Source: an uncultured archaeon
Lineage (GTDB): Archaea; Thermoproteota; Nitrososphaeria_A; Caldarchaeales; Calditenuaceae
Assembly (NCBI GenBank): GCA_938017985.1
Contig: CALIKS010000001.1
Location: 148,745 to 212,744, forward strand
Direction: 5' to 3'
Length of the DNA: 64,000 bases
Positions 1-64,000 of the stretch are shown here, piece after piece (position 1 is the first letter of the stretch; every line of letters begins with the position of its first letter). Made by a program: the position numbers and the translations under genes. The notes below the pieces were generated by a model. It did no database searches and had not been told where the DNA came from. It was given only the letters and a program-made list of their open reading frames with translations.

Positions 1-825
1 AAAATATTTGACCCCAGCGTTGCAAAAGTAATGGGAATTTATGAAGAGGGGCAAATTACTGTACTAATACACACGGGAAGCAGAGGTTATGGGCATCAAA
101 TATGCAGTGATTTTCTCAGAGTCATGGAGCGTGCAGTAAGTAAGTATGATATAAGGCTGCCAGACAGGGAGCTTGCATGTGCTCCAGCGAGCAGCCCTGA
201 GGCAGCTCAATATCTAAAGGCGTTTGGATGCGCGGTAAACTTTGCCTTTGCTAATAGACAGGCTATTAGCCATTGGGTTAGGCAGAGTTTCGAACACGTC
301 TTTAAACAATCATCAGACTCCCTATCAATGAAGATTGTTTATGATGTTGCTCATAATATCGTAAAGCTTGAAAAACATAAAGTAGATGGCGAAATGAGAT
401 CAGTCTTTGTTCATAGAAAAGGAGCAACAAGGAGTTTTCCCGGAAAAGTTGAGTACTATAGCGACATGATACCTATATCGTATCGAGATTATGGTCAACC
501 AGTATTTTTACCAGGAAGCATGGGTACAGCAAGCTGGGTATTGATTGGTGATCCTAACTCATTACAATTAAGCTTTGGAAGTACGGCGCATGGAGCCGGT
601 CGCCAAATGAGTAGAGCAAGCGCAAAACGACAATACAGAGGTGACAGTGTAGTCCGATTACTTGAGAGCAAGGGAATATACGTGAAGGGAGACACCATGG
701 ATACAATAGTTGAAGAAGTCCCAGACGCATATAAAGACCCAGACGAAGTCGTAGAGGTAGCGCATCAAGTAGGACTAAGCAGAAAAGTAGCCCGACTAGT
801 GCCACTAGGCGTAGTGAAAGGCTAA
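1..825 (+). CDS. rtcB: RNA-splicing ligase RtcB, 3' part
   Basis: GTP- and metal-dependent ligase that joins 2',3'-cyclic phosphate and 5'-OH RNA ends, needed in archaea for tRNA exon joining after intron removal. The reading frame is open from base 1, so the gene enters from outside the window and only about the last 274 codons are present. RtcB hallmarks are visible: HTGSRGYGH near the start, VHRKGATRSFP in the middle, LPGSMGTASWV, and STAHGAGRQMSRA, whose His is the guanylylated residue in characterised RtcB. No intein is seen in this part, although RtcB is a known intein host. It is followed convergently, 3 bases later, by a helicase gene on the other strand. Confidence 0.95.
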   Translation, partial: KIFDPSVAKVMGIYEEGQITVLIHTGSRGYGHQICSDFLRVMERAVSKYDIRLPDRELACAPASSPEAAQYLKAFGCAVNFAFANRQAISHWVRQSFEHVFKQSSDSLSMKIVYDVAHNIVKLEKHKVDGEMRSVFVHRKGATRSFPGKVEYYSDMIPISYRDYGQPVFLPGSMGTASWVLIGDPNSLQLSFGSTAHGAGRQMSRASAKRQYRGDSVVRLLESKGIYVKGDTMDTIVEEVPDAYKDPDEVVEVAHQVGLSRKVARLVPLGVVKG

Positions 826-828
826 ATT

Positions 829-3800
829 TTATTCTAAATAGTCAGTCTCCAGTATAAAGCTCAGTAAATATGTGTTTTTAAGGTCTTCTACAGTCACTCT
901 CTCGATAATTGAGCCAAGTCTATCAGTAATTACTTTACGCCAATTAGGATTGGAAAGGTCAATTGAGATTCTAGATGCCTCTACTGCTATATCGATCGGA
1001 TCAAAGTCTCTTCTAAGCCCAATTAACTTCTCTACTTCGTTTAGCGGCAGATCTTTAAGAAGCTTTTCTGAGACCTTATTCTTGAGTTCAACCAATGAGC
1101 CCGTCATTTCTATTCCTAATAATTTGGTCTCGAGCGACTTCAACTTTAAGCCTGTAAAAACTGACTTTAATAATTTTGTATCGTAAACATACACGTTAAA
1201 GTTTTCGTCAATTCTTTTAGAAATTATGGCTGAAACTTCTAAATATGAGTCGTCTGTACCCTCTGGTGTCTTAAAACCTATTGGCACATAAAACTTCTCA
1301 CCATCATAGACTCCAATGCAATATATTAAGAATAAACCATTCTTGTCAAGTGCGTAAGTATTTGCCGTAATCACTAATCTTTTATGAGATTTATTAGGTA
1401 ATGGTATCATTATCTCCTTTTCTCCTAATGATAATTTCATAGTCTTCCTAAGGAGTATTTGGTCAATTATCTTTAGTGAATAATACTTAGCAACACTCCA
1501 ATCCATACCTCGTGAAATCCACGTTGAGTATGCTATTTCATTAATTTCTTCCAGTAAAACCTCGTCCAGCTCGTCTGGTTGATATTCCTCAATCTTCCTT
1601 TTTAGTGCCATCCAGTCCAATATTTCTAAAACACCCGCTGACTCGGTTTCATGAATCGTTATGAATTTTCTATCTCCAACCATCACAACATCGTATTCAA
1701 TAGTATCAAATGGAATGGAAAATATCCTTCTCATCGATAACTCTATGAATGCCAAACCAAGTCTTAATAGGTTTGGATCATCCAAAGGGTCCACTTCTAG
1801 CATCATTCCATAAGTATAATCCGTATAGATGCCATTCGTGATTGCTGGAACAACAATACTCTTAACATCATGACTAATTACAGTATTGTTTCCCACTACA
1901 TAGTATCTATAGTGTTTACTTCTGAGTCTCCACTCTACATGATTTGGAATCTTTACATACTTATTAAATCCTTCAGGTGCTTTTACCACGCATTGAACAA
2001 CTGAATGTAATCTACCCGAATAATAGTCTGATCTTATAGACGGCGACTCTCCCCATCTTCTCTTAGTAGCGTAGTATTCTTCTAGTGGGTAAGATAATTC
2101 CTCATATTTCATTAGGGTGCCTTCATTTAAGTCCTCTATGATGACGGCGGTCACGGCCCTACTACTTTCTTGCGATCTAACATGCTTCGTTACTACACCG
2201 TCAGACGTGTAATCTATACATCCTACTTGGAATTTTTCGACTAAATCCACATGAGATATGTCCTCAAGCTGTTCAACATGTTCATTCTTTATCTTTAATC
2301 TTTTTATGCCGAGTGGAGGAGAGAATTCGTAAAAATTCATTCTTAACCATGCTCTTTTTCCCGCTTGAGTTAATTGTAATTCTTTTCTAAGACCAAGAAT
2401 TCCAAGCAATTTGAGTTCTTCATCATTTAATCCTGTGAGGAGGGAAGCTCTCGTTAGCTTAAATAATCCGGTAAATAAGTGGATATAATTGTTACTCGTG
2501 TTCAATATGATTTTTTCCCTAGGCAAAGTAAGCCACTTTATAAGTGCAGGGACGCCTCTTCTAAGCAAATTGTAATCCCATGAGTATTGTGGAATAATAA
2601 CGCTTTCAGTTCTGTCGATTGTCTCTCTTCTTCCTTTTCTACCCTCTTTCTGCAGGAATTCCCTTAGGCTTTCAGGTAGTCCAATATGGACTATCCTTAT
2701 TACTTGGCCGATATCAATTCCTTGTGAAAGAGTCCTAGGCGAGACAAGAATCTTTGCCTCACCATTCCTAGCCTTTTCTTCGATACTTTCCCGAACAGCT
2801 TTATCGATTAAATGGTGATGAGCGAATACTTTACCGGGGCCTAAACGTTCAGAGAGGAGTCTAGCTATTTCCTCAGACTTAGCAATACTTTTAGTAAATA
2901 CAATCGTGACTCCAGAATCATTGACATATTCAGACAATATATCTATGTAATCCGGTAAAATATCCTCGTCTTGGACCTTTATTCCAGCTATATGTGCTAA
3001 TTCTATTATCTTGTAAAAATTCTTCTTGAATAATTCATAATTATTCATTGAGTCAACAATGTCTTTGCCAATATCTAGCTTCTCTAGTTTTTCATTCTCT
3101 TTACGGATCGCTTCCCAAACTTTTTTCAGATTTTTACCTAATACGACATATGTCTTATTTTCTGGATGAAATGCCTGTCCTTCTACTATTTCATAGTCGC
3201 GACCATTTATCAGCTTAAGGGCCTCTCCCACCTCAACGGGATTTTCAAGCATAGCCGTGAGAACAGCAATCAATAAATTTTGCGAAATTGAGAGACTGAT
3301 TATTTTAAGCATTCCTAATAATATGGCTATGCTTCTTGGAGAATAAAAATCAAAATCATCAATCACAAGTAATGAAATACTCTCTAGAAATTCCTTTAAA
3401 AGTGGCGGTCTAGTAGTTCCAAGCTTTTTTAAGTCGCTTAGTAGAAATGCAGGGTTCGTCAATATTATGTCAGCACTTCTTATTTCTTGTCTTACACTTT
3501 TGTAACCTTTCTCAGCCGCAATTCTTGTCCTTGTTGGTGCATCGATTATCACTACTCTTAATCCGAGCGTTGCGCTATATCTTCTTAGCCTAACAACTTG
3601 GTCGTTCGACAATGCTAAAGTAGGATACAAAACTAATGTCTTGCACTTTTGTTTTGCAGAATAAATAAACCAAGCCTCGGTCTTTCCTGAACCAGTACCG
3701 GACTTTAAGATAAGATTCTTCCCAGAATAAAGGACATTATAAGACTTTAATTGATGGTTGAATAATTTACAGGATGCTATATCTATTCCTTTGTCCTTAA

Positions 3801-3915
3801 ACTCTGGGATAATTTCGGAAAAAGTAATTTCTATCTTGTCTGGCACTACCTTTTCTTCACTAAGCTGGTAGTACTCATAACCCAACTTATCAAGAAGTCT
3901 ACCTGTATCTATCAT
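829..3915 (-). CDS. large superfamily 2 helicase, Hrq1/YprA-like
   Basis: A 1028-residue ATP-dependent SF2 helicase, probably acting on DNA. Walker A is SGTGSGKT (residues 72-79) followed by EAW, as in the Hrq1/YprA-type group. Motif II is DDFD (186-189) instead of DEAD/DExH, motif III is around LTAML (219-223), motif V is SPRTLSQGIDIG (392-403) and motif VI is EGRKGRR (424-430). The roughly 550 residues after the two RecA-like domains carry no motif I recognise, and I see no four-cysteine DUF1998-type cluster. The gene stands alone, convergent with rtcB. Its substrate cannot be told from sequence. The helicase call is firm; the subfamily is tentative. Confidence 0.8.
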   Translation of the reverse strand: MIDTGRLLDKLGYEYYQLSEEKVVPDKIEITFSEIIPEFKDKGIDIASCKLFNHQLKSYNVLYSGKNLILKSGTGSGKTEAWFIYSAKQKCKTLVLYPTLALSNDQVVRLRRYSATLGLRVVIIDAPTRTRIAAEKGYKSVRQEIRSADIILTNPAFLLSDLKKLGTTRPPLLKEFLESISLLVIDDFDFYSPRSIAILLGMLKIISLSISQNLLIAVLTAMLENPVEVGEALKLINGRDYEIVEGQAFHPENKTYVVLGKNLKKVWEAIRKENEKLEKLDIGKDIVDSMNNYELFKKNFYKIIELAHIAGIKVQDEDILPDYIDILSEYVNDSGVTIVFTKSIAKSEEIARLLSERLGPGKVFAHHHLIDKAVRESIEEKARNGEAKILVSPRTLSQGIDIGQVIRIVHIGLPESLREFLQKEGRKGRRETIDRTESVIIPQYSWDYNLLRRGVPALIKWLTLPREKIILNTSNNYIHLFTGLFKLTRASLLTGLNDEELKLLGILGLRKELQLTQAGKRAWLRMNFYEFSPPLGIKRLKIKNEHVEQLEDISHVDLVEKFQVGCIDYTSDGVVTKHVRSQESSRAVTAVIIEDLNEGTLMKYEELSYPLEEYYATKRRWGESPSIRSDYYSGRLHSVVQCVVKAPEGFNKYVKIPNHVEWRLRSKHYRYYVVGNNTVISHDVKSIVVPAITNGIYTDYTYGMMLEVDPLDDPNLLRLGLAFIELSMRRIFSIPFDTIEYDVVMVGDRKFITIHETESAGVLEILDWMALKRKIEEYQPDELDEVLLEEINEIAYSTWISRGMDWSVAKYYSLKIIDQILLRKTMKLSLGEKEIMIPLPNKSHKRLVITANTYALDKNGLFLIYCIGVYDGEKFYVPIGFKTPEGTDDSYLEVSAIISKRIDENFNVYVYDTKLLKSVFTGLKLKSLETKLLGIEMTGSLVELKNKVSEKLLKDLPLNEVEKLIGLRRDFDPIDIAVEASRISIDLSNPNWRKVITDRLGSIIERVTVEDLKNTYLLSFILETDYLE

Positions 3916-3971
3916 ATTTTACATTTAAGAATAATTATTCTTTTAGTTATAATTAAGTATAACTACATCAA

Positions 3972-4670
3972 TCAAGCAGTCTTCTCCGTAAGAATTATTA
4001 TTATACCTCCGTAGTACATTGATTTAAATGCCTGAACCTTGAAATATTTTTTAAGCTCATTTATCAGTTTGGAATTATTGAATAATCGTTTATAGGTTGG
4101 ATAAATCATATGGATCAGTCTCCAAGCAAGGGGGGCAGCAACTAAAGTTAGTAAGGGAGCAATTATCATCCAATAAATGGAAAAGACAAATTGGAGTGGT
4201 TTATAGTCGGGCTTGCCTATATCAATTATCGTAAAAGTTGCATTCTTCTTCATCATTATAGATAAGTTTCTCAATGCTACATCCAAGTTAAACATATCAC
4301 GTAGAGAAAATGCCATGTATACTTTATCAAACGAGTTATTTCTAAATGGTGGATTTTCTAACAACCCTAACACATAATGCGTTCTAAAATCATTTGTAGA
4401 TTGCCTTGCAATTTTTAGCATATTTACAAGCGGGTCTAACAAAATTAGATTTAATTTAGAATCTGAGATTCTTAGCAACTCTATGCTTAATGATCCATCA
4501 CCAGCCCCAGCGTCAAGGACCCTTCCTATAGGCGCTCCACTAAATGTCACTCCCTTTCTCCTAACCTTAATGTCAAGTCCCAGCGATATTATTCTATTAA
4601 TTAGCCTATACTTCTTATCCAGTTTTGATATGCTCGTAACGACGGGGACCCAGTCTTCAGCTAATCCCAT
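3972..4670 (-). CDS. class I SAM-dependent methyltransferase, UbiE-like
   Basis: A 232-residue methyltransferase with the SAM-binding motif I VLDAGAGDGSLSIELL (about residues 51-66), an acidic motif II region (LILLDPLVNMLKIAR) and a post-I segment NSFDKVYMAFSLRD. The arrangement resembles UbiE/MenG quinone methyltransferases. A hydrophobic stretch follows (FSIYWMIIAPLLTLVAAPLAW, split here only by its own charged ends), suggesting membrane association or a lipid substrate. It lies 14 bases downstream of the MobA-like gene on the same strand, so the two are probably co-transcribed. The substrate is unknown; a quinone or prenyl-lipid role is inference. Confidence 0.7.
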   Translation of the reverse strand: MGLAEDWVPVVTSISKLDKKYRLINRIISLGLDIKVRRKGVTFSGAPIGRVLDAGAGDGSLSIELLRISDSKLNLILLDPLVNMLKIARQSTNDFRTHYVLGLLENPPFRNNSFDKVYMAFSLRDMFNLDVALRNLSIMMKKNATFTIIDIGKPDYKPLQFVFSIYWMIIAPLLTLVAAPLAWRLIHMIYPTYKRLFNNSKLINELKKYFKVQAFKSMYYGGIIIILTEKTA

Positions 4671-4684
4671 CTCGGTACGCTATT

Positions 4685-5296
4685 TTATTCTTCTTTCGAC
4701 CTTAATATTCGTTCGGCCCTTCTCGCTTCTTCAATGCTTGTGACTCTCAGTAAAATGTTCAGTTTTTCGTCGAATATTTTCAGGGCATTTACATTTATAA
4801 ATAATACGTTCCGCATTTTTGAGACAATGTCGTCCATCTCCTTGCTATTTGTCTTATCGTATGCATTTAAGAACTCATTCGACCTATAAGCTGAGAATAA
4901 ATAGTATCTTTTATCATCTATTGTCCTAGGTATTGCAGCAGAAAATTTTCTACATACATCGAAGAGAAAACTATTATATTCAGTTTTAAGCAAAGGCGCA
5001 TCACATGGCAATACTAAATAAGTGTCGTCACTCTGTAATTCTTTCATGATGTTTGCAAGCTGTAAACTAATCATAGCATTTCCGGCCTGATATATACTTG
5101 CTAAGAATTTTTCCGCCAATGGTCCATATGCCTCTGCTTCCTTTTCTCCACGAACAGAAATCATGATTTCTTCGACTTCGTCTGGGATTGATTCAATTAC
5201 ATATTCGAGGAGCGGCCTATTATTGATTGGGAAGAGGCCTCGTTCTCTACCCGCTATCTCTTTAAAATCAGTCAATATTAGGGCCAGCTTCGCCAT
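4685..5296 (-). CDS. MobA-like nucleotidyltransferase, degenerate N-terminus
   Basis: A 203-residue protein with a nucleotide-diphospho-sugar transferase (GT-A) fold of the MobA/CofC type. It keeps NNRPLLEYVI (about 26-35), which matches the K/RPLLEYVI block of the family, and LPCDAPLL (about 96-103), which matches the metal-binding LxxDxP block. The usual glycine-rich GGxSxRMGxDK nucleotide loop is replaced by LTDFKEIAGRERGLFP, so GTP binding may be altered or lost. Candidate roles are molybdopterin guanylyltransferase, adenosylcobinamide-phosphate or phospholactate guanylyltransferase, or a non-catalytic relative. It heads a two-gene unit with the methyltransferase and is divergent from the cdvB-like gene. 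Confidence 0.6.
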   Translation of the reverse strand: MAKLALILTDFKEIAGRERGLFPINNRPLLEYVIESIPDEVEEIMISVRGEKEAEAYGPLAEKFLASIYQAGNAMISLQLANIMKELQSDDTYLVLPCDAPLLKTEYNSFLFDVCRKFSAAIPRTIDDKRYYLFSAYRSNEFLNAYDKTNSKEMDDIVSKMRNVLFINVNALKIFDEKLNILLRVTSIEEARRAERILRSKEE

Positions 5297-5383
5297 AAGA
5301 CTACACTCTTTCCATTATGAAAAATTCAATATCATTAATAAATGTAAAATTCTATTCACCAGTAATTTTAAGTATTCCCCCAT

Positions 5384-5398
5384 AGCTTCAAAGAAGCT
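5384..5398. repeat. short palindrome between divergent genes
   Basis: AGCTTC, three A residues, then GAAGCT: a perfect 6-bp inverted repeat with a 3-base loop, midway in the 175-bp gap between the MobA-like gene (minus) and the cdvB-like gene (plus). It could be an operator or chance; it is too short to decide. Confidence 0.25.
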
Positions 5399-5471
5399 CT
5401 TGGTATTTACGGGAAAATTCTTTCTGCGTAATCATGATAAAAATTAAATACGCCGGTTATCGAAACTGGAA

Positions 5472-6098
5472 ATGAAAGTGATAAAATTGAAGAATCCTTT
5501 CAGTAAAAGCGGAACTGGAGGGACTACGTTCTCCTCTAATGGAAGATATCTAGAAATAATAACTGCTCTTAAAATTCAGTCCGAGAAACTCAACAGGACG
5601 AGTCAAAGATTGATTGGACGTGGAAAAGAACTCTTCGAACAATGTGTAAGAGCCCAGCAAGAAGGTGACGTAGGAAGAGCTACAATATATGCAAACGAAA
5701 TAGCACAGCTACGGAAAATGTCTAGAATAGTCGTCAGGAGTCAACTCTCACTTGAAAAAGTTATACTTAGACTAGAGACAGTAAAGGAATTTGGAGATGT
5801 TATGCATGTTTTAGGACCTGCTACAACTATAATTAAACAGGTACAATCAGACCTTTCAGGAATAGTTCCAGAAGTAGCTCAGAACCTCAAACATGTTGAC
5901 GAAATTCTTGAAGGACTGATAATAGAGGCAGGCACAGTGTCTGGAGCAGTAGTAAACGTTTCAGTGTCCGATAGCGAGGCGCAGAAAATACTCCAAGAAG
6001 CATCTGAGATAGCTGCACAAAGAATGAAATCGACATTCCCCGAGATTCCTGAAGCGATAAAGTCTATGGAGAGTGATAGTGTTTCAAAGTCTCAGTAA
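5472..6098 (+). CDS. cdvB: ESCRT-III/Snf7 family protein, CdvB paralogue
   Basis: A 208-residue homologue of the archaeal cell-division ESCRT-III proteins, which form filaments at the division site and are remodelled by the AAA ATPase CdvC/Vps4. The middle (about residues 25-130) is the basic helical-hairpin core with the LxRxSQRLxxRGKEL and IYANEIAQLRKMSR blocks. The C-terminal part contains FPEIPEAI (about 189-196), a proline-spaced stretch resembling the MIM2 peptide that binds the Vps4 MIT domain. The protein ends soon after, so it lacks the C-terminal winged helix with which canonical CdvB contacts CdvA; in that respect it resembles the shorter CdvB1/CdvB2 paralogues. No cdvA or cdvC lies in the window. 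A run of A/T typical of archaeal promoters precedes the ATG. Confidence 0.85.
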   Translation: MKVIKLKNPFSKSGTGGTTFSSNGRYLEIITALKIQSEKLNRTSQRLIGRGKELFEQCVRAQQEGDVGRATIYANEIAQLRKMSRIVVRSQLSLEKVILRLETVKEFGDVMHVLGPATTIIKQVQSDLSGIVPEVAQNLKHVDEILEGLIIEAGTVSGAVVNVSVSDSEAQKILQEASEIAAQRMKSTFPEIPEAIKSMESDSVSKSQ

Positions 6099-6154
6099 CC
6101 TAAACTTATATTAAAAGTTAAAAATCATTATTTCATCAATATTTCTTATTGAGA

Positions 6155-6586
6155 ATGCGCCATAATAGAATAGTTGTCGGTGTTGGTGTAGTAATTACGA
6201 AAGACGACAAAATCCTGTTAATTAGACGGTCTAGGGAACCTGGAAGGGGTAAGTGGGCCATACCCGGAGGACGCGTAAGATTTGGTGAAAAACTCAGAGA
6301 CGCAGCTATTAGAGAGATTGAGGAAGAAACGGGATTAAAAATAGAGATAACAAAATTAATAGACGTAGTGGAAATATTTACTAAAAAATCCGATGGTGAC
6401 ATAAAGGAACACTTCATCATAGTAGATTATGAAGGAAAGATAATTGGAGGGGAATTAAAAGCCTCTTCGGATGCCTTAGACGCGAAGTGGATTGATATGT
6501 CAGAAATACATAACTATGATCTCACAGAATCAACAATTAAATTTCTTCAATCTCATTTTTCATGTTTACTTAATAAAAATGGGTGA
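6155..6586 (+). CDS. Nudix hydrolase
   Basis: Hydrolyses a nucleoside diphosphate linked to another group. The Nudix box is complete: GGRVRFGEKL...AAIREIEEETGL, fitting Gx5Ex7REUxEExGU. The small size (about 143 residues) and the N-terminal GVGVVITKDDKILLIRR block are typical of ADP-ribose or 8-oxo-dGTP type enzymes, but the substrate cannot be set from sequence. A TTG two codons upstream (6149) is an alternative start; ATG at 6155 is chosen. The 3' end overlaps the end of the convergent aminopropyltransferase gene by 21 bases. Confidence 0.88.
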   Translation: MRHNRIVVGVGVVITKDDKILLIRRSREPGRGKWAIPGGRVRFGEKLRDAAIREIEEETGLKIEITKLIDVVEIFTKKSDGDIKEHFIIVDYEGKIIGGELKASSDALDAKWIDMSEIHNYDLTESTIKFLQSHFSCLLNKNG

Positions 6587-7495
6587 GTCATCAGCTATTA
6601 TCCTTCCTTCAATACCTAATAGTTGTTCATATTTCTCAGCCATACATCTCATGACGTAATGTAAATCGCCTGAGTAAAATTTTAAACCTGTAACTGCCTT
6701 ATTTTTTATTTGGCTATTAATATCCTCCGACGAAATGTCTTTGATATTTTTATTAGACGCAAACAAGAATCCCCATAAGCTCGAGTAAGATTTTACATAT
6801 GCGTGGAGGGCAACTACGTATTTAAAAACAGTTGACAATGTTTTCTTAATTGAGCTGTATACGAATTCGTTATGAATAGGAGAAGTTGCTTGAGTCGCAA
6901 GAATGCCATTAGGAGTTAATTTTTTCATGGCAAGTTCATAAAATTCTTTTGTGTAAAGTAAATATGATGGCCCTCCCTCTAATGGATCTGTCACGTCAAT
7001 AATTAATACATCTATAGTATTATTGGGCTGACTTGATAACCATTTTCTGCCATCTTCAATTATTATCCGTAATCTCTTGTCTTTGTAAGCATCTTTATTT
7101 AACTCGCTCATGTAGATTGAACATATATCTATAACTTCCTTGTCTATTTCTATCATCATTATTTCCTCTATATTTCTCCATCTTGTAACTTCACGGACTG
7201 TAGCCCCTTCTCCACCGCCAATAACAACAACTCTTTTAGGATCACCGTGCATAACAATTGATGGATGGACTAGTGTCTCGTGATAGATATATTCATCTTT
7301 CAAAGATGACTGAATTTTATTATCAAGTAAAAGACATTTCCCATATGGCAAAGTTTCTAGAATCGTGACTTTTTGGTATTTTGTCTTGCCATTGTAAATT
7401 ATGTTTGAGATTTTATAAAATTCTAGGATATCAGAACTTATCCACTCAGATTGCCACAATCCAGCATCTTCTTCATCAATATTTTTACTGTTCAT
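6566..7495 (-). CDS. speE: aminopropyltransferase, spermidine/thermospermine synthase type
   Basis: Transfers an aminopropyl group from decarboxylated SAM to a polyamine. It has the Rossmann motif VIGGGEGATVREVTRW (about residues 91-106) and the catalytic region IIDVTDPLEGGP (165-176) followed by LLYTKEFYE. The DPxEGGPxxxLYT form is characteristic of ACL5-type thermospermine synthases rather than classical spermidine synthases, whose loop reads DPxGPAxxLF. The start at 7495 gives an ATGA overlap with the upstream speD stop; an earlier ATG (7528) lies inside speD. It is in an operon with the AdoMet decarboxylase that supplies its co-substrate. Product specificity is inference. Confidence 0.87.
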   Translation of the reverse strand: MNSKNIDEEDAGLWQSEWISSDILEFYKISNIIYNGKTKYQKVTILETLPYGKCLLLDNKIQSSLKDEYIYHETLVHPSIVMHGDPKRVVVIGGGEGATVREVTRWRNIEEIMMIEIDKEVIDICSIYMSELNKDAYKDKRLRIIIEDGRKWLSSQPNNTIDVLIIDVTDPLEGGPSYLLYTKEFYELAMKKLTPNGILATQATSPIHNEFVYSSIKKTLSTVFKYVVALHAYVKSYSSLWGFLFASNKNIKDISSEDINSQIKNKAVTGLKFYSGDLHYVMRCMAEKYEQLLGIEGRIIADDSPIFIK

Positions 7496-7938
7496 TTCTC
7501 GCTGATTGTTATTTGCTTGTCCAAACATGTTTTTTGATGTATCATAACTCCTCTTTTGACCTCCATTACTGTAACTGTGTTAGGCTGTAGCATGTTTTGA
7601 ACTACTTCTAATGCCCTCCAAGGATCAATCAATTTGCCACAAGTATAGATGTCAACTGCTGCGTATCCGTATTCAGGCCATGAATGTATTGATAAATGAC
7701 TTTCCTTAATAATTAAGATAGCGCTTACTCCCCCCGGCGGATCGAATTTTTTGCTGTATTCGCCTATCACTTCGACTTTTGCTGCCTTTGCCGCTTCTTT
7801 TAAAATTTTCATCAATACAGACGTTCTCATTAATTTTTCTGGGGGGCAGCCATAAAAATCTGCCACTAAGTGTCTGCCAAGACCTTCAAACCGTGATGAA
7901 GTAGTGCGAACGTGATTCCCAACCCCCATTTCTAGCAT
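7492..7938 (-). CDS. speD: S-adenosylmethionine decarboxylase proenzyme
   Basis: Pyruvoyl enzyme that makes decarboxylated SAM for the SpeE protein encoded immediately downstream. The 148-residue proenzyme has the self-cleavage site KES (Glu79-Ser80), where Ser80 would become the pyruvoyl group, then HLSIHSWPEYGYAAVDIYTCG with the processing His and the conserved Cys100. FDPPGGVSAILI is the usual block before the site. A second ATG three codons in (7929) is a possible start. Its adjacency to speE with a 4-base overlap supports the AdoMetDC assignment. A second, more divergent pyruvoyl decarboxylase is encoded at 30353-30790. Confidence 0.93.
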   Translation of the reverse strand: MLEMGVGNHVRTTSSRFEGLGRHLVADFYGCPPEKLMRTSVLMKILKEAAKAAKVEVIGEYSKKFDPPGGVSAILIIKESHLSIHSWPEYGYAAVDIYTCGKLIDPWRALEVVQNMLQPNTVTVMEVKRGVMIHQKTCLDKQITISEK

Positions 7939-8070
7939 AATTTTTTTAGTATAGCTAGTAGTTAAACCTTAATTTATTTTCGAATAATATGATTTAACCA
8001 TAAATCACGAAGTTTGTTAATGGATATATACTTGTTGCACACTGTTAATTATTAGAATGGTGAATTTTAA

Positions 8071-10245
<2,175 letters not shown>

Positions 10246-10328
10246 TATTTCTCATTTTACTGGAATTCGATTATTATACTTAATATTTTAGATTGGTTTA
10301 TCAATATTTGATAAGTGAAAGAATAAAC

Positions 10329-10991
10329 ATGATAATTGGAATTGTTGGTGGGACTGCGGGACTTGGTTTCTCTCTCGCATTGAGGTTATCCATAGCTGGG
10401 TATGAAGTACTAATAGGATCTAGGGATAATGAAAAAGCAAAGGCAACAGCTGGCGAAGCAATGAGAATCACGGGTTCTAAAAAGATAAATGGCATGTTAA
10501 ACGAAGAAGTCTGCGAAAATTCTGATATTATATTCTTCACTATCCCTTTTAACGGCCTTTACACCACAGCCAAAATTCTAAGAGATAAAATTAAGGAGGA
10601 TGCAATTATTGTGTCTACGATTGTTCCACTAGAAGCTGATTTAGGTGGTAGGTGGAGATTTATTGAGCCGGCAGCAGGATCTGCTGCCGAGGCATTAAAA
10701 GAAGCCCTTGGTATGGACAAAAAAGTAGTCTCAGCCTTCACCTACGTGCCCGCAAATGCATTATTAGATATTGAGAAACCAGTAGATTGTGACATAATCG
10801 TGTGTGGTGAGAAAAAGCCTGCATATACGATCATTGAAATCATTGAGCACATTCCTAATCTCAGAGGATTATATGGTGGTGGGCTTGAAAATTCACGAAT
10901 AACAGAGAGATTAACACCTTTATTGATTTTTCTAAATAAGGAATATTCCTCAAAGATGGCCGGTATAAGGATAACATATATCGAGAAGTAA
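10329..10991 (+). CDS. npdG: coenzyme F420-dependent NADP reductase
   Basis: Transfers hydride between reduced F420 and NADP. The N-terminal NADP-binding motif IGIVGGTAGLGFSLALRL and the following LIGSRDNEKAKA are diagnostic for the F420H2:NADP oxidoreductase family (canonical GGTGxxGxGLA). The about 220-residue length is normal. The ATG at 10329 is chosen because the family begins directly with MIIGIVGG; an upstream in-frame codon would add 12 untypical residues. It implies an F420-containing cell. It is followed 16 bases later by the phosphohexomutase gene on the same strand. Confidence 0.9.
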   Translation: MIIGIVGGTAGLGFSLALRLSIAGYEVLIGSRDNEKAKATAGEAMRITGSKKINGMLNEEVCENSDIIFFTIPFNGLYTTAKILRDKIKEDAIIVSTIVPLEADLGGRWRFIEPAAGSAAEALKEALGMDKKVVSAFTYVPANALLDIEKPVDCDIIVCGEKKPAYTIIEIIEHIPNLRGLYGGGLENSRITERLTPLLIFLNKEYSSKMAGIRITYIEK

Positions 10992-11007
10992 GCCAAATTG
11001 ATAAGTG

Positions 11008-12369
11008 ATGAGTATACCTGAATACATCTTTAAGGCTTACGACATCCGGGGAGTCTATCCAGATGAGATTAATGAGACGATAGCATATATGATCGCGCAG
11101 GCCTTTACTGAACTGACTAGCGGTGGACGAATACTATTAGGACGCGATGTAAGAATAAGCGGCCCATCATTGGCAAACAGCATAGCTCAAGGCCTATCTG
11201 ATGCTGGAGCAGAAGTTTTTGATGCCGGTGTGGTTCCTACCCCAGTATTATATCTTGGAGTAGTAGAAAATGGCTTCGATGGAGGCATACAAGTAACTGC
11301 TAGTCACAACCCACCAGAGTGGAATGGTTTCAAACTAGTGTTGGCTAATGGCGAGACTGTTTCTTCAGGAGCGGGTATGGAATTGCTTAAAGAAATTGTG
11401 AAGAGCGGAAAAATAAAGAAAAAAACTAGCGCTACTAGGACTGTAAAGAAGATCGACGTCATTACTCCCTACATAAATAAAATAAAACAAATGATCCATT
11501 TGAAACGCAGAGTCAGAGTAGCTATAGATTTCTCAAATGGAGCAACTTGCAATGTAGGAAAAAAGTTGCTTGAAGAAATTGGATGCGAGATTGTGAGTAT
11601 TAATGATAAACCTGATGGAACCTTTCCTGGACACTTACCGGAGCCAAATTCAGAGACGTTAAAAGATCTCTCAAAGCTAGTGTCTACTAATAATTTTGAA
11701 TTTGGAGCAGGATTAGATGGCGATGGAGACAGGGCCGTAATAGTTGACGATAAAGGAAGAATTCTTGATGGTGATATAGCACTTGCAGTTTTGATATCGA
11801 TGTCAGGGATTAGGGGGAAAGTGGTATATGACGTGAGCAGCAGTTCATGTCTAGAGAGAATAATAGGTGAAAAAGGATGCGAACCTGTATTATCAAGAGT
11901 TGGAAGAGCATTTATGCTCAGAAAGGTCCGCGAAGTTAACGCTGTTATAGGGGCAGAGAAAAGCAATCATTTTTATTTCTCTGAACTCTATGGTTTTGAT
12001 GATGGATTATTTGCAGTAGCGAAATTTGCTGAATTAATATCAATGTCTAACAAGCCACTTTCATACTTTTTAGATAATTTACCTAAGTACTATTCATCAC
12101 CTATAATATCTGTAGATGTTCCCGAACACCTTAAGAATAAAGTTATGGAAAAGATATCAACCAGAATGAAGGGATTATCAGAAAATGTGATAGAAATTGA
12201 TGGAGTTAAGGCATATTTCAGTGATGGCTGGATATTAATACGTCCTTCTAATACGATGCCTCAGATAAAGTATACGGTTGAAGCTAAGGACAGTTCTACT
12301 TTACAGGAATTTCTTAGATTGGCAGATTCATTAATTAAGCAGTCCGTTACTGATTTATTGAGGGAATAA
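11008..12369 (+). CDS. phosphomannomutase/phosphoglucomutase
   Basis: Interconverts hexose 1- and 6-phosphates (alpha-D-phosphohexomutase family). All four domains are recognisable: FKAYDIRG at the N-terminus, the phosphoserine loop TASHNPPEWNG, the metal loop GLDGDGDRA, the sugar-recognition stretch GAEKSNHFYF, and the phosphate-binding C-terminal RPSNTMPQIKYTVEA. The 454-residue length is normal. GTG at 11005 directly before the ATG could also serve as start. Glucosamine-specific members cannot be excluded. It probably provides activated sugars for glycosylation. Confidence 0.92.
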   Translation: MSIPEYIFKAYDIRGVYPDEINETIAYMIAQAFTELTSGGRILLGRDVRISGPSLANSIAQGLSDAGAEVFDAGVVPTPVLYLGVVENGFDGGIQVTASHNPPEWNGFKLVLANGETVSSGAGMELLKEIVKSGKIKKKTSATRTVKKIDVITPYINKIKQMIHLKRRVRVAIDFSNGATCNVGKKLLEEIGCEIVSINDKPDGTFPGHLPEPNSETLKDLSKLVSTNNFEFGAGLDGDGDRAVIVDDKGRILDGDIALAVLISMSGIRGKVVYDVSSSSCLERIIGEKGCEPVLSRVGRAFMLRKVREVNAVIGAEKSNHFYFSELYGFDDGLFAVAKFAELISMSNKPLSYFLDNLPKYYSSPIISVDVPEHLKNKVMEKISTRMKGLSENVIEIDGVKAYFSDGWILIRPSNTMPQIKYTVEAKDSSTLQEFLRLADSLIKQSVTDLLRE

Positions 12370-12412
12370 TAATAAGGCAGAACGGTCAGATCAGAAAAGT
12401 AGGGGGAAGAAA

Positions 12413-13069
12413 ATGTGGACGCATGAGCTAAATAAACTGATATACGAACTAGCTTTTAGTTATGGGTATCTAGGTGTATTTTTAATCTCAATACTCGGAA
12501 GCATAATTCCCTTCGTACCCTTCCCCTACTTATTCATCGTAGTCATTTTAAGCAGGACTCTAAATCCATTGCTTCTCGGCACGCTTGCTGGGTTAGGAGG
12601 TGCTATTGGTAAGATTACTTCTTATGCTATTGGTAGAGCAGGATATAAAATACTTAGTCAAAACACAAAGAGACAGATGGATGTAATGAGAAAGATAATA
12701 GGAAAATATGGGTATATTGGAGTATTTATTTTCGCTCTAACACCCCTCCCAGACGATGTTTATTATGTTCCAATTGGTATGGCTCGACTAAATTTCTGGA
12801 GATTTTTGATAGCAAGCAGTGCCGGAAAAATAGTGTTAGGAATAATTACAGCTTATATAGGTAGATCATATCTATGGTTATTCAGCTATTTCGTAGGTGA
12901 CTCAATATTAGGAACAATCCCAGCCATCTTCATACTCATAGTTGTAACTATATTAATGCTCAGAATAGATTGGGAGTACGCATTGAAGACTTATAAAGAA
13001 TCAGGGATTAAAGGCATATTGATTAGTCTTCACATAATATTTTCACTGAACAGAAACAGGAAGGCATAA
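12413..13069 (+). CDS. DedA/VTT family membrane protein
   Basis: A 218-residue polytopic membrane protein of the DedA (VTT/SNARE-associated) family, members of which act in phospholipid or undecaprenyl/dolichyl-phosphate flipping. Supporting features are the re-entrant-loop region around PFVPFPYLFIVVIL, the glycine-rich GTLAGLGGAIGKITSYAIGR, and the family block FALTPLPDDVYYVPIGMARL. The usual ExxxPxPSE and F/YxxR-type blocks are modified. It follows the mutase on the same strand after a 43-base gap containing a GGGGGA ribosome-binding stretch. Substrate unknown. Confidence 0.8.
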   Translation: MWTHELNKLIYELAFSYGYLGVFLISILGSIIPFVPFPYLFIVVILSRTLNPLLLGTLAGLGGAIGKITSYAIGRAGYKILSQNTKRQMDVMRKIIGKYGYIGVFIFALTPLPDDVYYVPIGMARLNFWRFLIASSAGKIVLGIITAYIGRSYLWLFSYFVGDSILGTIPAIFILIVVTILMLRIDWEYALKTYKESGIKGILISLHIIFSLNRNRKA

Positions 13070-13114
13070 AAATAAATTCTATATTAGGGAAATCTTTCTT
13101 AATGATGGAATGAA

Positions 13115-14365
13115 ATGAGTAGAATACTTACGTCTTCAGAAATAGCAATAGTAGATGAGAATTCATCATATCTTGGTGTTGAACGAAAAATATTGATGGA
13201 GAATGCAGGGGCTGAAGTTGCTCGGTTCATCATGCAGAACGAAAGAGATTTAAGCTCTAAATTAGTTATCGTTTTCGCTGGACCGGGAAATAATGGCGGC
13301 GACGCCTTCGTAGTAGCTAGGCATTTAGCACCTTATGCAAAAAAAATAATTGTTGTTTTACTTAGTGATGAGGAAAAAATAAAAACTACTGAGGCGAGAG
13401 CGAATTGGGATATTATAAAAAACATGAAGCTCACAATTGATTGCCGTCTCATAAATAAGCATATAAGTCCTAGCGAGTCAGTAAATTCGTTACCACGTCC
13501 TGATTTGATAATTGACGGTATTTTTGGAACCGGTATAAAGGGAGAGATTAAAGAGCCAATCAGGTCTGTTATAGAATGGATAAATAATTCTGGAGCGACT
13601 ATCTATTCTATTGACGTCCCATCTGGCATGGATCCTGACACTGGTCAGGGAAAACTTTACGTTAAGCCCGTGTTTACAGTTACTCTACACTCAAAAAAGC
13701 CCTTCATGGCTATGCAGCATCCCGAGATTACCGGAAAAGTCATTGTTAGACCAATAGGCGCACCTGTAGAAAGTGAAATTATAGCCGGACCAGGAGATCT
13801 AAAAGAAGTACTAAGGTATCCATCAAAAATAAAAGAAGTTCATATAATTGGCGGAACCAAAGAGTTAAGGAACGGAATGAAACACTTGGCAGCGAAGCTA
13901 AATTTAAGAGTGATTGAGAACGAGATTGAGAAACATGAATATGAATTAATAGCAGATGAAACTATGTTTACAAACATCTTTGATAAAGCAAAGGCTAAGG
14001 ACAGATCGATATATGCTTATTATGCCGGTATGAAAAAAAATGAGATAGATATTGATTATGCTGAGAAATTAAAAAGAATATCGAGTGAGATAGGATGGCC
14101 TATCTATGAGTGTGGTGGACCAGACTACATAACTGATGGTAGACGATTAAAGATGAATTGGATAGAGCCGCCTATACCAAACGAGCAATATTTTGGTGCG
14201 TCTTTACTAATTTCTGCGCTATTCATTAGTTCTGGAGCTGATATTATTTATTCATTAGCTGGAGCAACTTTCCTTGTAAGGAAATCACTGAGAGAGTTAA
14301 AACAAGCATTTACCTTTGATGATTTTTCAGAAGTTGTCGCAAAGCATTTAATGAATTATCGATGA
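13115..14365 (+). CDS. nnrE: NAD(P)H-hydrate epimerase with degenerate dehydratase domain
   Basis: Residues 1 to about 225 are a full YjeF_N/NnrE epimerase domain, which repairs hydrated NAD(P)H: LMENAG, FAGPGNNGGDAFVVARHL, DGIFGTGIKGEI and SIDVPSGMDPDTG are all present. In archaea NnrE is usually fused to NnrD, an ADP-dependent dehydratase of about 270 residues. Here the C-terminal 190 residues are short, and the catalytic NxGxxTAGTGDVL block of NnrD is not recognisable; the equivalent place reads NEQYFGASLLISALF. The second domain therefore looks catalytically dead or repurposed. It follows the DedA gene on the same strand. Confidence 0.85.
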   Translation: MSRILTSSEIAIVDENSSYLGVERKILMENAGAEVARFIMQNERDLSSKLVIVFAGPGNNGGDAFVVARHLAPYAKKIIVVLLSDEEKIKTTEARANWDIIKNMKLTIDCRLINKHISPSESVNSLPRPDLIIDGIFGTGIKGEIKEPIRSVIEWINNSGATIYSIDVPSGMDPDTGQGKLYVKPVFTVTLHSKKPFMAMQHPEITGKVIVRPIGAPVESEIIAGPGDLKEVLRYPSKIKEVHIIGGTKELRNGMKHLAAKLNLRVIENEIEKHEYELIADETMFTNIFDKAKAKDRSIYAYYAGMKKNEIDIDYAEKLKRISSEIGWPIYECGGPDYITDGRRLKMNWIEPPIPNEQYFGASLLISALFISSGADIIYSLAGATFLVRKSLRELKQAFTFDDFSEVVAKHLMNYR

Positions 14366-14367
14366 CG

Positions 14368-15207
14368 TTAAGTAAATATTCGTCCAATTAGTGCCAGACA
14401 TAAGCCTAAGAATAATGGAATTGTGAGTCCGGGTGCTATGCCTGAACGTTTTAAAAGTATGAGCGTTAGAGCAAATCCAATTGTTATCCCAATGTTTGAG
14501 AGTAGGGCCAATAAGAAACCATACTGAAAATACATGTTGGAAATTAGGATTGAGTAAAACACGAGGTCTCCTAGACCTAAAGTCAACTGGTCATAGTTTA
14601 CTATCATTCCTTTAATTAACATTATCTTATCTTTTAACTCTTCCTTACCAAAAATTGATAGGTATCCTTTCTTTACCATTAATAAATCGAACAATGAGAT
14701 GCTTATGAGAAGTATCAACGCGGTGACTGGGGGTAGCATGCTTCCTATTAACACGCCACCAGCCGCCGAAGTAATGGAGGCGGATATAAGAGGAAGAATT
14801 CCTCTTCCTTTTCTGATCAACCATGTTAAGAGGATTGCTATAAACAAAGAAGTAATCACTATCTCTGTCCCTATCTCAAGCCCAATCCTATAGGAAACTA
14901 ATAATCCGTAGAGAGTTAATGAAAGAAACGTAATCAACCAAAATATTATTATTGAAATGTAAGCAGCAATCTTAGGCACATAAATCAGTATTGTTATGAA
15001 TATTACTCCTCCAACTGTAATTAGTAGTAATACAGTAAACGTGTTTACGTATGGTGAAGGACTATTTTCTGCTCCGGAGGGGGGCTCATTTATAACCACC
15101 AAAGGTGGCGTAGGTGGCAACTGTATATTTATGAAGGACATTAGGAGAATGAATGTCCAAACAGCCAGTGTTAAAACTCCCATAGTGCTTACAGCTTTTT
15201 TCTGCAA
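14368..15207 (-). CDS. presenilin/signal-peptide-peptidase-like membrane aspartyl protease
   Basis: A 279-residue protein with about nine hydrophobic segments. It carries the two catalytic aspartates of the presenilin-type (A22) family: SLFDLLMVKK (Asp174, FD in place of YD) and GLGD (211-214, Asp214), followed by a PAL-like LTIPLFLGL near residues 261-269. Archaeal relatives cleave helices within the membrane. It starts at TTG; an ATG eight codons in is an alternative. It is convergent with nnrE and divergent from the Trm112-like gene. The natural substrate is unknown. Confidence 0.8.
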   Translation of the reverse strand: MQKKAVSTMGVLTLAVWTFILLMSFINIQLPPTPPLVVINEPPSGAENSPSPYVNTFTVLLLITVGGVIFITILIYVPKIAAYISIIIFWLITFLSLTLYGLLVSYRIGLEIGTEIVITSLFIAILLTWLIRKGRGILPLISASITSAAGGVLIGSMLPPVTALILLISISLFDLLMVKKGYLSIFGKEELKDKIMLIKGMIVNYDQLTLGLGDLVFYSILISNMYFQYGFLLALLSNIGITIGFALTLILLKRSGIAPGLTIPLFLGLCLALIGRIFT

Positions 15208-15305
15208 CGTAACATGTTATTATTTACTGATTGTTAAGTTTATCTTTTTATGAAATATTTTAGAAGAGATTAATAAGTAGGTATCTATTAAGAATAAGGT
15301 CAGAG

Positions 15306-15671
15306 TTGAAGTATAGATTAATGGATATTTTGGCTTGTCCCATGTGTAAGAATTTTCCATTGATTTTAAAGGTATTTCAAGTCGATAAGAGATATAACGT
15401 AAAAGATACAATAAAATGCGAAATCTATTGTGGATATCATGATGAGAATATCAAAAATTTGCCACTAACAAAATGTGAAGAATGTTACTCATTCGAGATT
15501 ACTGATGGATTACTCATATGTAATAAATGCAACAGATGGTATCCAATAATAGATGATATACCAATTATGCTGCCAGATGGTCTAAGAGACCTTAAACGAG
15601 AGACAGCCTTTCTTGAGAAATGGAAAGAGAAATTACCTAAAACTATTATTAAAGACTTGAAAAACTATTAG
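15306..15671 (+). CDS. Trm112-like zinc-ribbon protein
   Basis: A 121-residue protein beginning MDILACPMCK from residue 6 and containing LLICNKCNRWYPIIDDIPIML, the hallmark of Trm112/YcaR proteins, which are small zinc-binding activators of methyltransferases acting on tRNA, rRNA and release factor. An extra insert between the halves contains CxxC and CEECY cysteines. It starts at TTG behind AAGGT. The gene is 7 bases upstream of a degenerate flavoprotein-like gene on the same strand, so the two probably act together. The methyltransferase partner is not identifiable here. Confidence 0.75.
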   Translation: MKYRLMDILACPMCKNFPLILKVFQVDKRYNVKDTIKCEIYCGYHDENIKNLPLTKCEECYSFEITDGLLICNKCNRWYPIIDDIPIMLPDGLRDLKRETAFLEKWKEKLPKTIIKDLKNY

Positions 15672-15678
15672 AGTAGAT

Positions 15679-16617
15679 ATGACTATTAATGTTGACGTTA
15701 TGGTCATTGGCTCGGATATATGTTCAATAGTCGCAGCAAATTTGTTATCAAAAAAAGGCTATAAAGTAGCATTAATTGACTATGCAAGAAGACTAGGGGG
15801 AAATCTTTGCTATCTACCCGTATCGAGTAAATGGTTGCATATTCTAAACATAGAATCAAAAAAATCAACGATAATTAAAGGAACGACAGAAAAGCTGACA
15901 TTATATTTATTGTTTGGAAAAAAGCAAGTACATTCCTTTCTCCCATTCAAGATAAGTGTTATGGATGTAGGCAGTTTCTGCGACGTCTTAGCCAAGGATA
16001 TGGAAACTCTATTCTTTCTCTGGACAAGATCTATAATTTCTAAAATAATAAAAGACGAGGTTCAAGCAACTATTAAGAATCGGTCAGGTGAATGGACGCT
16101 AAAGAGTCGATTATTGCTTCAAAGTACTCCTATTTCTGGAAAATTTAAGTTTAATGTATCGACTGGACACACAGAGCAAACAGACTTTTATGACTCATTA
16201 ATAATAGATCAATCAGGCATCAATCTCTACTTGAGACATGGCAAACTAGTGACTGGGGTCGTAACATCGATTAAAGATCCGATTGATAGCCACATATCTT
16301 TTATTGAGTTTTCTTGGGGACAAAAAATAGACATGAATAAAGGCTCAGCGATGCGATTTGGTGGTTATGCTGGACATGCAGCTCCGCCATGGGTGGGCGA
16401 CTATTTGATGAGCTCGGCGTACATTGCTTACAGGTTAGCATCAACCTATTTAGAAGGAATAGAAGATGAATCAGTTTTAAGGCAATACCTTAACTTTCTA
16501 AGCATGCTAGAAGTATGTATAACGTTATATGAATACGCAATTAAAGGAAAATTAGAAGAGCTACCGGCCTTTTTTGTTAATGAAGCTTTAAAGCCACCCC
16601 TCGAAAATCTTTTTTGA
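15679..16617 (+). CDS. degenerate NAD(P)/FAD-binding oxidoreductase-like protein
   Basis: A 312-residue protein with a Rossmann-like N-terminus (VDVMVIGSDICSIVAANLL, then KKGYKVALID) typical of FAD enzymes such as geranylgeranyl reductases or GDI-like proteins. The dinucleotide motif GxGxxG has become GSDICS, missing two glycines. A C-terminal FGGYAGHAAPPWVGDYLMSS resembles the GDAAGxxxPxxGxG flavin-binding block, also altered. Flavin binding may be lost, or the protein may bind a prenyl lipid. It ends exactly where the convergent rps14 gene ends, with no spacer. The function is not recognised; the pairing with the Trm112-like gene is the main clue. Confidence 0.55.
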   Translation: MTINVDVMVIGSDICSIVAANLLSKKGYKVALIDYARRLGGNLCYLPVSSKWLHILNIESKKSTIIKGTTEKLTLYLLFGKKQVHSFLPFKISVMDVGSFCDVLAKDMETLFFLWTRSIISKIIKDEVQATIKNRSGEWTLKSRLLLQSTPISGKFKFNVSTGHTEQTDFYDSLIIDQSGINLYLRHGKLVTGVVTSIKDPIDSHISFIEFSWGQKIDMNKGSAMRFGGYAGHAAPPWVGDYLMSSAYIAYRLASTYLEGIEDESVLRQYLNFLSMLEVCITLYEYAIKGKLEELPAFFVNEALKPPLENLF

Positions 16618-16782
16618 TTAATTATAAACTTTAAAACCCATGAGCGGAGCTACCTCATTTATACATCTTCTACAGAGATAAAGCTTATATTTCCTTATAA
16701 CTCCGACGCTTGTACCACATCTTTTGCATCGTGCTACTCCTTTACCGAATTTTCTTTCTTTAGGTTGTTTTATCTTTGCCAT
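16618..16782 (-). CDS. rps14: 30S ribosomal protein S14, zinc-finger type
   Basis: A 54-residue S14 of the small ribosomal subunit. RKFGKGVARCKRCGT, then VIRKYKLYLCRRCINE and the C-terminus APLMGFKVYN match archaeal S14, including the CxxC...CxxC zinc site. The ATG at 16782 is chosen because archaeal S14 starts MAK; the frame is open for 8 more codons upstream. In most archaea rps14 directly follows rpl5. Here it is on the same strand as rpl5 but 2.6 kb away, with two opposite-strand genes between. Confidence 0.93.
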   Translation of the reverse strand: MAKIKQPKERKFGKGVARCKRCGTSVGVIRKYKLYLCRRCINEVAPLMGFKVYN

Positions 16783-16982
16783 ACTAAGGATTTTAAGATA
16801 TTCCATCTAAAAAATATTTGCATTCATTAACTATACAAAGCTCCGCTAACCATTGTAGTAAAATGGCCAATCGTGCTTCATTTTCATAACCCTGCATCAT
16901 TTTTCCCTATCTCTCCTTAATATTAGGCACTTTCAGCTCACTCTCTCAGCTTATCAATAAATGCTAAAAGAAATTTTCAGAA

Positions 16983-17255
16983 ATGGGGCGCTCATCACTT
17001 ACGTATCATCAGCGTCTTGAGGCTGAGGTTGCTAAGTGGGCTAGCTTTAGAAGAGCATTGCTAAAAGACGAACGCGAAATATTTGATAGGCTAGTTGACG
17101 GTACATTTAGGTATGTCCATGCAGGCACTATGTGTCCTGAGCAAGAAGCATTTAAAATCTTTATAATATCTGCACTTATGAATCATGAACATAGATTGAT
17201 GCTTCTCGAGAAGAAAATGAAGAATAACACGAAGCTTAATGGAGATCATGATTAA
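16983..17255 (+). CDS. small protein of unknown function, operon partner of PolB2-like gene
   Basis: A 90-residue charged, mostly helical protein that I do not recognise. It has an N-terminal basic helix (YHQRLEAEVAKWASFRRALLK), a single Cys in GTMCPEQEAFK, and a C-terminal helix ending in LLEKKMKN. No catalytic motif is seen. Its last 17 bases overlap the DNA polymerase gene, indicating translational coupling and a joint role, possibly as a subunit or regulator of that polymerase. The pair lies between rps14 and rpl5 on the strand opposite to them. Confidence 0.6.
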   Translation: MGRSSLTYHQRLEAEVAKWASFRRALLKDEREIFDRLVDGTFRYVHAGTMCPEQEAFKIFIISALMNHEHRLMLLEKKMKNNTKLNGDHD

Positions 17256-19407
17256 GGGCTGGCTCTTAGACCTGCATCCAATAGGCAAAGATTCTGTCGC
17301 CCTCTGGATTAAAAATGGGCCAAGGAAGGTCAGCATGCACGTTATGAAGTGGCATCCCAAGATCTACTTAGCAGGTCCATTAACCGAATTAACAGAGCTT
17401 TACCGTCATATAAGCAATAATTATGAGGCTAGATTTGTTGAAAAATTTATCGAGCCGGGAGGAAGGCTTAGAAAAGTACTCGAGATATCGGTACCAATCA
17501 GTCTTAAAAAGGAACTGGCGAAAAAACTCTTATCAATTGGGAATTACTCCCTCTTTAAGATCTTTAACGCTGATTTACCAGCTATGCAGAGTTTTCTCTA
17601 TGAACATGATTTATATCCAACAAGTTTTGTTACATTAGAGAATAGACAAATAATTAGGCATGATTCACAATTAGAAATTAGCTATGATATAGATTGGATG
17701 CAAATTGCTAGACTGACAATAGTTCCGAGAAAGGACGGGATTATTCCTCAGTTCAATAATGAAATAGAAAAAATAATAATTGATGTTAATGATGAAGAAA
17801 TCGAGCTTGATGGTGCTGAAGATGAAATAATCAAAGAGTTAGGACATATACTTGAAGGGTTTGATATAGATGTAATACTTACGAGGGGAGGGGATTCATT
17901 TCAAATTCCACATCTACAGTATAGGGCCTTATTAAACGGAGTAAAGCTTAATCTAAATAGGTACAGCGACTCAAAGCTGTCCCATATCAGCTCTTATGCA
18001 TTTATGAGTTATGGTAAAAATTATAGGAGATATGCTCCTAAGACCCTGAAGGGTAGACTTCACATAGATTTGGATAACTCGATGCTTGCTTCTTCTACAG
18101 GAATAGTTGGACTAGTAGAAGTTTCTAGAATCGCACGGATACCCATCCAGCTCGCAGCTCGCTACACAATAGGCATGTGTATGAGTTCTCTCCAATATTA
18201 TCAAGCATACAGGCTTGGCGTATTGATTCCCTGGAGCCCAACCACAACATCTTACATCGACGCACATAGTCTTAGAAGGGCCGATCGTGGGGGACTAATA
18301 CTCGATGCGGTTACGGGAGTTCATTGGAATGTCGGCGAGATAGACTTTCAAAATCTTTATCCGCAATTGATAGTGAAGCATAATATAAGCGGTGAGACTA
18401 TAAATTGTGAATGTTGCGTTGATAAAGGTGAGAAAGTCCCGGAGCTAGGATACCATATATGTAAGAGATGGCGTGGAATTGTTCCGCAAGCAATAGAGAG
18501 CATAATTAGGAGGAGGCTTCTCTACAAGACACTCTATAGGTCTGAGAAAGACCAAACATTGAGAGAGATTTACAAAGCTAGGTCAGATGCTCTTAAATGG
18601 ATTTTAGTAACCTCGTTTGGCTATCTAGGCTTTAGAAAGGCAAAATTCGGTAAAAGAGAAGCACATATGGCAGTATGTAGTTATGCTAGGAATGTCCTTT
18701 TAAAGTCGATAAAAATCGCTGAGCGGAAGGGCTTCAAAGTAATTCACGGTATAGTCGACTCACTCTGGGTATGGAAAGAAGAGGCTGACGATAATGAATA
18801 CTTAGCATTGAAAGAAGAGATAGAGAATAAAACTGGATTGCCAGCAAGCTATGAAGGTAGATATAAATGGATAATCTTTTTAAATTCTAAAAATCACCCC
18901 TCAAGACCAGTCAATAATAGATATTTTGGAGTTTTTACGAATGGTACACTGAAGTATAGAGGGATAGAGGCACGCAGACGTGACACACCACTAATAGTTA
19001 AGAACATGCAGATTGAGATGCTTAACATTCTAAGCAGAGCAAACACGCATGAGCAATTAGTTAAAGAAGCTAAGACGTGTAAACAATTATTAAATCAATA
19101 CATTAAACGCCTCATCATAGGCGATGTATCTCTAGAGGAATTAATTATTAATAGGACAATGTATAAGTCGATTGGTAACTATTCTGTCAATACATATACA
19201 GTGAGCGCGGCAAAAGTCCTTCAAGCCGCTGGTGCGAGTATCGGCCCAGGAACCATGCTAAATTACGTACTTTGTCGAGGTTTAATGGGTCTAAAGGCTA
19301 TACCTATCGAAGCATTAGCAACGCTTAATTATAATTCTGAGAGGTATATTGAGATGCTTAAGAAAGCCGCCCATACCATTCTAGACCCTATAATAGGAAA
19401 ATTTTAG
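17239..19407 (+). CDS. polB2: B-family DNA polymerase, PolB2-like with altered active sites
   Basis: A 722-residue family B DNA polymerase. Motif A is kept as DFQNLYP (Asp369), motif B reads KWILVTSFGYLG (453-464), but motif C is HGIVDS (503-508) where YGDTDS is standard, so only Asp507 of the usual pair remains. The proofreading exonuclease looks dead: no DxE Exo I is found near residues 155-165, Exo II is GGDSFQIPHL (217-226), and the YxxxD Exo III region is missing before the NIIP-equivalent LIPW. A Cys cluster (390, 392, 393, 408) follows motif A. These traits fit the archaeal PolB2/Dpo2 group, members of which have been linked to damage-tolerant synthesis. Translationally coupled to the 90-aa gene. 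Confidence 0.82.
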   Translation: MEIMIKGWLLDLHPIGKDSVALWIKNGPRKVSMHVMKWHPKIYLAGPLTELTELYRHISNNYEARFVEKFIEPGGRLRKVLEISVPISLKKELAKKLLSIGNYSLFKIFNADLPAMQSFLYEHDLYPTSFVTLENRQIIRHDSQLEISYDIDWMQIARLTIVPRKDGIIPQFNNEIEKIIIDVNDEEIELDGAEDEIIKELGHILEGFDIDVILTRGGDSFQIPHLQYRALLNGVKLNLNRYSDSKLSHISSYAFMSYGKNYRRYAPKTLKGRLHIDLDNSMLASSTGIVGLVEVSRIARIPIQLAARYTIGMCMSSLQYYQAYRLGVLIPWSPTTTSYIDAHSLRRADRGGLILDAVTGVHWNVGEIDFQNLYPQLIVKHNISGETINCECCVDKGEKVPELGYHICKRWRGIVPQAIESIIRRRLLYKTLYRSEKDQTLREIYKARSDALKWILVTSFGYLGFRKAKFGKREAHMAVCSYARNVLLKSIKIAERKGFKVIHGIVDSLWVWKEEADDNEYLALKEEIENKTGLPASYEGRYKWIIFLNSKNHPSRPVNNRYFGVFTNGTLKYRGIEARRRDTPLIVKNMQIEMLNILSRANTHEQLVKEAKTCKQLLNQYIKRLIIGDVSLEELIINRTMYKSIGNYSVNTYTVSAAKVLQAAGASIGPGTMLNYVLCRGLMGLKAIPIEALATLNYNSERYIEMLKKAAHTILDPIIGKF

Positions 19408-19415
19408 AAAATTTC

Positions 19416-19946
19416 TTACTCTCTAATTATCTCGACACCGAACTCTTTTTGGATAAATTCTATGGATTCTTCTTTAGATACTCTATGCTTCTTGCCTACT
19501 TTACTCTTATTTATTCTCCTTAGTTCTACTCTTCGGCCAGGTCTATCTACGTTGACGATTACATCCATTCCTATGATTCCAAGTTCTGGATTATACTTAG
19601 TCCCTGGAATATCTAGGTGTTCCTTGATGCCAAAAGCAAAATTACCATACTCGTCAAAATTACCTTCTTTTAGTTTATTGCCAATCGCGGCCAAAGCATC
19701 TCTTAAAAACTGGACGGCTTTCTTTCCCCTTAAAGTCACCATGACTGAGATGGGTTCTCCTTTATGTATTCCGAAGCCGCGTATTGTTTTTTTGGCCTTT
19801 CTAAAAGACGGTTTTTGTCCAGTAAGTTCCTCTAATATTTTTCCGGCTTTTTCAAGTCTAGCTGCGGCTTCACCTATACTTGAATTTACAACAACTTTTG
19901 AAATCCTTAATTTTTTGTTAACATTTTCTACTCTAGTTTCAGCCAT
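19416..19946 (-). CDS. rpl5: 50S ribosomal protein L5
   Basis: Large-subunit protein that binds 5S rRNA. Typical blocks are MRISKVVVNSSIGE-like ISKVVVNSSIGEA, LTGQKP, GIHKGEPISVMVTLRG and FGIKEHLDIPG. At 176 residues it is normal for archaea. A GGAGATGA ribosome binding site precedes the ATG. The start overlaps the rps4e end by 19 bases. It is the last gene of this ribosomal block; the usual next gene, rps14, is displaced to 16618-16782 by the convergent polB2 pair, whose stop lies 8 bases away. Confidence 0.96.
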   Translation of the reverse strand: MAETRVENVNKKLRISKVVVNSSIGEAAARLEKAGKILEELTGQKPSFRKAKKTIRGFGIHKGEPISVMVTLRGKKAVQFLRDALAAIGNKLKEGNFDEYGNFAFGIKEHLDIPGTKYNPELGIIGMDVIVNVDRPGRRVELRRINKSKVGKKHRVSKEESIEFIQKEFGVEIIRE

Positions 19947-20644
19947 GGCGTTTCATCTCCTATTACCATGATGTATTTAAGAATTGTTGAGACCTTCCCT
20001 ATACTCGACTCTAATTGAGCGAGTGGTTTAGCAGGATACTTAGGAGTTTTATCGATAACGACTATTTTTCCATGGATACCTGAACGAGAACCAGCAATCA
20101 CCATGCCATAATTACCCTCCTTTAATTCAAGATGTGTTACCATCTCCTGTTTAGGCAAATTTATTTTAAATGTATCTCCTACAGGAATCATCTTTAAATC
20201 TGTTGTCGGATTTTTGAATAGTAGGTTTCGGCCATCATGCAACGTGAATTGAATAGCACCATTCTTAACCATCGTTTTTCTAATTATCTTACATAGTTTA
20301 AAGCTCGATTCTTCTTTAGGAATCCTGATTAATGATAGACCCTTTTTGTAAAGTGGCAATACTCTGTAGTGTTCATCAATGTCCATTAAAGAAATAGTAT
20401 CCATTAATCCTACAGGATATCTAGGTTCAGTTACAGCTCTGCCATCAACAAATATTTTCTTCATTTTTATAATTCGTTCAGCTTCAAGAGCTGTTGATGC
20501 GTAACTCAAGTAATCTCTAATGATTATAAGAAGCGGTATTGAGGAAAACTTAGGGTGAGGACCAGGTATAGGATTGGGAACAAACCTCTTTCCTTTTCTA
20601 GGAATCATAAATGTTACTGGTGCTGCTAACCTTTTTAATCGCAT
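19928..20644 (-). CDS. rps4e: 30S ribosomal protein S4e
   Basis: Archaeal/eukaryotic small-subunit protein of 238 residues. It shows the N-terminal LKRLAAPVTFMIPRKGKRFV, the S4 RNA-binding motif around LKYA-like DYLSYASTALEAERIIKMKKIFVDGR, the central domain TIRLGNLL-like HDGRNLLF, and the KOW-like C-terminal region NYGMVIAGSRSGIHGKIV. The position between L24 and L5 is the standard archaeal order. Confidence 0.96.
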   Translation of the reverse strand: MRLKRLAAPVTFMIPRKGKRFVPNPIPGPHPKFSSIPLLIIIRDYLSYASTALEAERIIKMKKIFVDGRAVTEPRYPVGLMDTISLMDIDEHYRVLPLYKKGLSLIRIPKEESSFKLCKIIRKTMVKNGAIQFTLHDGRNLLFKNPTTDLKMIPVGDTFKINLPKQEMVTHLELKEGNYGMVIAGSRSGIHGKIVVIDKTPKYPAKPLAQLESSIGKVSTILKYIMVIGDETPWLKLE

Positions 20645-20648
20645 GTTT

Positions 20649-21038
20649 TTATCCCCTCACCTTCCATTCAATTAATGCTTTACGTCCTCCTTCCAGCAGT
20701 GTCTTTCTGTACTTATCATCTAAGTTTAATTGAGTTATCATAACGTTGCTCACATGAATAGGGACATTTACGGTAGAGCCATCAACTTTCTTCCTAGTTA
20801 CATTTTCAATAAATATTCTTTTTCTTTTGCGGTCGACATTTATGACTTTTCCCTGAATTCCTCTAAATTCTCCTCGCAACACCTTGACAGTATCGCCTTT
20901 CCTCACAGGGACTGCTCTTTTATTATATTTCTCTCTGAGCTCCTTTGACAAATGCACACTCATCAACTTTGTTAATCGATGGAGAGGGGCACTCATAAAC
21001 TTCTTGCGCTGCTTACTTGGATCTTTAGACTCTGTCAT
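20649..21038 (-). CDS. rpl24: 50S ribosomal protein L24
   Basis: Assembly-initiating large-subunit protein (eukaryotic L26 family), 129 residues. The N-terminal archaeal extension RKKFMSAPLHR, the KOW motif region VRKGDTVKVLRGEFRGIQGKV, and the conserved HVSNVMITQLNLD are visible. It sits 4 bases from rps4e and 12 from rpl14 in a compact operon. Confidence 0.96.
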   Translation of the reverse strand: MTESKDPSKQRKKFMSAPLHRLTKLMSVHLSKELREKYNKRAVPVRKGDTVKVLRGEFRGIQGKVINVDRKRKRIFIENVTRKKVDGSTVNVPIHVSNVMITQLNLDDKYRKTLLEGGRKALIEWKVRG

Positions 21039-21050
21039 TACGTCATCTCC

Positions 21051-21485
21051 TCAAACAATTATTGAAGCAGCATTAGCAATCTTTGCCCATCGCTCAGCAG
21101 CTTCTTTGGCGACCGGTCCTTTTATCTCTGTGCCTTTTAGATCGCCCTCAGGCGTGACTAGGACGCCGGCAGTGTCTTCAAAGGCTATCCAAGTACCATC
21201 TGGCCTTCTGTAAGGCTTTTTTTGCCTAATAATAATAGCGTGCATAATTTTTTTCCTCAACTCTATGTTTCCCTTCTTAACAGTAACTGTAACGAGGTCT
21301 CCTACACATGCTGCAGGCTGTCTTCTCAAACGTCCCTTCAATCCTACTACTTGTACCACCTTAAGTATCTGTGCACCTGAATTATCAGCGCAATTGATTA
21401 ACGCTCCCTGATTAATGGTCCTAGGGATATTAGGTCTTCTGAGAAGTATACCAACTTCAGAGACTGCCCTTGATCTTTTAGCCAT
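21051..21485 (-). CDS. rpl14: 50S ribosomal protein L14
   Basis: Large-subunit protein at the subunit interface, 144 residues with the archaeal N-terminal extension. Recognised by [31 protein letters not shown], the [13 protein letters not shown] block and the C-terminal [13 protein letters not shown]. It lies 2 bases from rps17. Confidence 0.97.
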
Positions 21486-21487
21486 CT

Positions 21488-21832
21488 CTAACCACCTTTT
21501 CTTGAGATGTTCTCAATGACTACAAAACTTATAGTTTTAGATAGTGGTCTACATTCTGCAATCCTAACCACGTCTCCAACATCTGCATCAATACACGGGG
21601 GTAAATGCACTGAGATTCTTTTACGCCTCCTCTCATATCTTTTATATTTCTTCACATAATACACGGTGTTCCTCTCAACAACAACGGCATTCCTCATATA
21701 TTTCTTAATTATTTTGCCCGTAAGGAATATTCCTCTAACTGGTACAGACCCATGATATGGACACTTATCGTCTTCACACGTTCTAGTAGGTGGTGTCACG
21801 TCCAGTCCGATGTTTTTAGTCGGCCTCATCAT
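21488..21832 (-). CDS. rps17: 30S ribosomal protein S17
   Basis: Small-subunit protein that binds 16S rRNA, 114 residues. It has the archaeal N-terminal part with [20 protein letters not shown], then VVVERN and the conserved region [30 protein letters not shown] start at either of two adjacent ATG codons is possible. Upstream is an unusual 283-bp gap before rnp1, in an operon whose other genes touch. Confidence 0.96.
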
Positions 21833-22115
21833 TAGTCACTCTACCGCAAATCTAATGAAAAATAAAGAGTGTAGGTATTAACGTTTATTCTAAGCTAACT
21901 CGCGCATAATAAGTTTTTACGGCATATACCCAGACCCCATATTTTCTCGCAATGCTCTTCTCTGACATATAGGACTCGCCTGAAGTATCCATAAAAATTA
22001 CATAAAATATTAACTAAGCAATTCAAAATGTCGGACTCTATCTGATTTTTTGATATCTTTTAGTCTTTCATGCAACCCTTAAGTCAAGTCCATATAGGGG
22101 TTTTGAAATCAATGT
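21833..22115. other. 283-bp gap inside the ribosomal operon
   Basis: Every other junction in this operon is under 50 bases or overlapping, but rnp1 and rps17 are 283 bases apart. No tRNA or snoRNA-like box pattern is seen. SUI1 (aIF1), which in many archaea neighbours rnp1, is absent. The only open frame of note is the 35-codon one at 21885-21992 on the minus strand. An internal promoter or an eroded insertion are both possible. Confidence 0.4.
21885..21992 (-). pseudogene. 35-codon open frame, possible recombinase remnant
   Basis: Too small for routine calling. It would encode MDTSGESY followed by MSEKSIARKYGVWVYAVKT and YYARVSLE. The first part resembles the helix-turn-helix of MerR-like regulators or IS607-type resolvases (xxxAxxxGVxxxTV), and YARVS is the signature opening the serine-recombinase domain in those proteins. 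Both pieces in the right order but with the middle missing would suit an internally deleted IS607-like gene. The match is very short, so chance is quite possible. Confidence 0.2.
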
Positions 22116-22412
22116 TTATTTAATCGAGGTCTTGGACCATTTATGTCGTGGACGCTTAGTCCTTTCTTTCAGAACTCCTAATATGTTTTTTCCGTTGACT
22201 GTGTATTCATGGTCATCAGCTCCTAGAATCGTTAACATTATAGATTTTTTGGGAAATCTTTTTACAACTCCTTCCGAAGTTCTTACTAGAAGAGTGTTTT
22301 TTGTCTCATCAATGATTAACCCGTTATAAATGAGGTTGCTTGGAACTAATTTTATCTTTGCTTGGTAACCAATTAGTGACACTATTCTGTATTTAGGACG
22401 CTTTTTCTCCAA
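22116..22412 (-). CDS. rnp1: ribonuclease P protein component 1 (Rpp29/Pop4)
   Basis: Protein subunit of archaeal RNase P, which matures tRNA 5' ends. At 98 residues it shows the Rpp29 barrel pattern: LIGYQAKIKLVPSNLIYNGLIIDETKNTLLVRT, then VKRFPKKSIMLTI. It overlaps rpl29 by 20 bases. Its location between L29 and S17 is the standard archaeal operon position. Confidence 0.9.
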   Translation of the reverse strand: MEKKRPKYRIVSLIGYQAKIKLVPSNLIYNGLIIDETKNTLLVRTSEGVVKRFPKKSIMLTILGADDHEYTVNGKNILGVLKERTKRPRHKWSKTSIK

Positions 22413-22620
22413 TTTTTGTATTTATACCCCTTTTTCTCTCGTTGAGTATGGTAAGCATTCTAGCAATTCTTCTTTTTAAATTTCTGACTTGTCCTGAATT
22501 TTCAACCGCACCTCCAGACATGATTTTTGTTCTTAAATTTCTTAACTCTGTCCTTAGCTCCTGTAGCTCTTCTAATAATTCTTGGTCTGACTTACTTCTT
22601 AGCTCCTTCAGTGTCTTCAT
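22393..22620 (-). CDS. rpl29: 50S ribosomal protein L29
   Basis: A 75-residue helical large-subunit protein near the exit tunnel. It starts MKTLKELRSKSDQELLEELQ and continues LRTELRNLRTKI, then RNLKRRIARMLTILNERK, the family pattern. It overlaps rps3 by 29 bases and rnp1 by 20 bases, indicating translational coupling. Confidence 0.94.
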   Translation of the reverse strand: MKTLKELRSKSDQELLEELQELRTELRNLRTKIMSGGAVENSGQVRNLKRRIARMLTILNERKRGINTKIGEKAS

Positions 22621-23242
22621 TACTTACCACCTTTAACCCTTCTTTTAAATCTTCGATCCTAATCTCTTCTGCCAATGGCGCGTCCGGTGGATAAATCTTA
22701 ACTTTTACACCATAAATGCCAGTTGCGAGCTGTACATGTGCAACACCAGTTTTGACATATAGTTTTGCGAACTCACCTGATTTGGGCATTACTCCAGCAA
22801 AAAATTTTTCAGACCTCGCCCTAGCAGAAGTTAATTTTCCACTAATGGTAATTTCCGCACCCCTAGCTCCAGCATCCATTATTCTCCTAAGTGCCCAAAA
22901 TGCGACGCGTCTCCACCTCACACCACTTGAGATTGCCTGTGCTATCCTCTGAGCCATCACATACGGATTGAGTTCAGGTATCTCGATCTCAGATACAGAA
23001 ATCTGAAGGTTTTCTAGTCCAAATTTTTCTTCGAGTTCTTTTTGTAATGCTTTAATTACCTTCCCCCTAGTGCCTATGACTAGGCCTGGCCTCATAGAAT
23101 AAATAGTTATGTTAGTACCTATTGGAGAAGAGGTTATGCTTATTCCTCCAAAAAACGCATCTTTAAGCCTCTCCCTAATGTATTCTTCAATCTCCATTCT
23201 TTTGATGTTTTTTGTCAAGATTTTAGTTATCGTAGTGGGCAA
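22592..23242 (-). CDS. rps3: 30S ribosomal protein S3
   Basis: Small-subunit protein lining the mRNA entry channel, 216 residues. KH domain IYSMRPGLVIGTRGKVIKAL with its GxxG-type loop, then NPYVMAQRIAQAI, RRIMDAGARGAEITISGKL and GVAHVQLATGIYGVKVKIYPP. The first codon is TTG at 23242. It follows rpl22 after 45 bases. Confidence 0.96.
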   Translation of the reverse strand: MPTTITKILTKNIKRMEIEEYIRERLKDAFFGGISITSSPIGTNITIYSMRPGLVIGTRGKVIKALQKELEEKFGLENLQISVSEIEIPELNPYVMAQRIAQAISSGVRWRRVAFWALRRIMDAGARGAEITISGKLTSARARSEKFFAGVMPKSGEFAKLYVKTGVAHVQLATGIYGVKVKIYPPDAPLAEEIRIEDLKEGLKVVSNEDTEGAKK

Positions 23243-23287
23243 CTCTTAGTGTTAATTTTCTTTTTAACTCTATATAAATATGAATTT

Positions 23288-23767
23288 CTACCCTATCTCG
23301 GAAGCAATAATCTCTATATGGACGAGGGTTTTGTTGTGTGGAGAAGCCCTCCCAAAGGCCCTTGGAAAGAATTTCTTAATAGTGCGCCCCTTATGCGCAG
23401 CGGCATGTGTTATGAATAGTTTTTCAGTATCGAGTCCTTTAAATTCTGCATTAGCCTCAAGCGACTCAAGCAGCTTGAGTACATGTTTTGCAACTTTTAT
23501 GGGGTAGCCGCCTGGACCCTTTGTTTCCGAGTGATGCGCTCTAAGTTTTCTGTATCGTCTATATGGAATCATTTTCTTCCTTGCTATGACATCTTCCAAT
23601 AATTTTTTTGCTTTGTCAATCTTCATTCCCTTAATTGCTTGACATAATTCTCTACTCCATTTAGGAGAGACATCTACCTCTCTTAGACTTGCTCTTACTG
23701 ATTTTGCAGGCTCCACTTCTTGCACTGAGTATCTCCAATGCGGCAACTTTGAATACCTACAATTCAT
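23288..23767 (-). CDS. rpl22: 50S ribosomal protein L22
   Basis: Large-subunit protein reaching the exit tunnel, 159 residues. It shows KSVRASLREVDVSPKWSRELC, the archaeal block IPYRRYRKLRAHH, and the C-terminal AHKGRTIKKFFPRAFGRAS. It is the first ribosomal gene of this block: rps19, normally just upstream, is not found in the 87 bases before the divergent VIT-type gene. Confidence 0.96.
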   Translation of the reverse strand: MNCRYSKLPHWRYSVQEVEPAKSVRASLREVDVSPKWSRELCQAIKGMKIDKAKKLLEDVIARKKMIPYRRYRKLRAHHSETKGPGGYPIKVAKHVLKLLESLEANAEFKGLDTEKLFITHAAAHKGRTIKKFFPRAFGRASPHNKTLVHIEIIASEIG

Positions 23768-23854
23768 GCAAATCAGAACAATATAAACTCTCCAATACTC
23801 AAAAACTAAAAAATAAAAACGAGTATATATTCAACAATTAATAAAGTAGTAACA

Positions 23855-24754
23855 ATGTCAGTCGAAAACCTAGAAGAGAAACTCTTTGCAAGGTTTGCAT
23901 TAGATGAATTTAATGATTATGCAATATATAAAGAACTATCTAAGATTGAGAAAAAAGAAGAACACAGACTTGCATTAGAAAGACTCTCAGAGATGGAGTA
24001 TGAACATTATAAATTTTGGATTTCTTTAATACCAGGAAAAAAGATTCAAGGGATAGGCCCCTTTAAGATCTTCCTAACTAAAATTCTAAGAATCGTCTTT
24101 GGTTTAACATTCACACTTAAGCTATTAGAGCGGCACGAAAAAGAAACAATAAAGAAGTATGAAAACGTAATTGAAAGACTTCAAGAGGATAAAAAAAGAA
24201 ATTTGATTCAAATACTTAAAGAAGAAAAAGAACATGAAAGCTACTTGATATCTCAAATAAACGAGGCGATTGTTAAATATATGAGTTTTGTCATGCTTGG
24301 ACTAGCTGATGCAATAATTGAAATTAATGGAGTTCATGCGGGTTTTTTAGGCGTCACCAGTTCTACCCTAATAGCAGGTATTGCGGGGCTAGTTGTCGGA
24401 TTTGCAGCTGCCATCTCTATGGCCTCTGCGGCTTATCTTCAAGCAAAACAAGGTTTTAGCGGGAATCCAGCCAGTTCTGCTATCATTACAGGCATGTCCT
24501 ACATCGGAGCCGTGAGCTTTCTTGCTTTACCATATTTTTTAATTCCGAACATGCTTACCGCCTTTTGCATCTCATTGAGCCTTGCCATATTATTGATTGG
24601 AGTTTTTACAAGCTATGGCGCCGTCTTAAGAGAGGCTTCAACATCAAGAGAATTTATAACTGGATTATCACTCACAATAGGTACAGCATTTGCTGCATTC
24701 CTATTCGGTGAAGCATTAGGCAGATTATTCGGAGTTCATCCCTACATGACTTAA
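23855..24754 (+). CDS. VIT1/CCC1-type metal transporter with ferritin-like domain
   Basis: A 299-residue membrane protein. Residues 1 to about 140 form a ferritin/rubrerythrin-like four-helix domain with paired E and ExxH motifs (LDEFNDYAIYKEL, MEYEHYKFW, EEKEHESYL) suited to bind iron. The rest is a VIT1/CCC1 transport domain with four to five membrane helices: LGLADAIIEINGVHAGFLGVTS, VVGFAAAISMASAAYLQAKQG, GMSYIGAVSFLALPYF. Known relatives move Fe2+ or Mn2+. The metal-sensing domain could load or gate the transporter. Divergent from the ribosomal operon. Confidence 0.85.
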   Translation: MSVENLEEKLFARFALDEFNDYAIYKELSKIEKKEEHRLALERLSEMEYEHYKFWISLIPGKKIQGIGPFKIFLTKILRIVFGLTFTLKLLERHEKETIKKYENVIERLQEDKKRNLIQILKEEKEHESYLISQINEAIVKYMSFVMLGLADAIIEINGVHAGFLGVTSSTLIAGIAGLVVGFAAAISMASAAYLQAKQGFSGNPASSAIITGMSYIGAVSFLALPYFLIPNMLTAFCISLSLAILLIGVFTSYGAVLREASTSREFITGLSLTIGTAFAAFLFGEALGRLFGVHPYMT

Positions 24755-24808
24755 TTTGATACTTCAACAAATAAGACTTATGAGTATCAAATTATTAATT
24801 AATTATGT

Positions 24809-25813
24809 ATGCATAACACGTATCGAAGGAGAATTCAACTCGCTGGAAGAAGATCATTCGCAATTACATTGCCGAAGGGGTGGGTAATAGATAATAATCT
24901 TGCGTCAGGCGACCATGTTGTTCTTCAAATAAAAGATGATGGAAGTTTAATAATCGAGCCGGAAAAGAGAGTCGATCGAAAAATTGTCTCACCACCGCTA
25001 ATAATAAAGGAGAGTCATAGATTGGTAAGAGACTTGATATGGGGCTATCTTCTGGGATATGATCACATCATAGTTACCTCTGAGAAGGGATTTTCTTCTA
25101 AATCCATAGCAGAGGCAAAGAGAACGATTAGAGGGCTCGTCGGTGCAGAAATAATAGATGAGGACCCGAACAAAATTGAGATTCAAATACTACTTGACCC
25201 GGAGGCTGTTGAGCCTACAAAAGTTCTGAGCAGACAGAATGCCCTTGTGACAAGCATGATCAATGATGCGATACAAACATTCATTAGTTGGGACCTTGAT
25301 AGGGCGGAGAGAACTGAAAATAGAGATGAAGAAGTTGATAGACATTATTTTACACTTGTTAGAGTTGTAAGAACAGCGATCAGAGACTTAAGCATATCTA
25401 GGAGACTAAATTTATCACCTCTAAGATTAATGGATATTCGTCTAGTAGCAAAGCTCTTAGAAGAGATCGGGGACAAGGCCGCCTCTTTAGCATCAATAGT
25501 GAAAACCAATAGAGAATATATTCCTAACCCACAGATAATTAATAAGATACAGAAGATAGGCGTATACTTATCTGAAAATCAAACAGAAGCATTTAAAGCA
25601 TTCTTGAACTGCAACCCTGAGCTTGCATCTAATGTCTTGAATAAAAAGAATGAGGTCAGTAAACTTATTGCTTCCATACCATTAATCTCAGAAGGCTCAA
25701 GAGATTACTTGGCCGTGACATTAAAAATGTGTTTTTATCTAGAAGAAATTAGTAATGCACAGGTTGATATAGCTGATATCGCTGCTCCCTTATCTAAAGG
25801 GAATACTCTGTAA
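24809..25813 (+). CDS. AbrB-domain plus PhoU-domain regulator
   Basis: A 334-residue protein with an N-terminal SpoVT/AbrB DNA-binding domain (RRIQLAGRRSFAITLPKGWV, then GDHVVLQIKDDGSLIIEP) and PhoU-like helical repeats from about residue 115 to the end (TSMINDAIQTFISWD, RRLNLSPLRLMDIRLVAKLLEEIGDKAASLA). This architecture is common in archaea and linked to phosphate-uptake control. No pst transporter genes are nearby, so its target is unclear. It is convergent with the FNR-like gene, 4 bases apart. Confidence 0.85.
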   Translation: MHNTYRRRIQLAGRRSFAITLPKGWVIDNNLASGDHVVLQIKDDGSLIIEPEKRVDRKIVSPPLIIKESHRLVRDLIWGYLLGYDHIIVTSEKGFSSKSIAEAKRTIRGLVGAEIIDEDPNKIEIQILLDPEAVEPTKVLSRQNALVTSMINDAIQTFISWDLDRAERTENRDEEVDRHYFTLVRVVRTAIRDLSISRRLNLSPLRLMDIRLVAKLLEEIGDKAASLASIVKTNREYIPNPQIINKIQKIGVYLSENQTEAFKAFLNCNPELASNVLNKKNEVSKLIASIPLISEGSRDYLAVTLKMCFYLEEISNAQVDIADIAAPLSKGNTL

Positions 25814-25817
25814 CTAT

Positions 25818-26678
25818 CTATTTTGTACCATAAGAATCTATCTCTATTCTCTCTCTTTCAATGCCGTTTTTCTCAAGTTTTTGCGTCATGCCAAGTTCAC
25901 CTATATTACTATCACCCGAAATGAATTTCGCGCCACCACATATGGCATAGTAAGCCTCTTTCCATTTCTCGACTCTAGTTTTAATGTCCTCAAATTCTAA
26001 TCTTCTGCCAAATAAGAATGAAACTCTATCTTTATAGTCGTCATAATTAATAATAACCTGATCAGCTATTTCTCTTTCTGTAATTTGATGCTCCCTAGTA
26101 AAGTTAAACATTATGTTTAATCCTTTATAACTTGACAATAGTTCTGGAAATAGGCGCTTATATATGATGTCATTCCTCGTCCTATTAACATAAAATAAAT
26201 AGATACTAACATCTAATGAGGAGTCAATAGCATATTCAATAAAACATTTAAAAGGCACAATACCACTTGACGAAGCAAGAAATACTAAGTTATCAATAAG
26301 TTTATTTTTTGTCATGTATAAGTGCTTAGATAAAAAACGACCGTATGGACCCTCGATAAAGTATGTGTCTCCTTCTTTTGCTTCGGCCAAAAAATAAGGA
26401 GCAAAATTTCCTCCTTCACTTTTTATCATCAACTCGAAATATTCTGTTCTAGATGGTGGAGAAGCAATCGAATATAATCTAAAGTCATTTTTCTTTAATG
26501 GTGTGTCAAAATATAACTTTGCACTCTGTCCAGGCATATAATTAAATAATTTTTTTCCATCAGTATTTATGAACCTATAAGTTTTAGCAATTCCATCTAT
26601 TTCCTCGATTATTTCTATAATTCTCATTCTGATTGTAGATGGCTTTGCTTGATTCGAAAGCTTATCATGTCCATACAT
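25818..26678 (-). CDS. ferredoxin-NADP reductase-like flavoprotein
   Basis: A 286-residue oxidoreductase with an FAD-binding barrel (GQSAKLYFDT, then FRLYSIASPP, the RxYS motif near residue 72) and an NAD(P)-binding domain (LVFLASSSGIVPFK; YYAICGGAKF). Only two cysteines occur, so the [2Fe-2S] site found at the C-terminus of NfnA and PyrK proteins is absent. It is encoded 57 bases downstream of a GltD-like flavoprotein on the same strand, the same pairing as in NfnAB and sulfide dehydrogenase SudBA. It could pass electrons between NAD(P)H and ferredoxin or another partner; bifurcation is not supported. Confidence 0.75.
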   Translation of the reverse strand: MYGHDKLSNQAKPSTIRMRIIEIIEEIDGIAKTYRFINTDGKKLFNYMPGQSAKLYFDTPLKKNDFRLYSIASPPSRTEYFELMIKSEGGNFAPYFLAEAKEGDTYFIEGPYGRFLSKHLYMTKNKLIDNLVFLASSSGIVPFKCFIEYAIDSSLDVSIYLFYVNRTRNDIIYKRLFPELLSSYKGLNIMFNFTREHQITEREIADQVIINYDDYKDRVSFLFGRRLEFEDIKTRVEKWKEAYYAICGGAKFISGDSNIGELGMTQKLEKNGIERERIEIDSYGTK

Positions 26679-26735
26679 AGTTGCTATCCACCATGCTAAC
26701 AGCAGTAGGGCTAACCGTCTATTTTAATATAATTT

Positions 26736-28358
26736 TTATTGTCCTTTAATCCTATTGAGAGACATTTCCCTCAGATATTCATTAATATGTTTAGCCGCAG
26801 TTCTTCCATCTGCAATTGCATCTACTAGCGTCGACGGACCTCTAACTAAATCACCTCCCGCGAATACTCCTCTAATTGATGTCTCTAATTTTTCATTTAC
26901 TAAAATGCATCCATCATCTGTAGTCTGAAGCCCTTCCTTCTTTAGAAGCTCAGTATTAGGGGTCTGCCCTATGGCAATTATGGCCATCTCCGACTCCACA
27001 ATAAACTCGCTCCCCTCAATAGGAATTGGCCGACGTCTACCAGAACTATCTGGAGGCCCTAGCTTCATCTTTATGCACTCGACTCCGCTTAATTTTCCAT
27101 CTACTCCTATGAATTTTTTCGGAGCGGTTAAGTACATGATTATAACTCCTTCCTCTATTGCTTCTTCTACATGTTCTCTCTTTGCTGGCATCTCAGCCTC
27201 TGAACGTCTATAGAGGATTCTGACGCTTTCTGCACCGAGCCTCAATGCAGTTCTTGCTGCATCAATAGCTACATCACCACCTCCAATAACGACTACATTT
27301 CTCGACACTTTTACTTCATGTCCCATGTTTACATTCTTCAAAAAATCAAGTGCAGCAACAACCCCATCAAGGTCTTCTCCAGGTATACCTATTCTCTGCG
27401 GCTTCATTGCACCAATCGCTAAGAAGATTGCCTGAAAGCCCTGTCTAAATAATTCGCTTATTGAAATATCATTTCCTAAACTTTTACCGACGACAAAAGT
27501 TACTCCCATTTCTTTTAATGTGCTTATCTCATCATTTACTACATGTCGGGGCAGTCTATAGGGCGGTATTCCAAGCATCAACATACCGCCAATAACCGGC
27601 GACTCATCGAAAATTGTAACATCGTGTCCTTCCATTCTTAGGTGGTAGGCTGCCGTTATTCCAGCAGGACCAGACCCTATAATAGCCACCTTATGACCAG
27701 TCGACGTCTTTATGCTAGGAACTATTTTAGAACTATTTTCATAAACAACTCGTTTAATAAGCGAGATAGATGGTCCCTCGCCACCGACTAAGGAATGTAA
27801 GCATTTAGATTCGCATGGATGGAAGCATGCGTAGCCAGTTACTCCGATGAAAGGGCTTACGTTTAAAATTATTCTTCTTGCCACGTCTAATTTACCACTA
27901 GCAACAGCTTGCATAAATGCAGGGATACTCGTCTTGGCTGGGCATCCTGAGATACACGTTGCTTCCTTGCAAGTAAAGCATCTTGATGCCTCCCTTATCG
28001 CTTCGTCCACACTGTAGCCATTAATAACTGTTTGAAAGGACTTCTTCCTAATTTCTGGTGCCTTCCTGCGTATTGGAATTCTGTGGCTAAGTTTCACCGC
28101 TGCAGGGCTACCGGCAAAATCTAACATTACTTTAAAAAATTTTACACGCAATGAAAGTTCTTCCTTATCCTTATAATTCTCTACCACTTTTCTTAAAATT
28201 CTTTCAACTATACGCGAATCTAGATTATCCAGATCATGATTAATATCTAGTCCAGCATAACTTAACAATTCTGCAGTTATATTCTCTACGTCAAGTCTTT
28301 CGGTCCACTCAGACTTTTGATTTAATAAAAATTTTATGAAGTCCTTCCCTGTGGGCAT
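26736..28358 (-). CDS. GltD-like NADPH oxidoreductase with two [4Fe-4S] sites
   Basis: A 540-residue member of the glutamate synthase small-subunit family. The cysteine-rich N-part has C127, C130, C135, C139 and C178, C182, C186 (CFTCKEATCISGCP; ACFHPCESKC). FAD-binding IIGSGPAGITAAYHL begins near residue 225, NADPH-binding VVVIGGGDVAIDAARTAL follows, and the C-terminal GVFAGGDLVRGPSTLVDAIADGR closes the flavin site. An extra 90-residue N-terminal region is unlike E. coli GltD. No glutamate synthase large subunit is nearby; the FNR-like gene follows, so an Nfn/Sud-like complex is a better guess than glutamate synthesis. Confidence 0.85.
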   Translation of the reverse strand: MPTGKDFIKFLLNQKSEWTERLDVENITAELLSYAGLDINHDLDNLDSRIVERILRKVVENYKDKEELSLRVKFFKVMLDFAGSPAAVKLSHRIPIRRKAPEIRKKSFQTVINGYSVDEAIREASRCFTCKEATCISGCPAKTSIPAFMQAVASGKLDVARRIILNVSPFIGVTGYACFHPCESKCLHSLVGGEGPSISLIKRVVYENSSKIVPSIKTSTGHKVAIIGSGPAGITAAYHLRMEGHDVTIFDESPVIGGMLMLGIPPYRLPRHVVNDEISTLKEMGVTFVVGKSLGNDISISELFRQGFQAIFLAIGAMKPQRIGIPGEDLDGVVAALDFLKNVNMGHEVKVSRNVVVIGGGDVAIDAARTALRLGAESVRILYRRSEAEMPAKREHVEEAIEEGVIIMYLTAPKKFIGVDGKLSGVECIKMKLGPPDSSGRRRPIPIEGSEFIVESEMAIIAIGQTPNTELLKKEGLQTTDDGCILVNEKLETSIRGVFAGGDLVRGPSTLVDAIADGRTAAKHINEYLREMSLNRIKGQ

Positions 28359-28504
28359 ATGGTATTCATCCTCATGTTAGGATAGTCAAACTAATAAAAA
28401 AACCGTAACTCGTTAATAAAAAATAACTATTTATTGTTCCGATATGATTTGATAATCTAAAACATAAAGAAATATTTTTTATAGAACGATGAAAACGTTA
28501 CGTT

Positions 28505-28948
28505 ATGAGTCAAGTAGATATTTCAGAAAAAATGATAGTAAGGAGAGAATCAATAGCTGAAGGGTATATCAGGCTTAAGAAATCAACGATTGATTTAATG
28601 AAGAGTGGCGGCGTAGCTAAGGGAGATCCCATAGCTATAGCCAAAGTCGGAGGAATACTCGGTGCAAAAAGTGTTCCAATGCTTCTTCCACTTTGTCATC
28701 AATTACTACTAGATCATGTAGGCATAGATGTCGAGATTGATGAGATTAATTCCTCGATAAAAGTAACTTCGCGCGTTGTGTCTCGAGGAAAAACTGGCGT
28801 CGAGATGGAGGCTCTCACGGCAGTTGTCAATAGTCTATTAAACATTTGGGATTTGGTTAAACAATATGAAAAAGACGAAAAAGGAGAGTATCCCATAACG
28901 GAGATATATGGAGTCAGGATAGTAAAAAAGACAAAAGAGATTTTATAA
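28505..28948 (+). CDS. moaC: cyclic pyranopterin monophosphate synthase MoaC
   Basis: Second enzyme of molybdopterin synthesis, converting the MoaA product to cPMP. At 147 residues it has the family start VDISEKMIVRRESIAEGYI, the catalytic region MLLPLCHQLLLDHV, and RGKTGVEMEALTAVV. The moaA gene is at 54472-55473, far away; moaB, moaD and moaE are not in the window. The gene runs 1 base before the next gene, so they share a transcript. Confidence 0.95.
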   Translation: MSQVDISEKMIVRRESIAEGYIRLKKSTIDLMKSGGVAKGDPIAIAKVGGILGAKSVPMLLPLCHQLLLDHVGIDVEIDEINSSIKVTSRVVSRGKTGVEMEALTAVVNSLLNIWDLVKQYEKDEKGEYPITEIYGVRIVKKTKEIL

Positions 28949-28949
28949 C

Positions 28950-29735
28950 ATGATAAGGGTACTAATACTTGGTTCAGGCTCAATAGTCCCAACAAGAAAA
29001 AGATTCGCCACCTCAATCTATATTGATTCAGGGAGCCACAAAATACTTCTCGATTGTGGTCCAGGTACGATTGATAAGATGCGCACAACCAATATTAACC
29101 CATGGTCTATAGATAGTCTACTTGTAACACATTTCCATATTGACCACATATCGGATCTTCTGCCTCTATTAAAACTCAGGGCATACAGTGAAAAAGGAGA
29201 GATAGTTGCGGAGCCTCCTTCATTAAGAATATATGGTCCAAAAGGACTCATAGAGTTTCTAAAATACACGATAGACCAAAATATTTTCCTCAGATACCTT
29301 AAAGATAAAATTGGATACCACAGATACGTTGAAATTTATGAAATGGGTCAAGATGATGTTAAAGAAAATGGAAGAATTAAAATTTATAGTAAAAGGGCAA
29401 GACATGAGTTAGGGTTAAATTACAGGCTCGAAATTGATGATAAAATAATAGTATTTTCTGGCGATACGGCTTTCGATACAAGTATTGCAAATTTTGCTAA
29501 GGATGCCGATCTCCTTATTCATGAGTGCTCCTATCCTAAGACCTTGTTGGTCGGCGAACATACCTCAGAGGAAGATTTAGCACAAGTAATCATGCTGGCT
29601 AGACCGAAGAGATTGTTGATTACGCATTTATACCCTGCTTGGACTGGTCTAGAAGGAGAACTAGTTAGAAAGTCTTCTGAAATATATAAGTGTCGCATAT
29701 ACATTGCGCATGATCTGTTGGATATCAGTTTATAA
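28950..29735 (+). CDS. metallo-beta-lactamase fold hydrolase, RNase Z-like
   Basis: A 261-residue protein with the metal-binding motif THFHIDH (His61, His63, Asp65, His66), an N-terminal LILGSGSIVPTRKRFATS, then IVFSGDTAF and HECSYP, as in the ElaC/RNase Z group. RNase Z removes the 3' trailer of tRNA precursors. The overall layout also fits phosphodiesterase-like relatives, and the exosite arm typical of RNase Z is not clear, so the substrate is left open. It is coupled to moaC, one base apart, which is probably a matter of co-transcription rather than function. Confidence 0.8.
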   Translation: MIRVLILGSGSIVPTRKRFATSIYIDSGSHKILLDCGPGTIDKMRTTNINPWSIDSLLVTHFHIDHISDLLPLLKLRAYSEKGEIVAEPPSLRIYGPKGLIEFLKYTIDQNIFLRYLKDKIGYHRYVEIYEMGQDDVKENGRIKIYSKRARHELGLNYRLEIDDKIIVFSGDTAFDTSIANFAKDADLLIHECSYPKTLLVGEHTSEEDLAQVIMLARPKRLLITHLYPAWTGLEGELVRKSSEIYKCRIYIAHDLLDISL

Positions 29736-29753
29736 TGCATACTAGACAAAAAT

Positions 29754-30272
29754 TCATTTAAAGATTGGCAATTTTATCCCTCTTTGCTTTTGATACTTAC
29801 CAGAATATGGATTTTCTACCGGTGATGTAAGTTTAGCAAATACTACATGAATGAACCGTTCACCAGCATATAATCTCACGGGGAATTCGCCTCCTATCAT
29901 TTCTATAGTTAATTGTCCTTCAAAGTTCGCATCTATTATTGTGGGTGGAAGTATTAATCCTATCCTAGCGTAGCTGCTTCTTAAATTGACAAATGCCATT
30001 ATGTCGGTGGGAAGTGCGACATACTCAATAGTATGTAACAAGACATGCTCATGAGGATTAATAATAAAGCTTTCTCCCGTTTCTATTGTGAAAAATTCTT
30101 CAACATTTCCTTTCTTGGGATCAAATACTTTATCGGTTTTTTTTAATCTACCAATTGATGTACCAATTCTAAGGTCTAGACCGTTTTCTCTCACTATATC
30201 AGGCTCAAGCGGCTCAATCTTCAGTCTGCCACTCTTAATGTAATTCCATAAATCAAAGTCTGACAATATCAA
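29754..30272 (-). CDS. dcd: dCTP deaminase, possibly bifunctional with dUTPase activity
   Basis: Removes the amino group of dCTP on the route to dTTP. The 172-residue protein has ILSDFDL at the N-terminus, GLDLRIG, NLRSSYARIGLILPPTIIDANFEGQLTIEM with the catalytic Glu, and LYAGERFIHVVF. Some archaeal members also hydrolyse dUTP to dUMP; sequence reading alone cannot decide. Convergent with the RNase Z-like gene, 18 bases apart. Confidence 0.9.
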   Translation of the reverse strand: MILSDFDLWNYIKSGRLKIEPLEPDIVRENGLDLRIGTSIGRLKKTDKVFDPKKGNVEEFFTIETGESFIINPHEHVLLHTIEYVALPTDIMAFVNLRSSYARIGLILPPTIIDANFEGQLTIEMIGGEFPVRLYAGERFIHVVFAKLTSPVENPYSGKYQKQRGIKLPIFK

Positions 30273-30352
30273 TTATTACACCTATGTGGTTGAGAAATAA
30301 CTTATGACTAATTAACTTATCTACTCACAATTGATTTAAATAAATTAATTTT

Positions 30353-30790
30353 TTATTTATTCAACGTCGTAATCGATCGATCCGCATAATGCTTTACTAC
30401 CTTAGTTGGTGATAAAATACTACATATATATTCGAAGGCATCTTCAGGGCTACTTTTCTCACCGCATGTAAATACATCTACTGTTGCATATCTGTAGTTG
30501 GGCCAAGTATGAATGGCAATATGACTTTCTACTACTAACGCTATTACTGAGACACCTCCTTTATCTCCACCAAACTTCCACGAATTAACCTCGACCAATG
30601 TCATCCTAGCCGTCTTAGCGGCCTCTCTAATCAGAGTCCTTAATAATTGGACATCTGATAAGGACCTTTTATCACATCCGTAGAGATTTCCATACACATG
30701 TTTACCAATAATACCTTCATAACCTGTTATTTCTACACCTTCCTGATTTATCTGTCTACTCACTTCTTTACTCTTCAACTCATTTTTCAA
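30353..30790 (-). CDS. speD: pyruvoyl-dependent decarboxylase, SpeD family (arginine or AdoMet)
   Basis: A 145-residue proenzyme of the AdoMetDC family. The cleavage site is Glu88-Ser89 in VVESHIAIHTWPNYRYATVDVFTCG, preceded by NSWKFGGDKGGVSVIAL. IGKHVYGNLYGCD at the N-terminus is the crenarchaeal form. In Sulfolobus-type archaea two such paralogues exist, one a true AdoMet decarboxylase and one an arginine decarboxylase that evolved from it. Because the first copy (7492-7938) sits with speE, this one is the better candidate for arginine decarboxylase making agmatine. That split is inference. It faces a long divergent intergenic region. Confidence 0.8.
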   Translation of the reverse strand: MKNELKSKEVSRQINQEGVEITGYEGIIGKHVYGNLYGCDKRSLSDVQLLRTLIREAAKTARMTLVEVNSWKFGGDKGGVSVIALVVESHIAIHTWPNYRYATVDVFTCGEKSSPEDAFEYICSILSPTKVVKHYADRSITTLNK

Positions 30791-31303
30791 TATTATTTAT
30801 TTATAAGCATATCTAAGCCTAGGCTATTCCCGAAGAATATCCTCTCGTTTTTTGATTTAAACAGTACTTAAGCTACATTTTTTATCAAAAATAACCACAA
30901 AACTACTCTCTCAATAGTACATAAACTTCCGCTAAGAAATTTGGCCATAATTGTCTTTTTATATAGTAAATCATAAACGGTAAAACTTTTATGATTTACT
31001 ACGAGTATCATTAATGTCCACGACTTTCGCAAAAGTTTTTTTCAATTATAAGTGAAATAAATTCTCCAGTAAGTTCATATTTAAAGAATGTTCAGTAATT
31101 TTATCAGTTGAGTTTGAATTAGCCGCTCAATAAATAATGAAAAACCGCAAATTTCAACGTTTTACACGTAGTTACTACGTCTTTGATTCAAATCGGTATG
31201 AAAATATAGTCTGGATTGATAATTCAATTTTATTTTTGTTAATAAAAGTTAGGTAAATCTTTAAAGATAAATCTTTTAACTAGGATATTCAATATTTTAA
31301 AAC
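30791..31303. other. 513-bp divergent intergenic region
   Basis: The longest gap in the window, between speD-2 (minus) and the 99-aa gene (plus). It is strongly AT-rich. It holds a 14-bp perfect inverted repeat (30964-31001) and a smaller palindrome ACGTAG-TTA-CTACGT (31166-31180). Two short open frames exist, 39 codons at 31137-31256 on plus and 47 codons at 30868-31011 on minus; the second runs through the inverted repeat and neither has a recognisable product. No tRNA or C/D-box pattern was seen. Part must hold the promoters of the flanking genes. Confidence 0.6.
30964..31001. repeat. 14-bp perfect inverted repeat
   Basis: TAGTAAATCATAAA (30964-30977) and TTTATGATTTACTA (30988-31001) are exact reverse complements separated by a 10-base spacer. 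It is 170-300 bases from either flanking start codon, too far for a simple promoter operator, and it lacks a T-run on either side. It might be a protein-binding site, a cruciform or a terminator hairpin of an unannotated RNA. Confidence 0.7.
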
Positions 31304-31603
31304 ATGAGTATGGGTAAAAAGAATGTCAAGTTGATTAATAGAGAAAAAATACGCGATAAGAGCGTCGTAGGTATTGATAAGAAAGCCTTACTCATATCCT
31401 TAGAGCAGGGTAGGAAGCAACCTAGAGTGGCCTTTTACTCTCCTTACAGTTCAGTTATATTAAACTATCTTAAGAACACGAGACCGAGGTTTAGCATAAG
31501 TGAAGAGGTGGCTTCAATTATTGAGGCGGAGTTAAGTAGAAGATATCCAGTAGTAGCTGCTTATGTAAAAAGGAAATTGCCAAAAAAGGTGACTAAGAGG
31601 TGA
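31304..31603 (+). CDS. small basic protein of unknown function
   Basis: A 99-residue lysine- and arginine-rich protein that I do not recognise. Residues 1-35 are very basic (GKKNVKLINREKIRDKS), the middle is FYSPYSSVILNYLKNTRPRF, and the end is a helix SISEEVASIIEAELSRRYPVVAAYVKRKL, a pattern like an alternate-helix nucleic-acid-binding or dimerisation segment. It is 6 bases upstream of the IMPase gene and ends in a GAGGTGA ribosome binding site for it, so they form an operon. A DNA- or RNA-binding role is only a guess from charge. Confidence 0.6.
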   Translation: MSMGKKNVKLINREKIRDKSVVGIDKKALLISLEQGRKQPRVAFYSPYSSVILNYLKNTRPRFSISEEVASIIEAELSRRYPVVAAYVKRKLPKKVTKR

Positions 31604-31609
31604 GAATTT

Positions 31610-32449
31610 ATGTTTGACTTGAAAGAACTAGTAAGCTCTGCTCTTATTGAGGCTCGGCACACTTATCTTAAACTTGCTGAACGTGGTGAAGCAGCTAAAG
31701 AAACATCAGTGGGAGCATTTGGTGACCTTTCGACACTAAGTGATATAATTTGTGAGGAAGTTATTATGGAAAAAATTAATTCACAGTTAAAAGATGTGTC
31801 CTTTATTACTGAGGAGAAAGGAGTTTTAGGCGATATAGGCCATAGCAAATATTTGGTATTGATAGACCCAATTGATGGAAGTACCAATATGAAAAGAGGG
31901 TTAAGATTTTTTTCCTCTGGAATAGCTATCTTTAATGGTTTAAAATATGAAAATTTAGTGGCTACCGGAGTTATTGATATTCCTGAAGGTCAGTTATTTT
32001 TGGCGGATAAAAATGGTGTTTACCTTAAAGATCGGGCGCCATCTCTGAGTAGTATTAAAAGTTTAGAAAAAGCAGTAGTCTCACTTGATTTTAGACCATT
32101 AAAAAGAGGAGGAGAATCCGCGACAACGTTTGTAAGACTTTGCCAGACTCTCAGGCATTTTAGGAACCTAGGTTCCTCATTACTTGAGATATGCCAAATT
32201 ATTAATGGTAAGATCGATGCATTTATCTGTCTTACTTCAGAGCTTAGATTGTTTGACATACTTCCTGCTTTGTTCATTCTTGAGAAAGCTGGAGGACATT
32301 GGCTTATGAATAAGCCAATCTCTGTATTAAATGAATCTACGATTAAGGATAGATACGCAGTCATCGCAGCATCAAACAAGGATTTGCTTAATGAAATAAT
32401 AAGTATAGCATCAATAAAATGGCCTACAATTTCCGACGAGATATTTTAA
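31610..32449 (+). CDS. inositol monophosphatase family phosphatase
   Basis: A Mg2+-dependent sugar phosphatase (IMPase/FBPase/CysQ fold), 279 residues. Metal ligands are present in ITEEKG, DPIDGSTN and LFDILPAL (a WDxA equivalent with F in place of W). Archaeal members often act on both inositol 1-phosphate and fructose 1,6-bisphosphate, serving gluconeogenesis or solute synthesis. The start is 6 bases after the upstream gene, with GAGGTGAG as ribosome binding site. Confidence 0.85.
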   Translation: MFDLKELVSSALIEARHTYLKLAERGEAAKETSVGAFGDLSTLSDIICEEVIMEKINSQLKDVSFITEEKGVLGDIGHSKYLVLIDPIDGSTNMKRGLRFFSSGIAIFNGLKYENLVATGVIDIPEGQLFLADKNGVYLKDRAPSLSSIKSLEKAVVSLDFRPLKRGGESATTFVRLCQTLRHFRNLGSSLLEICQIINGKIDAFICLTSELRLFDILPALFILEKAGGHWLMNKPISVLNESTIKDRYAVIAASNKDLLNEIISIASIKWPTISDEIF

Positions 32450-32477
32450 GAAAAACTAGATACTGAATAAATTTTTA

Positions 32478-33287
32478 TTATTTTTTATTTTTTCGATCTT
32501 TCAAAAAAGCATTAATTCTTTCTCTTGCTTCATTAGTTGAGATTAATAGATCGAGTAGAAATGCTTCAAATAACTGTCCGGCCGCACGTGAAGCTTCGCT
32601 TTCTGCACGAATGGCGCACTTTATTATATTAAGGGTAGCTGATGGAATCTCAGTCAGTCTTAATGCAAACTTCCTAACTTCCTCAAAAAAGTTTTTTTGA
32701 GGAAATACTTTGTTTATAATTCCTAAGGATAAAGCCTCATTACACCCAATGAACTCTCCTAGCATTACAATTTCTTTAGCGCGTGAGACACCTACGCATT
32801 TTATTAATCGTTGGATACCGCCGCCAGCAGGTAATATGCCCAGCTTAACCTCGGGTAAACCAATGATTGCATTATCTGCTGCTAATCTGAAGTCGCAAGC
32901 AAGTGCCAACTCTAAGCCTCCTCCTAGCGCGTAGCCAAATATTGCGGCTATTGTTGGTTTTGGATATTCCTCTATGTAATCAGCTAGTCTTGATAAGCCG
33001 CGTGTAAAGGCATGTCGAGTCATATTAGATATCTGAGTAGCCTTCAAAAAGTTCACGTCAGCACCTGTAGAGAAAGACTTATCACCACTACCAGTAAATA
33101 TGATTACTTTGACCTCTTCAATTTCTAGCAATTTCTTTAATGCATCTTCAATCTCTGATATCATTAGAGGGGATATGGCGTTAAGTCTTTCTGGCCTGTT
33201 TAAAATAATCCAAGCAATAGGTGGCTCCTTCTTCAATTCAATTTCTGAGTATTCTTTATCGATGTTACGTATAGGCGTTTTAGACAT
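32478..33287 (-). CDS. enoyl-CoA hydratase/isomerase family protein
   Basis: A crotonase-fold enzyme of about 269 residues. Both catalytic glutamates of true hydratases are in place: YALGGGLELALACD and LPEVKLGILPAGGG; the oxyanion-hole block SFSTGADV is also seen. ATG at 33287 is preferred, since family members start shortly before IELKKEPPIAWIILNRPERLNA; an upstream frame extension reaches 33329. It is followed on the same strand by nothing close but preceded by a 3-hydroxyacyl-CoA dehydrogenase gene, giving two successive steps of fatty-acid oxidation or of the hydroxypropionate-hydroxybutyrate style carbon pathways. Confidence 0.9.
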   Translation of the reverse strand: MSKTPIRNIDKEYSEIELKKEPPIAWIILNRPERLNAISPLMISEIEDALKKLLEIEEVKVIIFTGSGDKSFSTGADVNFLKATQISNMTRHAFTRGLSRLADYIEEYPKPTIAAIFGYALGGGLELALACDFRLAADNAIIGLPEVKLGILPAGGGIQRLIKCVGVSRAKEIVMLGEFIGCNEALSLGIINKVFPQKNFFEEVRKFALRLTEIPSATLNIIKCAIRAESEASRAAGQLFEAFLLDLLISTNEARERINAFLKDRKNKK

Positions 33288-33374
33288 ACATAATTTCTGT
33301 TGCAAGTAATAGAAATATTTAGCTCTCACGAAAACTTATTTATGAATTAATTGGATATCAACATCTTTTAACAT

Positions 33375-34445
33375 TTAAGCGAGGACAAGTTCTTTGACTC
33401 TAAGCGGCTCAATTTCTCTCGAATAATCAGAAATTCCTTTCGTTAAATTTAGTCCAAGCTTCACTGCCATGTCTATCGATTTTTCATCTGCAACTCCAAG
33501 CTTTACTAAATCATATGCCTCTCTAATAGCAGAAATGATTATCTCCTCTATGCATTTTTCTTTTTCGATGCTTAAATGATAAGTTTCATTCTCGTTATGA
33601 TTTGGATATTCATAAAAACCTCGTCCTGCTTTTATTCCTATTCTTCCTTCGCTAACCATTTCCTCAATAGTTATAGATGGTTCGAATTTTTTATCGAAGC
33701 TACTTATAATTTTTAGACAGTTATGAATGATGTCAAGTCCAATGAAATCAGATAGCTGAAATAACCCCATAGGGAATCCATACTTATTCTTTAATATTAA
33801 GTCAATTTCCGAAGGTGTCGCCTTTCCTACCTCGATAAGTCTTAAGGCGGTTAGGAACATACTTAATAACACTCTATTTACAATGTAGCCTGGGGTTTCT
33901 TTCTGTAATAGAAGTGGTATTTTGCCGAGAGTTCTAACAAACTCAGCACAATCAGATTTGACTTCTTCTGTTGTATATTTACCTCCCATTATCTCTACTA
34001 GTTTCATTACTTGCGGCGGATTAAAAAAATGTGTCCCTATGAGTCGTGAGGGATACCTTAGTTCTTTTTGTAATATCGAAATAGGAATTGTACTCGTTGT
34101 CGTAGTAATTATCGTGTCTTGGGATACATAATTCTCGATTGACCTGTAGATCTCTTTTTTAATCAACAAGTCTTCAGTCACTGCTTCTATTACTATGGAG
34201 GCGTCAGGCACCATATTATCCAAAGAGGTTGTAGTCAAAATTCTATCCATAGTTTTTTGAAGAGAGATCTTACTAATGACACCTTTATCTACAAATTTTT
34301 GAAGACTCTTTTTAATTTTTTTAATCGCCTCTTCTACTGATGGTTCTCTTCTACCATACAATACGACCCGGTATCCTGACATCGCTATTATTTGTGCTAT
34401 TCCATGCCCCATAGTCCCAGTTCCTATCACAGCAATTAGGTTCAT
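33375..34445 (-). CDS. 3-hydroxyacyl-CoA dehydrogenase
   Basis: NAD-dependent oxidation of (S)-3-hydroxyacyl-CoA, 356 residues. N-terminal VIGTGTMGHGIAQIIAMSGY binds NAD; IGTHFFNPPQVMKLVEIM holds the catalytic His; TPGYIVNRVLLSM and FPMGLFQLSDFIGLD are the C-terminal domain. Slightly longer than the usual 280-310 because of a duplicated half of the dimerisation domain. Lies 87 bases upstream of the enoyl-CoA hydratase on the same strand, so the two probably work in one pathway. No thiolase or acyl-CoA dehydrogenase is nearby. Confidence 0.92.
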   Translation of the reverse strand: MNLIAVIGTGTMGHGIAQIIAMSGYRVVLYGRREPSVEEAIKKIKKSLQKFVDKGVISKISLQKTMDRILTTTSLDNMVPDASIVIEAVTEDLLIKKEIYRSIENYVSQDTIITTTTSTIPISILQKELRYPSRLIGTHFFNPPQVMKLVEIMGGKYTTEEVKSDCAEFVRTLGKIPLLLQKETPGYIVNRVLLSMFLTALRLIEVGKATPSEIDLILKNKYGFPMGLFQLSDFIGLDIIHNCLKIISSFDKKFEPSITIEEMVSEGRIGIKAGRGFYEYPNHNENETYHLSIEKEKCIEEIIISAIREAYDLVKLGVADEKSIDMAVKLGLNLTKGISDYSREIEPLRVKELVLA

Positions 34446-34552
34446 TCCAAAACTAAGAATAAAGGAGGAATTATATATTGCTGCGACTCCAGTAATCAGT
34501 TAATTAAAGGTTAGGCTTAATAAATCATGAGTTAATAAATGAAACAGAGCGA

Positions 34553-35326
34553 ATGTCGCTAATTGGGAGTGATAAGTTAATAAGGGCTTTTCATAGGCTC
34601 GGGCTTACTGAATACGAGATGAGAGCTTATCTTACATTATTAAACAAGGGAGAATCTAATGCTAGCGAATTAAGCAAATTAAGTGGGATACCAATATCGA
34701 AAATTTATGATACGTTAAATTCTTTAGCAGAAAAGGGCTGGGTGCTTATCGAGAGAGGAAGACCAACAAGATACAGGCCTCAAGCACCAGCACTGGCCTC
34801 TGAGGCCTCTAAAATAAGGATTGAACAAGAACTAACAGAATATGCTAGCCTAATTGTCCAGGAGCTTAATCCGATATATGAGCGTAGGAATGAAAAAGAA
34901 AAGCCTGAAGTGTGGATAATCAGGGGGGAAGAAAATCTATGGAAAAATATAAGGGATGTCATTGGTAGAGCAACTCGTCATTTATCAATAGCGCTCCCCT
35001 ACATTCCAAAAGACCTGCAACTAATTGTTCTAACTATAGCGTCTTTGATTAAAGAAAAAGGCGGCGTAATACAAATCCTAGTAGGGGAAGATGTTGATTA
35101 TCAATCTGTAAAAAAGTTATGTGAAGAACTTGAAGTCAGAACTAGGGATATAAGCTTCGGAGGTGGGGTGATTAGTGATTCATCAGAAGTCGTTTTATTA
35201 TTGATGAGCGCAGAAGAAAAAAAACCTAAGTTGGGAATCTATTCTGCGCATGCAGGCTTAACAAGCTTAGCTAAGGCGTATTTTGATATGTTATGGTCTA
35301 CTTCAAATCCGCTTAGGCCTAGATGA
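34553..35326 (+). CDS. TrmB family transcriptional regulator
   Basis: A 257-residue regulator with an N-terminal winged helix (LGLTEYEMRAYLTLLNKGESNASELSKLSGIP, then KIYDTLNSLAEKGWV) and a TrmB C-terminal effector domain (VWIIRGEENLWKNIRDVIGRATRHLSIALP). TrmB proteins sense sugars or other small molecules. It is divergent from the 3-hydroxyacyl-CoA dehydrogenase gene, with 107 bases between, so it may control the fatty-acid oxidation pair. Its end overlaps the convergent DUF72 gene by 8 bases. Confidence 0.87.
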   Translation: MSLIGSDKLIRAFHRLGLTEYEMRAYLTLLNKGESNASELSKLSGIPISKIYDTLNSLAEKGWVLIERGRPTRYRPQAPALASEASKIRIEQELTEYASLIVQELNPIYERRNEKEKPEVWIIRGEENLWKNIRDVIGRATRHLSIALPYIPKDLQLIVLTIASLIKEKGGVIQILVGEDVDYQSVKKLCEELEVRTRDISFGGGVISDSSEVVLLLMSAEEKKPKLGIYSAHAGLTSLAKAYFDMLWSTSNPLRPR

Positions 35327-36029
35327 GTAGTTTAATGAATCTTTTAGCGTCTTCATACATAGTAACATTGTTAAACATAACAAATATCTGCTCCGTATTC
35401 GACTCTTTCACTATTTTTTTAAGTGTTTGTAAATTATCGTCAGTATATTTGTATGAGTACATTCGTCTTCCAGGCGGACTGCCATGCAGTCTGAAATACG
35501 CTACTTTACCATTAAGCGTATAGAGGGGAATGGACATGAAAGGGTCGGTGACGTGAATTAAATCAAGAGTTTTACATATTTTTAATATGCTTTCCTTTTC
35601 CCATCCTCTTGGCTCTAATCCGATTAATAGTCCTCCCCTATCAATGGTAGTAAAGAATGACTCAACGTTTTTTTGATTCTCAGGTGTATCTTTGAAAGTT
35701 TGTGGAGTCTGAATTATGACTATTGGTGCAGATAGAGCCTCGCATACTTGTTTAGTCGCTCTCCAACTTTCATATACTTCTTCGGTCGGCTTGAATTCGC
35801 CATAATTCTGATTAGGCCTGATTCTTGATTTCCTCCATGTAGGACTATCTCTTGGATGTGTTATTCCCTGAAAAGCCTTAACCGTAAATATAAAATTACT
35901 TGGGCTATTCTCTCTCCATTTTTTTACTGTTGTTAATCTTGGAATTCTATAAAATGTTGACTGCAGCTCAACAACATTAAATTCTTTCATGTATTTGTTT
36001 TGAGAAACAGGATAGCCACAACATCCCAC
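35319..36029 (-). CDS. DUF72/YecE family protein
   Basis: A 236-residue TIM-barrel-like protein of the DUF72 family, whose function is not established. The start MGCCGYPVSQNKYMKEFNVVELQSTFYRIP matches the GxxGY...FxxVExxxTFY pattern, and VAYFRLHGSPPGRRMYSYKYTDDNL is the conserved RxHG region. The first codon is GTG. It is the last gene of the long minus-strand run with the aro genes, 8 bases after the HTH gene, which suggests co-transcription. Confidence 0.85.
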   Translation of the reverse strand: MGCCGYPVSQNKYMKEFNVVELQSTFYRIPRLTTVKKWRENSPSNFIFTVKAFQGITHPRDSPTWRKSRIRPNQNYGEFKPTEEVYESWRATKQVCEALSAPIVIIQTPQTFKDTPENQKNVESFFTTIDRGGLLIGLEPRGWEKESILKICKTLDLIHVTDPFMSIPLYTLNGKVAYFRLHGSPPGRRMYSYKYTDDNLQTLKKIVKESNTEQIFVMFNNVTMYEDAKRFIKLLI

Positions 36030-36037
36030 ATAGATGG

Positions 36038-36811
36038 TCAGAGCTGGTCACCTGCTTTCTTCAAATTTTCAATCAACTTCTGAATGTCTGAGCTCTTAGA
36101 AAGTATCAGTGGAACTCCGATAGACTCAGCTAATTCTATTGCGAGTAAGTCAACCTCTTTCTCATTTTTCGGCCCATGTAAAGCTATCGCTGTAGGTTTT
36201 AAGGGAAAAACTTTTGCGGCAACCATTGGAGACCTGCCCGTTGATACTCCGGTAAATACCAATAGCCTCATAGAATTTGAGCCGAAGATGTAAATGAATT
36301 CATGCGCATCCATATAGCGAATAGCAGTCAAACTATCGATGACGGTGTATCCGTAAACGATAGCGTCCGACTTTACATTGCCCCATAGAAATATGCCGTC
36401 AATGAGCGGAATTAAGTCAATTAGTTTTCGAGGCAATCTATACTCTCCTATATCGATAATTGCTTTATGAATAGTTGTAACATATCCTGAATATTTATGA
36501 ATATTAATTCCGCCTCTTTCCTCATCTAATTCAATCAAGCTCCTGATAAACCGCCTTACAAAACCTATTCCAGGCGATCTTCTCTTTCCCTTTTCATAGT
36601 CGCTTAAGACTGATGGCGAAATTGACATTTTTTTGGCTACTTCGCTTTGCTTTAGTCCAAATAACAATCTCCACTTCTTCATAGTGACGCCACTATTACT
36701 AGACAAAGTTATTTCTGCTGCCATTCTATTCATTAGAGATTCTTTCATGATGCTGGATATCGGCTTTTCATCTTTTTCATTCGTTTTTATATCTGTAGTC
36801 AACTCAGCCAA
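36038..36811 (-). CDS. archaeal XRE-type helix-turn-helix regulator with sensor domain
   Basis: A 257-residue protein. Residues about 45-85 form an XRE HTH (WRLLFGLKQSEVAKKMSISPSVLSDYEKGKRRSPG), followed by a C-terminal domain with LPRKLIDLIPLIDGIFLWGNV, then FIYIFGSNSMRLLVFTGVSTGRSPMVAAKVFPLKPTAI and a Rossmann-like ending. This architecture matches a conserved archaeal family (COG1709-like) with unknown ligand. It lies 30 bases downstream of the aromatic gene block, so it may be the regulator of that operon. Confidence 0.8.
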   Translation of the reverse strand: MAELTTDIKTNEKDEKPISSIMKESLMNRMAAEITLSSNSGVTMKKWRLLFGLKQSEVAKKMSISPSVLSDYEKGKRRSPGIGFVRRFIRSLIELDEERGGINIHKYSGYVTTIHKAIIDIGEYRLPRKLIDLIPLIDGIFLWGNVKSDAIVYGYTVIDSLTAIRYMDAHEFIYIFGSNSMRLLVFTGVSTGRSPMVAAKVFPLKPTAIALHGPKNEKEVDLLAIELAESIGVPLILSKSSDIQKLIENLKKAGDQL

Positions 36812-36841
36812 TTCTTTAAGAGCTAATCGTCATAAAAGTCT

Positions 36842-38245
36842 TTACTGCTCATTCAATGCCTCTCTAAGCTTTTCCATTCCTGTAATTATTTTGCTTAGCT
36901 CACAACCTGTAGATATTCTTATGTGGTCTGGATAGTCACCGAAGGACAACCCTGGCGCTACAGAGACACCGTACTTATCTAGTAATTTTAGGGCTAACTC
37001 AATTGAGTTCATCTTTAAGGACCTAAATCTTGGAAAAACATACATTCCCCCGGTAGGTTTTACGTATTCCGCGTTTATTTCATCTAGCATTTGACATACC
37101 TTATCAATTCTTCTTTTCATCTCTTCACGATATTTCCTCGGGGTCTCCACGTCTGCTAGAGCCTCTATCGCCGCAATCTGTATGAATTCTGGTACACATG
37201 TCATTAGTAGGGACTGAATTCTTGCTGCTCTGTCTATAATTTCTTTTTTTGCTACTAAGTAGCCTATTCTGTATCCCGTCATACCGTAACTTTTCGAGAA
37301 CGACATTATCATTATCGCATTGTCGTAATTAGTCTCTAATATTGATGTAAATCCATTGAAGGCATAATCCATATAAACCTCGTCGCTTATCACGTTAATT
37401 TTTTTTCTTCTCGCAAAATCAACTAGGGCTTTAAGCAGCTCCTTGCTAATGGTTACCCCAGTAGGATTATTTGGATAATTAATGAATAACATCTTTGTAG
37501 CTCTACTAGTCGACTTTTCTAGCTCGTCAATGTTTGGAAGCCATCCGGTGGACAGGGACGTTTTTATTACAACTGGCCTACACTGTAAAAACTCGGTTAT
37601 TTGTTTATAGGCTGGCCAGGACGGATCAATGATTAGAGCCTCATCGCCAGGAGCAAGAGTCGCGGCCGCTGCTAAGTAAACAGCAAACCGACCACCAGGA
37701 GTAACTAAAATTTCATCTTTACTTAATGAAACTCCAAACCTATTTTCTAAATACTCAGATATCGCCTCTCTTAGATTGACATGTCCTTTAGCATCTCCGT
37801 AGAACGCATAGCCTTTTTTTGCAGCTTCACTCAGTTTGTCAGCAACTTTTATCGGTGCACCAAAATTAGGTTCACCTACTTCGAGATGAACTATCTCTCT
37901 ACCACTAACTTCTAATTCCTTTGCCTTTCTAAAAATATCAATATGTGTTATTCGAGGTATCTTGTTTTTTGGCTCTTTACCATCTTGACGCTTTATAGAC
38001 TCGTTAAAGATAAGTGTCATTATTTGCTGGATAAAGGCATCATCAAGTCCATATTGCGCCGACTTTTTACTTACATATTCTCTTAATTCTCTTTCGGTTT
38101 CAAGGTCTACGTTTGGCAGTCCTAACTCTCTTTTTAGCTCGCCTACTTTTTCTGCTTTTTCTAACCTATAAGCAAGAAGCTCAATAATTCTACCTGTAAT
38201 TTCCCTTAATTCTTCACGAGTTTTTCTTAACTCTTCGATTGTCAA
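36842..38245 (-). CDS. chorismate mutase-aspartate/aromatic aminotransferase fusion
   Basis: A 467-residue fusion. Residues 1 to about 88 are an AroQ-type chorismate mutase (RKTREELREITGRIIELLAYRLEKAEKVGELK), which makes prephenate. From about 95 on is a class I PLP aminotransferase: NYPNNPTG, ISDEVYMDYAF, and the PLP lysine Lys318 in SFSKSYGMTGYRIGY. The fusion ties mutase and transamination of prephenate or aromatic keto acids. No prephenate dehydrogenase or dehydratase is in the window, so arogenate formation by this protein is possible but unproved. It is the last biosynthetic gene of the aro operon, 6 bases from aroC. Confidence 0.88.
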   Translation of the reverse strand: MTIEELRKTREELREITGRIIELLAYRLEKAEKVGELKRELGLPNVDLETERELREYVSKKSAQYGLDDAFIQQIMTLIFNESIKRQDGKEPKNKIPRITHIDIFRKAKELEVSGREIVHLEVGEPNFGAPIKVADKLSEAAKKGYAFYGDAKGHVNLREAISEYLENRFGVSLSKDEILVTPGGRFAVYLAAAATLAPGDEALIIDPSWPAYKQITEFLQCRPVVIKTSLSTGWLPNIDELEKSTSRATKMLFINYPNNPTGVTISKELLKALVDFARRKKINVISDEVYMDYAFNGFTSILETNYDNAIMIMSFSKSYGMTGYRIGYLVAKKEIIDRAARIQSLLMTCVPEFIQIAAIEALADVETPRKYREEMKRRIDKVCQMLDEINAEYVKPTGGMYVFPRFRSLKMNSIELALKLLDKYGVSVAPGLSFGDYPDHIRISTGCELSKIITGMEKLREALNEQ

Positions 38246-38251
38246 TTCTAC

Positions 38252-39355
38252 TCATCCTTTTTTAACTACAGTGCCTATAAGTCCAGACCTAATCGCGTGG
38301 TCTGCTATGACTATTCCGGTTACTGCCTCGACGATTGGCACGGCCCTAGGTACAACTGAGGGGTCGTGTCGACCACTAATTCTGATTTCCTCTTCTTTCA
38401 GAGTATCTATGTTTAACGTCATTTGTGGCTTTGCAATAGATGCTGGCGGTTTAAATGCTACGCGGAATACTATTTCTCTACCTGTTGACAGTCCTCCAAC
38501 GATTCCACCGGCGTTATTAGTTTTTGGAACTATTTTTCCATCGATTAATGTAAAAGGATCATTATGTATTGAGCCGAGCATTCTGCTTGCATTAAATCCA
38601 CTTCCAACCTCAATGCCTTTTACTGCAGGAATGGAGAAGATTGCTTTGGCAAGGTCTGAGTCGAGGGCGTCAAAGACTGGCTCTCCAAGTCCTACTGGAA
38701 CATTTGTCACGATGCATTCGATTATGCCTCCTATACTGTCTCCCTCCCTCCTCAATCTGATCAGCAGTTCATTCATTTTTTGAGCAGCGTCTTGGTCTGG
38801 ACATCTAACCTCGTTTGTGTATCTATTTTGTCTTATTTCGTCGATTGATAGAGGCCGCGACTCTATGCTTCCTATGCTCTTAGTATAGGCTAAGACTTCG
38901 ATCCCGAGTATTTCTTTGATTAGTTTTAGTGCAATTGCTCCAGCCATTACGTATCCCGTAGTAATTCTTCCAGAGAATCTTCCTCCTCCTCTCCAGTCAT
39001 TGAATCCGCCGTATTTTACGAATGAAAAGTAATCAGCATGGCTAGGCCTCGGAATTTTTTTAAATATTATATATGGTGTAGAGTCCACGTCCTTATTCCA
39101 AACAAGCATCGCTATCGGTGCACCAGTTGTATAGCCGTCTAGTACGCCGCTAAGTATCTCGACTTTGTCCTCCTCCTTTCTCTGGGTCGTTATGAATGAC
39201 TCACCAGGCTTCCTAAGATCAAGGAAGGACTGGATCTCGTATTCTGATATTGGGAGCCCTGCTGGGCAACCATCAATTACTACTCCTATGCATTTACCGT
39301 GGCTCTCTCCGAAACTAACCACGACAAATCGCTTCCCTAACACATTACCCGTCAT
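38252..39355 (-). CDS. aroC: chorismate synthase
   Basis: Last step of the shikimate pathway, EPSP to chorismate, with reduced FMN as cofactor. Recognised by VVSFGESHGKCIGVVIDGCP, RPSHADYFSFVKYG, NDWRGGGRFSGRIT, and RHDPSVVPRAVPI; RPGHADY is more usual than RPSHADY. ATG at 39355 is chosen because GGGTGG lies 5 bases upstream and the family starts at GNxxGxxF; the open frame continues to 39388. It overlaps aroA by 11 bases. Confidence 0.95.
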   Translation of the reverse strand: MTGNVLGKRFVVVSFGESHGKCIGVVIDGCPAGLPISEYEIQSFLDLRKPGESFITTQRKEEDKVEILSGVLDGYTTGAPIAMLVWNKDVDSTPYIIFKKIPRPSHADYFSFVKYGGFNDWRGGGRFSGRITTGYVMAGAIALKLIKEILGIEVLAYTKSIGSIESRPLSIDEIRQNRYTNEVRCPDQDAAQKMNELLIRLRREGDSIGGIIECIVTNVPVGLGEPVFDALDSDLAKAIFSIPAVKGIEVGSGFNASRMLGSIHNDPFTLIDGKIVPKTNNAGGIVGGLSTGREIVFRVAFKPPASIAKPQMTLNIDTLKEEEIRISGRHDPSVVPRAVPIVEAVTGIVIADHAIRSGLIGTVVKKG

Positions 39356-40628
39356 GAATGAATTCCACCCAGCATCCCAACGATTCAAGTTCTTTTAAAA
39401 ATTTCGGATATGAAATAGAGACGCAGTCAGGATCTTTAACCAAGACTTTCCCTCCTGAGTATATTGAGAGTAAAGCAAAAGCCATAAAGAGTCTATGGTC
39501 AGAATGAGGATCAAGCACAGCAGGCCTAGGCATACTCGGCACTATTTTAATGCCATCTAGCATTTCTATCGCTTGGATACCTGCCTTCCGTAGCTCTTTT
39601 GAAAGAACTGAAATTCTGTCGCTTTCCTTATACCTAGCATGCTTAACATCTGTTATCATTGTTTCACTATTAGCCGCTACGGCAAGTATTGCTATGACTG
39701 GCAATAAGTCTGGAGAATCTCTCAAAGAGATGCTTATTCCATTTAGGGTAGATTCTCTAGCCACCACTTCGTCATGAAGTTGTTCTATCTCTCCGCCCAT
39801 CTCTTTAATGATTCTTACTATTGCTGCGTCTGGTTGGGGTAAATCGGGATTAAGCCCCTTGACGATAACCGTACCACCAATCAGGAATGGAATTGCGAGG
39901 ATAAACGCGGCTAATCCATAGTCTCCGGGCACGTCGAAATCTGAGGATCTATAGCCAGTACTCTCTGTAATTATTTTTCCATCTGACATTATTGATTTTG
40001 CTCCGAAAAATTCTTGAGTTTTTATTGTTGCTTGAATGTAGGGCCTAGAAACTATATTGCCCTGAATGTTTATGGTTAGGCCCTGCTCAGTCTTCGCTCC
40101 TGCAATCATTAATCCACTAATGTATTGACTGCTAACTTCTCCAGTAATTGTGCAGTGACGTGATTTGTATCCACCTCCTTTAACGATTATTGGGGCATAA
40201 CCATTGAGCCTCGTTGACCAAGCCTCTACACCTAGTTGATGAAGGGCGTCAAGGAGTGGCTGCATGGGTCTTCTTCTTAGACTCTCATCCCCAGTCAATA
40301 TTGTATATCCACTCCTCACTAATCCTGCGATTGCTGTTAGAATTCTCAGAGTAGTCCCGGAATTTTTAGCATCAATTATATCTGGAGGCGTCTCCGGCAA
40401 ATCCACGCCTTCTATGACTAATTCTTCGCCATTCTGAATTATATTTGCGCCGAAAAGCCTCATGCCGTCTATTGATGCTGCTGTATCTAAAGATATGAGG
40501 GGATTATGAATTTTTGAAACCCCTTCAGCCAAAGAGGCTATGATAATACCTCTATGTGTGTAGCTCTTGCTTGGCGGAGCCTTGACAACACCCCTTGCTT
40601 CGTCACAAGTTATTCTAACTAGCGCCAC
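39345..40628 (-). CDS. aroA: 3-phosphoshikimate 1-carboxyvinyltransferase (EPSP synthase)
   Basis: Condenses shikimate 3-phosphate with PEP. It shows VVKAPPSKSYTHRGIIIASL, the PEP-binding NSGTTLRILTAI, TGDESLRRRPMQPLLDAL, DVPGDYGLAAFIL and the C-terminal DPHSDHRLFMAFALL. I place the start at the GTG of 40628 because GGAGAAGGTGG lies just before it and the protein then starts directly at VRITCDEARG; the open frame begins at 40685. It overlaps aroE by a few bases. The short LRRRPM region and glycines fit class I enzymes. Confidence 0.95.
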   Translation of the reverse strand: MALVRITCDEARGVVKAPPSKSYTHRGIIIASLAEGVSKIHNPLISLDTAASIDGMRLFGANIIQNGEELVIEGVDLPETPPDIIDAKNSGTTLRILTAIAGLVRSGYTILTGDESLRRRPMQPLLDALHQLGVEAWSTRLNGYAPIIVKGGGYKSRHCTITGEVSSQYISGLMIAGAKTEQGLTINIQGNIVSRPYIQATIKTQEFFGAKSIMSDGKIITESTGYRSSDFDVPGDYGLAAFILAIPFLIGGTVIVKGLNPDLPQPDAAIVRIIKEMGGEIEQLHDEVVARESTLNGISISLRDSPDLLPVIAILAVAANSETMITDVKHARYKESDRISVLSKELRKAGIQAIEMLDGIKIVPSMPRPAVLDPHSDHRLFMAFALLSIYSGGKVLVKDPDCVSISYPKFLKELESLGCWVEFIHDG

Positions 40629-41463
40629 TTCTTTTCCACCTTCTCCATAATTCATTCCGGACCACTCTTTCCATAAATGAGACATCTGGAGTTATGCCTG
40701 TCCATATCTTAAATGAGGCTGCTCCCTGCTCTACGAGGTGAATTACACCATCAATGGTTTTACAACCTCTTTTCATCGCTGCCCTAAGGAGTGGCGTACT
40801 TCTGTGCGAGTAAACAAGGTCATAAACGACATGATAACTTTCTAAGTTATTCGGATCGAATAGGAGTTTTTCTTCTACGAGACCAACCGGAGTAGCATTG
40901 ACCACTAATTCTGCCTTGGGAACAAATCTATTAACATCTTCAAGACTTACTATTTGTAATCTACTGCTTATCTTCGGCATCATTGATTCTCGAAGCTTAA
41001 TAGCCCTCTCCATTGTTCTATTCGCAATTATTATCATCCTTGTGCCCATTTTATCTAACGCATATACTACAGCTCTGGCAGATCCTCCGGCCCCTAGCAA
41101 TAGGCATGTGTCTATAGTTTTTACTCCTATTCTTGAGAGACTGGTTATGAAGCCTTCTACGTCAGTGTTAAAGCCAATCCAACCATCACTATGTCTGACA
41201 GTAGTATTGACAGCACCAGTCATCGAGGCCTCTTCTGACAGCTCTACTGCTATTTTTGCAACTTCTTCTTTATGAGGAATAGTTATGTTAAAACCTATGA
41301 ATTCTAGTTTCCATAACGATGTGAGCGTTTCTCCTAGCTTGAATGGATGTATGTCGATTGCTAAGTATATGTGAGGAAGACCATATAGCCATAGTGTTGA
41401 ATTATGCATTAAAGGGGATAGCGAGTGTGCCACTGGGTGGCCTATCACGGCTAAAAATGACAT
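40615..41463 (-). CDS. aroE: shikimate dehydrogenase
   Basis: NADPH reduction of 3-dehydroshikimate, 282 residues. LAVIGHPVAHSLSPLMHN is the shikimate-binding SxS motif, GFNITIPHKEEVA contains the catalytic Lys, TDVEGFI the Asp, LLGAGGSARAVVYAL the NADP site, and VVYDLVYSHRSTPLL the C-terminal block. It overlaps aroD by 13 bases and aroA on the other end, so all are translated in series. Confidence 0.96.
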   Translation of the reverse strand: MSFLAVIGHPVAHSLSPLMHNSTLWLYGLPHIYLAIDIHPFKLGETLTSLWKLEFIGFNITIPHKEEVAKIAVELSEEASMTGAVNTTVRHSDGWIGFNTDVEGFITSLSRIGVKTIDTCLLLGAGGSARAVVYALDKMGTRMIIIANRTMERAIKLRESMMPKISSRLQIVSLEDVNRFVPKAELVVNATPVGLVEEKLLFDPNNLESYHVVYDLVYSHRSTPLLRAAMKRGCKTIDGVIHLVEQGAASFKIWTGITPDVSFMERVVRNELWRRWKRSGAS

Positions 41464-42164
41464 TTTTCAGCCAGCCATGAGAGTTTCTCTAACTCTTTCT
41501 TCAACTCTATGTAAGATAGCTGACCCGGGGCTACTGGTCTTGAACCACTATGAACATATGTGAAGGGTGCACCTAAAAATATGCTTAGTATACGTGTTAA
41601 GACCCATTCGTCTCCCATACAGAAGGCAATTAACCGGCCTCTTACCCAGTCATGCCTATACAGTGATAGCAAATTGGTAACATCAAATACTTGACGAGGA
41701 TAAGTGACTATTTTCCAAAAGTCACCTGCATGACGCATTTCAGTTAATAATTTCTCTAATTCATCTGCGGGGGGGTGTTCCATGGTGAAATGTTTTGAAA
41801 GAATTATTTTTGCACCATTAATTTTTAGTCTATCTATAAATGACTTGTCACATACGTATGTATCATACTCTATGTCTATGTAGGATGCTATTGATGATGA
41901 TTCTAATAGAATCCTCTTCCTTTCTTCTTCACTACCAGAGAATGCCCCACCTTCATTTTTATTTCTTACCGTAGAAACTATTTCGAAGCCCTTTTTATAA
42001 GCCTCCTTTAGGACTGATAGATAGTTATTGTCTAAGAGATAGTCAAGTCTTAGCTCAACCATTTTAACCCCCATCTCCTTCAGAGCTACTAAGGACTGTA
42101 TAGCTTCTCCTGAATTTTTCCCAACTACTGAGACGCAAATCCTTTCTTCAGCCCTAAACCTCAT
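41451..42164 (-). CDS. aroD: 3-dehydroquinate dehydratase, type I
   Basis: Dehydrates 3-dehydroquinate through a Schiff base. At 237 residues it has VELRLDYL near the N-terminus, ILSKHFTMEHPP with the catalytic His, and FWKIVTYPRQ with the Schiff-base Lys, then RLIAFCMGDEWVLTRILS and a GSRPVAPGQLS end. It overlaps aroB' by 11 bases and aroE by 13. Confidence 0.94.
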   Translation of the reverse strand: MRFRAEERICVSVVGKNSGEAIQSLVALKEMGVKMVELRLDYLLDNNYLSVLKEAYKKGFEIVSTVRNKNEGGAFSGSEEERKRILLESSSIASYIDIEYDTYVCDKSFIDRLKINGAKIILSKHFTMEHPPADELEKLLTEMRHAGDFWKIVTYPRQVFDVTNLLSLYRHDWVRGRLIAFCMGDEWVLTRILSIFLGAPFTYVHSGSRPVAPGQLSYIELKKELEKLSWLAEKCHF

Positions 42165-43158
42165 TTATTCCTTCCTCTACGCTTATCCCCATGTGTCTGC
42201 CCGCTTTTCCAGTTAGATGTACAAGGACCTCATCGCCGATATTTATCTCAGTAACTCCAACTGGCTCACCGTCTCGTCTTACTAACCGAATCGTCTCAGC
42301 GTTCTGAAGAATAACAGAACCATCAAGGTTATCCGCCTCTGCAGCTATCAATATTAATGGTCGCCTTTCAATCTTAACTCTTCCAACAGTAGCGACTCGA
42401 GTATAGCCATCTTTTGAGACTATCAATACTCTTTTACCAGCTTTTAGTTCAGACAAATAATAGGTATTTGCACGTGGTCCTAAGGTGTAAAGATGTATTG
42501 CTCCGGCATTTATTCTAAATGGTCTAGGCTCTGTAAAACTAGAACCTATCACTTCGCTATGAACTAAAAATAGCATTCTTGACATGCTACCTACGAGGAG
42601 GCCTTCACCAATTCTTAGCATGTTTGTGGTGTCTATGCATGCTCTTTCACCCATACCTACATTTAAAATTTCCTTAACTTTGGCTGTAGCTAGTTCGACG
42701 CGTCTTACATAGTTGAGATAGTCCTGAATAATTGATATTTCCTCCATGTTTCTAGTCTTATAAACGACGCCGTCGACGCCTCTTTCTAGCACTCCGAAGA
42801 ACGTTTCAATGTCATCAATCTTATCAATTCTTACTAAAACTTTCGTGTTTAACCCCTGAAGCTTAGCGAGTATGTTTTCTAGAGGAATGATTCTCAGGTC
42901 TCTAGGTTCAATTAGTATTGAGGAAGCTCCTGCCTTCGCTTCTCTATAAATCAATTCGATGTCTGAGGGAGTCTTAAGCGAAATGATGGAAGTTCCTGAC
43001 TCTTTATTATATATCTTTACTTTGTCCTTTAGTTCAGGAGGAACGATATTACTTTGACAGAAAAGAGCACTGGCACCTCTCGCTACAGCTTCTATGGCCT
43101 CATCAGGCGTCTCAACATCTATGATAATTTCTTTTGATTCACTTTGATTTTGTTTCAA
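42154..43158 (-). CDS. aroB': 3-dehydroquinate synthase II
   Basis: Archaeal alternative to AroB: oxidative deamination and cyclisation of ADH to 3-dehydroquinate, using NAD. The 334-residue protein keeps the family block MGERACIDTTNMLRIGEGLLVGSMSRMLFLVHSE and RPFRINAGAIHLYTLGP, then KVGRVKIERRPLILI-like sequence at the C-terminus. It overlaps the ADH synthase gene by 20 bases, as its reaction partner. Together these two replace DAHP synthase and the bacterial AroB. Confidence 0.95.
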   Translation of the reverse strand: MKQNQSESKEIIIDVETPDEAIEAVARGASALFCQSNIVPPELKDKVKIYNKESGTSIISLKTPSDIELIYREAKAGASSILIEPRDLRIIPLENILAKLQGLNTKVLVRIDKIDDIETFFGVLERGVDGVVYKTRNMEEISIIQDYLNYVRRVELATAKVKEILNVGMGERACIDTTNMLRIGEGLLVGSMSRMLFLVHSEVIGSSFTEPRPFRINAGAIHLYTLGPRANTYYLSELKAGKRVLIVSKDGYTRVATVGRVKIERRPLILIAAEADNLDGSVILQNAETIRLVRRDGEPVGVTEINIGDEVLVHLTGKAGRHMGISVEEGINEV

Positions 43159-43933
43159 TAATGCTCAGCGCCTCCTTTACATCCGCATCTTCTATCACTA
43201 TTGCTCTTAATGCCTTTACTATCAAGTCTGGGAATTCATGCATGAAGACATTCCTTCCAATTGTTACGCCTATTGCTCCCGCATCCATTGCTGCTCTCGC
43301 CATGCTTAATACTGCTTCGTCACTGTCAACCTTTGGGCCACCCGCCATAACTATAGGTGCAGGACAAGCCTCGACAACTTTCCTGAATGTCTTTTCATCA
43401 CCGCTAAAGGGAACTTTAACGATGTCGGCGCCTAATTCCGCCCCTACCCTTGCCACGTGAGCTAATATATTCGGGTCGTTTGGGTCCTTCACTCCCTCGC
43501 CCCTAGGATACATCATCGCTATCATTGGTAATCCCAGCGAGTCGCATTCGTCTGCCAAGAGGCCTAGCTTTCTCAACATGTATGGCTCCATTTTGCATCC
43601 GATGTTTATGTGTACTGAAAGTCCATCTGCACCCAGTCGAATAGCAGAGAGAGCTGATCCTACCCTGACCTTCCAGTTGGGGTCTGGACCAATCGATGTA
43701 CTGGCTGAAAAATGCACAATAAAGCCAATATTTGGTACACGCTTCATATGCTTGATTATTCCTTTTTGTACAAGAAATGCCGTAGCACCGCCTTTTTCAA
43801 TTTTTTCAATTGTCTCATAAATCTTGTCGAGTCCTTTCATTGGGCCAGCTGTGATGCCGTGGTCCATTGGGATGCATAGCATTTTTCCTCTTTCTGTTAT
43901 TCTACTTAGCCGAACATCTTTACCAGCAACCAT
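43139..43933 (-). CDS. 2-amino-3,7-dideoxy-D-threo-hept-6-ulosonate synthase
   Basis: First step of the archaeal shikimate entry: condenses aspartate semialdehyde with a 6-deoxy-5-ketofructose phosphate-derived unit. A 264-residue class I aldolase (AroA'/LsrF family): CIPMDHGITAGP (Asp24, His25), IKHMKRVPNIGFIVH, and the Schiff-base Lys173 in ADIVKVPFSGDEK, then PIVMAGGPKV and GVTIGRNVFMHE. The start ATG overlaps the asd stop as TGATG, so the enzyme that makes its substrate is translated directly before it. Confidence 0.94.
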   Translation of the reverse strand: MVAGKDVRLSRITERGKMLCIPMDHGITAGPMKGLDKIYETIEKIEKGGATAFLVQKGIIKHMKRVPNIGFIVHFSASTSIGPDPNWKVRVGSALSAIRLGADGLSVHINIGCKMEPYMLRKLGLLADECDSLGLPMIAMMYPRGEGVKDPNDPNILAHVARVGAELGADIVKVPFSGDEKTFRKVVEACPAPIVMAGGPKVDSDEAVLSMARAAMDAGAIGVTIGRNVFMHEFPDLIVKALRAIVIEDADVKEALSIIETKSK

Positions 43934-44988
43934 CAGGAATTCAACCTCCTTGTAGCAATTAAAAGTTCCGCTGTAAGTATAGCCGTCCCCGCGGCACCTC
44001 TAATTAAGTTATGACTCAGCGATATGAATGTATAATTGCGCGGCTTATTAGACTTTCTAATCCTACCAATCGTCACTACCATGCCCTTAACATCTCCGAA
44101 ATCAACATCAAGCCTAGGTTGCGGCCTATCCGGCTCGTTGAAGACGTGAATTGGTTTTTTTGGAGCCGATGGTAACTCGAGCATTTGCGGCAAACCCGAA
44201 AAACTGCTTAACGTATCCTTAACATCATCAATACCTGCATCTTCCATGAGTTCTACTTGTATAACCTCTAAGTGTCCAACGATCGTTGGTGCACGTGTAC
44301 ATGTAGCATCGATCAGAATGTCTGCAGGTATTACTTTACCGTCTTTTAGCCTTCCTAAAATTTTTTTAGGTTCTTCGACGACTTTTTCTTCCTCGCCATT
44401 TATGTAGGGTATGATATTTCCAAGTATTGCCATTGATGGTACTCCGTTATAGCCAGCACCTGAGACGGCCTGCATCGATACCAGATTTGCATACTTTATT
44501 CCATATCTATCCATTAATGCCTTCAATGGCATTACGAAACCTACGGTTGTACAATTAGGCGTAGTGACGATAAATCCATCCCACCCTCTATTCTTTTTCT
44601 GCACCTCGATGAGGTTTAGATGCTCTGGATTTATTTCAGGAACAATCAGGGGAACATCATGCCAAGCCCTATGTGCTGAGGCGTCACTGATCACTGGAAA
44701 CCCAGCCTGCGCAAATTTTGGCTCAATCTCCCTTGCGGCCGATGTGGGTAGACAGCTAAATACAATGTCAGCGTCTATCTTTGCTGGATCAGAGGGCAAC
44801 ACTTCTAGGCTCTTATACATAGCTGGCACATTACCTTTACCCATGTAGGCATCCTCAAGCGTTTTGCCGACGTTAGATCTTCCCGTAACAGCTGATATCT
44901 CAAACCATGGATTATCTGCAAGCAACTCGACGTAAATTTGTCCAACCATCCCTGTGGCTCCCAGAATCGCTGCTTTTACTCTACCCAA
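43933..44988 (-). CDS. asd: aspartate-semialdehyde dehydrogenase
   Basis: Reduces aspartyl phosphate to aspartate semialdehyde, the precursor used by ADH synthase and homoserine dehydrogenase. Visible are AAILGATGMVGQ, DIVFSCLPTSAAREIE, the active-site Cys in VTTPNCTTVGFV, ADILIDATCTRAPTIVGHL and CPQPRLD-like PQPRLDVDFG. It belongs to the archaeal/fungal type, whose relatives in some archaea act as malonyl-CoA reductases. I place the start at TTG 44988, since GGTGA (44996-45000) lies 5 bases before it; the GTG at 44997 overlaps that site. It is the first gene of the aro operon. Confidence 0.92.
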   Translation of the reverse strand: MGRVKAAILGATGMVGQIYVELLADNPWFEISAVTGRSNVGKTLEDAYMGKGNVPAMYKSLEVLPSDPAKIDADIVFSCLPTSAAREIEPKFAQAGFPVISDASAHRAWHDVPLIVPEINPEHLNLIEVQKKNRGWDGFIVTTPNCTTVGFVMPLKALMDRYGIKYANLVSMQAVSGAGYNGVPSMAILGNIIPYINGEEEKVVEEPKKILGRLKDGKVIPADILIDATCTRAPTIVGHLEVIQVELMEDAGIDDVKDTLSSFSGLPQMLELPSAPKKPIHVFNEPDRPQPRLDVDFGDVKGMVVTIGRIRKSNKPRNYTFISLSHNLIRGAAGTAILTAELLIATRRLNS

Positions 44989-45028
44989 ACAATTCACCTC
45001 TCACAAAAACTATTCTACATTCAGACAA
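44981..45028 (-). CDS. possible 15-codon leader peptide before asd
   Basis: A strong GGAGGTG ribosome binding site (45036-45042) directly after the P1 stem serves no annotated gene. Eight bases on, a TTG opens a 15-codon frame (MSECRIVFVRGELFG) that ends inside the asd start region, overlapping it by 8 bases. Such an arrangement could couple translation of asd to that of the leader. It is very short and may be chance. Confidence 0.2.
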   Translation of the reverse strand: MSECRIVFVRGELFG

Positions 45029-45042
45029 TAGTCAACACCTCC

Positions 45043-45155
45043 AGAGCAGGGGGAAAGGGAGGAAGAAACTTAACTCTTCCAAGCATAGAAATAGGCGTAG
45101 GTGGTAAACCCTGTAAATTTAAAGTTACTGCACCCCACGCCTATCCCCCTGCTCT
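45043..45155 (-). ncRNA. candidate structured leader RNA of the asd-aro operon
   Basis: The region folds into three stems. P1: AGAGCAGGGGGA (45043-45054) pairs exactly with TCCCCCTGCTCT (45144-45155), 12 bp. P2: ATAGGCGT (45091-45098) pairs with ACGCCTAT (45137-45144) and continues as GGTG/CACC (45100-45103 with 45131-45134). P3: GGAAGA (45061-45066) pairs with TCTTCC (45075-45080). This is a three-way junction of about 113 bases, GC-rich in an AT-rich genome. A TATA-like box lies about 25 bases upstream in minus orientation, so the RNA would open the asd transcript. GGAGGTG follows P1 at 45036-45042. I know no riboswitch class that matches. Confidence 0.5.
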
Positions 45156-45178
45156 AGCATTTTGCGTAGGAAAACTCT

Positions 45179-45188
45179 AATTTAAAGG
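45179..45188. promoter_or_regulatory. shared TATA-like box, asd (minus) and shikimate kinase (plus)
   Basis: AATTTAAAGG on the plus strand reads CCTTTAAATT on the minus strand. It stands about 25 bases before the structured leader on the minus side and about 27 bases before the ATG of shikimate kinase on the plus side, the archaeal TATA distances, and would make the kinase message nearly leaderless. Inference from spacing. Confidence 0.4.
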
Positions 45189-45212
45189 TTACTTTTACTA
45201 ATTAAGTTAAAG

Positions 45213-46115
45213 ATGATAGAAGGGAAACGAGGTTGGGCTAAAGCGCATGGTGCAGTTTCGATAATCAATGCCATTTCGATATGGAAAGGGGCGGCATTAG
45301 GCGTCGATTTCGAGACGACAGCTGAAGTTGAACTGACAAAAAAACCCGACATAGTACTGATCAATAGAGACGAGGTGGGTGATGACTCGTTAGCGAGGGC
45401 TGTCGTAGAGGTGTTAATCGAGAGACTAAAACTTGAGCCTTTCGGATGCAAGATAAAAACGACATCTGAGATTCCCATTGGAGTTGGTTTAAAGAGCTCA
45501 AGTTCCGCAGCAGCAGCAATGACTTTAGCAATACTAGACGCACTCGAAATACGCCTCAATTATAGTGAATTTCTAAGAATAGTTGCTGAGGCTTCACGTA
45601 GATCTGGCACATCAATTACCGGCGCGATTGATGATGCCTCAAGTTGTGCCTTGGGCGGAATAGTGATAACTGATAATCGTAAGGACCTTGTGATAAAACG
45701 TATAGAAGCTCCATCAAACATTAGAGTAGTGATTCTTGTACCTCCTGAAAAACAATTGACAAAAAACTTTAGGGCAGAGTTATTAGAACCAATAAAGGAA
45801 CTAGTCGAGGAAGCATTTAGGTTAGCGATCGAGGGAAAATATTTTGAGGCAATGACCCTGAATGGAATTCTTCACGCATCTGCTCTCTCATTCTCAACAA
45901 AGATAATAATTGATGCCCTTAGAGTAGGTGCCTTAGCTTGTAGTGTGTCAGGCACCGGCCCAGCAATCGCTGCAATAACCACTGATGATAACATAAATGA
46001 AGTAAGCAGGATGTTTGCTCAATATGAGGGGCAAATCATAGTAAAGAATGTTAACAATTCTCCAGCAAAAGGGTCTAAATTTCAGTTGGAAAATCTTTCT
46101 CAGAAAAAACATTAA
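45213..46115 (+). CDS. aroK: shikimate kinase, archaeal GHMP type
   Basis: Phosphorylates shikimate, the one shikimate-pathway step not encoded in the adjacent operon. The 300-residue protein is of the GHMP kinase family (homoserine-kinase-like), unrelated to bacterial AroK: the ATP loop is [16 protein letters not shown], the N-terminus has [13 protein letters not shown], and the C-terminal [10 protein letters not shown] is the third GHMP motif. It is divergent from asd across a 224-base region, so both sides may share regulation, and it is followed 13 bases later by pth2. Confidence 0.92.
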
Positions 46116-46128
46116 GGGTGAAAAAGAA

Positions 46129-46491
46129 TTGTTAGGTTTTAATTATAAGCAGGTAATTGTCGTAAGGATTGATTTAAAGATGAGTAGAGGAAAGCTTGCA
46201 GTCCAAGTAGCTCATGCATCGGTTTCTTCTTTTATAGATGCAAATAATAAAAAAAGAGAATGGGTAGAGAAATGGCTTGCAGAGAGTCAGAAGAAAGTTG
46301 TAGTGAGGGCTAAGAATTTGGAAGAGCTACTATCTTTAAAAATGCACGCAGAAAAACTAGGGTTGCCATACGCATTGATAACTGACGCGGGATTAACTGA
46401 GCTTGAGCCCGGAACGGTCACTGCATTGGGTATAGGCCCTGCTCCAAACGAATTGATTGACAAAGTTACTGGTGAGTTGAAACTATTGTAG
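46129..46491 (+). CDS. pth2: peptidyl-tRNA hydrolase, archaeal type (Pth2)
   Basis: Releases peptidyl-tRNA dropped by the ribosome. At 120 residues it shows [28 protein letters not shown], the basic Lys-rich active-site block, and the C-terminal [23 protein letters not shown], which is diagnostic. I place the start at TTG 46129 with GGGTGA 7 bases upstream; the open frame runs back into aroK but that part has no family similarity. Confidence 0.95.
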
Positions 46492-46523
46492 TTTATCACA
46501 CGATACATAAAATTTGTTGATAA

Positions 46524-47534
46524 CTATGTCACTATTTCTTCTAATCTGTTTGTCTCTTCTGCTATTTTTATCTCTTTAGCTATGCGTCTGCCCACACTCA
46601 TATCAACTCCCCAGTAAAGTTTCAAGTAGGGACTACCCAATAGGTAGATATTTGTCCCGGCGACAATTCTGCCTGAGAACTCAAAAACAATTGGTTCCAA
46701 CTCTTCGTTTATGACGCATTCTAAAGAGAACGGCCCGATGATGCCTGGAGGTATAAGTTTTCTTGTAGCTTCAACAAATCTTTCACCATACTGTATGAAT
46801 GTCTCCAGTAACCTTTCACGGGGATAAACGGGAATATTACCACACACAGTAAATGATGGCGAAATGTTCTTCGCAAAGAGTGATGGTAGCCTTTTTAACC
46901 CGTCCACGTTTGTTTCATATCGAATATCAAAGCCAGTTATTTCAAGCCTATCAAACATTGGGCTCTGGAAATAATGTGCATACATGGTCACACCTATAAG
47001 ATATTCCTGTATACATACCTCATCCACTGAATTAATCTTACCCATAGCTAACAGTTCTGCTAATTTTTCTTTAATAATTAAGGGGTCATCTGTGATGAAA
47101 AAACCTTTCCCGCCCTTGGCCCCTGGAAGCTTAACAATGACGGTTGTGTTGATGCTTGATGGGTCCTTAAAAGTCTTTGGTATAGGTATGCCTGCTGATT
47201 CGAGGAGTCTTATCTTTAAGTCCCACTCTGACTCCCACTTAATAAGCTCGCTTAACCCGAAGTATGGTATGCCCGACTTTTTAATTGCATCGTACCCTAC
47301 ATACTCTACGATGCTACCGCTTGGAATCAATATGTGCCCCTCATTCTTTAGCACGTTGAGACACTCAGGGCCTTTATACTCAATAATCCTAGAATTAATG
47401 CTTGGGAAACGAGCGTATAGTCTTAAAGCATCAGATGGGCCGAAAAGAGTAGTGGGGAGACCTTCCTCCTGTGCACCGAGCAATATTTGAATTGCTGAAT
47501 GGCTTGCATATACAGCTAGTCTATGCTTTTTCAT
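46524..47534 (-). CDS. purP: 5-formaminoimidazole-4-carboxamide ribotide synthetase PurP
   Basis: Archaeal ATP-grasp enzyme that formylates AICAR with formate, next to last step of IMP synthesis. The 336-residue protein has [18 protein letters not shown] at the N-terminus, [12 protein letters not shown] as the ATP loop, [28 protein letters not shown] and the metal site [15 protein letters not shown] 47534 ([13 protein letters not shown]) is favoured over the frame start at 47561. It is divergent from guaB, which uses its eventual product IMP. Confidence 0.93.
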
Positions 47535-47585
47535 AGAGCACATCCTATTAATTTGCCGCATTAATCGACTATTAAAGTGATATTC

Positions 47586-47640
47586 CTATTCCAAGCAAAA
47601 TATAAAATATAGATAATTTTTATATCTATAAAGGGAATAG
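47586..47640. promoter_or_regulatory. nested inverted repeats over the purP-guaB promoters
   Basis: Outer arms CTATTCC (47586-47592) and GGAATAG (47634-47640) enclose inner arms TATAGATA (47608-47615) and TATCTATA (47623-47630). TATAAAATAT at 47601 is a suitable TATA box for guaB, and the inner repeat covers the place where transcription would start. Both divergent genes are in purine synthesis, so a purine-responsive operator is a natural suggestion. A purine regulator is not identified in the window. Confidence 0.45.
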
Positions 47641-47641
47641 G

Positions 47642-49093
47642 GTGGCAAGGTTTTTAGAAGGGTTGGGAATAACCTTTGACGATGTCCTTTTAGTCCCTAG
47701 ATATTCTGAGATAGTCTCGAGACGCGAGACAAATGTCGAGACTATGCTGACTAGAAAAATCAAGCTAAATATTCCACTTGTTTCTGCCGCGATGGATACG
47801 GTTACTGAGAGTAACATGGCCATAGCCATGGCTAGAGAGGGGGGAATAGGCGTTATTCATAGATTCATGCCAATTGAACAGCAAGTTGCCGAGGTTCAAA
47901 GAGTAAAGCGAGCTGAGAGTATAATCATAGAAGAGCCTTACACGGTCTTAGAGGGTACAAAAGTAGGTATAGTTAGAATTAAGATGAAGCAGTTAGGAGT
48001 TTCAGGTCTACTCGTTGTGGACAAAGAAAATCGTATAAAGGGCATCGTGACAAATAGAGACATTACATTCGAGCCAGACGATGCTTTAATAGATGAAGTC
48101 ATGACCCCTAGGTCAAGACTAGTAACTGCAATGCCTGGAGTTACGATTGAAGATGCAATCGAGCTTATTCGTAAGTATAAGGTCGAAAAAATTCCCGTTA
48201 TTGACGAGAACGACAAAGTGGTTGGTCTCATAACTGCAAAGGACATAAAGTCACGCGGACTTTATCCCTACTCATCTAGAGACTCGAAGGGAAGAATGAT
48301 GGTTGCAGCAGCAATAGGGATTAGGGGAGACTACATAGAAAGAGCAAAGGCGCTCCAAGAAGCAGAGACAGACGTCATTGTTGTAGACGTAGCGCATGGA
48401 CATACGAAAAGCATGATAAAATGCCTAAAAGAGTTGAGAAAAGAACTTGGAGACGAAATGCAGATAATTGCAGGAAACGTAGCTACCCCAGAAGGATTCC
48501 AAGACTTGGCCAGCGAGGCAGACTGCGTCAAGGTTGGAATAGGTCCCGGAGCGGTATGCACAACAAGGATAGTTGCAGGAGTAGGCGTACCTCAGCTCTC
48601 AGCCATTATTTCATGTAGCGAGGTCGCCGAGTCATTAGGAGTTCCATTAATGGCGGATGGCGGCATAAGAAGTTCAGCTGACCTAGTAAAGGCATTAGCT
48701 GCCGGCGCATCTACAGCTATGATCGGCATGCTTTTTGCTGGGACAGATGAAAGCCCAGGTGCGATTGTTATTAGAAATGGTAGGAAGTATAAAATCTATA
48801 GAGGAATGGCTTCTTTTTACGCAATGTTGAGTAGAGAATTAAAAGAAAAAGGAGAAGTCCAGATAGATGATGCATCAGAGTACTCCTACATAGCTGAAGG
48901 AATAGAGGCATACGTTGATTACAAGGGATCTGTTTATGATGTTATTAAACAGCTTATAAGTGGTCTCAAGTCTGGGATGAGTTACCTAGGGGCGCGAAAC
49001 CTAGTAGAGCTAAGAAAAAATTCAATTTTTATAAAAATAACTGAGGCTGGAATAAGGGAAGGTTTACCACACGATGTCGATAGAGTCTCTTGA
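47642..49093 (+). CDS. guaB: inosine-5'-monophosphate dehydrogenase
   Basis: Oxidises IMP to XMP, the entry to guanine nucleotides. Length 483. [13 protein letters not shown] and AAMDTVTE open the TIM barrel, two CBS domains fill about residues 95-215 ([30 protein letters not shown]), and [15 protein letters not shown] holds the catalytic Cys306. [12 protein letters not shown] and the flap follow. It starts at GTG directly after GGAATAG. It leads a guaB-purA-purB run of genes. Confidence 0.97.
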
Positions 49094-49096
49094 GAA

Positions 49097-50359
49097 ATGG
49101 CAGGCATAGTGCTGATTGGTTTACAATGGGGAGATGAAGGCAAGGGAAAAATCTCAGCATATTTATCACGAGGCGCCGGACTAGCTGTTAGATTCAATGG
49201 AGGTGCAAACGCAGGACATACTGTGACCATAGGAGATAAAGAATTGAGGCTTCACTTATTGCCAGCCGGAGTTGTTTCTTGCAGAAGGGCAGCCATTGGT
49301 CCAGGAGTATATCTCGATCTTCCAACCCTTGTCGAGGAAATAAATAGAGTACAAGAAAACATAGGAGATATAGAGCTGACAATTAGCCCAAGAGCACATG
49401 TTGTTCTGAAGCTCCATAAAGAACTTGATAGATATTTAGAAGAAATTAGAGGCGGAAAGATAGGCACGACTATGAGGGGAATAGGGCCGGCTGCCATGTA
49501 TAAGTATGGAAGAATAGGTGTAAGATTTGGAGACATGCTTGAAGATGAAAATTTAGAAGACAGGTTAATTAAAATTGCAAAATATATAGAACTAAAAAAT
49601 AAAAATATAAATTTTCATGATGAATACGTTGAATTACGACTTATAATTGAAAAAGTCAGGAAATATGTAGGAAATGTTACAAGACTCATAAAGAATGAAT
49701 TATCTCAGGGCAGAACAGTCATATTTGAAGGAGCCCAGGGCACAATGCTTGATCTTGATTATGGAACTTACCCATATGTTACTTCTAGCACTACTCTTGC
49801 ATCAGCAGCCGCTCATGGCTCTGGCGTAAGCCTGAAAGATATAAACGAAATAGTTGGTGTTCTAAAGGCCTACACCACACGGGTAGGCGAGGGCCCATTA
49901 CCAACTGAGATTAGTGGAGAATTGGCTGACGAAATCAGGGCGAGAGGAAAGGAATACGGAGCAACAACTGGTCGGCCGAGACGTATAGGCTGGTTAGACC
50001 TCTTTCAATTAAGGTACGCGGCAGAACTCAACGGAGTTGATAAGCTTATAATTACTCGTCTCGACACAATATCTGGGATAGAGAGGCTGAAAGTTTGCAT
50101 TGGATACAAAATCGATGGTACAAAAATAAATGAGTATCCCGAAACAGTCGCCAAGCTAAGAAGAGTATCACCAATATATATAGAGCTTAATGGATGGCAA
50201 ACTCTTAATCGAGAAGAGATTGATAGGATATTACTCAACGGATATGAAGAACTGCCAAGAAATGCTAAACAATACATCGAGCTTATCGAGGAAATACTGG
50301 GAATACCAATAAAGTGGATAAGTCTAGGGCCCAGAATCGAAGACGTGATTGAAAAATGA
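49097..50359 (+). CDS. purA: adenylosuccinate synthetase
   Basis: GTP-dependent joining of aspartate to IMP. Length 420. GLQWGDEGKGKI and FNGGANAGHTV form the active site, then GIGPAAMYKYGRIGVRF, FEGAQGTMLDLDYGTYPYVTSS and TTGRPRRIGWLDL. It begins 3 bases after guaB and overlaps purB by 4 bases, so this operon splits IMP into the G and A branches in turn. Confidence 0.97.
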   Translation: MAGIVLIGLQWGDEGKGKISAYLSRGAGLAVRFNGGANAGHTVTIGDKELRLHLLPAGVVSCRRAAIGPGVYLDLPTLVEEINRVQENIGDIELTISPRAHVVLKLHKELDRYLEEIRGGKIGTTMRGIGPAAMYKYGRIGVRFGDMLEDENLEDRLIKIAKYIELKNKNINFHDEYVELRLIIEKVRKYVGNVTRLIKNELSQGRTVIFEGAQGTMLDLDYGTYPYVTSSTTLASAAAHGSGVSLKDINEIVGVLKAYTTRVGEGPLPTEISGELADEIRARGKEYGATTGRPRRIGWLDLFQLRYAAELNGVDKLIITRLDTISGIERLKVCIGYKIDGTKINEYPETVAKLRRVSPIYIELNGWQTLNREEIDRILLNGYEELPRNAKQYIELIEEILGIPIKWISLGPRIEDVIEK

Positions 50360-51729
50360 CAGAAGAACTAATAGCCATTACACCTATAGATGGAAGATAC
50401 CGCGAATTAGTCGACGAGCTGAAGGAATACTTCTCAGAATACGCATTAATGAAGTATAGACTCAAGGTTGAACTTGAATATTTCAGATTAGTAGTAAAAA
50501 TACTAAAGCAAGTAGATAATGAACAACTCGGGAGAATATTAAATGATGTTTTCGAGAAGTTTACAATAGAGGAGGCAAAATATGTTAAAGAAATAGAGAA
50601 GGAAACTAGACATGACGTCGAGGCACTTATACGTTATATCAGAGCAAAACTGTCTTCTTATGGATTTACTGATCTTATGCAACTCGTTCATATAGGACTA
50701 ACTTCTGAAGACGTAACAAACATAGCATACTCATTAATGCTCAGAGATTTTAATGAAAAAGTCTTACTTCCATTACTCAAGGAATTGTTATTCGACCTCC
50801 TTGAAATTTCAGGTAATGAAAAATCTACATTGATGCTTGGCAGAACTCATGGAATGCCTGCGCTCCCAACCACTCTGGGAAAAGAATTTTCAGTTTATGC
50901 ATACAGATTCTTAAGATTGTTTGAAGTTTTAAGTGTTTATCGCTTTCCTGGAAAGATTTCGGGAGCTGTAGGTACTTATGCCTCACTTACTGAGGTTTTT
51001 GGGAGAGACGCTTTGAAAATACTTGATGAATTTATCAGGAAGCTCGGCTTAGAGCCTTGGCCTGTGACTAAGCAGACATTACCTCATGATGCTTTATCGA
51101 GTTTCCTACAGAACCTGTCCCTAATTTCTGGGTGTGCTTTAGACCTATGCAGAGACCTTTGGCTACTGACAATGCTTGGATACGTCATTGTTAAAAGAAT
51201 AGGCATAGGTTCGTCAACAATGCCTCAAAAAGCAAACCCGATAGAGATAGAGAATGCTGAGGGAAACCTAGAATTATCAATAAACTTACTTAACTTTTTA
51301 TCTGGCCGTCTCCAAACAAGCAGGCTTCAGAGAGATCTTTCAGATTCAACCCTTAAAAGAAATTATGGCACGGCGATTGCCTACCTTATCATCGGCATAA
51401 AAAATCTACTTAGTTTTCTTCGTCGAATAGAATTTGACAGAGAATTGATGCGAAGTGATGTTGAAAAACATCCAGAGATACTGAGCGAAGCTATACAAGT
51501 AAGAATGAGGCTGATAGGCAAAAACTTAATTGATGAATTAAGAAGACTGGAAACAAGAGATTCTGCAAAATATCTAGAAAATGTTAAGAAAATAGTTAGT
51601 GAGGCTAGCGGAGACCCTGAGTTAATAATTCCTAAAACCTACGATGATTATCTCGGAGCTTCAACACTTATAGTGGAATCTATTTATAAGTTATGCATTG
51701 ATAAACTAAGTAAATATGAGAAATCTTAG
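50356..51729 (+). CDS. purB: adenylosuccinate lyase
   Basis: Splits fumarate from adenylosuccinate (and from SAICAR earlier in the pathway). Length 457. TPIDGRY at the start, TRHDVEALI, GLTSEDVTN, MLGRTHGMPALPTTLG with the general-base His, and the signature SSTMPQKANPIEIENAEG. ATGA overlap with purA and a 14-base overlap with truD. Confidence 0.97.
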   Translation: MTEELIAITPIDGRYRELVDELKEYFSEYALMKYRLKVELEYFRLVVKILKQVDNEQLGRILNDVFEKFTIEEAKYVKEIEKETRHDVEALIRYIRAKLSSYGFTDLMQLVHIGLTSEDVTNIAYSLMLRDFNEKVLLPLLKELLFDLLEISGNEKSTLMLGRTHGMPALPTTLGKEFSVYAYRFLRLFEVLSVYRFPGKISGAVGTYASLTEVFGRDALKILDEFIRKLGLEPWPVTKQTLPHDALSSFLQNLSLISGCALDLCRDLWLLTMLGYVIVKRIGIGSSTMPQKANPIEIENAEGNLELSINLLNFLSGRLQTSRLQRDLSDSTLKRNYGTAIAYLIIGIKNLLSFLRRIEFDRELMRSDVEKHPEILSEAIQVRMRLIGKNLIDELRRLETRDSAKYLENVKKIVSEASGDPELIIPKTYDDYLGASTLIVESIYKLCIDKLSKYEKS

Positions 51730-53092
51730 TCTTGATGAATTAAAAAATCTGGATTGTAGGGAAGTTGAAAATTTTATCGGAATCGAGAATTATATATCCT
51801 TAACGCCTGGTATTGGAGGACTTATCAAGGAGGAGCCTGAAGACTTTCAAGTTTGGGAAGTAATCGAGGGAGGACTGGATTCACGTAAACTTTGGACAGA
51901 AAATTTAAGGCTACCAATGATTGGAGCTAAAAACATTCTCTTGCTAATGAAGAAATATAATAAAGAAACTATGAGGGCAGTATCAGAATTATCATCAATG
52001 CTTGGAATACTTCCTTCCCAAGTCTCAATATGCGGGATGAAAGATAGAAGAGCAATAACATGGCAATTCATCTCTATTCCTTATACTCCATTAGTCAGAG
52101 AAGAAATCACGCTTCATAACGCTTGGATTAGGCCTGTTACCTGTATTGATAATGTATCCTCAAAATTATTGATTAGGAATAACTTCGAGATAAAAATTAC
52201 TCATGTAAATATACTGTCAGACAAAATAATTGATGAATGTCTCAGCGAGTTAAGTGAGAAAGGCATACCAAATTTCTTTGGATATCAAAGATTCGGCGTT
52301 ACCCGTCCCATAACTCACATTGTCGGTTCGATGATCGTGAAAAATCAAATAGAAGATGCTGTGAAGTATTTCATAGGAGCATCGACTATGCTCGAGAAGC
52401 CAAACCACCGTGAGTTTAGAGAACATTTCAGGGATTTTATGGATTATAAATACGTATTAGACAATTTTCCACCTCAGCTAAGATATGAAAGAGCGATGGC
52501 GAGACATATGTTTGAGAAGAAAGATGATTATGTAGGAGCATTAAGAAAGATTCCTCTAAGGCTGAGGAGACTTTTCGTTGAGGCTTATTCATCCTATATA
52601 TTTAATAAGGCGCTATCCATATCAATCAAGGATGCTTCTAATCTTAATGAGCCATTTATCGGCGACCTCGCTGCCAAGCTCGACATGTATGGATACCCAA
52701 CGGGACAAGTTTTCGAGGTAAATAACTGGAACATTGAGGAAACTCAAAAAAGAATTAAGAAGGGTGAAGCAGCAATTGTGATGCCTCAACCGGGATACTC
52801 AGTAAAGTTGCCCAGAGGACCAAGAGGTGATGCGATAAAATCTATCCTAGAAGAGGAAAAAGTCGAGTTAAGAAATTTCATTATTAGGAAAATTCCTGAG
52901 GTCGGGACAATTGGTAATTATAGAACTGTCGCGATACAAAAGTGCATCATAGATATAGAAAAAGGAAACGACGATAATGTCAACATCTCATTATCGCTAC
53001 CTAGAGGTTCATACGCGACCGCCTTTTTAAGAGAAATTATGAAAAATAAATGTTCATTAGCATATGTTGGAATATTACATCACCATACTTAA
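51716..53092 (+). CDS. truD: tRNA pseudouridine synthase TruD
   Basis: Makes pseudouridine at tRNA position 13. Length 458, long as usual for archaea. EEPEDFQVWEV and the catalytic block CGMKDRRAITWQF (Asp110), then IPNFFGYQRFGVTRPITHIVG and RAMARHMF-like RAMARHMFEK and RLRRLFVEAYSSYIFNKAL. It overlaps purB by 14 bases, likely the end of that operon. Confidence 0.95.
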   Translation: MRNLSLDELKNLDCREVENFIGIENYISLTPGIGGLIKEEPEDFQVWEVIEGGLDSRKLWTENLRLPMIGAKNILLLMKKYNKETMRAVSELSSMLGILPSQVSICGMKDRRAITWQFISIPYTPLVREEITLHNAWIRPVTCIDNVSSKLLIRNNFEIKITHVNILSDKIIDECLSELSEKGIPNFFGYQRFGVTRPITHIVGSMIVKNQIEDAVKYFIGASTMLEKPNHREFREHFRDFMDYKYVLDNFPPQLRYERAMARHMFEKKDDYVGALRKIPLRLRRLFVEAYSSYIFNKALSISIKDASNLNEPFIGDLAAKLDMYGYPTGQVFEVNNWNIEETQKRIKKGEAAIVMPQPGYSVKLPRGPRGDAIKSILEEEKVELRNFIIRKIPEVGTIGNYRTVAIQKCIIDIEKGNDDNVNISLSLPRGSYATAFLREIMKNKCSLAYVGILHHHT

Positions 53093-53125
53093 ATTCAACT
53101 GGTTCAGTTCATTATTTAACCAGCG

Positions 53126-53770
53126 ATGTACGTGTTTAGGCATCAAAAAGCCACAGCAACTTATGTTCTGATTCTAACGAATATTTTTGTTTTCTTAATT
53201 ATGTTGGCCTTTGGTAGAGAGAAGATTATTCCTTATTTAGGCGTCATTCCTAAATACTTGATAGAAGATGGTGACATCATTACACTTATTACTTCTATGT
53301 TCATTCATGCTGATTTCATCCATCTCTTCTTTAATATGTGGGCCTTATTCATTTTCGGAAGAGACGTTGAAATAGTTTTCGGAAAAACTAGATACCTAAT
53401 GCTCTATTTTATAAGTGGAATTGTCGGGGGAATAGCATACGCATACTATGGATATTACATCTCTTCATCACCTTATAGTAGATTAATTCCAGCGGTTGGC
53501 GCATCTGGAGCAATATTTGGATTAATGGCTTCATTCGCCGTACTTTTCCCTAACAGACCATTAGCAATGTTTGTGTACTTTATTCCTATTGTTGCGCCTG
53601 CTTATGTCGTGATTGCAATAATCGCTTTAATTCAGACAATTTTAGCTTTTTTGTTTCCATTTAGCTCAATTGCCTATACTGCCCATATTGGAGGATTCGT
53701 TGCAGGCTACATTGTAGGTAAGTATTATAAATCTAGGCTGCAAAGATGGTATTTCTATGGTTTTGAATGA
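53126..53770 (+). CDS. rhomboid family intramembrane serine protease
   Basis: A 214-residue membrane protease with about six helices. The catalytic Ser127 lies in VGASGAIFGLMA, His187 in AYTAHIGGFVAGYIVG, and Asn70 in HADFIHLFFNMWAL (the HxxxN oxyanion residue). Targets are unknown. Its last 16 bases are overlapped on the opposite strand by a small membrane-protein gene. Confidence 0.93.
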   Translation: MYVFRHQKATATYVLILTNIFVFLIMLAFGREKIIPYLGVIPKYLIEDGDIITLITSMFIHADFIHLFFNMWALFIFGRDVEIVFGKTRYLMLYFISGIVGGIAYAYYGYYISSSPYSRLIPAVGASGAIFGLMASFAVLFPNRPLAMFVYFIPIVAPAYVVIAIIALIQTILAFLFPFSSIAYTAHIGGFVAGYIVGKYYKSRLQRWYFYGFE

Positions 53771-53922
53771 TAATATTCAATTAACACTAAAGCTAGGGGC
53801 ATTGTAGCTAACAGCTTTCCTATGCTACGCATAAAGTCTGCCAAAATAACAACTAGAATGACCATCAATAAAAAAAATGCAAAGAGAGCCAAAACTGATA
53901 TTAGTTCCTTAACGTCAAACAT
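53755..53922 (-). CDS. small membrane protein, 55 aa
   Basis: A short open frame not usually picked up by size filters. It starts ATG at 53922 and encodes MFDVKELISVLALFAFFLLM, a strong transmembrane helix (residues 8-30) with VILVVILADF, then a basic turn MRSIGKLLAT and a second hydrophobic stretch MPLALVLIEY. Codon use is like the neighbours. Its 3' end overlaps rhomboid by 16 bases on the opposite strand; it is divergent from the RNase H gene. The function is unknown. It fills a gap that would otherwise be empty. Confidence 0.55.
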   Translation of the reverse strand: MFDVKELISVLALFAFFLLMVILVVILADFMRSIGKLLATMPLALVLIEYYHSKP

Positions 53923-53979
53923 TCAGGTAAATTTATGTGTTAAACTCATATTTTAGTATTAACAATTTATCATGAGAAT

Positions 53980-54441
53980 TTGGAAGATAAATTTGGGAGG
54001 AAGAAATCCGGCAGTAGACCTAAGCTATGTGAGGTGTATATAGACGGTGCCTGCCGAGGTAATCCAGGACCCGCAGCCTCTGCATACATCATAAAGACCA
54101 TAAATGGCGAAAAGGTTATCGGTTCATCATTTATTGGTATATCGACCAACAATAAAGCTGAATACATGGCTTTGGTAAATGCGCTAAATGAAGCAAAAAA
54201 GCTAGGATGCAGGAGAATAATAATATATTCTGATAGTCAATTATTAACTAAGCAGCTTAACAATGAATATGCTGTAAGAAGCCCTAGCCTAAAAATTCTC
54301 AATGAAGAGGCCAAACTACTAATGTCAAACTTTGAGTCAGTCAAAATTATCTATATACCGAGAGAGAAAAATCTCGAGGCTGACTCGTTAGCTAGTTCTG
54401 AACTAAGAAAAGCGATAAGAAGAAAGACAAATTACCTTTAG
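53980..54441 (+). CDS. rnhA: ribonuclease HI
   Basis: Cuts RNA in RNA-DNA hybrids. Length 153. The catalytic acids are in YIDGACRGNPGP (Asp22), NNKAEYMALVNAL (Glu61), YSDSQLLTKQ (Asp85) and NLEADSLA, where the fourth acid is kept but the usual preceding His is changed as in archaeal members. The frame begins at TTG 53980 with only a weak ribosome binding site, so the start is uncertain by a few codons. Confidence 0.9.
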   Translation: MEDKFGRKKSGSRPKLCEVYIDGACRGNPGPAASAYIIKTINGEKVIGSSFIGISTNNKAEYMALVNALNEAKKLGCRRIIIYSDSQLLTKQLNNEYAVRSPSLKILNEEAKLLMSNFESVKIIYIPREKNLEADSLASSELRKAIRRKTNYL

Positions 54442-54471
54442 AATTTGTATTCATCATAATGATTACAGCGT

Positions 54472-55473
54472 TCAACCACCAACTGTATACATTGGTCTTA
54501 CGTTTTTGATGTCTTTATTTACGAGCGTCTCCACTCCTCTAAATTTTTTCTTGAATGACGCTAAAATGTAGTTAGCGACTTCCTCATCCGTAGCGTTACT
54601 CCTTATGATAGATTTAAGGTCATAAGTTTTATCGCTGAATAGGCATGGAACTAATTTTCCATCGGCCGTAATTCTTATCCGGTCACAGTCTTTACAGAAT
54701 GGTGAGCTCATTGATGTTATTATTCCTATTCCGCCGGGTGTTCCATCAGTGAATCTAAAATTCACCGCTGTGTCTCCAGCATTTCTGTCTTCTTTTACTA
54801 ATTCATACTTTGATTTAATCAAAGATATGATTTCCTCTCCTTTCACTACTAATTTTTTGTTCCATATATTTCTCCCGTCAAATGGCATGTATTCAATAAA
54901 CCTAACTATGAGGCCTGACTGTCTTGCGAGTTCTACGAAATCTAGGATCTCATTGTCATTACATCCCCTTGTTATGACGACATTGATTTTTAAAGGGTTG
55001 AACTCAGCTTTCTTAGCTTCTTCGAGTCCCTTTAAGACACGCTCAAATACTCCGCTTCTTCCGACTATTTTTTCATACTTCTCTTCCTTTAAGCTGTGTA
55101 AGCTAAGAGTGATGCCTCCAAGTCCGGCTTTTTTCAGCTTCCAAGCCATATCCATTAAAAAATATCCATTAGTCGTCATCGATAGTGAATTTATTCCACG
55201 TATTTGGGCTAAGAGTTCAATAAGCTTATCTATATCTTTGCGAAGAAGAGGTTCACCGCCCGTTATTTTAACTTTTTCAATTCCTAATGACGTTAATATT
55301 CTAGTAACTCTTACTATCTCTTCATAGGATAGTAATTCTTGCCTAGGCATCCAAGCAGGTGTTATGGGCATGCAGAAATTACATCTAAAGTTGCATCGGT
55401 CTATAACGGATAAACGCAATTTCCTAGCAACCCTACCGAAGGAGTCAATGAGTTGATTTTTTCCTTTTTTCAA
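54472..55473 (-). CDS. moaA: GTP 3',8-cyclase MoaA
   Basis: Radical SAM enzyme that makes the first intermediate of molybdopterin from GTP. Length 333. The SAM cluster is Cys27, Cys31, Cys34 (DRCNFRCNFCMP), the second cluster is in CKDCDRIRITADGKLVPCLF, and the protein ends in the required GG (MYTVGG). KITGGEPLLRKDI is the GGEP motif. It is the partner of the moaC gene at 28505. It is convergent with rnhA. Confidence 0.96.
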   Translation of the reverse strand: MKKGKNQLIDSFGRVARKLRLSVIDRCNFRCNFCMPITPAWMPRQELLSYEEIVRVTRILTSLGIEKVKITGGEPLLRKDIDKLIELLAQIRGINSLSMTTNGYFLMDMAWKLKKAGLGGITLSLHSLKEEKYEKIVGRSGVFERVLKGLEEAKKAEFNPLKINVVITRGCNDNEILDFVELARQSGLIVRFIEYMPFDGRNIWNKKLVVKGEEIISLIKSKYELVKEDRNAGDTAVNFRFTDGTPGGIGIITSMSSPFCKDCDRIRITADGKLVPCLFSDKTYDLKSIIRSNATDEEVANYILASFKKKFRGVETLVNKDIKNVRPMYTVGG

Positions 55474-55644
55474 ATCATAAATATGTTTTATAGGGACATA
55501 TATAAGTTCTATTACTTATGACGAATTTGAAAAGAGAAAAGCAGTTGTTTCAGCCTGTAAAGTTTTTACTTATCTTCTTATTGTCTTTTATCAGGCGAGG
55601 ATATTTAAATTACATCCACAATTAAAATAAACAGGTGCATAGAG

Positions 55645-56379
55645 TTGGCAGCGTTAGGAATGGCGGGTGCATACGACCGAGCAATTACGGTTTTTTCGCC
55701 ACAGGGCCGTCTATATCAGGTCGAGTACGCACTAGAAACTGTCAAGTCAGGCTCTACATCAGTTGGCCTAAGAGTTAATGAGGGAATTGTCCTAGCAGTC
55801 GAGGAAAAAACGCATAGTAAACTGCAGAGCCCAATCTATTCTCAGAAATTATTTCAGATCGATGAACATATAGGAGCTGCAGCCTCAGGGCTCATTTCAG
55901 ATGCGAGAGTCCTAGTAGACAGTGCTCGCGTATACGCGCAAGTATTCAGAATATCATATGACGAGCCACCATCAGTAGAGAATATTGCAAAAAGAATCGG
56001 CGATACAATGCAGCTCTATACTCAACACGCTGGCGTGCGACCATTCGGCGTAGCGCTACTCATTGGAGGGGTGGGCAGTGATGGTCCAAGGCTTTTTTAC
56101 ACAGAGCCGAGCGGCGTCGTCGTTGAGTATTTAGCTTGGGGCATAGGTAGAGGTGCTGAAAAAGTAAAGGAGTTCTTCGAGTCAAACTACTCTCCTGAAA
56201 CACCCCTGCAGGAAGCTAAGAAAATGGCAATAAAATCACTTATCCAGTCAATAGACAAGATCGATGAGAATTGGACTGCTAAGCTAATAACAATTCCGAC
56301 CGAGACGCGGAAATACACAATCGAGCCACAAACCGAAGTAGAAAAACTAGTAAAGAAGATTCTTGAAGAACGTAAATAA
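55645..56379 (+). CDS. psmA: proteasome subunit alpha
   Basis: Forms the outer rings of the 20S proteasome. Length 244. AYDRAITVFSPQGRLYQVEYALE is the alpha-subunit N-terminus with the YDR gate, then GLISDARVLVDSARVYAQ, RPFGVALLIGG, and TEPSGVVVEYLAWGIGRGAE. The start is TTG with GGTG upstream at 55634-55637; ATG at 55660 is an alternative. It begins the archaeal exosome superoperon. Confidence 0.97.
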   Translation: MAALGMAGAYDRAITVFSPQGRLYQVEYALETVKSGSTSVGLRVNEGIVLAVEEKTHSKLQSPIYSQKLFQIDEHIGAAASGLISDARVLVDSARVYAQVFRISYDEPPSVENIAKRIGDTMQLYTQHAGVRPFGVALLIGGVGSDGPRLFYTEPSGVVVEYLAWGIGRGAEKVKEFFESNYSPETPLQEAKKMAIKSLIQSIDKIDENWTAKLITIPTETRKYTIEPQTEVEKLVKKILEERK

Positions 56380-56435
56380 TTAAGTCTAGCTTAATAAATA
56401 AGGGCATTACAATTTGGCTTAGAGGATTATAGAAG

Positions 56436-57125
56436 TTGAGTAGGCCATATACGGTTGCCAGAATTACGAAGGGTAAAGAGACATTTGAAGTCTTAGTTGA
56501 TCCTGAGCTATCACTCAAGCTAAGACTAGGTGAAAATGTTTCGGCCTCAAAAATTCTGGTATATGAGCAGATCTATAAAGATGCTAAAAAAGGAATTCGG
56601 GCCAAGGAGGAAGACCTCAAAAAGGCTTTTGGAACGACTGACCCAGTCACAATTGCTCTCAAGATCGTTAAAGAAGGAGAACTTCAAGTAACGGCTGACC
56701 AACGAAGAAAACTAATTGAAGAAAAGAAGAGACAGATAATAGATTTTATCAGTAAAAACGCAGTCGACCCGCGTACAAACCTACCTATCCCTCCGCAAAG
56801 AATAGCACTTGCATTAGATGAGGCAAGCGTATCAATCGATCCATTTATCGATGCCAAGCAACAGGTTACTAAAATTATTGAGAAGTTAAAACTTATTTTG
56901 CCATTGAAGATAGGTACAATGATTTTTGAAATTAGAGTTCCTGGCGATGTACAACCAAAGGCGAGTTCATATATTAAAAGCATTGGTCGTGTTTTACGTG
57001 AAGAGTGGAAGGGCGATGGTAGCTGGGCATGCGAGTTAGAGGCTCCCTCCGGGATGCAGGTTGAACTCATGGAAAGATTAGCTAAAATTAGTGCTGGGAA
57101 AGCTGAGGTAAAACCTAAGAGGTGA
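56436..57125 (+). CDS. sdo1: ribosome maturation protein SBDS
   Basis: Helps release aIF6 and finish the 60S-type subunit. Length 229. YTVARITKGKETFEVLVDPELSLKLR, then KDAKKGIRAKEEDLKKAFGT, and a three-domain ending with AKISAGKAEVKPKR. The first codon is TTG behind GAGGA. The SBDS-Rrp4-Rrp41 gene order is conserved in archaea. Confidence 0.95.
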   Translation: MSRPYTVARITKGKETFEVLVDPELSLKLRLGENVSASKILVYEQIYKDAKKGIRAKEEDLKKAFGTTDPVTIALKIVKEGELQVTADQRRKLIEEKKRQIIDFISKNAVDPRTNLPIPPQRIALALDEASVSIDPFIDAKQQVTKIIEKLKLILPLKIGTMIFEIRVPGDVQPKASSYIKSIGRVLREEWKGDGSWACELEAPSGMQVELMERLAKISAGKAEVKPKR

Positions 57126-57132
57126 AAACAGT

Positions 57133-57810
57133 TTGCCTGATTATGTTGTTGAGTGGGAAGTTGTAACCCCTGGACAAATATTATCAGATGAAGTAAAGAA
57201 AGCTGGCAGCCATACGTATATTTACGGTGGAAAAGTATATTCAGCAGTGACTGGTGTAGTTAGTTTTAGAACAGATAAAATAAACATTATACCCGCAAAG
57301 GGGCCATATCGACCGCAGGAAAACGACTCTATAATTGGTATAATAACGGATATCAAGCCTAATATGTATGAGGTAGACTTAGGATGGCACGTAGTAGGCC
57401 TAATAAAGAGTAAATCAAAAAAGGGAAGGACATCATTCAAGCTTAACATAGGAGACGTCGTTTACACTACAGTAAGATACTGTGGAATAAGAGGCGTCTT
57501 CCTCGAGAGTGGTGACGGATTAAAAAAGATAGAAAAAGGATTATTAGTAATGATTAATCCTGTAAAGATTCCAAGACTAATAGGCAAAAAGGGCAATATG
57601 CTTAGTCTTCTTAAAAGAGAGACAGAATGTCAATTTTATGTAGGAAGAAACGGCTTGATCGCAATTATTGGAAAAGATTCTAAACACGAGTTTGCAGCTG
57701 CATCGGCAATAAAGCTAATTGAAGAGGAGTCACACATTAAGGGATTATCAGACCGAGTCTCAGCCCTCATCAGAAAGATTTTGTTTTCAGAGGTTGAAGA
57801 AAATGAATGA
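57133..57810 (+). CDS. rrp4: exosome RNA-binding subunit Rrp4
   Basis: Cap subunit of the archaeal exosome that feeds RNA into the Rrp41/42 ring. Length 225. The N-terminal domain has VTPGQIL, then an S1 domain (NDSIIGIITDIKPNMYEVDLG) and a KH domain (IPRLIGKKGNMLSLLKRET). TTG start with GGTGA overlapping the SBDS stop (57121-57125). It overlaps rrp41 by 8 bases. Confidence 0.95.
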   Translation: MPDYVVEWEVVTPGQILSDEVKKAGSHTYIYGGKVYSAVTGVVSFRTDKINIIPAKGPYRPQENDSIIGIITDIKPNMYEVDLGWHVVGLIKSKSKKGRTSFKLNIGDVVYTTVRYCGIRGVFLESGDGLKKIEKGLLVMINPVKIPRLIGKKGNMLSLLKRETECQFYVGRNGLIAIIGKDSKHEFAAASAIKLIEEESHIKGLSDRVSALIRKILFSEVEENE

Positions 57811-58537
57811 GACTGTTAGGCTATTCACAGAAGATGGAAAACGACTTGATGGGAGAAGCTTTGACCAAATGCGTAAGGTAAGAATGGAGGTAGGAGTCCT
57901 TGATAAATGTGATGGCTCAGCGTATATTGAATTGGGCAAAACAAAGATTTTCGCCGCTGTATATGGACCAAAGGAAGCGCATCCAAGACACTTGGCCCAG
58001 CCTCACAGAGCAATTCTTAACTGCAGATATCATATGGCTACTTTTAGCGTCTCGGATAGAAAGCCAGCCGGAATGACAAGAAGAGAGATCGAATTGACAA
58101 AGGTAATAAAAGAGGGACTAGAGACGCTTATATTCCTTGAGGAATTTCCGCGCTCAGCTATTGACGTATTCATCGAGATAATTCAGGCAGATGCCGGTAC
58201 GAGGACTGCTGGAATTACTGCGGCATCTCTTGCATTAGCTGATGCAGGCATACCTATGATGGATCTATGCGCAGGGATAGCAGTAGGTAAAGTGCAAGGA
58301 AAATTAGTACTTGACCCAAGTGAGGAGGAAGATAAGTATGGAGAGGCCGATATGCCAATAGCAATAGCTCCTAGGATTAACTCAATCGTTCTCCTGCAGC
58401 TTAACGGCAGGCTAACAATTGATGAATTCAAAGAAGCTTTAAGCCTAGCGAGAAGAGGAATTGAGTCGCTTTATGAGCTTCAAAGAAAGGCTCTCAAAAA
58501 TAAATTTGCGGGGATAGAAGAACCGGAGGTAGAATGA
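57803..58537 (+). CDS. rrp41: exosome catalytic subunit Rrp41
   Basis: Phosphorolytic 3'-5' RNase, the active subunit of the exosome ring. Length 244. RLDGRSFDQMRKV, ELGKTKIFAAVYGPKEAHPRH, RSAIDVFIEIIQADAGTRTAGITAASLALADAGIP with the catalytic Arg and Asp region, then GKLVLDPSEEEDKYGEADMPIA. ATG 57803 is chosen, as a longer frame start in rrp4 adds unrelated residues. Confidence 0.96.
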   Translation: MNETVRLFTEDGKRLDGRSFDQMRKVRMEVGVLDKCDGSAYIELGKTKIFAAVYGPKEAHPRHLAQPHRAILNCRYHMATFSVSDRKPAGMTRREIELTKVIKEGLETLIFLEEFPRSAIDVFIEIIQADAGTRTAGITAASLALADAGIPMMDLCAGIAVGKVQGKLVLDPSEEEDKYGEADMPIAIAPRINSIVLLQLNGRLTIDEFKEALSLARRGIESLYELQRKALKNKFAGIEEPEVE

Positions 58538-58540
58538 GCA

Positions 58541-59380
58541 ATGTATAGAGTTGGTGGAAAACCATATCCAACAAAAATATTACACGACAAATTATACGAG
58601 CTTATCCTACATGAAAAAAGATTGGATGGTAGATCACCATATGAAAGCAGACCAGTCAATATTCATACAAATCTAATCGATAAGGCAGATGGTTCGGCTC
58701 AAGTATCAATGGGTGGAACCAAGATTATAGCTGGCATCAAAGTAGACATAGGCAGTCCCTACCCGGATACGCCAAACCAAGCAAACATGACTGTTAATGC
58801 AGAGTTGCTTCCATTAGCGTCGAGAACATTTGAGCCCGGTCCTCCTGACGAGCGTGCAATCGAGCTGGCCAGAGTTGTTGATAGGTGTATCAGAGAATCT
58901 AAGGCAATTGACTTAGAAAAGCTTGTATATATACCTGGGCAAAAGGTAGCAGTAATCTACATTGATATTTACGTATTGGACTATGATGGGAATTACTTCG
59001 ACCCTTCAGTCATTGCTGCAGTTGCTGCGCTCGCGACTGCAAAGATAAAAAAATACGAAGTAATTGACGGAATCTTAAAACTTGTTGAGGGCGAATATAC
59101 AAAGATACCTATAAGGAGACTTCCAGTATCAGTCAATCTTGGCTTGTTTATGGATAAGATAATTGTTGACCCCACTGCTATTGAGGAGAGCGCACTTGAT
59201 ACCTCATTAATAATTGGTTGGAGCACTGAAGACGAAATTGCTGCTATTCAGAAGAACACTCCAGGGAGATTACCGTTTAGCATCGTTGAGGAGGCAGTTC
59301 GAGTTTCTAGAGAGGTATCGATTAAGTATAGAAAGAGGCTAATAGAAAGTATTGCATGGCAACTGGAAGATACTCCTTAG
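58541..59380 (+). CDS. rrp42: exosome subunit Rrp42
   Basis: Non-catalytic ring partner of Rrp41 that helps bind RNA. Length 279. KRLDGRSPYESRPVNIHTNLIDKADGSAQVSMGGTKIIAGIKV, then TFEPGPPDERAIELARVVDRCIRES and NYFDPSVIAAVAAL. Three bases after rrp41 and in the standard order. Confidence 0.96.
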   Translation: MYRVGGKPYPTKILHDKLYELILHEKRLDGRSPYESRPVNIHTNLIDKADGSAQVSMGGTKIIAGIKVDIGSPYPDTPNQANMTVNAELLPLASRTFEPGPPDERAIELARVVDRCIRESKAIDLEKLVYIPGQKVAVIYIDIYVLDYDGNYFDPSVIAAVAALATAKIKKYEVIDGILKLVEGEYTKIPIRRLPVSVNLGLFMDKIIVDPTAIEESALDTSLIIGWSTEDEIAAIQKNTPGRLPFSIVEEAVRVSREVSIKYRKRLIESIAWQLEDTP

Positions 59381-59425
59381 CTTAATTGGAATAATATATT
59401 AATAGCTATTGATAGTCATGCATTC

Positions 59426-59650
59426 ATGAGAGCTGGCAAAGGCAGTATGGTAAAAAGATTCGGAGCACGTTATGGAGCACGACTTAGAAAAAAAGTCCAA
59501 GAAATAGAGTTATCACAAAGAGCACTCTATAACTGTGAAAAATGTGGCTCGAAATCTGTCCGAAGAATCGCTGTAGGAATATGGCAATGTAGGAAATGCG
59601 GATATAAATTTGCGGGAGGAGCATGGACTCCAGTAACTGCTGTTAAGTAG
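59426..59650 (+). CDS. rpl37Ae: 50S ribosomal protein L37Ae
   Basis: A 74-residue zinc-ribbon ribosomal protein. MVKRFGARYGARLRKKVQEIE, then the zinc site CEKCGSKSVRRIAVGIWQCRKCGYKFAGGAWTP. Standard neighbour of rrp42 in archaea. Confidence 0.96.
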   Translation: MRAGKGSMVKRFGARYGARLRKKVQEIELSQRALYNCEKCGSKSVRRIAVGIWQCRKCGYKFAGGAWTPVTAVK

Positions 59651-59657
59651 AGGCACT

Positions 59658-59909
59658 ATGCATGAATCTTCTGCTAAAATAGAGTTTAGTACCGAACAAG
59701 CCGAGATTTATTACAATGCTTTAGCACCTGAAGGGGGAGTACTGCCTGGTAGAAGAACTAAGGCTAAAATAACTATTAAGGATAATAAATTAATATTAAG
59801 TATTGAGGCAAAGGACATTACTGCTATGAGGGCGGCAGTTAACTCTTTTATTAGGTGGTACATAGCGGTTATGAGGTGTATAGGTGAGGTGATGGGAGAT
59901 GGGCACTAA
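59658..59909 (+). CDS. pcc1: KEOPS complex subunit Pcc1
   Basis: Small dimerising subunit of the KEOPS complex, which adds threonylcarbamoyl to tRNA A37. Length 83. AKIEFSTEQAEIYYNALAPE, SIEAKDITAMRAAVNSFIRWYIAVM matches the Pcc1 pattern of ANSFLRW. 8 bases after L37Ae and overlapping pfdB. Confidence 0.9.
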   Translation: MHESSAKIEFSTEQAEIYYNALAPEGGVLPGRRTKAKITIKDNKLILSIEAKDITAMRAAVNSFIRWYIAVMRCIGEVMGDGH

Positions 59910-60258
59910 TGAAATTCCCCTTAGTGTACAGCAACAGCTAGCCAGATTACAGCAACTCCAGCAGACACTAAGTGTTTTACTTGCAGAAAAACAAAAAATA
60001 CAGGCTGAGCTTGAAGAGATAAAACTCGCGATTGAGGAGCTGAACAAGTCTGATGAAAGCATTATTGTGTATAAAGCAGTTGGGCCTGTTCTTGTACAGA
60101 CCACTAAAGAGAAAGTTCTCAGCGAACTTACAGAGAAAAAAGACCTAGACGATACTAGGCTTAAAGTAATTGAAAAGCAAGAATCGAGGACTAGGACGCA
60201 GATAGAGAGTCTACAACGCGAGATACAGTCTATGCTTGGAGGAGAAAAACAAGCATAG
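59899..60258 (+). CDS. pfdB: prefoldin subunit beta
   Basis: Subunit of the hexameric prefoldin chaperone that holds unfolded proteins. Length 119. A long coiled-coil pair (VQQQLARLQQLQQTLSVLLAEKQKIQAELEEIK; then KKDLDDTRLKVIEKQ) around a short beta region VYKAVGPVLVQTTKEK. Overlaps pcc1 by 11 bases and the DHH gene by 23 bases. Confidence 0.95.
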   Translation: MGTNEIPLSVQQQLARLQQLQQTLSVLLAEKQKIQAELEEIKLAIEELNKSDESIIVYKAVGPVLVQTTKEKVLSELTEKKDLDDTRLKVIEKQESRTRTQIESLQREIQSMLGGEKQA

Positions 60259-61309
60259 TGTTGGAAATATATATTTAAAAGAATCCAGACAACGTTTACT
60301 CCGGCAAACCTTGAGAGAAAGACAATTCATAGATTCAATCGTTAAGAGTCTTGAAAATTTACCCGGCAAGAGCGTCGGAATAGTTACACATATAGGTGGT
60401 GATGCCGATTCTCTTACCTCTGCAATGGTACTGCGAAACATCTTGATAAAGATATACAATAAAGAAGTTGTCTCCGTTATTGTCCCAGACCAGATCACAG
60501 AGATGTCAGACAGTTTAGCACAACTATTGGGGCTACGAATCTCTACAGAGCCAATCAAGGCAGATGCATATATATTATTAGATTTAGGCTCCGTTTCTCA
60601 ATTAGGCAGCCTCAAAGACCAATTTCAATCACCATTCATCTTGATTGATCACCACGAATTCATCGAAGATACAGACTGGCCAGCCTTCATCTCGACCATC
60701 TATCAATCAACTGCGGAAATTGTGCTAGAGATTGCTTTATCGATTAGTTATAATTTAAGTCCGGATGAAGCTACCGCACTCTTCGTTGGAATATACTTTG
60801 ATACAGTTAGGCTCACTCTAGCTGATGAAGAGTCATTAAGAAAAATAGGAATTCTAGGAGAGAGAGGAGCAAGACCTAAAAATATATTAACGAAGCTAGA
60901 ACAACCAATGGATGATTCCGAAAGAATAGCTAGACTAAAGGCTGCGAAAAGAGCAGAAATTTACAAGTGTGGAGAACTAATAGTTGCCGTAAGTAGGCTT
61001 GGCGCATTTAGACCATCAGGTGCAAAGGCACTATTGGGTTTAGGCGCCCATATAGCAATAGTGGGTGACGTCGAAGACAACATAGTTGAGATCACGATAA
61101 GACAATCACAAGAAGTATCAGAAAGGTACTCTTTAAATCTTGTTAAGGATGTTGTTTTTCCGCTTACAAGAATTTTGACCGGAGAGGGGGGCGGTCATGC
61201 TTCAGTTGCTAGACTACGAGCTAAAGGAAATTTTTCAGAAATAATTTCAAAATGTATAAAACAAATTTCTTACTCTCTCGGCACATTACCTGTAAAGGTA
61301 GAGGATTAA
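60236..61309 (+). CDS. DHH/DHHA1 family phosphoesterase
   Basis: A 357-residue protein of the RecJ/nanoRNase DHH superfamily. DHH motifs are THIGGDADSLTSAMVL, ILLDLGSVSQLG, LIDHHEF, and the DHHA1 end GEGGGHASVARLRAKGN. It likely cleaves short oligonucleotides, cyclic dinucleotides or single-stranded ends; which one is not clear. It overlaps pfdB by 23 bases and ends one base before ecfA1, so it is in the same transcript. Confidence 0.88.
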   Translation: MEEKNKHSVGNIYLKESRQRLLRQTLRERQFIDSIVKSLENLPGKSVGIVTHIGGDADSLTSAMVLRNILIKIYNKEVVSVIVPDQITEMSDSLAQLLGLRISTEPIKADAYILLDLGSVSQLGSLKDQFQSPFILIDHHEFIEDTDWPAFISTIYQSTAEIVLEIALSISYNLSPDEATALFVGIYFDTVRLTLADEESLRKIGILGERGARPKNILTKLEQPMDDSERIARLKAAKRAEIYKCGELIVAVSRLGAFRPSGAKALLGLGAHIAIVGDVEDNIVEITIRQSQEVSERYSLNLVKDVVFPLTRILTGEGGGHASVARLRAKGNFSEIISKCIKQISYSLGTLPVKVED

Positions 61310-62143
61310 ATGAGTATTATAGAGATCAGGGGTCTATGCTTTAGATATTCTGGCTCAGAAGAGATGGTTCTCCGAAACATTGATTTAAGTATAGATGAGG
61401 GAGAATTTGTATTAATTACAGGTCCAACTGGGTGTGGAAAATCTACACTTCTAAGGTGCATGAATGGTCTTATTCCTCATCTTTATAGTGGTGATTATAA
61501 AGGCTCTGTAAAAGTTATGAATCTTAATCCTGTGAACACTCCTCCATACATAATATCCCAACATGCTGGCATGGTTCTCCAGAATCCAGAGAATCAACTT
61601 TTCTCATTGTCCGTTGAAGGAGATATCGCATTCGCTCTAGAGAATATTGGTCTTAATCGCGAAGAGATGGTAAAAAGAGTAGAAACAGTTTTGAAATTAT
61701 TGCGGCTAGAAGAAATCAGAAAACGCTCACCCTACGAACTCTCCGGAGGTCAGAAACAGAAAGTCGCAATAGCATCAATCTTAGCTCTTCAACCAAAGAT
61801 ATTACTCCTAGACGAGCCTACTTCATCCCTCGATCCTAGGTCCGCTAAGTCAATAATTGATGCTTTAGCCTGGTTATGTAAAGATAAAAAGTTAACAGTA
61901 ATAATTACTGAGCATCGCCTTGACCTGTTGGTTCAATATTTAAGTAAGTTAGTAATTATGGATTCAGGTAAAATTGTCTATAATGATCATCCACGAAATG
62001 TGTTTGAAAAAATTAGTCTTGAGGACACCATCATACCTATACCTAAATTGATACAACTCGTAAGACTTTTAAAAAAAGAATTTGGATTCCCTCAATCATT
62101 TCCTTTAACGGTTGAAGAATTTGTAGATTCATTAATAGGGTAG
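61310..62143 (+). CDS. ecfA1: ECF transporter ATPase EcfA1
   Basis: One of two ATPases of an energy-coupling factor transporter. Length 277. Walker A TGPTGCGKSTLLRCMNG, Q-loop VLQNPENQLFSLSVEGDIAF, signature LSGGQKQKVAIA, Walker B ILLLDEPTSSLDP, His switch TEHRLD. The ENQLF variant of the Q loop is typical of ECF A-components that bind EcfT. ATG 61310 directly follows the DHH stop. Confidence 0.93.
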   Translation: MSIIEIRGLCFRYSGSEEMVLRNIDLSIDEGEFVLITGPTGCGKSTLLRCMNGLIPHLYSGDYKGSVKVMNLNPVNTPPYIISQHAGMVLQNPENQLFSLSVEGDIAFALENIGLNREEMVKRVETVLKLLRLEEIRKRSPYELSGGQKQKVAIASILALQPKILLLDEPTSSLDPRSAKSIIDALAWLCKDKKLTVIITEHRLDLLVQYLSKLVIMDSGKIVYNDHPRNVFEKISLEDTIIPIPKLIQLVRLLKKEFGFPQSFPLTVEEFVDSLIG

Positions 62144-62150
62144 ATGAGGA

Positions 62151-62978
62151 ATGATAGAGGTAGAGAAAGTTCGTTACATCTATCCAAATGGCGTAGAAGC
62201 TCTTAGAGGTGTATCCCTCGATATAAGGGAGGGAGAACTCATAGCAATAATGGGTGAGAATGGGTCAGGTAAAACAACACTCATAAAACATCTTAACGGA
62301 TTGCTGAAACCCGTTGAGGGAAGAGTCTTAATAGATGGAGTTGATACACGTAAGTCCTCAGTAGCAGAATTGTCTAAAAAAGTTGGAATAGTATTCCAAT
62401 CACCGGACTCAATGTTTTTCTCTGAGTCAGTCTGGGATGAAGTTTACTTCTCGCTGAAAATTTTGGGATATCAAAGCGGAGAAGCAGAAAGCAAAGTAGA
62501 GTGGGCACTAAAATACATGGATTTATGGAAATATAGAGATAGGTCACCATTCACGCTTAGTGGAGGCGAAAAGAAAAGATTATCAATAGCAATTGTATTG
62601 GCTTGGCAGCCTAAGTATATAGTAATTGATGAGCCGACTGTAGGTCAAGATGCCCCCAACAGAAAGAGGCTAGAACTACTGATTAATAAGCTAAGAAAAG
62701 ACGGAGTCACTGTCATACTATCATCTCATGATGTGGAATTCATAGTAGATCTGCGTCCAAGGGTCATTCTATTATCTAGAGGCCAAATAATTGCAGATGG
62801 CCCCGCTGAGTCAATACTAACAGACGAAGATAAACTAGAAAAAAGCTCGCTTTTGCTACCACAAATACCGCTATTAATGAAAAGATTGGCAGGAATCGGC
62901 GTTAACCCTGGTTGCCTAACAGTAGACGAGGCGATCCGAGAAATATCAAGCAAATTCAAGTCACAAAAAATCTGGTGA
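62151..62978 (+). CDS. ecfA2: ECF transporter ATPase EcfA2
   Basis: Second ATPase of the same ECF module. Length 275. Walker A MGENGSGKTTLIKHLNG, Q-loop VFQSPDSMFFSESVWDEVYF, signature LSGGEKKRLSIAIVLAW, Walker B YIVIDEPTVGQDA, His switch SSHDVEF. The two ATPases differ clearly, as in heterodimeric EcfA/A'. The stop is within the GGTGAGG ribosome binding site of ecfT. Confidence 0.93.
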   Translation: MIEVEKVRYIYPNGVEALRGVSLDIREGELIAIMGENGSGKTTLIKHLNGLLKPVEGRVLIDGVDTRKSSVAELSKKVGIVFQSPDSMFFSESVWDEVYFSLKILGYQSGEAESKVEWALKYMDLWKYRDRSPFTLSGGEKKRLSIAIVLAWQPKYIVIDEPTVGQDAPNRKRLELLINKLRKDGVTVILSSHDVEFIVDLRPRVILLSRGQIIADGPAESILTDEDKLEKSSLLLPQIPLLMKRLAGIGVNPGCLTVDEAIREISSKFKSQKIW

Positions 62979-62986
62979 GGCTAAAA

Positions 62987-63775
62987 GTGTCTCTTAAAAT
63001 TTTGGAAGGATTAAGATTCAAGAACATTGACACACCTATTCATAGACTTGACCCGAGGGTCAAACTACTCGTGTCTCTTTACCTATTCGTAATCGTAATT
63101 ATCTTTGGTAATGAATGGGGAGGAATGTTTACGATATCCATCATAGTTATTTTGGTCGAGATCTTATTGCTCAAGATAGGACGTGTACACAAGGCAATGC
63201 TTAACACTTTGAGGGGGGTATTACCAATCATTCTATTCATTACTATTATCCAATTATTACAATTACTAGGCAATTCTCAACCGATCGACTTAATACTTTA
63301 CCGAGCAGCTGCATACACATTTAGGTTTCTAGCATTTATAGCATCATTCTCACTCTTCTTCTTAACTACAACGCCGGACGAGGTGGGCAACGTTCTTACA
63401 TTCATGAAAATACCATACAATTATGCGTTTGCGCTAGTCGCAGCTATTCGTTTTACACCAGTAATAGCCGATGAGATACAACAGATCATCGACTCACAAA
63501 AATCAAGAGGCCTAGACTTTGAGAAAGGAAATCTTTTTAGTAGACTAAAAAGATTAACATACGTATTTGTACCATTGATGGTTAGCATCATTAGACGCTC
63601 CTATGAGATGGCAGAAGCCCTAGAGATAAAATGCTTCGGCGCATCTAAGAAGAGAACCAGCTATAAAGAACTTAAATTCTCAACTATAGATTTTATTGCA
63701 TTAATACTTGCGACACTTTTCTTTACCATAGCCTTTACAGCAAGATATCTAAATCTATTAAGTGGAATGCCTTAA
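62987..63775 (+). CDS. ecfT: ECF transporter transmembrane protein EcfT
   Basis: Membrane scaffold linking the ATPases to a vitamin- or metal-binding S-component. About 262 residues, with HRLDPRVKLLVSLYLFVIVI and several helices, and the two coupling helices with SQKSRGLD and EALEIKCFGA (the usual A-R-G motifs in altered form). I place the start at GTG 62987, since GGTGAGG lies 6 bases before it; GTG 62975 gives a 4-base overlap with ecfA2. No S-component gene is adjacent in the window. Confidence 0.9.
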   Translation: MSLKILEGLRFKNIDTPIHRLDPRVKLLVSLYLFVIVIIFGNEWGGMFTISIIVILVEILLLKIGRVHKAMLNTLRGVLPIILFITIIQLLQLLGNSQPIDLILYRAAAYTFRFLAFIASFSLFFLTTTPDEVGNVLTFMKIPYNYAFALVAAIRFTPVIADEIQQIIDSQKSRGLDFEKGNLFSRLKRLTYVFVPLMVSIIRRSYEMAEALEIKCFGASKKRTSYKELKFSTIDFIALILATLFFTIAFTARYLNLLSGMP

Positions 63776-64000
63776 AATTTTATTTTACTATGCCTTTCTT
63801 TAATTACGTCATAAATATCATTTAACAGTGATGCAACAGTAGACTCGCCTGCTCCTTCGCCGATAAGTGTTAAGGTTTTCAAAACATTACTCTTAATATT
63901 TATTGCATTTAATGTTCCGTGAACGCATAGGGGGTGATTTAGCCTAATCAGTCTAGGCTCAACAGACAGCTCTCCATCCTCTATACTTCCTATGAGCTTA
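63772..64000 (-). CDS. hom: homoserine dehydrogenase, C-terminal part
   Basis: The frame enters from the right edge and ends at 63772, so only the last 75 codons are present. IRLNHPLCVHGTLNAINI followed by TLIGEGAGESTVASLLNDIYDVI is the C-terminal signature of homoserine dehydrogenase (GxGAGxxxTAxAxxxD). It reduces aspartate semialdehyde to homoserine for threonine and methionine. The asd gene is elsewhere in the window (43933-44988). It is convergent with ecfT, overlapping by 4 bases. Confidence 0.85.
   Translation of the reverse strand, partial: KLIGSIEDGELSVEPRLIRLNHPLCVHGTLNAINIKSNVLKTLTLIGEGAGESTVASLLNDIYDVIKERHSKIKF

What the first reader, a model, noticed from the sequence alone, without database searches (positions are those of the whole stretch)
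44981..45188. Three-stem structured leader at the head of the asd-aro operon
Between the divergent asd and shikimate-kinase genes, three nested stems (12 bp, 8+4 bp, 6 bp) form a three-way junction of 113 bases. All main arms are exact complements, and the region is GC-rich in an AT-rich genome. A TATA-like box 25 bases upstream in minus orientation would place the RNA at the 5' end of the asd transcript. A strong GGAGGTG site follows the closing stem but serves no annotated gene, with a 15-codon frame running into the asd start. This has the layout of a cis-regulatory RNA or riboswitch controlling an amino acid operon. I could not match it to TPP, fluoride, lysine or another class I know.
Basis: partly seen in the sequence, partly recalled or inferred. 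Interest (0 to 1): 0.72.

Follow-up and report, generated by a model that had tools for sequence, protein, structure and literature searches.

The report
Archaeal aromatic-amino-acid leader-peptide attenuator
In front of an archaeal operon that makes aromatic amino acids lies a folded RNA that also encodes a tiny peptide rich in tyrosine, phenylalanine and tryptophan, and relatives share it, so the cell probably senses these amino acids by how ribosomes move along that peptide, a control known from bacteria for which I found no archaeal report.

Summary
The structure is real (minus-strand RNA fold z = -4.4) and conserved. All 11 same-family genomes with asd carry it directly upstream of asd, single copy, with compensatory changes in P1 and P2. 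No Rfam family matches. Frame, aromatic run and stop are conserved in all 11. In two other families of the order the operon starts with lysC; there too a 5' leader ORF full of Phe/Tyr/Trp sits inside an inverted repeat. In nine of those 12 genomes the repeat's 3' arm can alternatively pair with the lysC Shine-Dalgarno. So this is most likely a ribosome-mediated leader-peptide attenuator sensing Phe/Tyr(/Trp)-tRNA charging at the head of the archaeal shikimate operon, not a metabolite riboswitch. The sensing logic is inferred; the switch is clear in f3-g6 and f4 but weak in the window's own family. I found no published archaeal example in the open-access library searched. In passing: trpE in the same and related archaea seems to be entered by a +1 frameshift at a Trp codon.

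The parts
45179..45186 (-). TATA-like box TTTAAATT, about 30 nt upstream of the P1 5' arm
   Evidence: Sequence; a TATA-like box at a similar distance (about 28-35 nt) in the 10 relatives.
45145..45154 (-). P1 5' arm GAGCAGGGGG, at the probable 5' end of the transcript; holds the SD-like AGGGGGAT of the leader ORF
   Evidence: A GG/CC insertion in both arms of L030-L032 keeps the pairing.
45070..45138 (-). Leader ORF (GTG start proposed): VGCSNFKFTGFTTYAYFYAWKS*
   Evidence: frame, aromatic run and stop conserved in 11 of 11 family genomes; start codon and translation inferred.
45131..45141 (-). P2 5' arm (GGCGTGGGGTG), contains the proposed leader start codon
45094..45103 (-). P2 3' arm (CACCTACGCC), overlaps the first aromatic codons
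   Evidence: changes on both sides at three P2 pairs, plus G-C/G-U/A-U variation at a fourth.
45079..45099 (-). Aromatic codon block TAC GCC TAT TTC TAT GCT TGG (Tyr Ala Tyr Phe Tyr Ala Trp), proposed stalling site
   Evidence: differences between species concentrate at third codon positions (39/42/86).
45061..45080 (-). P3 hairpin GGAAGA..TCTTCC with the leader stop codon TAA in its loop
45044..45053 (-). P1 3' arm CCCCCTGCTC, C-rich, anti-SD-like, after the leader stop
45036..45042 (-). GGAGGTG, SD-like, directly after P1; predicted less accessible when the P1 5' arm is occupied (0.52 to 0.26 unpaired)
44981..45028 (-). 15-residue frame TTG..TAG overlapping the asd start; possible coupling ORF, seen only in the window genome
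   Evidence: not present in relatives.
43933..44988 (-). asd, first gene of the operon
   Evidence: TIGR00978 above cut-off.
39345..43933 (-). Rest of operon: ADH synthase, DHQ synthase II, aroD, aroE, aroA
   Evidence: DHQ synthase II and aroD are best hits below the curated cut-offs.

Best explanation
The element is a 5' leader that regulates the shikimate/aromatic operon by ribosome-mediated attenuation. Transcription starts just upstream of P1. A ribosome loads on the leader ORF, whose start region lies in the P1 5' arm and P2, and translates a peptide of about 22-30 residues that ends in a Tyr/Phe(/Trp) run. When charged Tyr-, Phe- or Trp-tRNA is scarce the ribosome stalls in that run: it has cleared the P1 5' arm, which pairs with the C/U-rich 3' arm (P1), and the start of the first structural gene is left free (ON). 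When these amino acids are plentiful, ribosomes keep reloading on and clearing the leader and occupy the 5' arm; the released 3' arm then pairs with the Shine-Dalgarno of the first gene (clear in f3-g6 and f4, weak in the window family) and expression falls (OFF). Shown: conserved structure, conserved coding frame with aromatic run, order-wide position at the operon head, and mutually exclusive pairings in nine genomes. Inferred: translation of the leader, stalling, the direction of the response, and whether the output in the window's own family is translational or transcriptional.
For: Conserved leader ORF with the same frame and an aromatic C-terminal run in 11 of 11 family genomes from 4 genera. 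In the TTYxYF[FY] block, differences by codon position are 39/42/86, so change is concentrated at third positions. P1 has a compensatory GG/CC insertion and P2 has changes on both sides at three pairs. A covariance model finds one true copy per genome, always at asd. The operon makes the aromatic precursors from aspartate semialdehyde. After the idea was formed on family f1, I looked at operon heads in other families. In f3 and f4, where lysC is first, 12 genomes of 6 genera also have aromatic leaders, for example AFTYYWPFGYTTFSFFYYRG*, GFSTFTTFSYYYRW* and VFFAFWSYYYFAPA*. Best 12-codon windows hold 4-8 aromatic residues in all 23 leaders against 1-4 in 23 control upstream regions of pheA and hisG. 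In nine f3-g6/f4 genomes the P1 3' arm can sequester the lysC SD (9-18 pairs): SD unpaired 0.17-0.61 with P1 formed against 0.00-0.21 with the 5' arm occupied; shuffling the 3' arm gives fewer pairs in eight of the nine.
Against: No expression, ribosome-profiling or starvation data. In the window's family, SD sequestration by the 3' arm is convincing in only one or two species (L031, perhaps L029) and absent or weak in genus g4 and the window. Predicted P1 forms equally with a ribosome stalled at the aromatic run or at the stop, so the decision would rest on occupancy of the 5' arm, not directly on the stall position. The window leader frame has no ATG (GTG proposed), and L222 lacks any ATG/GTG/TTG in the leader frame. 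Genera g10 and g14 have another layout (L229-L231). Genus g7 and families outside the order show no such leader.
Confidence: 0.77

Rival explanations
1. A metabolite-binding riboswitch (chorismate, Phe/Tyr or another ligand) whose aptamer is the three-way junction; the aromatic ORF is a by-product of a conserved RNA motif.
For: Conserved three-way junction with covariation, conserved linker CCUAUUUCU.
Against: The aromatic run is kept while the RNA sequence around it changes completely between families; differences concentrate at third codon positions; a stop follows in the same frame in all 11 f1 genomes; no Rfam match.
Confidence: 0.08
2. A transcription attenuator: ribosome position on the leader decides whether RNA polymerase terminates before the first gene (U-rich tract or factor-dependent termination of the aCPSF1/FttA type). 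This is a variant of the best explanation that differs in the output.
For: Hairpins or P1 followed by U-rich tracts in several f3/f4 leaders (L217, L222-L224, L230) and one TTTTT after a weak stem in the window.
Against: No U-run of five or more between leader stop and asd in the other f1 genomes inspected; in f3-g6/f4 the SD sequestration is explicit.
Confidence: 0.3
3. The leader peptide is an arrest peptide whose nascent chain senses free aromatic amino acids (TnaC-like) instead of codon occupancy by charged tRNA.
For: Within f1 the end of the peptide is similar (TT/TA-Y-x-Y-F).
Against: Across families only aromatic composition is conserved, not sequence, which fits codon sensing better.
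Confidence: 0.1
4. A free-standing noncoding RNA or mobile-element remnant unrelated to the operon.
For: GC-rich structured RNA in an AT-rich genome.
Against: Fixed position upstream of the operon head, single copy, inside an ORF-bearing leader.
Confidence: 0.03

Closest known systems
Bacterial amino-acid operon attenuators with leader peptides (trpL, pheL, hisL type)
   Same: Short leader ORF rich in the codons of the pathway's end products, inside mutually exclusive RNA structures, at the head of the biosynthetic operon.
   Different: Archaeal; leader start region lies in the 5' arm of the outer stem at the probable 5' end of the RNA; the aromatic run covers Tyr, Phe and Trp together; in f3-g6/f4 the output looks like SD sequestration, not an intrinsic terminator.
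Translational attenuators (ermC type leader ORFs)
   Same: A leader ribosome decides whether the downstream SD is sequestered.
   Different: Signal proposed is aminoacyl-tRNA shortage, not an antibiotic; the leader SD and the gene SD compete for one anti-SD-like arm.
T-box riboswitches
   Same: Would sense tRNA charging upstream of amino-acid genes.
   Different: No Rfam T-box match; the RNA is coding.
Archaeal regulators of aromatic genes: TrpY (Methanothermobacter), Tar (Thermococcus)
   Same: Control of aromatic amino-acid operons in archaea; PMC6737238 notes that Crenarchaeota almost all lack both and may use a third regulator or mechanism.
   Different: Those are DNA-binding proteins; this is a leader-peptide RNA device.

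Membership tests
Ribosome-mediated leader-peptide attenuator | Short ORF upstream of the operon, enriched in codons of the regulated amino acids | tested here: met
   23 of 23 leaders in f1, f3, f4.
Ribosome-mediated leader-peptide attenuator | Frame conserved by selection on the coding sequence | tested here: met
   Frame and stop conserved in f1 and differences concentrated at third positions.
Ribosome-mediated leader-peptide attenuator | Mutually exclusive RNA structures, one of which blocks the downstream gene | tested here: inconclusive
   Met in f3-g6 and f4; weak or absent in f1, the window's family.
Ribosome-mediated leader-peptide attenuator | Leader is translated and the ribosome stalls at the key codons under starvation | not testable with these tools
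   Needs ribosome profiling or reporter work.
Ribosome-mediated leader-peptide attenuator | Downstream genes make the sensed amino acids | tested here: met
   asd, ADH synthase, DHQ synthase II, aroD, aroE, aroA.
Known riboswitch or Rfam cis-regulatory family | Match to a covariance model at the curated threshold | tested here: not met
T-box | Specifier loop and antiterminator with T-box sequence, Rfam model match | tested here: not met
   No Rfam match.

The most novel reading that the evidence does not exclude
This archaeal order senses aromatic amino acids with ribosomes instead of DNA-binding repressors: a leader-peptide attenuator on the shikimate operon for Phe/Tyr(/Trp), and a prfB-like programmed +1 frameshift at a Trp codon that lets TrpE be made mainly when charged tRNA-Trp is short. 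Together they would be the missing third mechanism of aromatic gene control suggested for archaea that lack TrpY and Tar.
Probability: 0.5. Interest if true: 0.95.

Novelty: new variant of a known kind. Interest (0 to 1): 0.83.

Why it matters
Leader-peptide attenuation is a textbook bacterial device; my searches of an open-access library found no archaeal example, and the mechanism of aromatic gene control in many archaea is stated to be unknown (PMC6737238). If confirmed it shows that archaea couple translation of a leader ORF to operon expression, gives a search pattern for finding more such leaders, and makes the question of how these archaea sense aromatic amino acids directly testable.

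Tried and rejected
Rfam at gathering and at E <= 10: only chance hits. DNA-level search in relatives: weak hits, but several fell just upstream of asd, which gave the lead. Public genome-contig scan with Asd: no close relatives returned, so no organism names. SD sequestration by the P1 3' arm as a general mechanism in f1: not supported. Leader peptides at pheA and hisG in f1: none found. Aromatic leaders at ADH synthase or asd in genus g7 and in other classes: none convincing. MAFFT alignment of all 11 elements misplaces the P1 3' arm, so P1/P2 were aligned by hand. The whole genome was not available as a file. No protein structure prediction was needed.

Full report
What is there. Its fold energy is far from dinucleotide shuffles (z -4.4), although the opposite strand also scores -4.0. 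No Rfam family matches it or the homologous leaders. The downstream genes are asd, ADH synthase, DHQ synthase II, aroD, aroE and aroA, the archaeal route from aspartate semialdehyde to the aromatic precursors (aroD and DHQ synthase II are best hits below the curated cut-offs). The divergent gene is archaeal shikimate kinase.

Conservation. Asd was used to fetch loci from relatives. All 11 genomes of the same family with asd (window included; loci L022-L032) have the element immediately upstream, with a TATA-like box about 28-35 nt before P1. A covariance model built from eight of them (R1) finds it in 10 of 44 genomes of the order at E <= 1, all in this family and all at asd; the extra low-scoring matches are the antisense strand of the same place. 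L030 and L032, not used for building, are found at the right place at E 0.01-0.03. By hand alignment P1 has a GG insertion in the 5' arm matched by CC in the 3' arm in L030-L032, and P2 has changes on both sides at three pairs (C-G/U-A, U-A/C-G, A-U/G-C).

The missed feature. An open frame runs through the element and ends in an aromatic run in every family member: TTYAYFYAWKS* (window), TTYAYFFGPTA* (L028), TTYPYFYFGN* (L030), TAYTYFYFWEG* (L031), GRAYFYTDAP* (L029) and so on. In g4 the frame starts with ATG at the predicted transcript start. In g1, g2 and g3 an ATG or GTG sits after an SD-like G-rich stretch in the P1 5' arm. In the window the proposed start is GTG 45138. Over the seven-codon aromatic block, pairwise differences fall 39/42/86 on codon positions 1/2/3.

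Test in other families. In families f3 and f4 the operon begins with lysC, then asd and ADH synthase. I fetched the DNA upstream of the operon heads. Twelve genomes of six genera have an aromatic leader there: NVRDCLFFMAGYSWYCYSQPDASL*, AFTYYWPFGYTTFSFFYYRG*, LTYTGFSTFTTFSYYYRW*, MKAAHFYRFSGYTYYRI*, MAGFSLTGWRFFFGFWSYGYFALA*, ATTFFYSFWSYRYFTLA*, IVFFAFWSYYYFAPA* and relatives of these. Only composition and position are shared with f1, which points to codon sensing. The best 12-codon windows hold 4-8 aromatic residues in all 23 leaders and 1-4 in 23 upstream regions of pheA and hisG. Individual shuffle p-values are modest and relatives are not independent, so this is supporting, not decisive.

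The switch. In f3-g6 and f4 the leader lies within an inverted repeat (AGAGAGGCG/CGCCTCTCT; GGAGGCG/CGCCTCC; CTGAGGCGG/CCGCCTCAG; GCCGGAGG/CCTCCGGC). The 5' arm holds the leader SD. The 3' arm can instead pair with the lysC SD (9-18 pairs). With P1 formed the SD is partly open (0.17-0.61 unpaired); with the 5' arm occupied it is closed (0.00-0.21). Shuffled 3' arms give fewer pairs in eight of nine genomes (L222 is the exception). This is the arrangement expected of a translational attenuator. In g10 and g14 the layout differs, and in L230 and L231 a hairpin with the leader stop in its loop is followed by a U-rich stretch, so the output may be transcriptional there. In the window's family the same exclusion is clear only in L031 and perhaps L029; in the window itself the GGAGGTG after P1 goes from 0.52 to 0.26 unpaired. 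The final step in this family is therefore open.

How it most likely works, step by step. Shown: conserved RNA structure; conserved leader frame with aromatic codons; position at the operon head across the order; competing pairings in nine genomes. Inferred: the leader is translated; scarcity of charged Tyr/Phe/Trp-tRNA stalls the ribosome in the aromatic run; this leaves the 5' arm free for P1 and the first gene open; plenty keeps the 5' arm occupied and closes it.

What it is not. A classical aptamer riboswitch is disfavoured by the coding constraint and by the turnover of RNA sequence between families. A T-box is excluded at the Rfam level.

Organism. A same-order genome (G014) is one contig of 1,680,938 bases, which I recall as the length of the Candidatus Caldarchaeum subterraneum composite genome. 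If so the order is Caldarchaeales (Aigarchaeota; lineage). This is inference.

Literature. Searches for archaeal leader-peptide or ribosome-mediated attenuation found nothing, within an open-access library only. PMC6737238 states that Crenarchaeota almost all lack the TrpY and Tar regulators and may use a third regulator or mechanism.

Noticed in passing, and related. At trpE, 29 of 30 genes examined across the phylum carry a mini-ORF overlapping the start in another frame with a Trp codon at the site NUU UGG (mostly CUU or GUU), where the trpE frame reads UUU GGN; 16 of these have no ATG/GTG/TTG in the trpE frame between the last stop and that point, and in g1, g3, g4 and f16 a TAG sits directly before it. 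Typical: AUG AAC GGU GGC UAU CUU UGG C, which resembles the E. coli prfB site AGG GGG UAU CUU UGA C (my recollection) with Trp for stop. In g2, g8, most of g12 and some others a GTG lies in the trpE frame, so there part of the mini-ORF pattern could be a by-product of the TrpE N-terminus. A review of archaeal recoding does not mention tryptophan, and a general frameshifting review has no trpE in the part held.

Noticed in passing
L151 (window genome G000:C1 near 314606, minus) and L152-L180: trpE appears to need a +1 frameshift: a mini-ORF such as MSGGLVW.., MGDLVW.., MNGGYLWL*, MCLWQ* overlaps the start, with the site CUU/GUU UGG and the trpE frame UUU GGN; 16 of 29 genes lack any start codon in the trpE frame before it and several have TAG right before the site. 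Candidate Trp-starvation-sensing programmed frameshift, prfB-like with UGG for UGA.
   Followed up: partly
window 45028-44981 (minus): SD GGAGGTG followed by a 15-residue frame that ends overlapping the asd TTG start; only in the window genome, possible translational coupling ORF.
   Followed up: partly
L234 (G060, another class), upstream of lysC: Possible weaker aromatic leader VTGDCVFRRLSVYYALYVSVC* at the lysC head outside the order.
   Followed up: no
L230, L231 (genus g10), upstream of lysC: Hairpin with the leader stop codon in its loop followed by a U-rich stretch (terminator-like), suggesting transcriptional attenuation in this genus.
   Followed up: partly
L033-L035 (G018, G020, G016) asd: Asd matches with one in-frame TGA reported inside the matched stretch or at its edge.
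   Followed up: no
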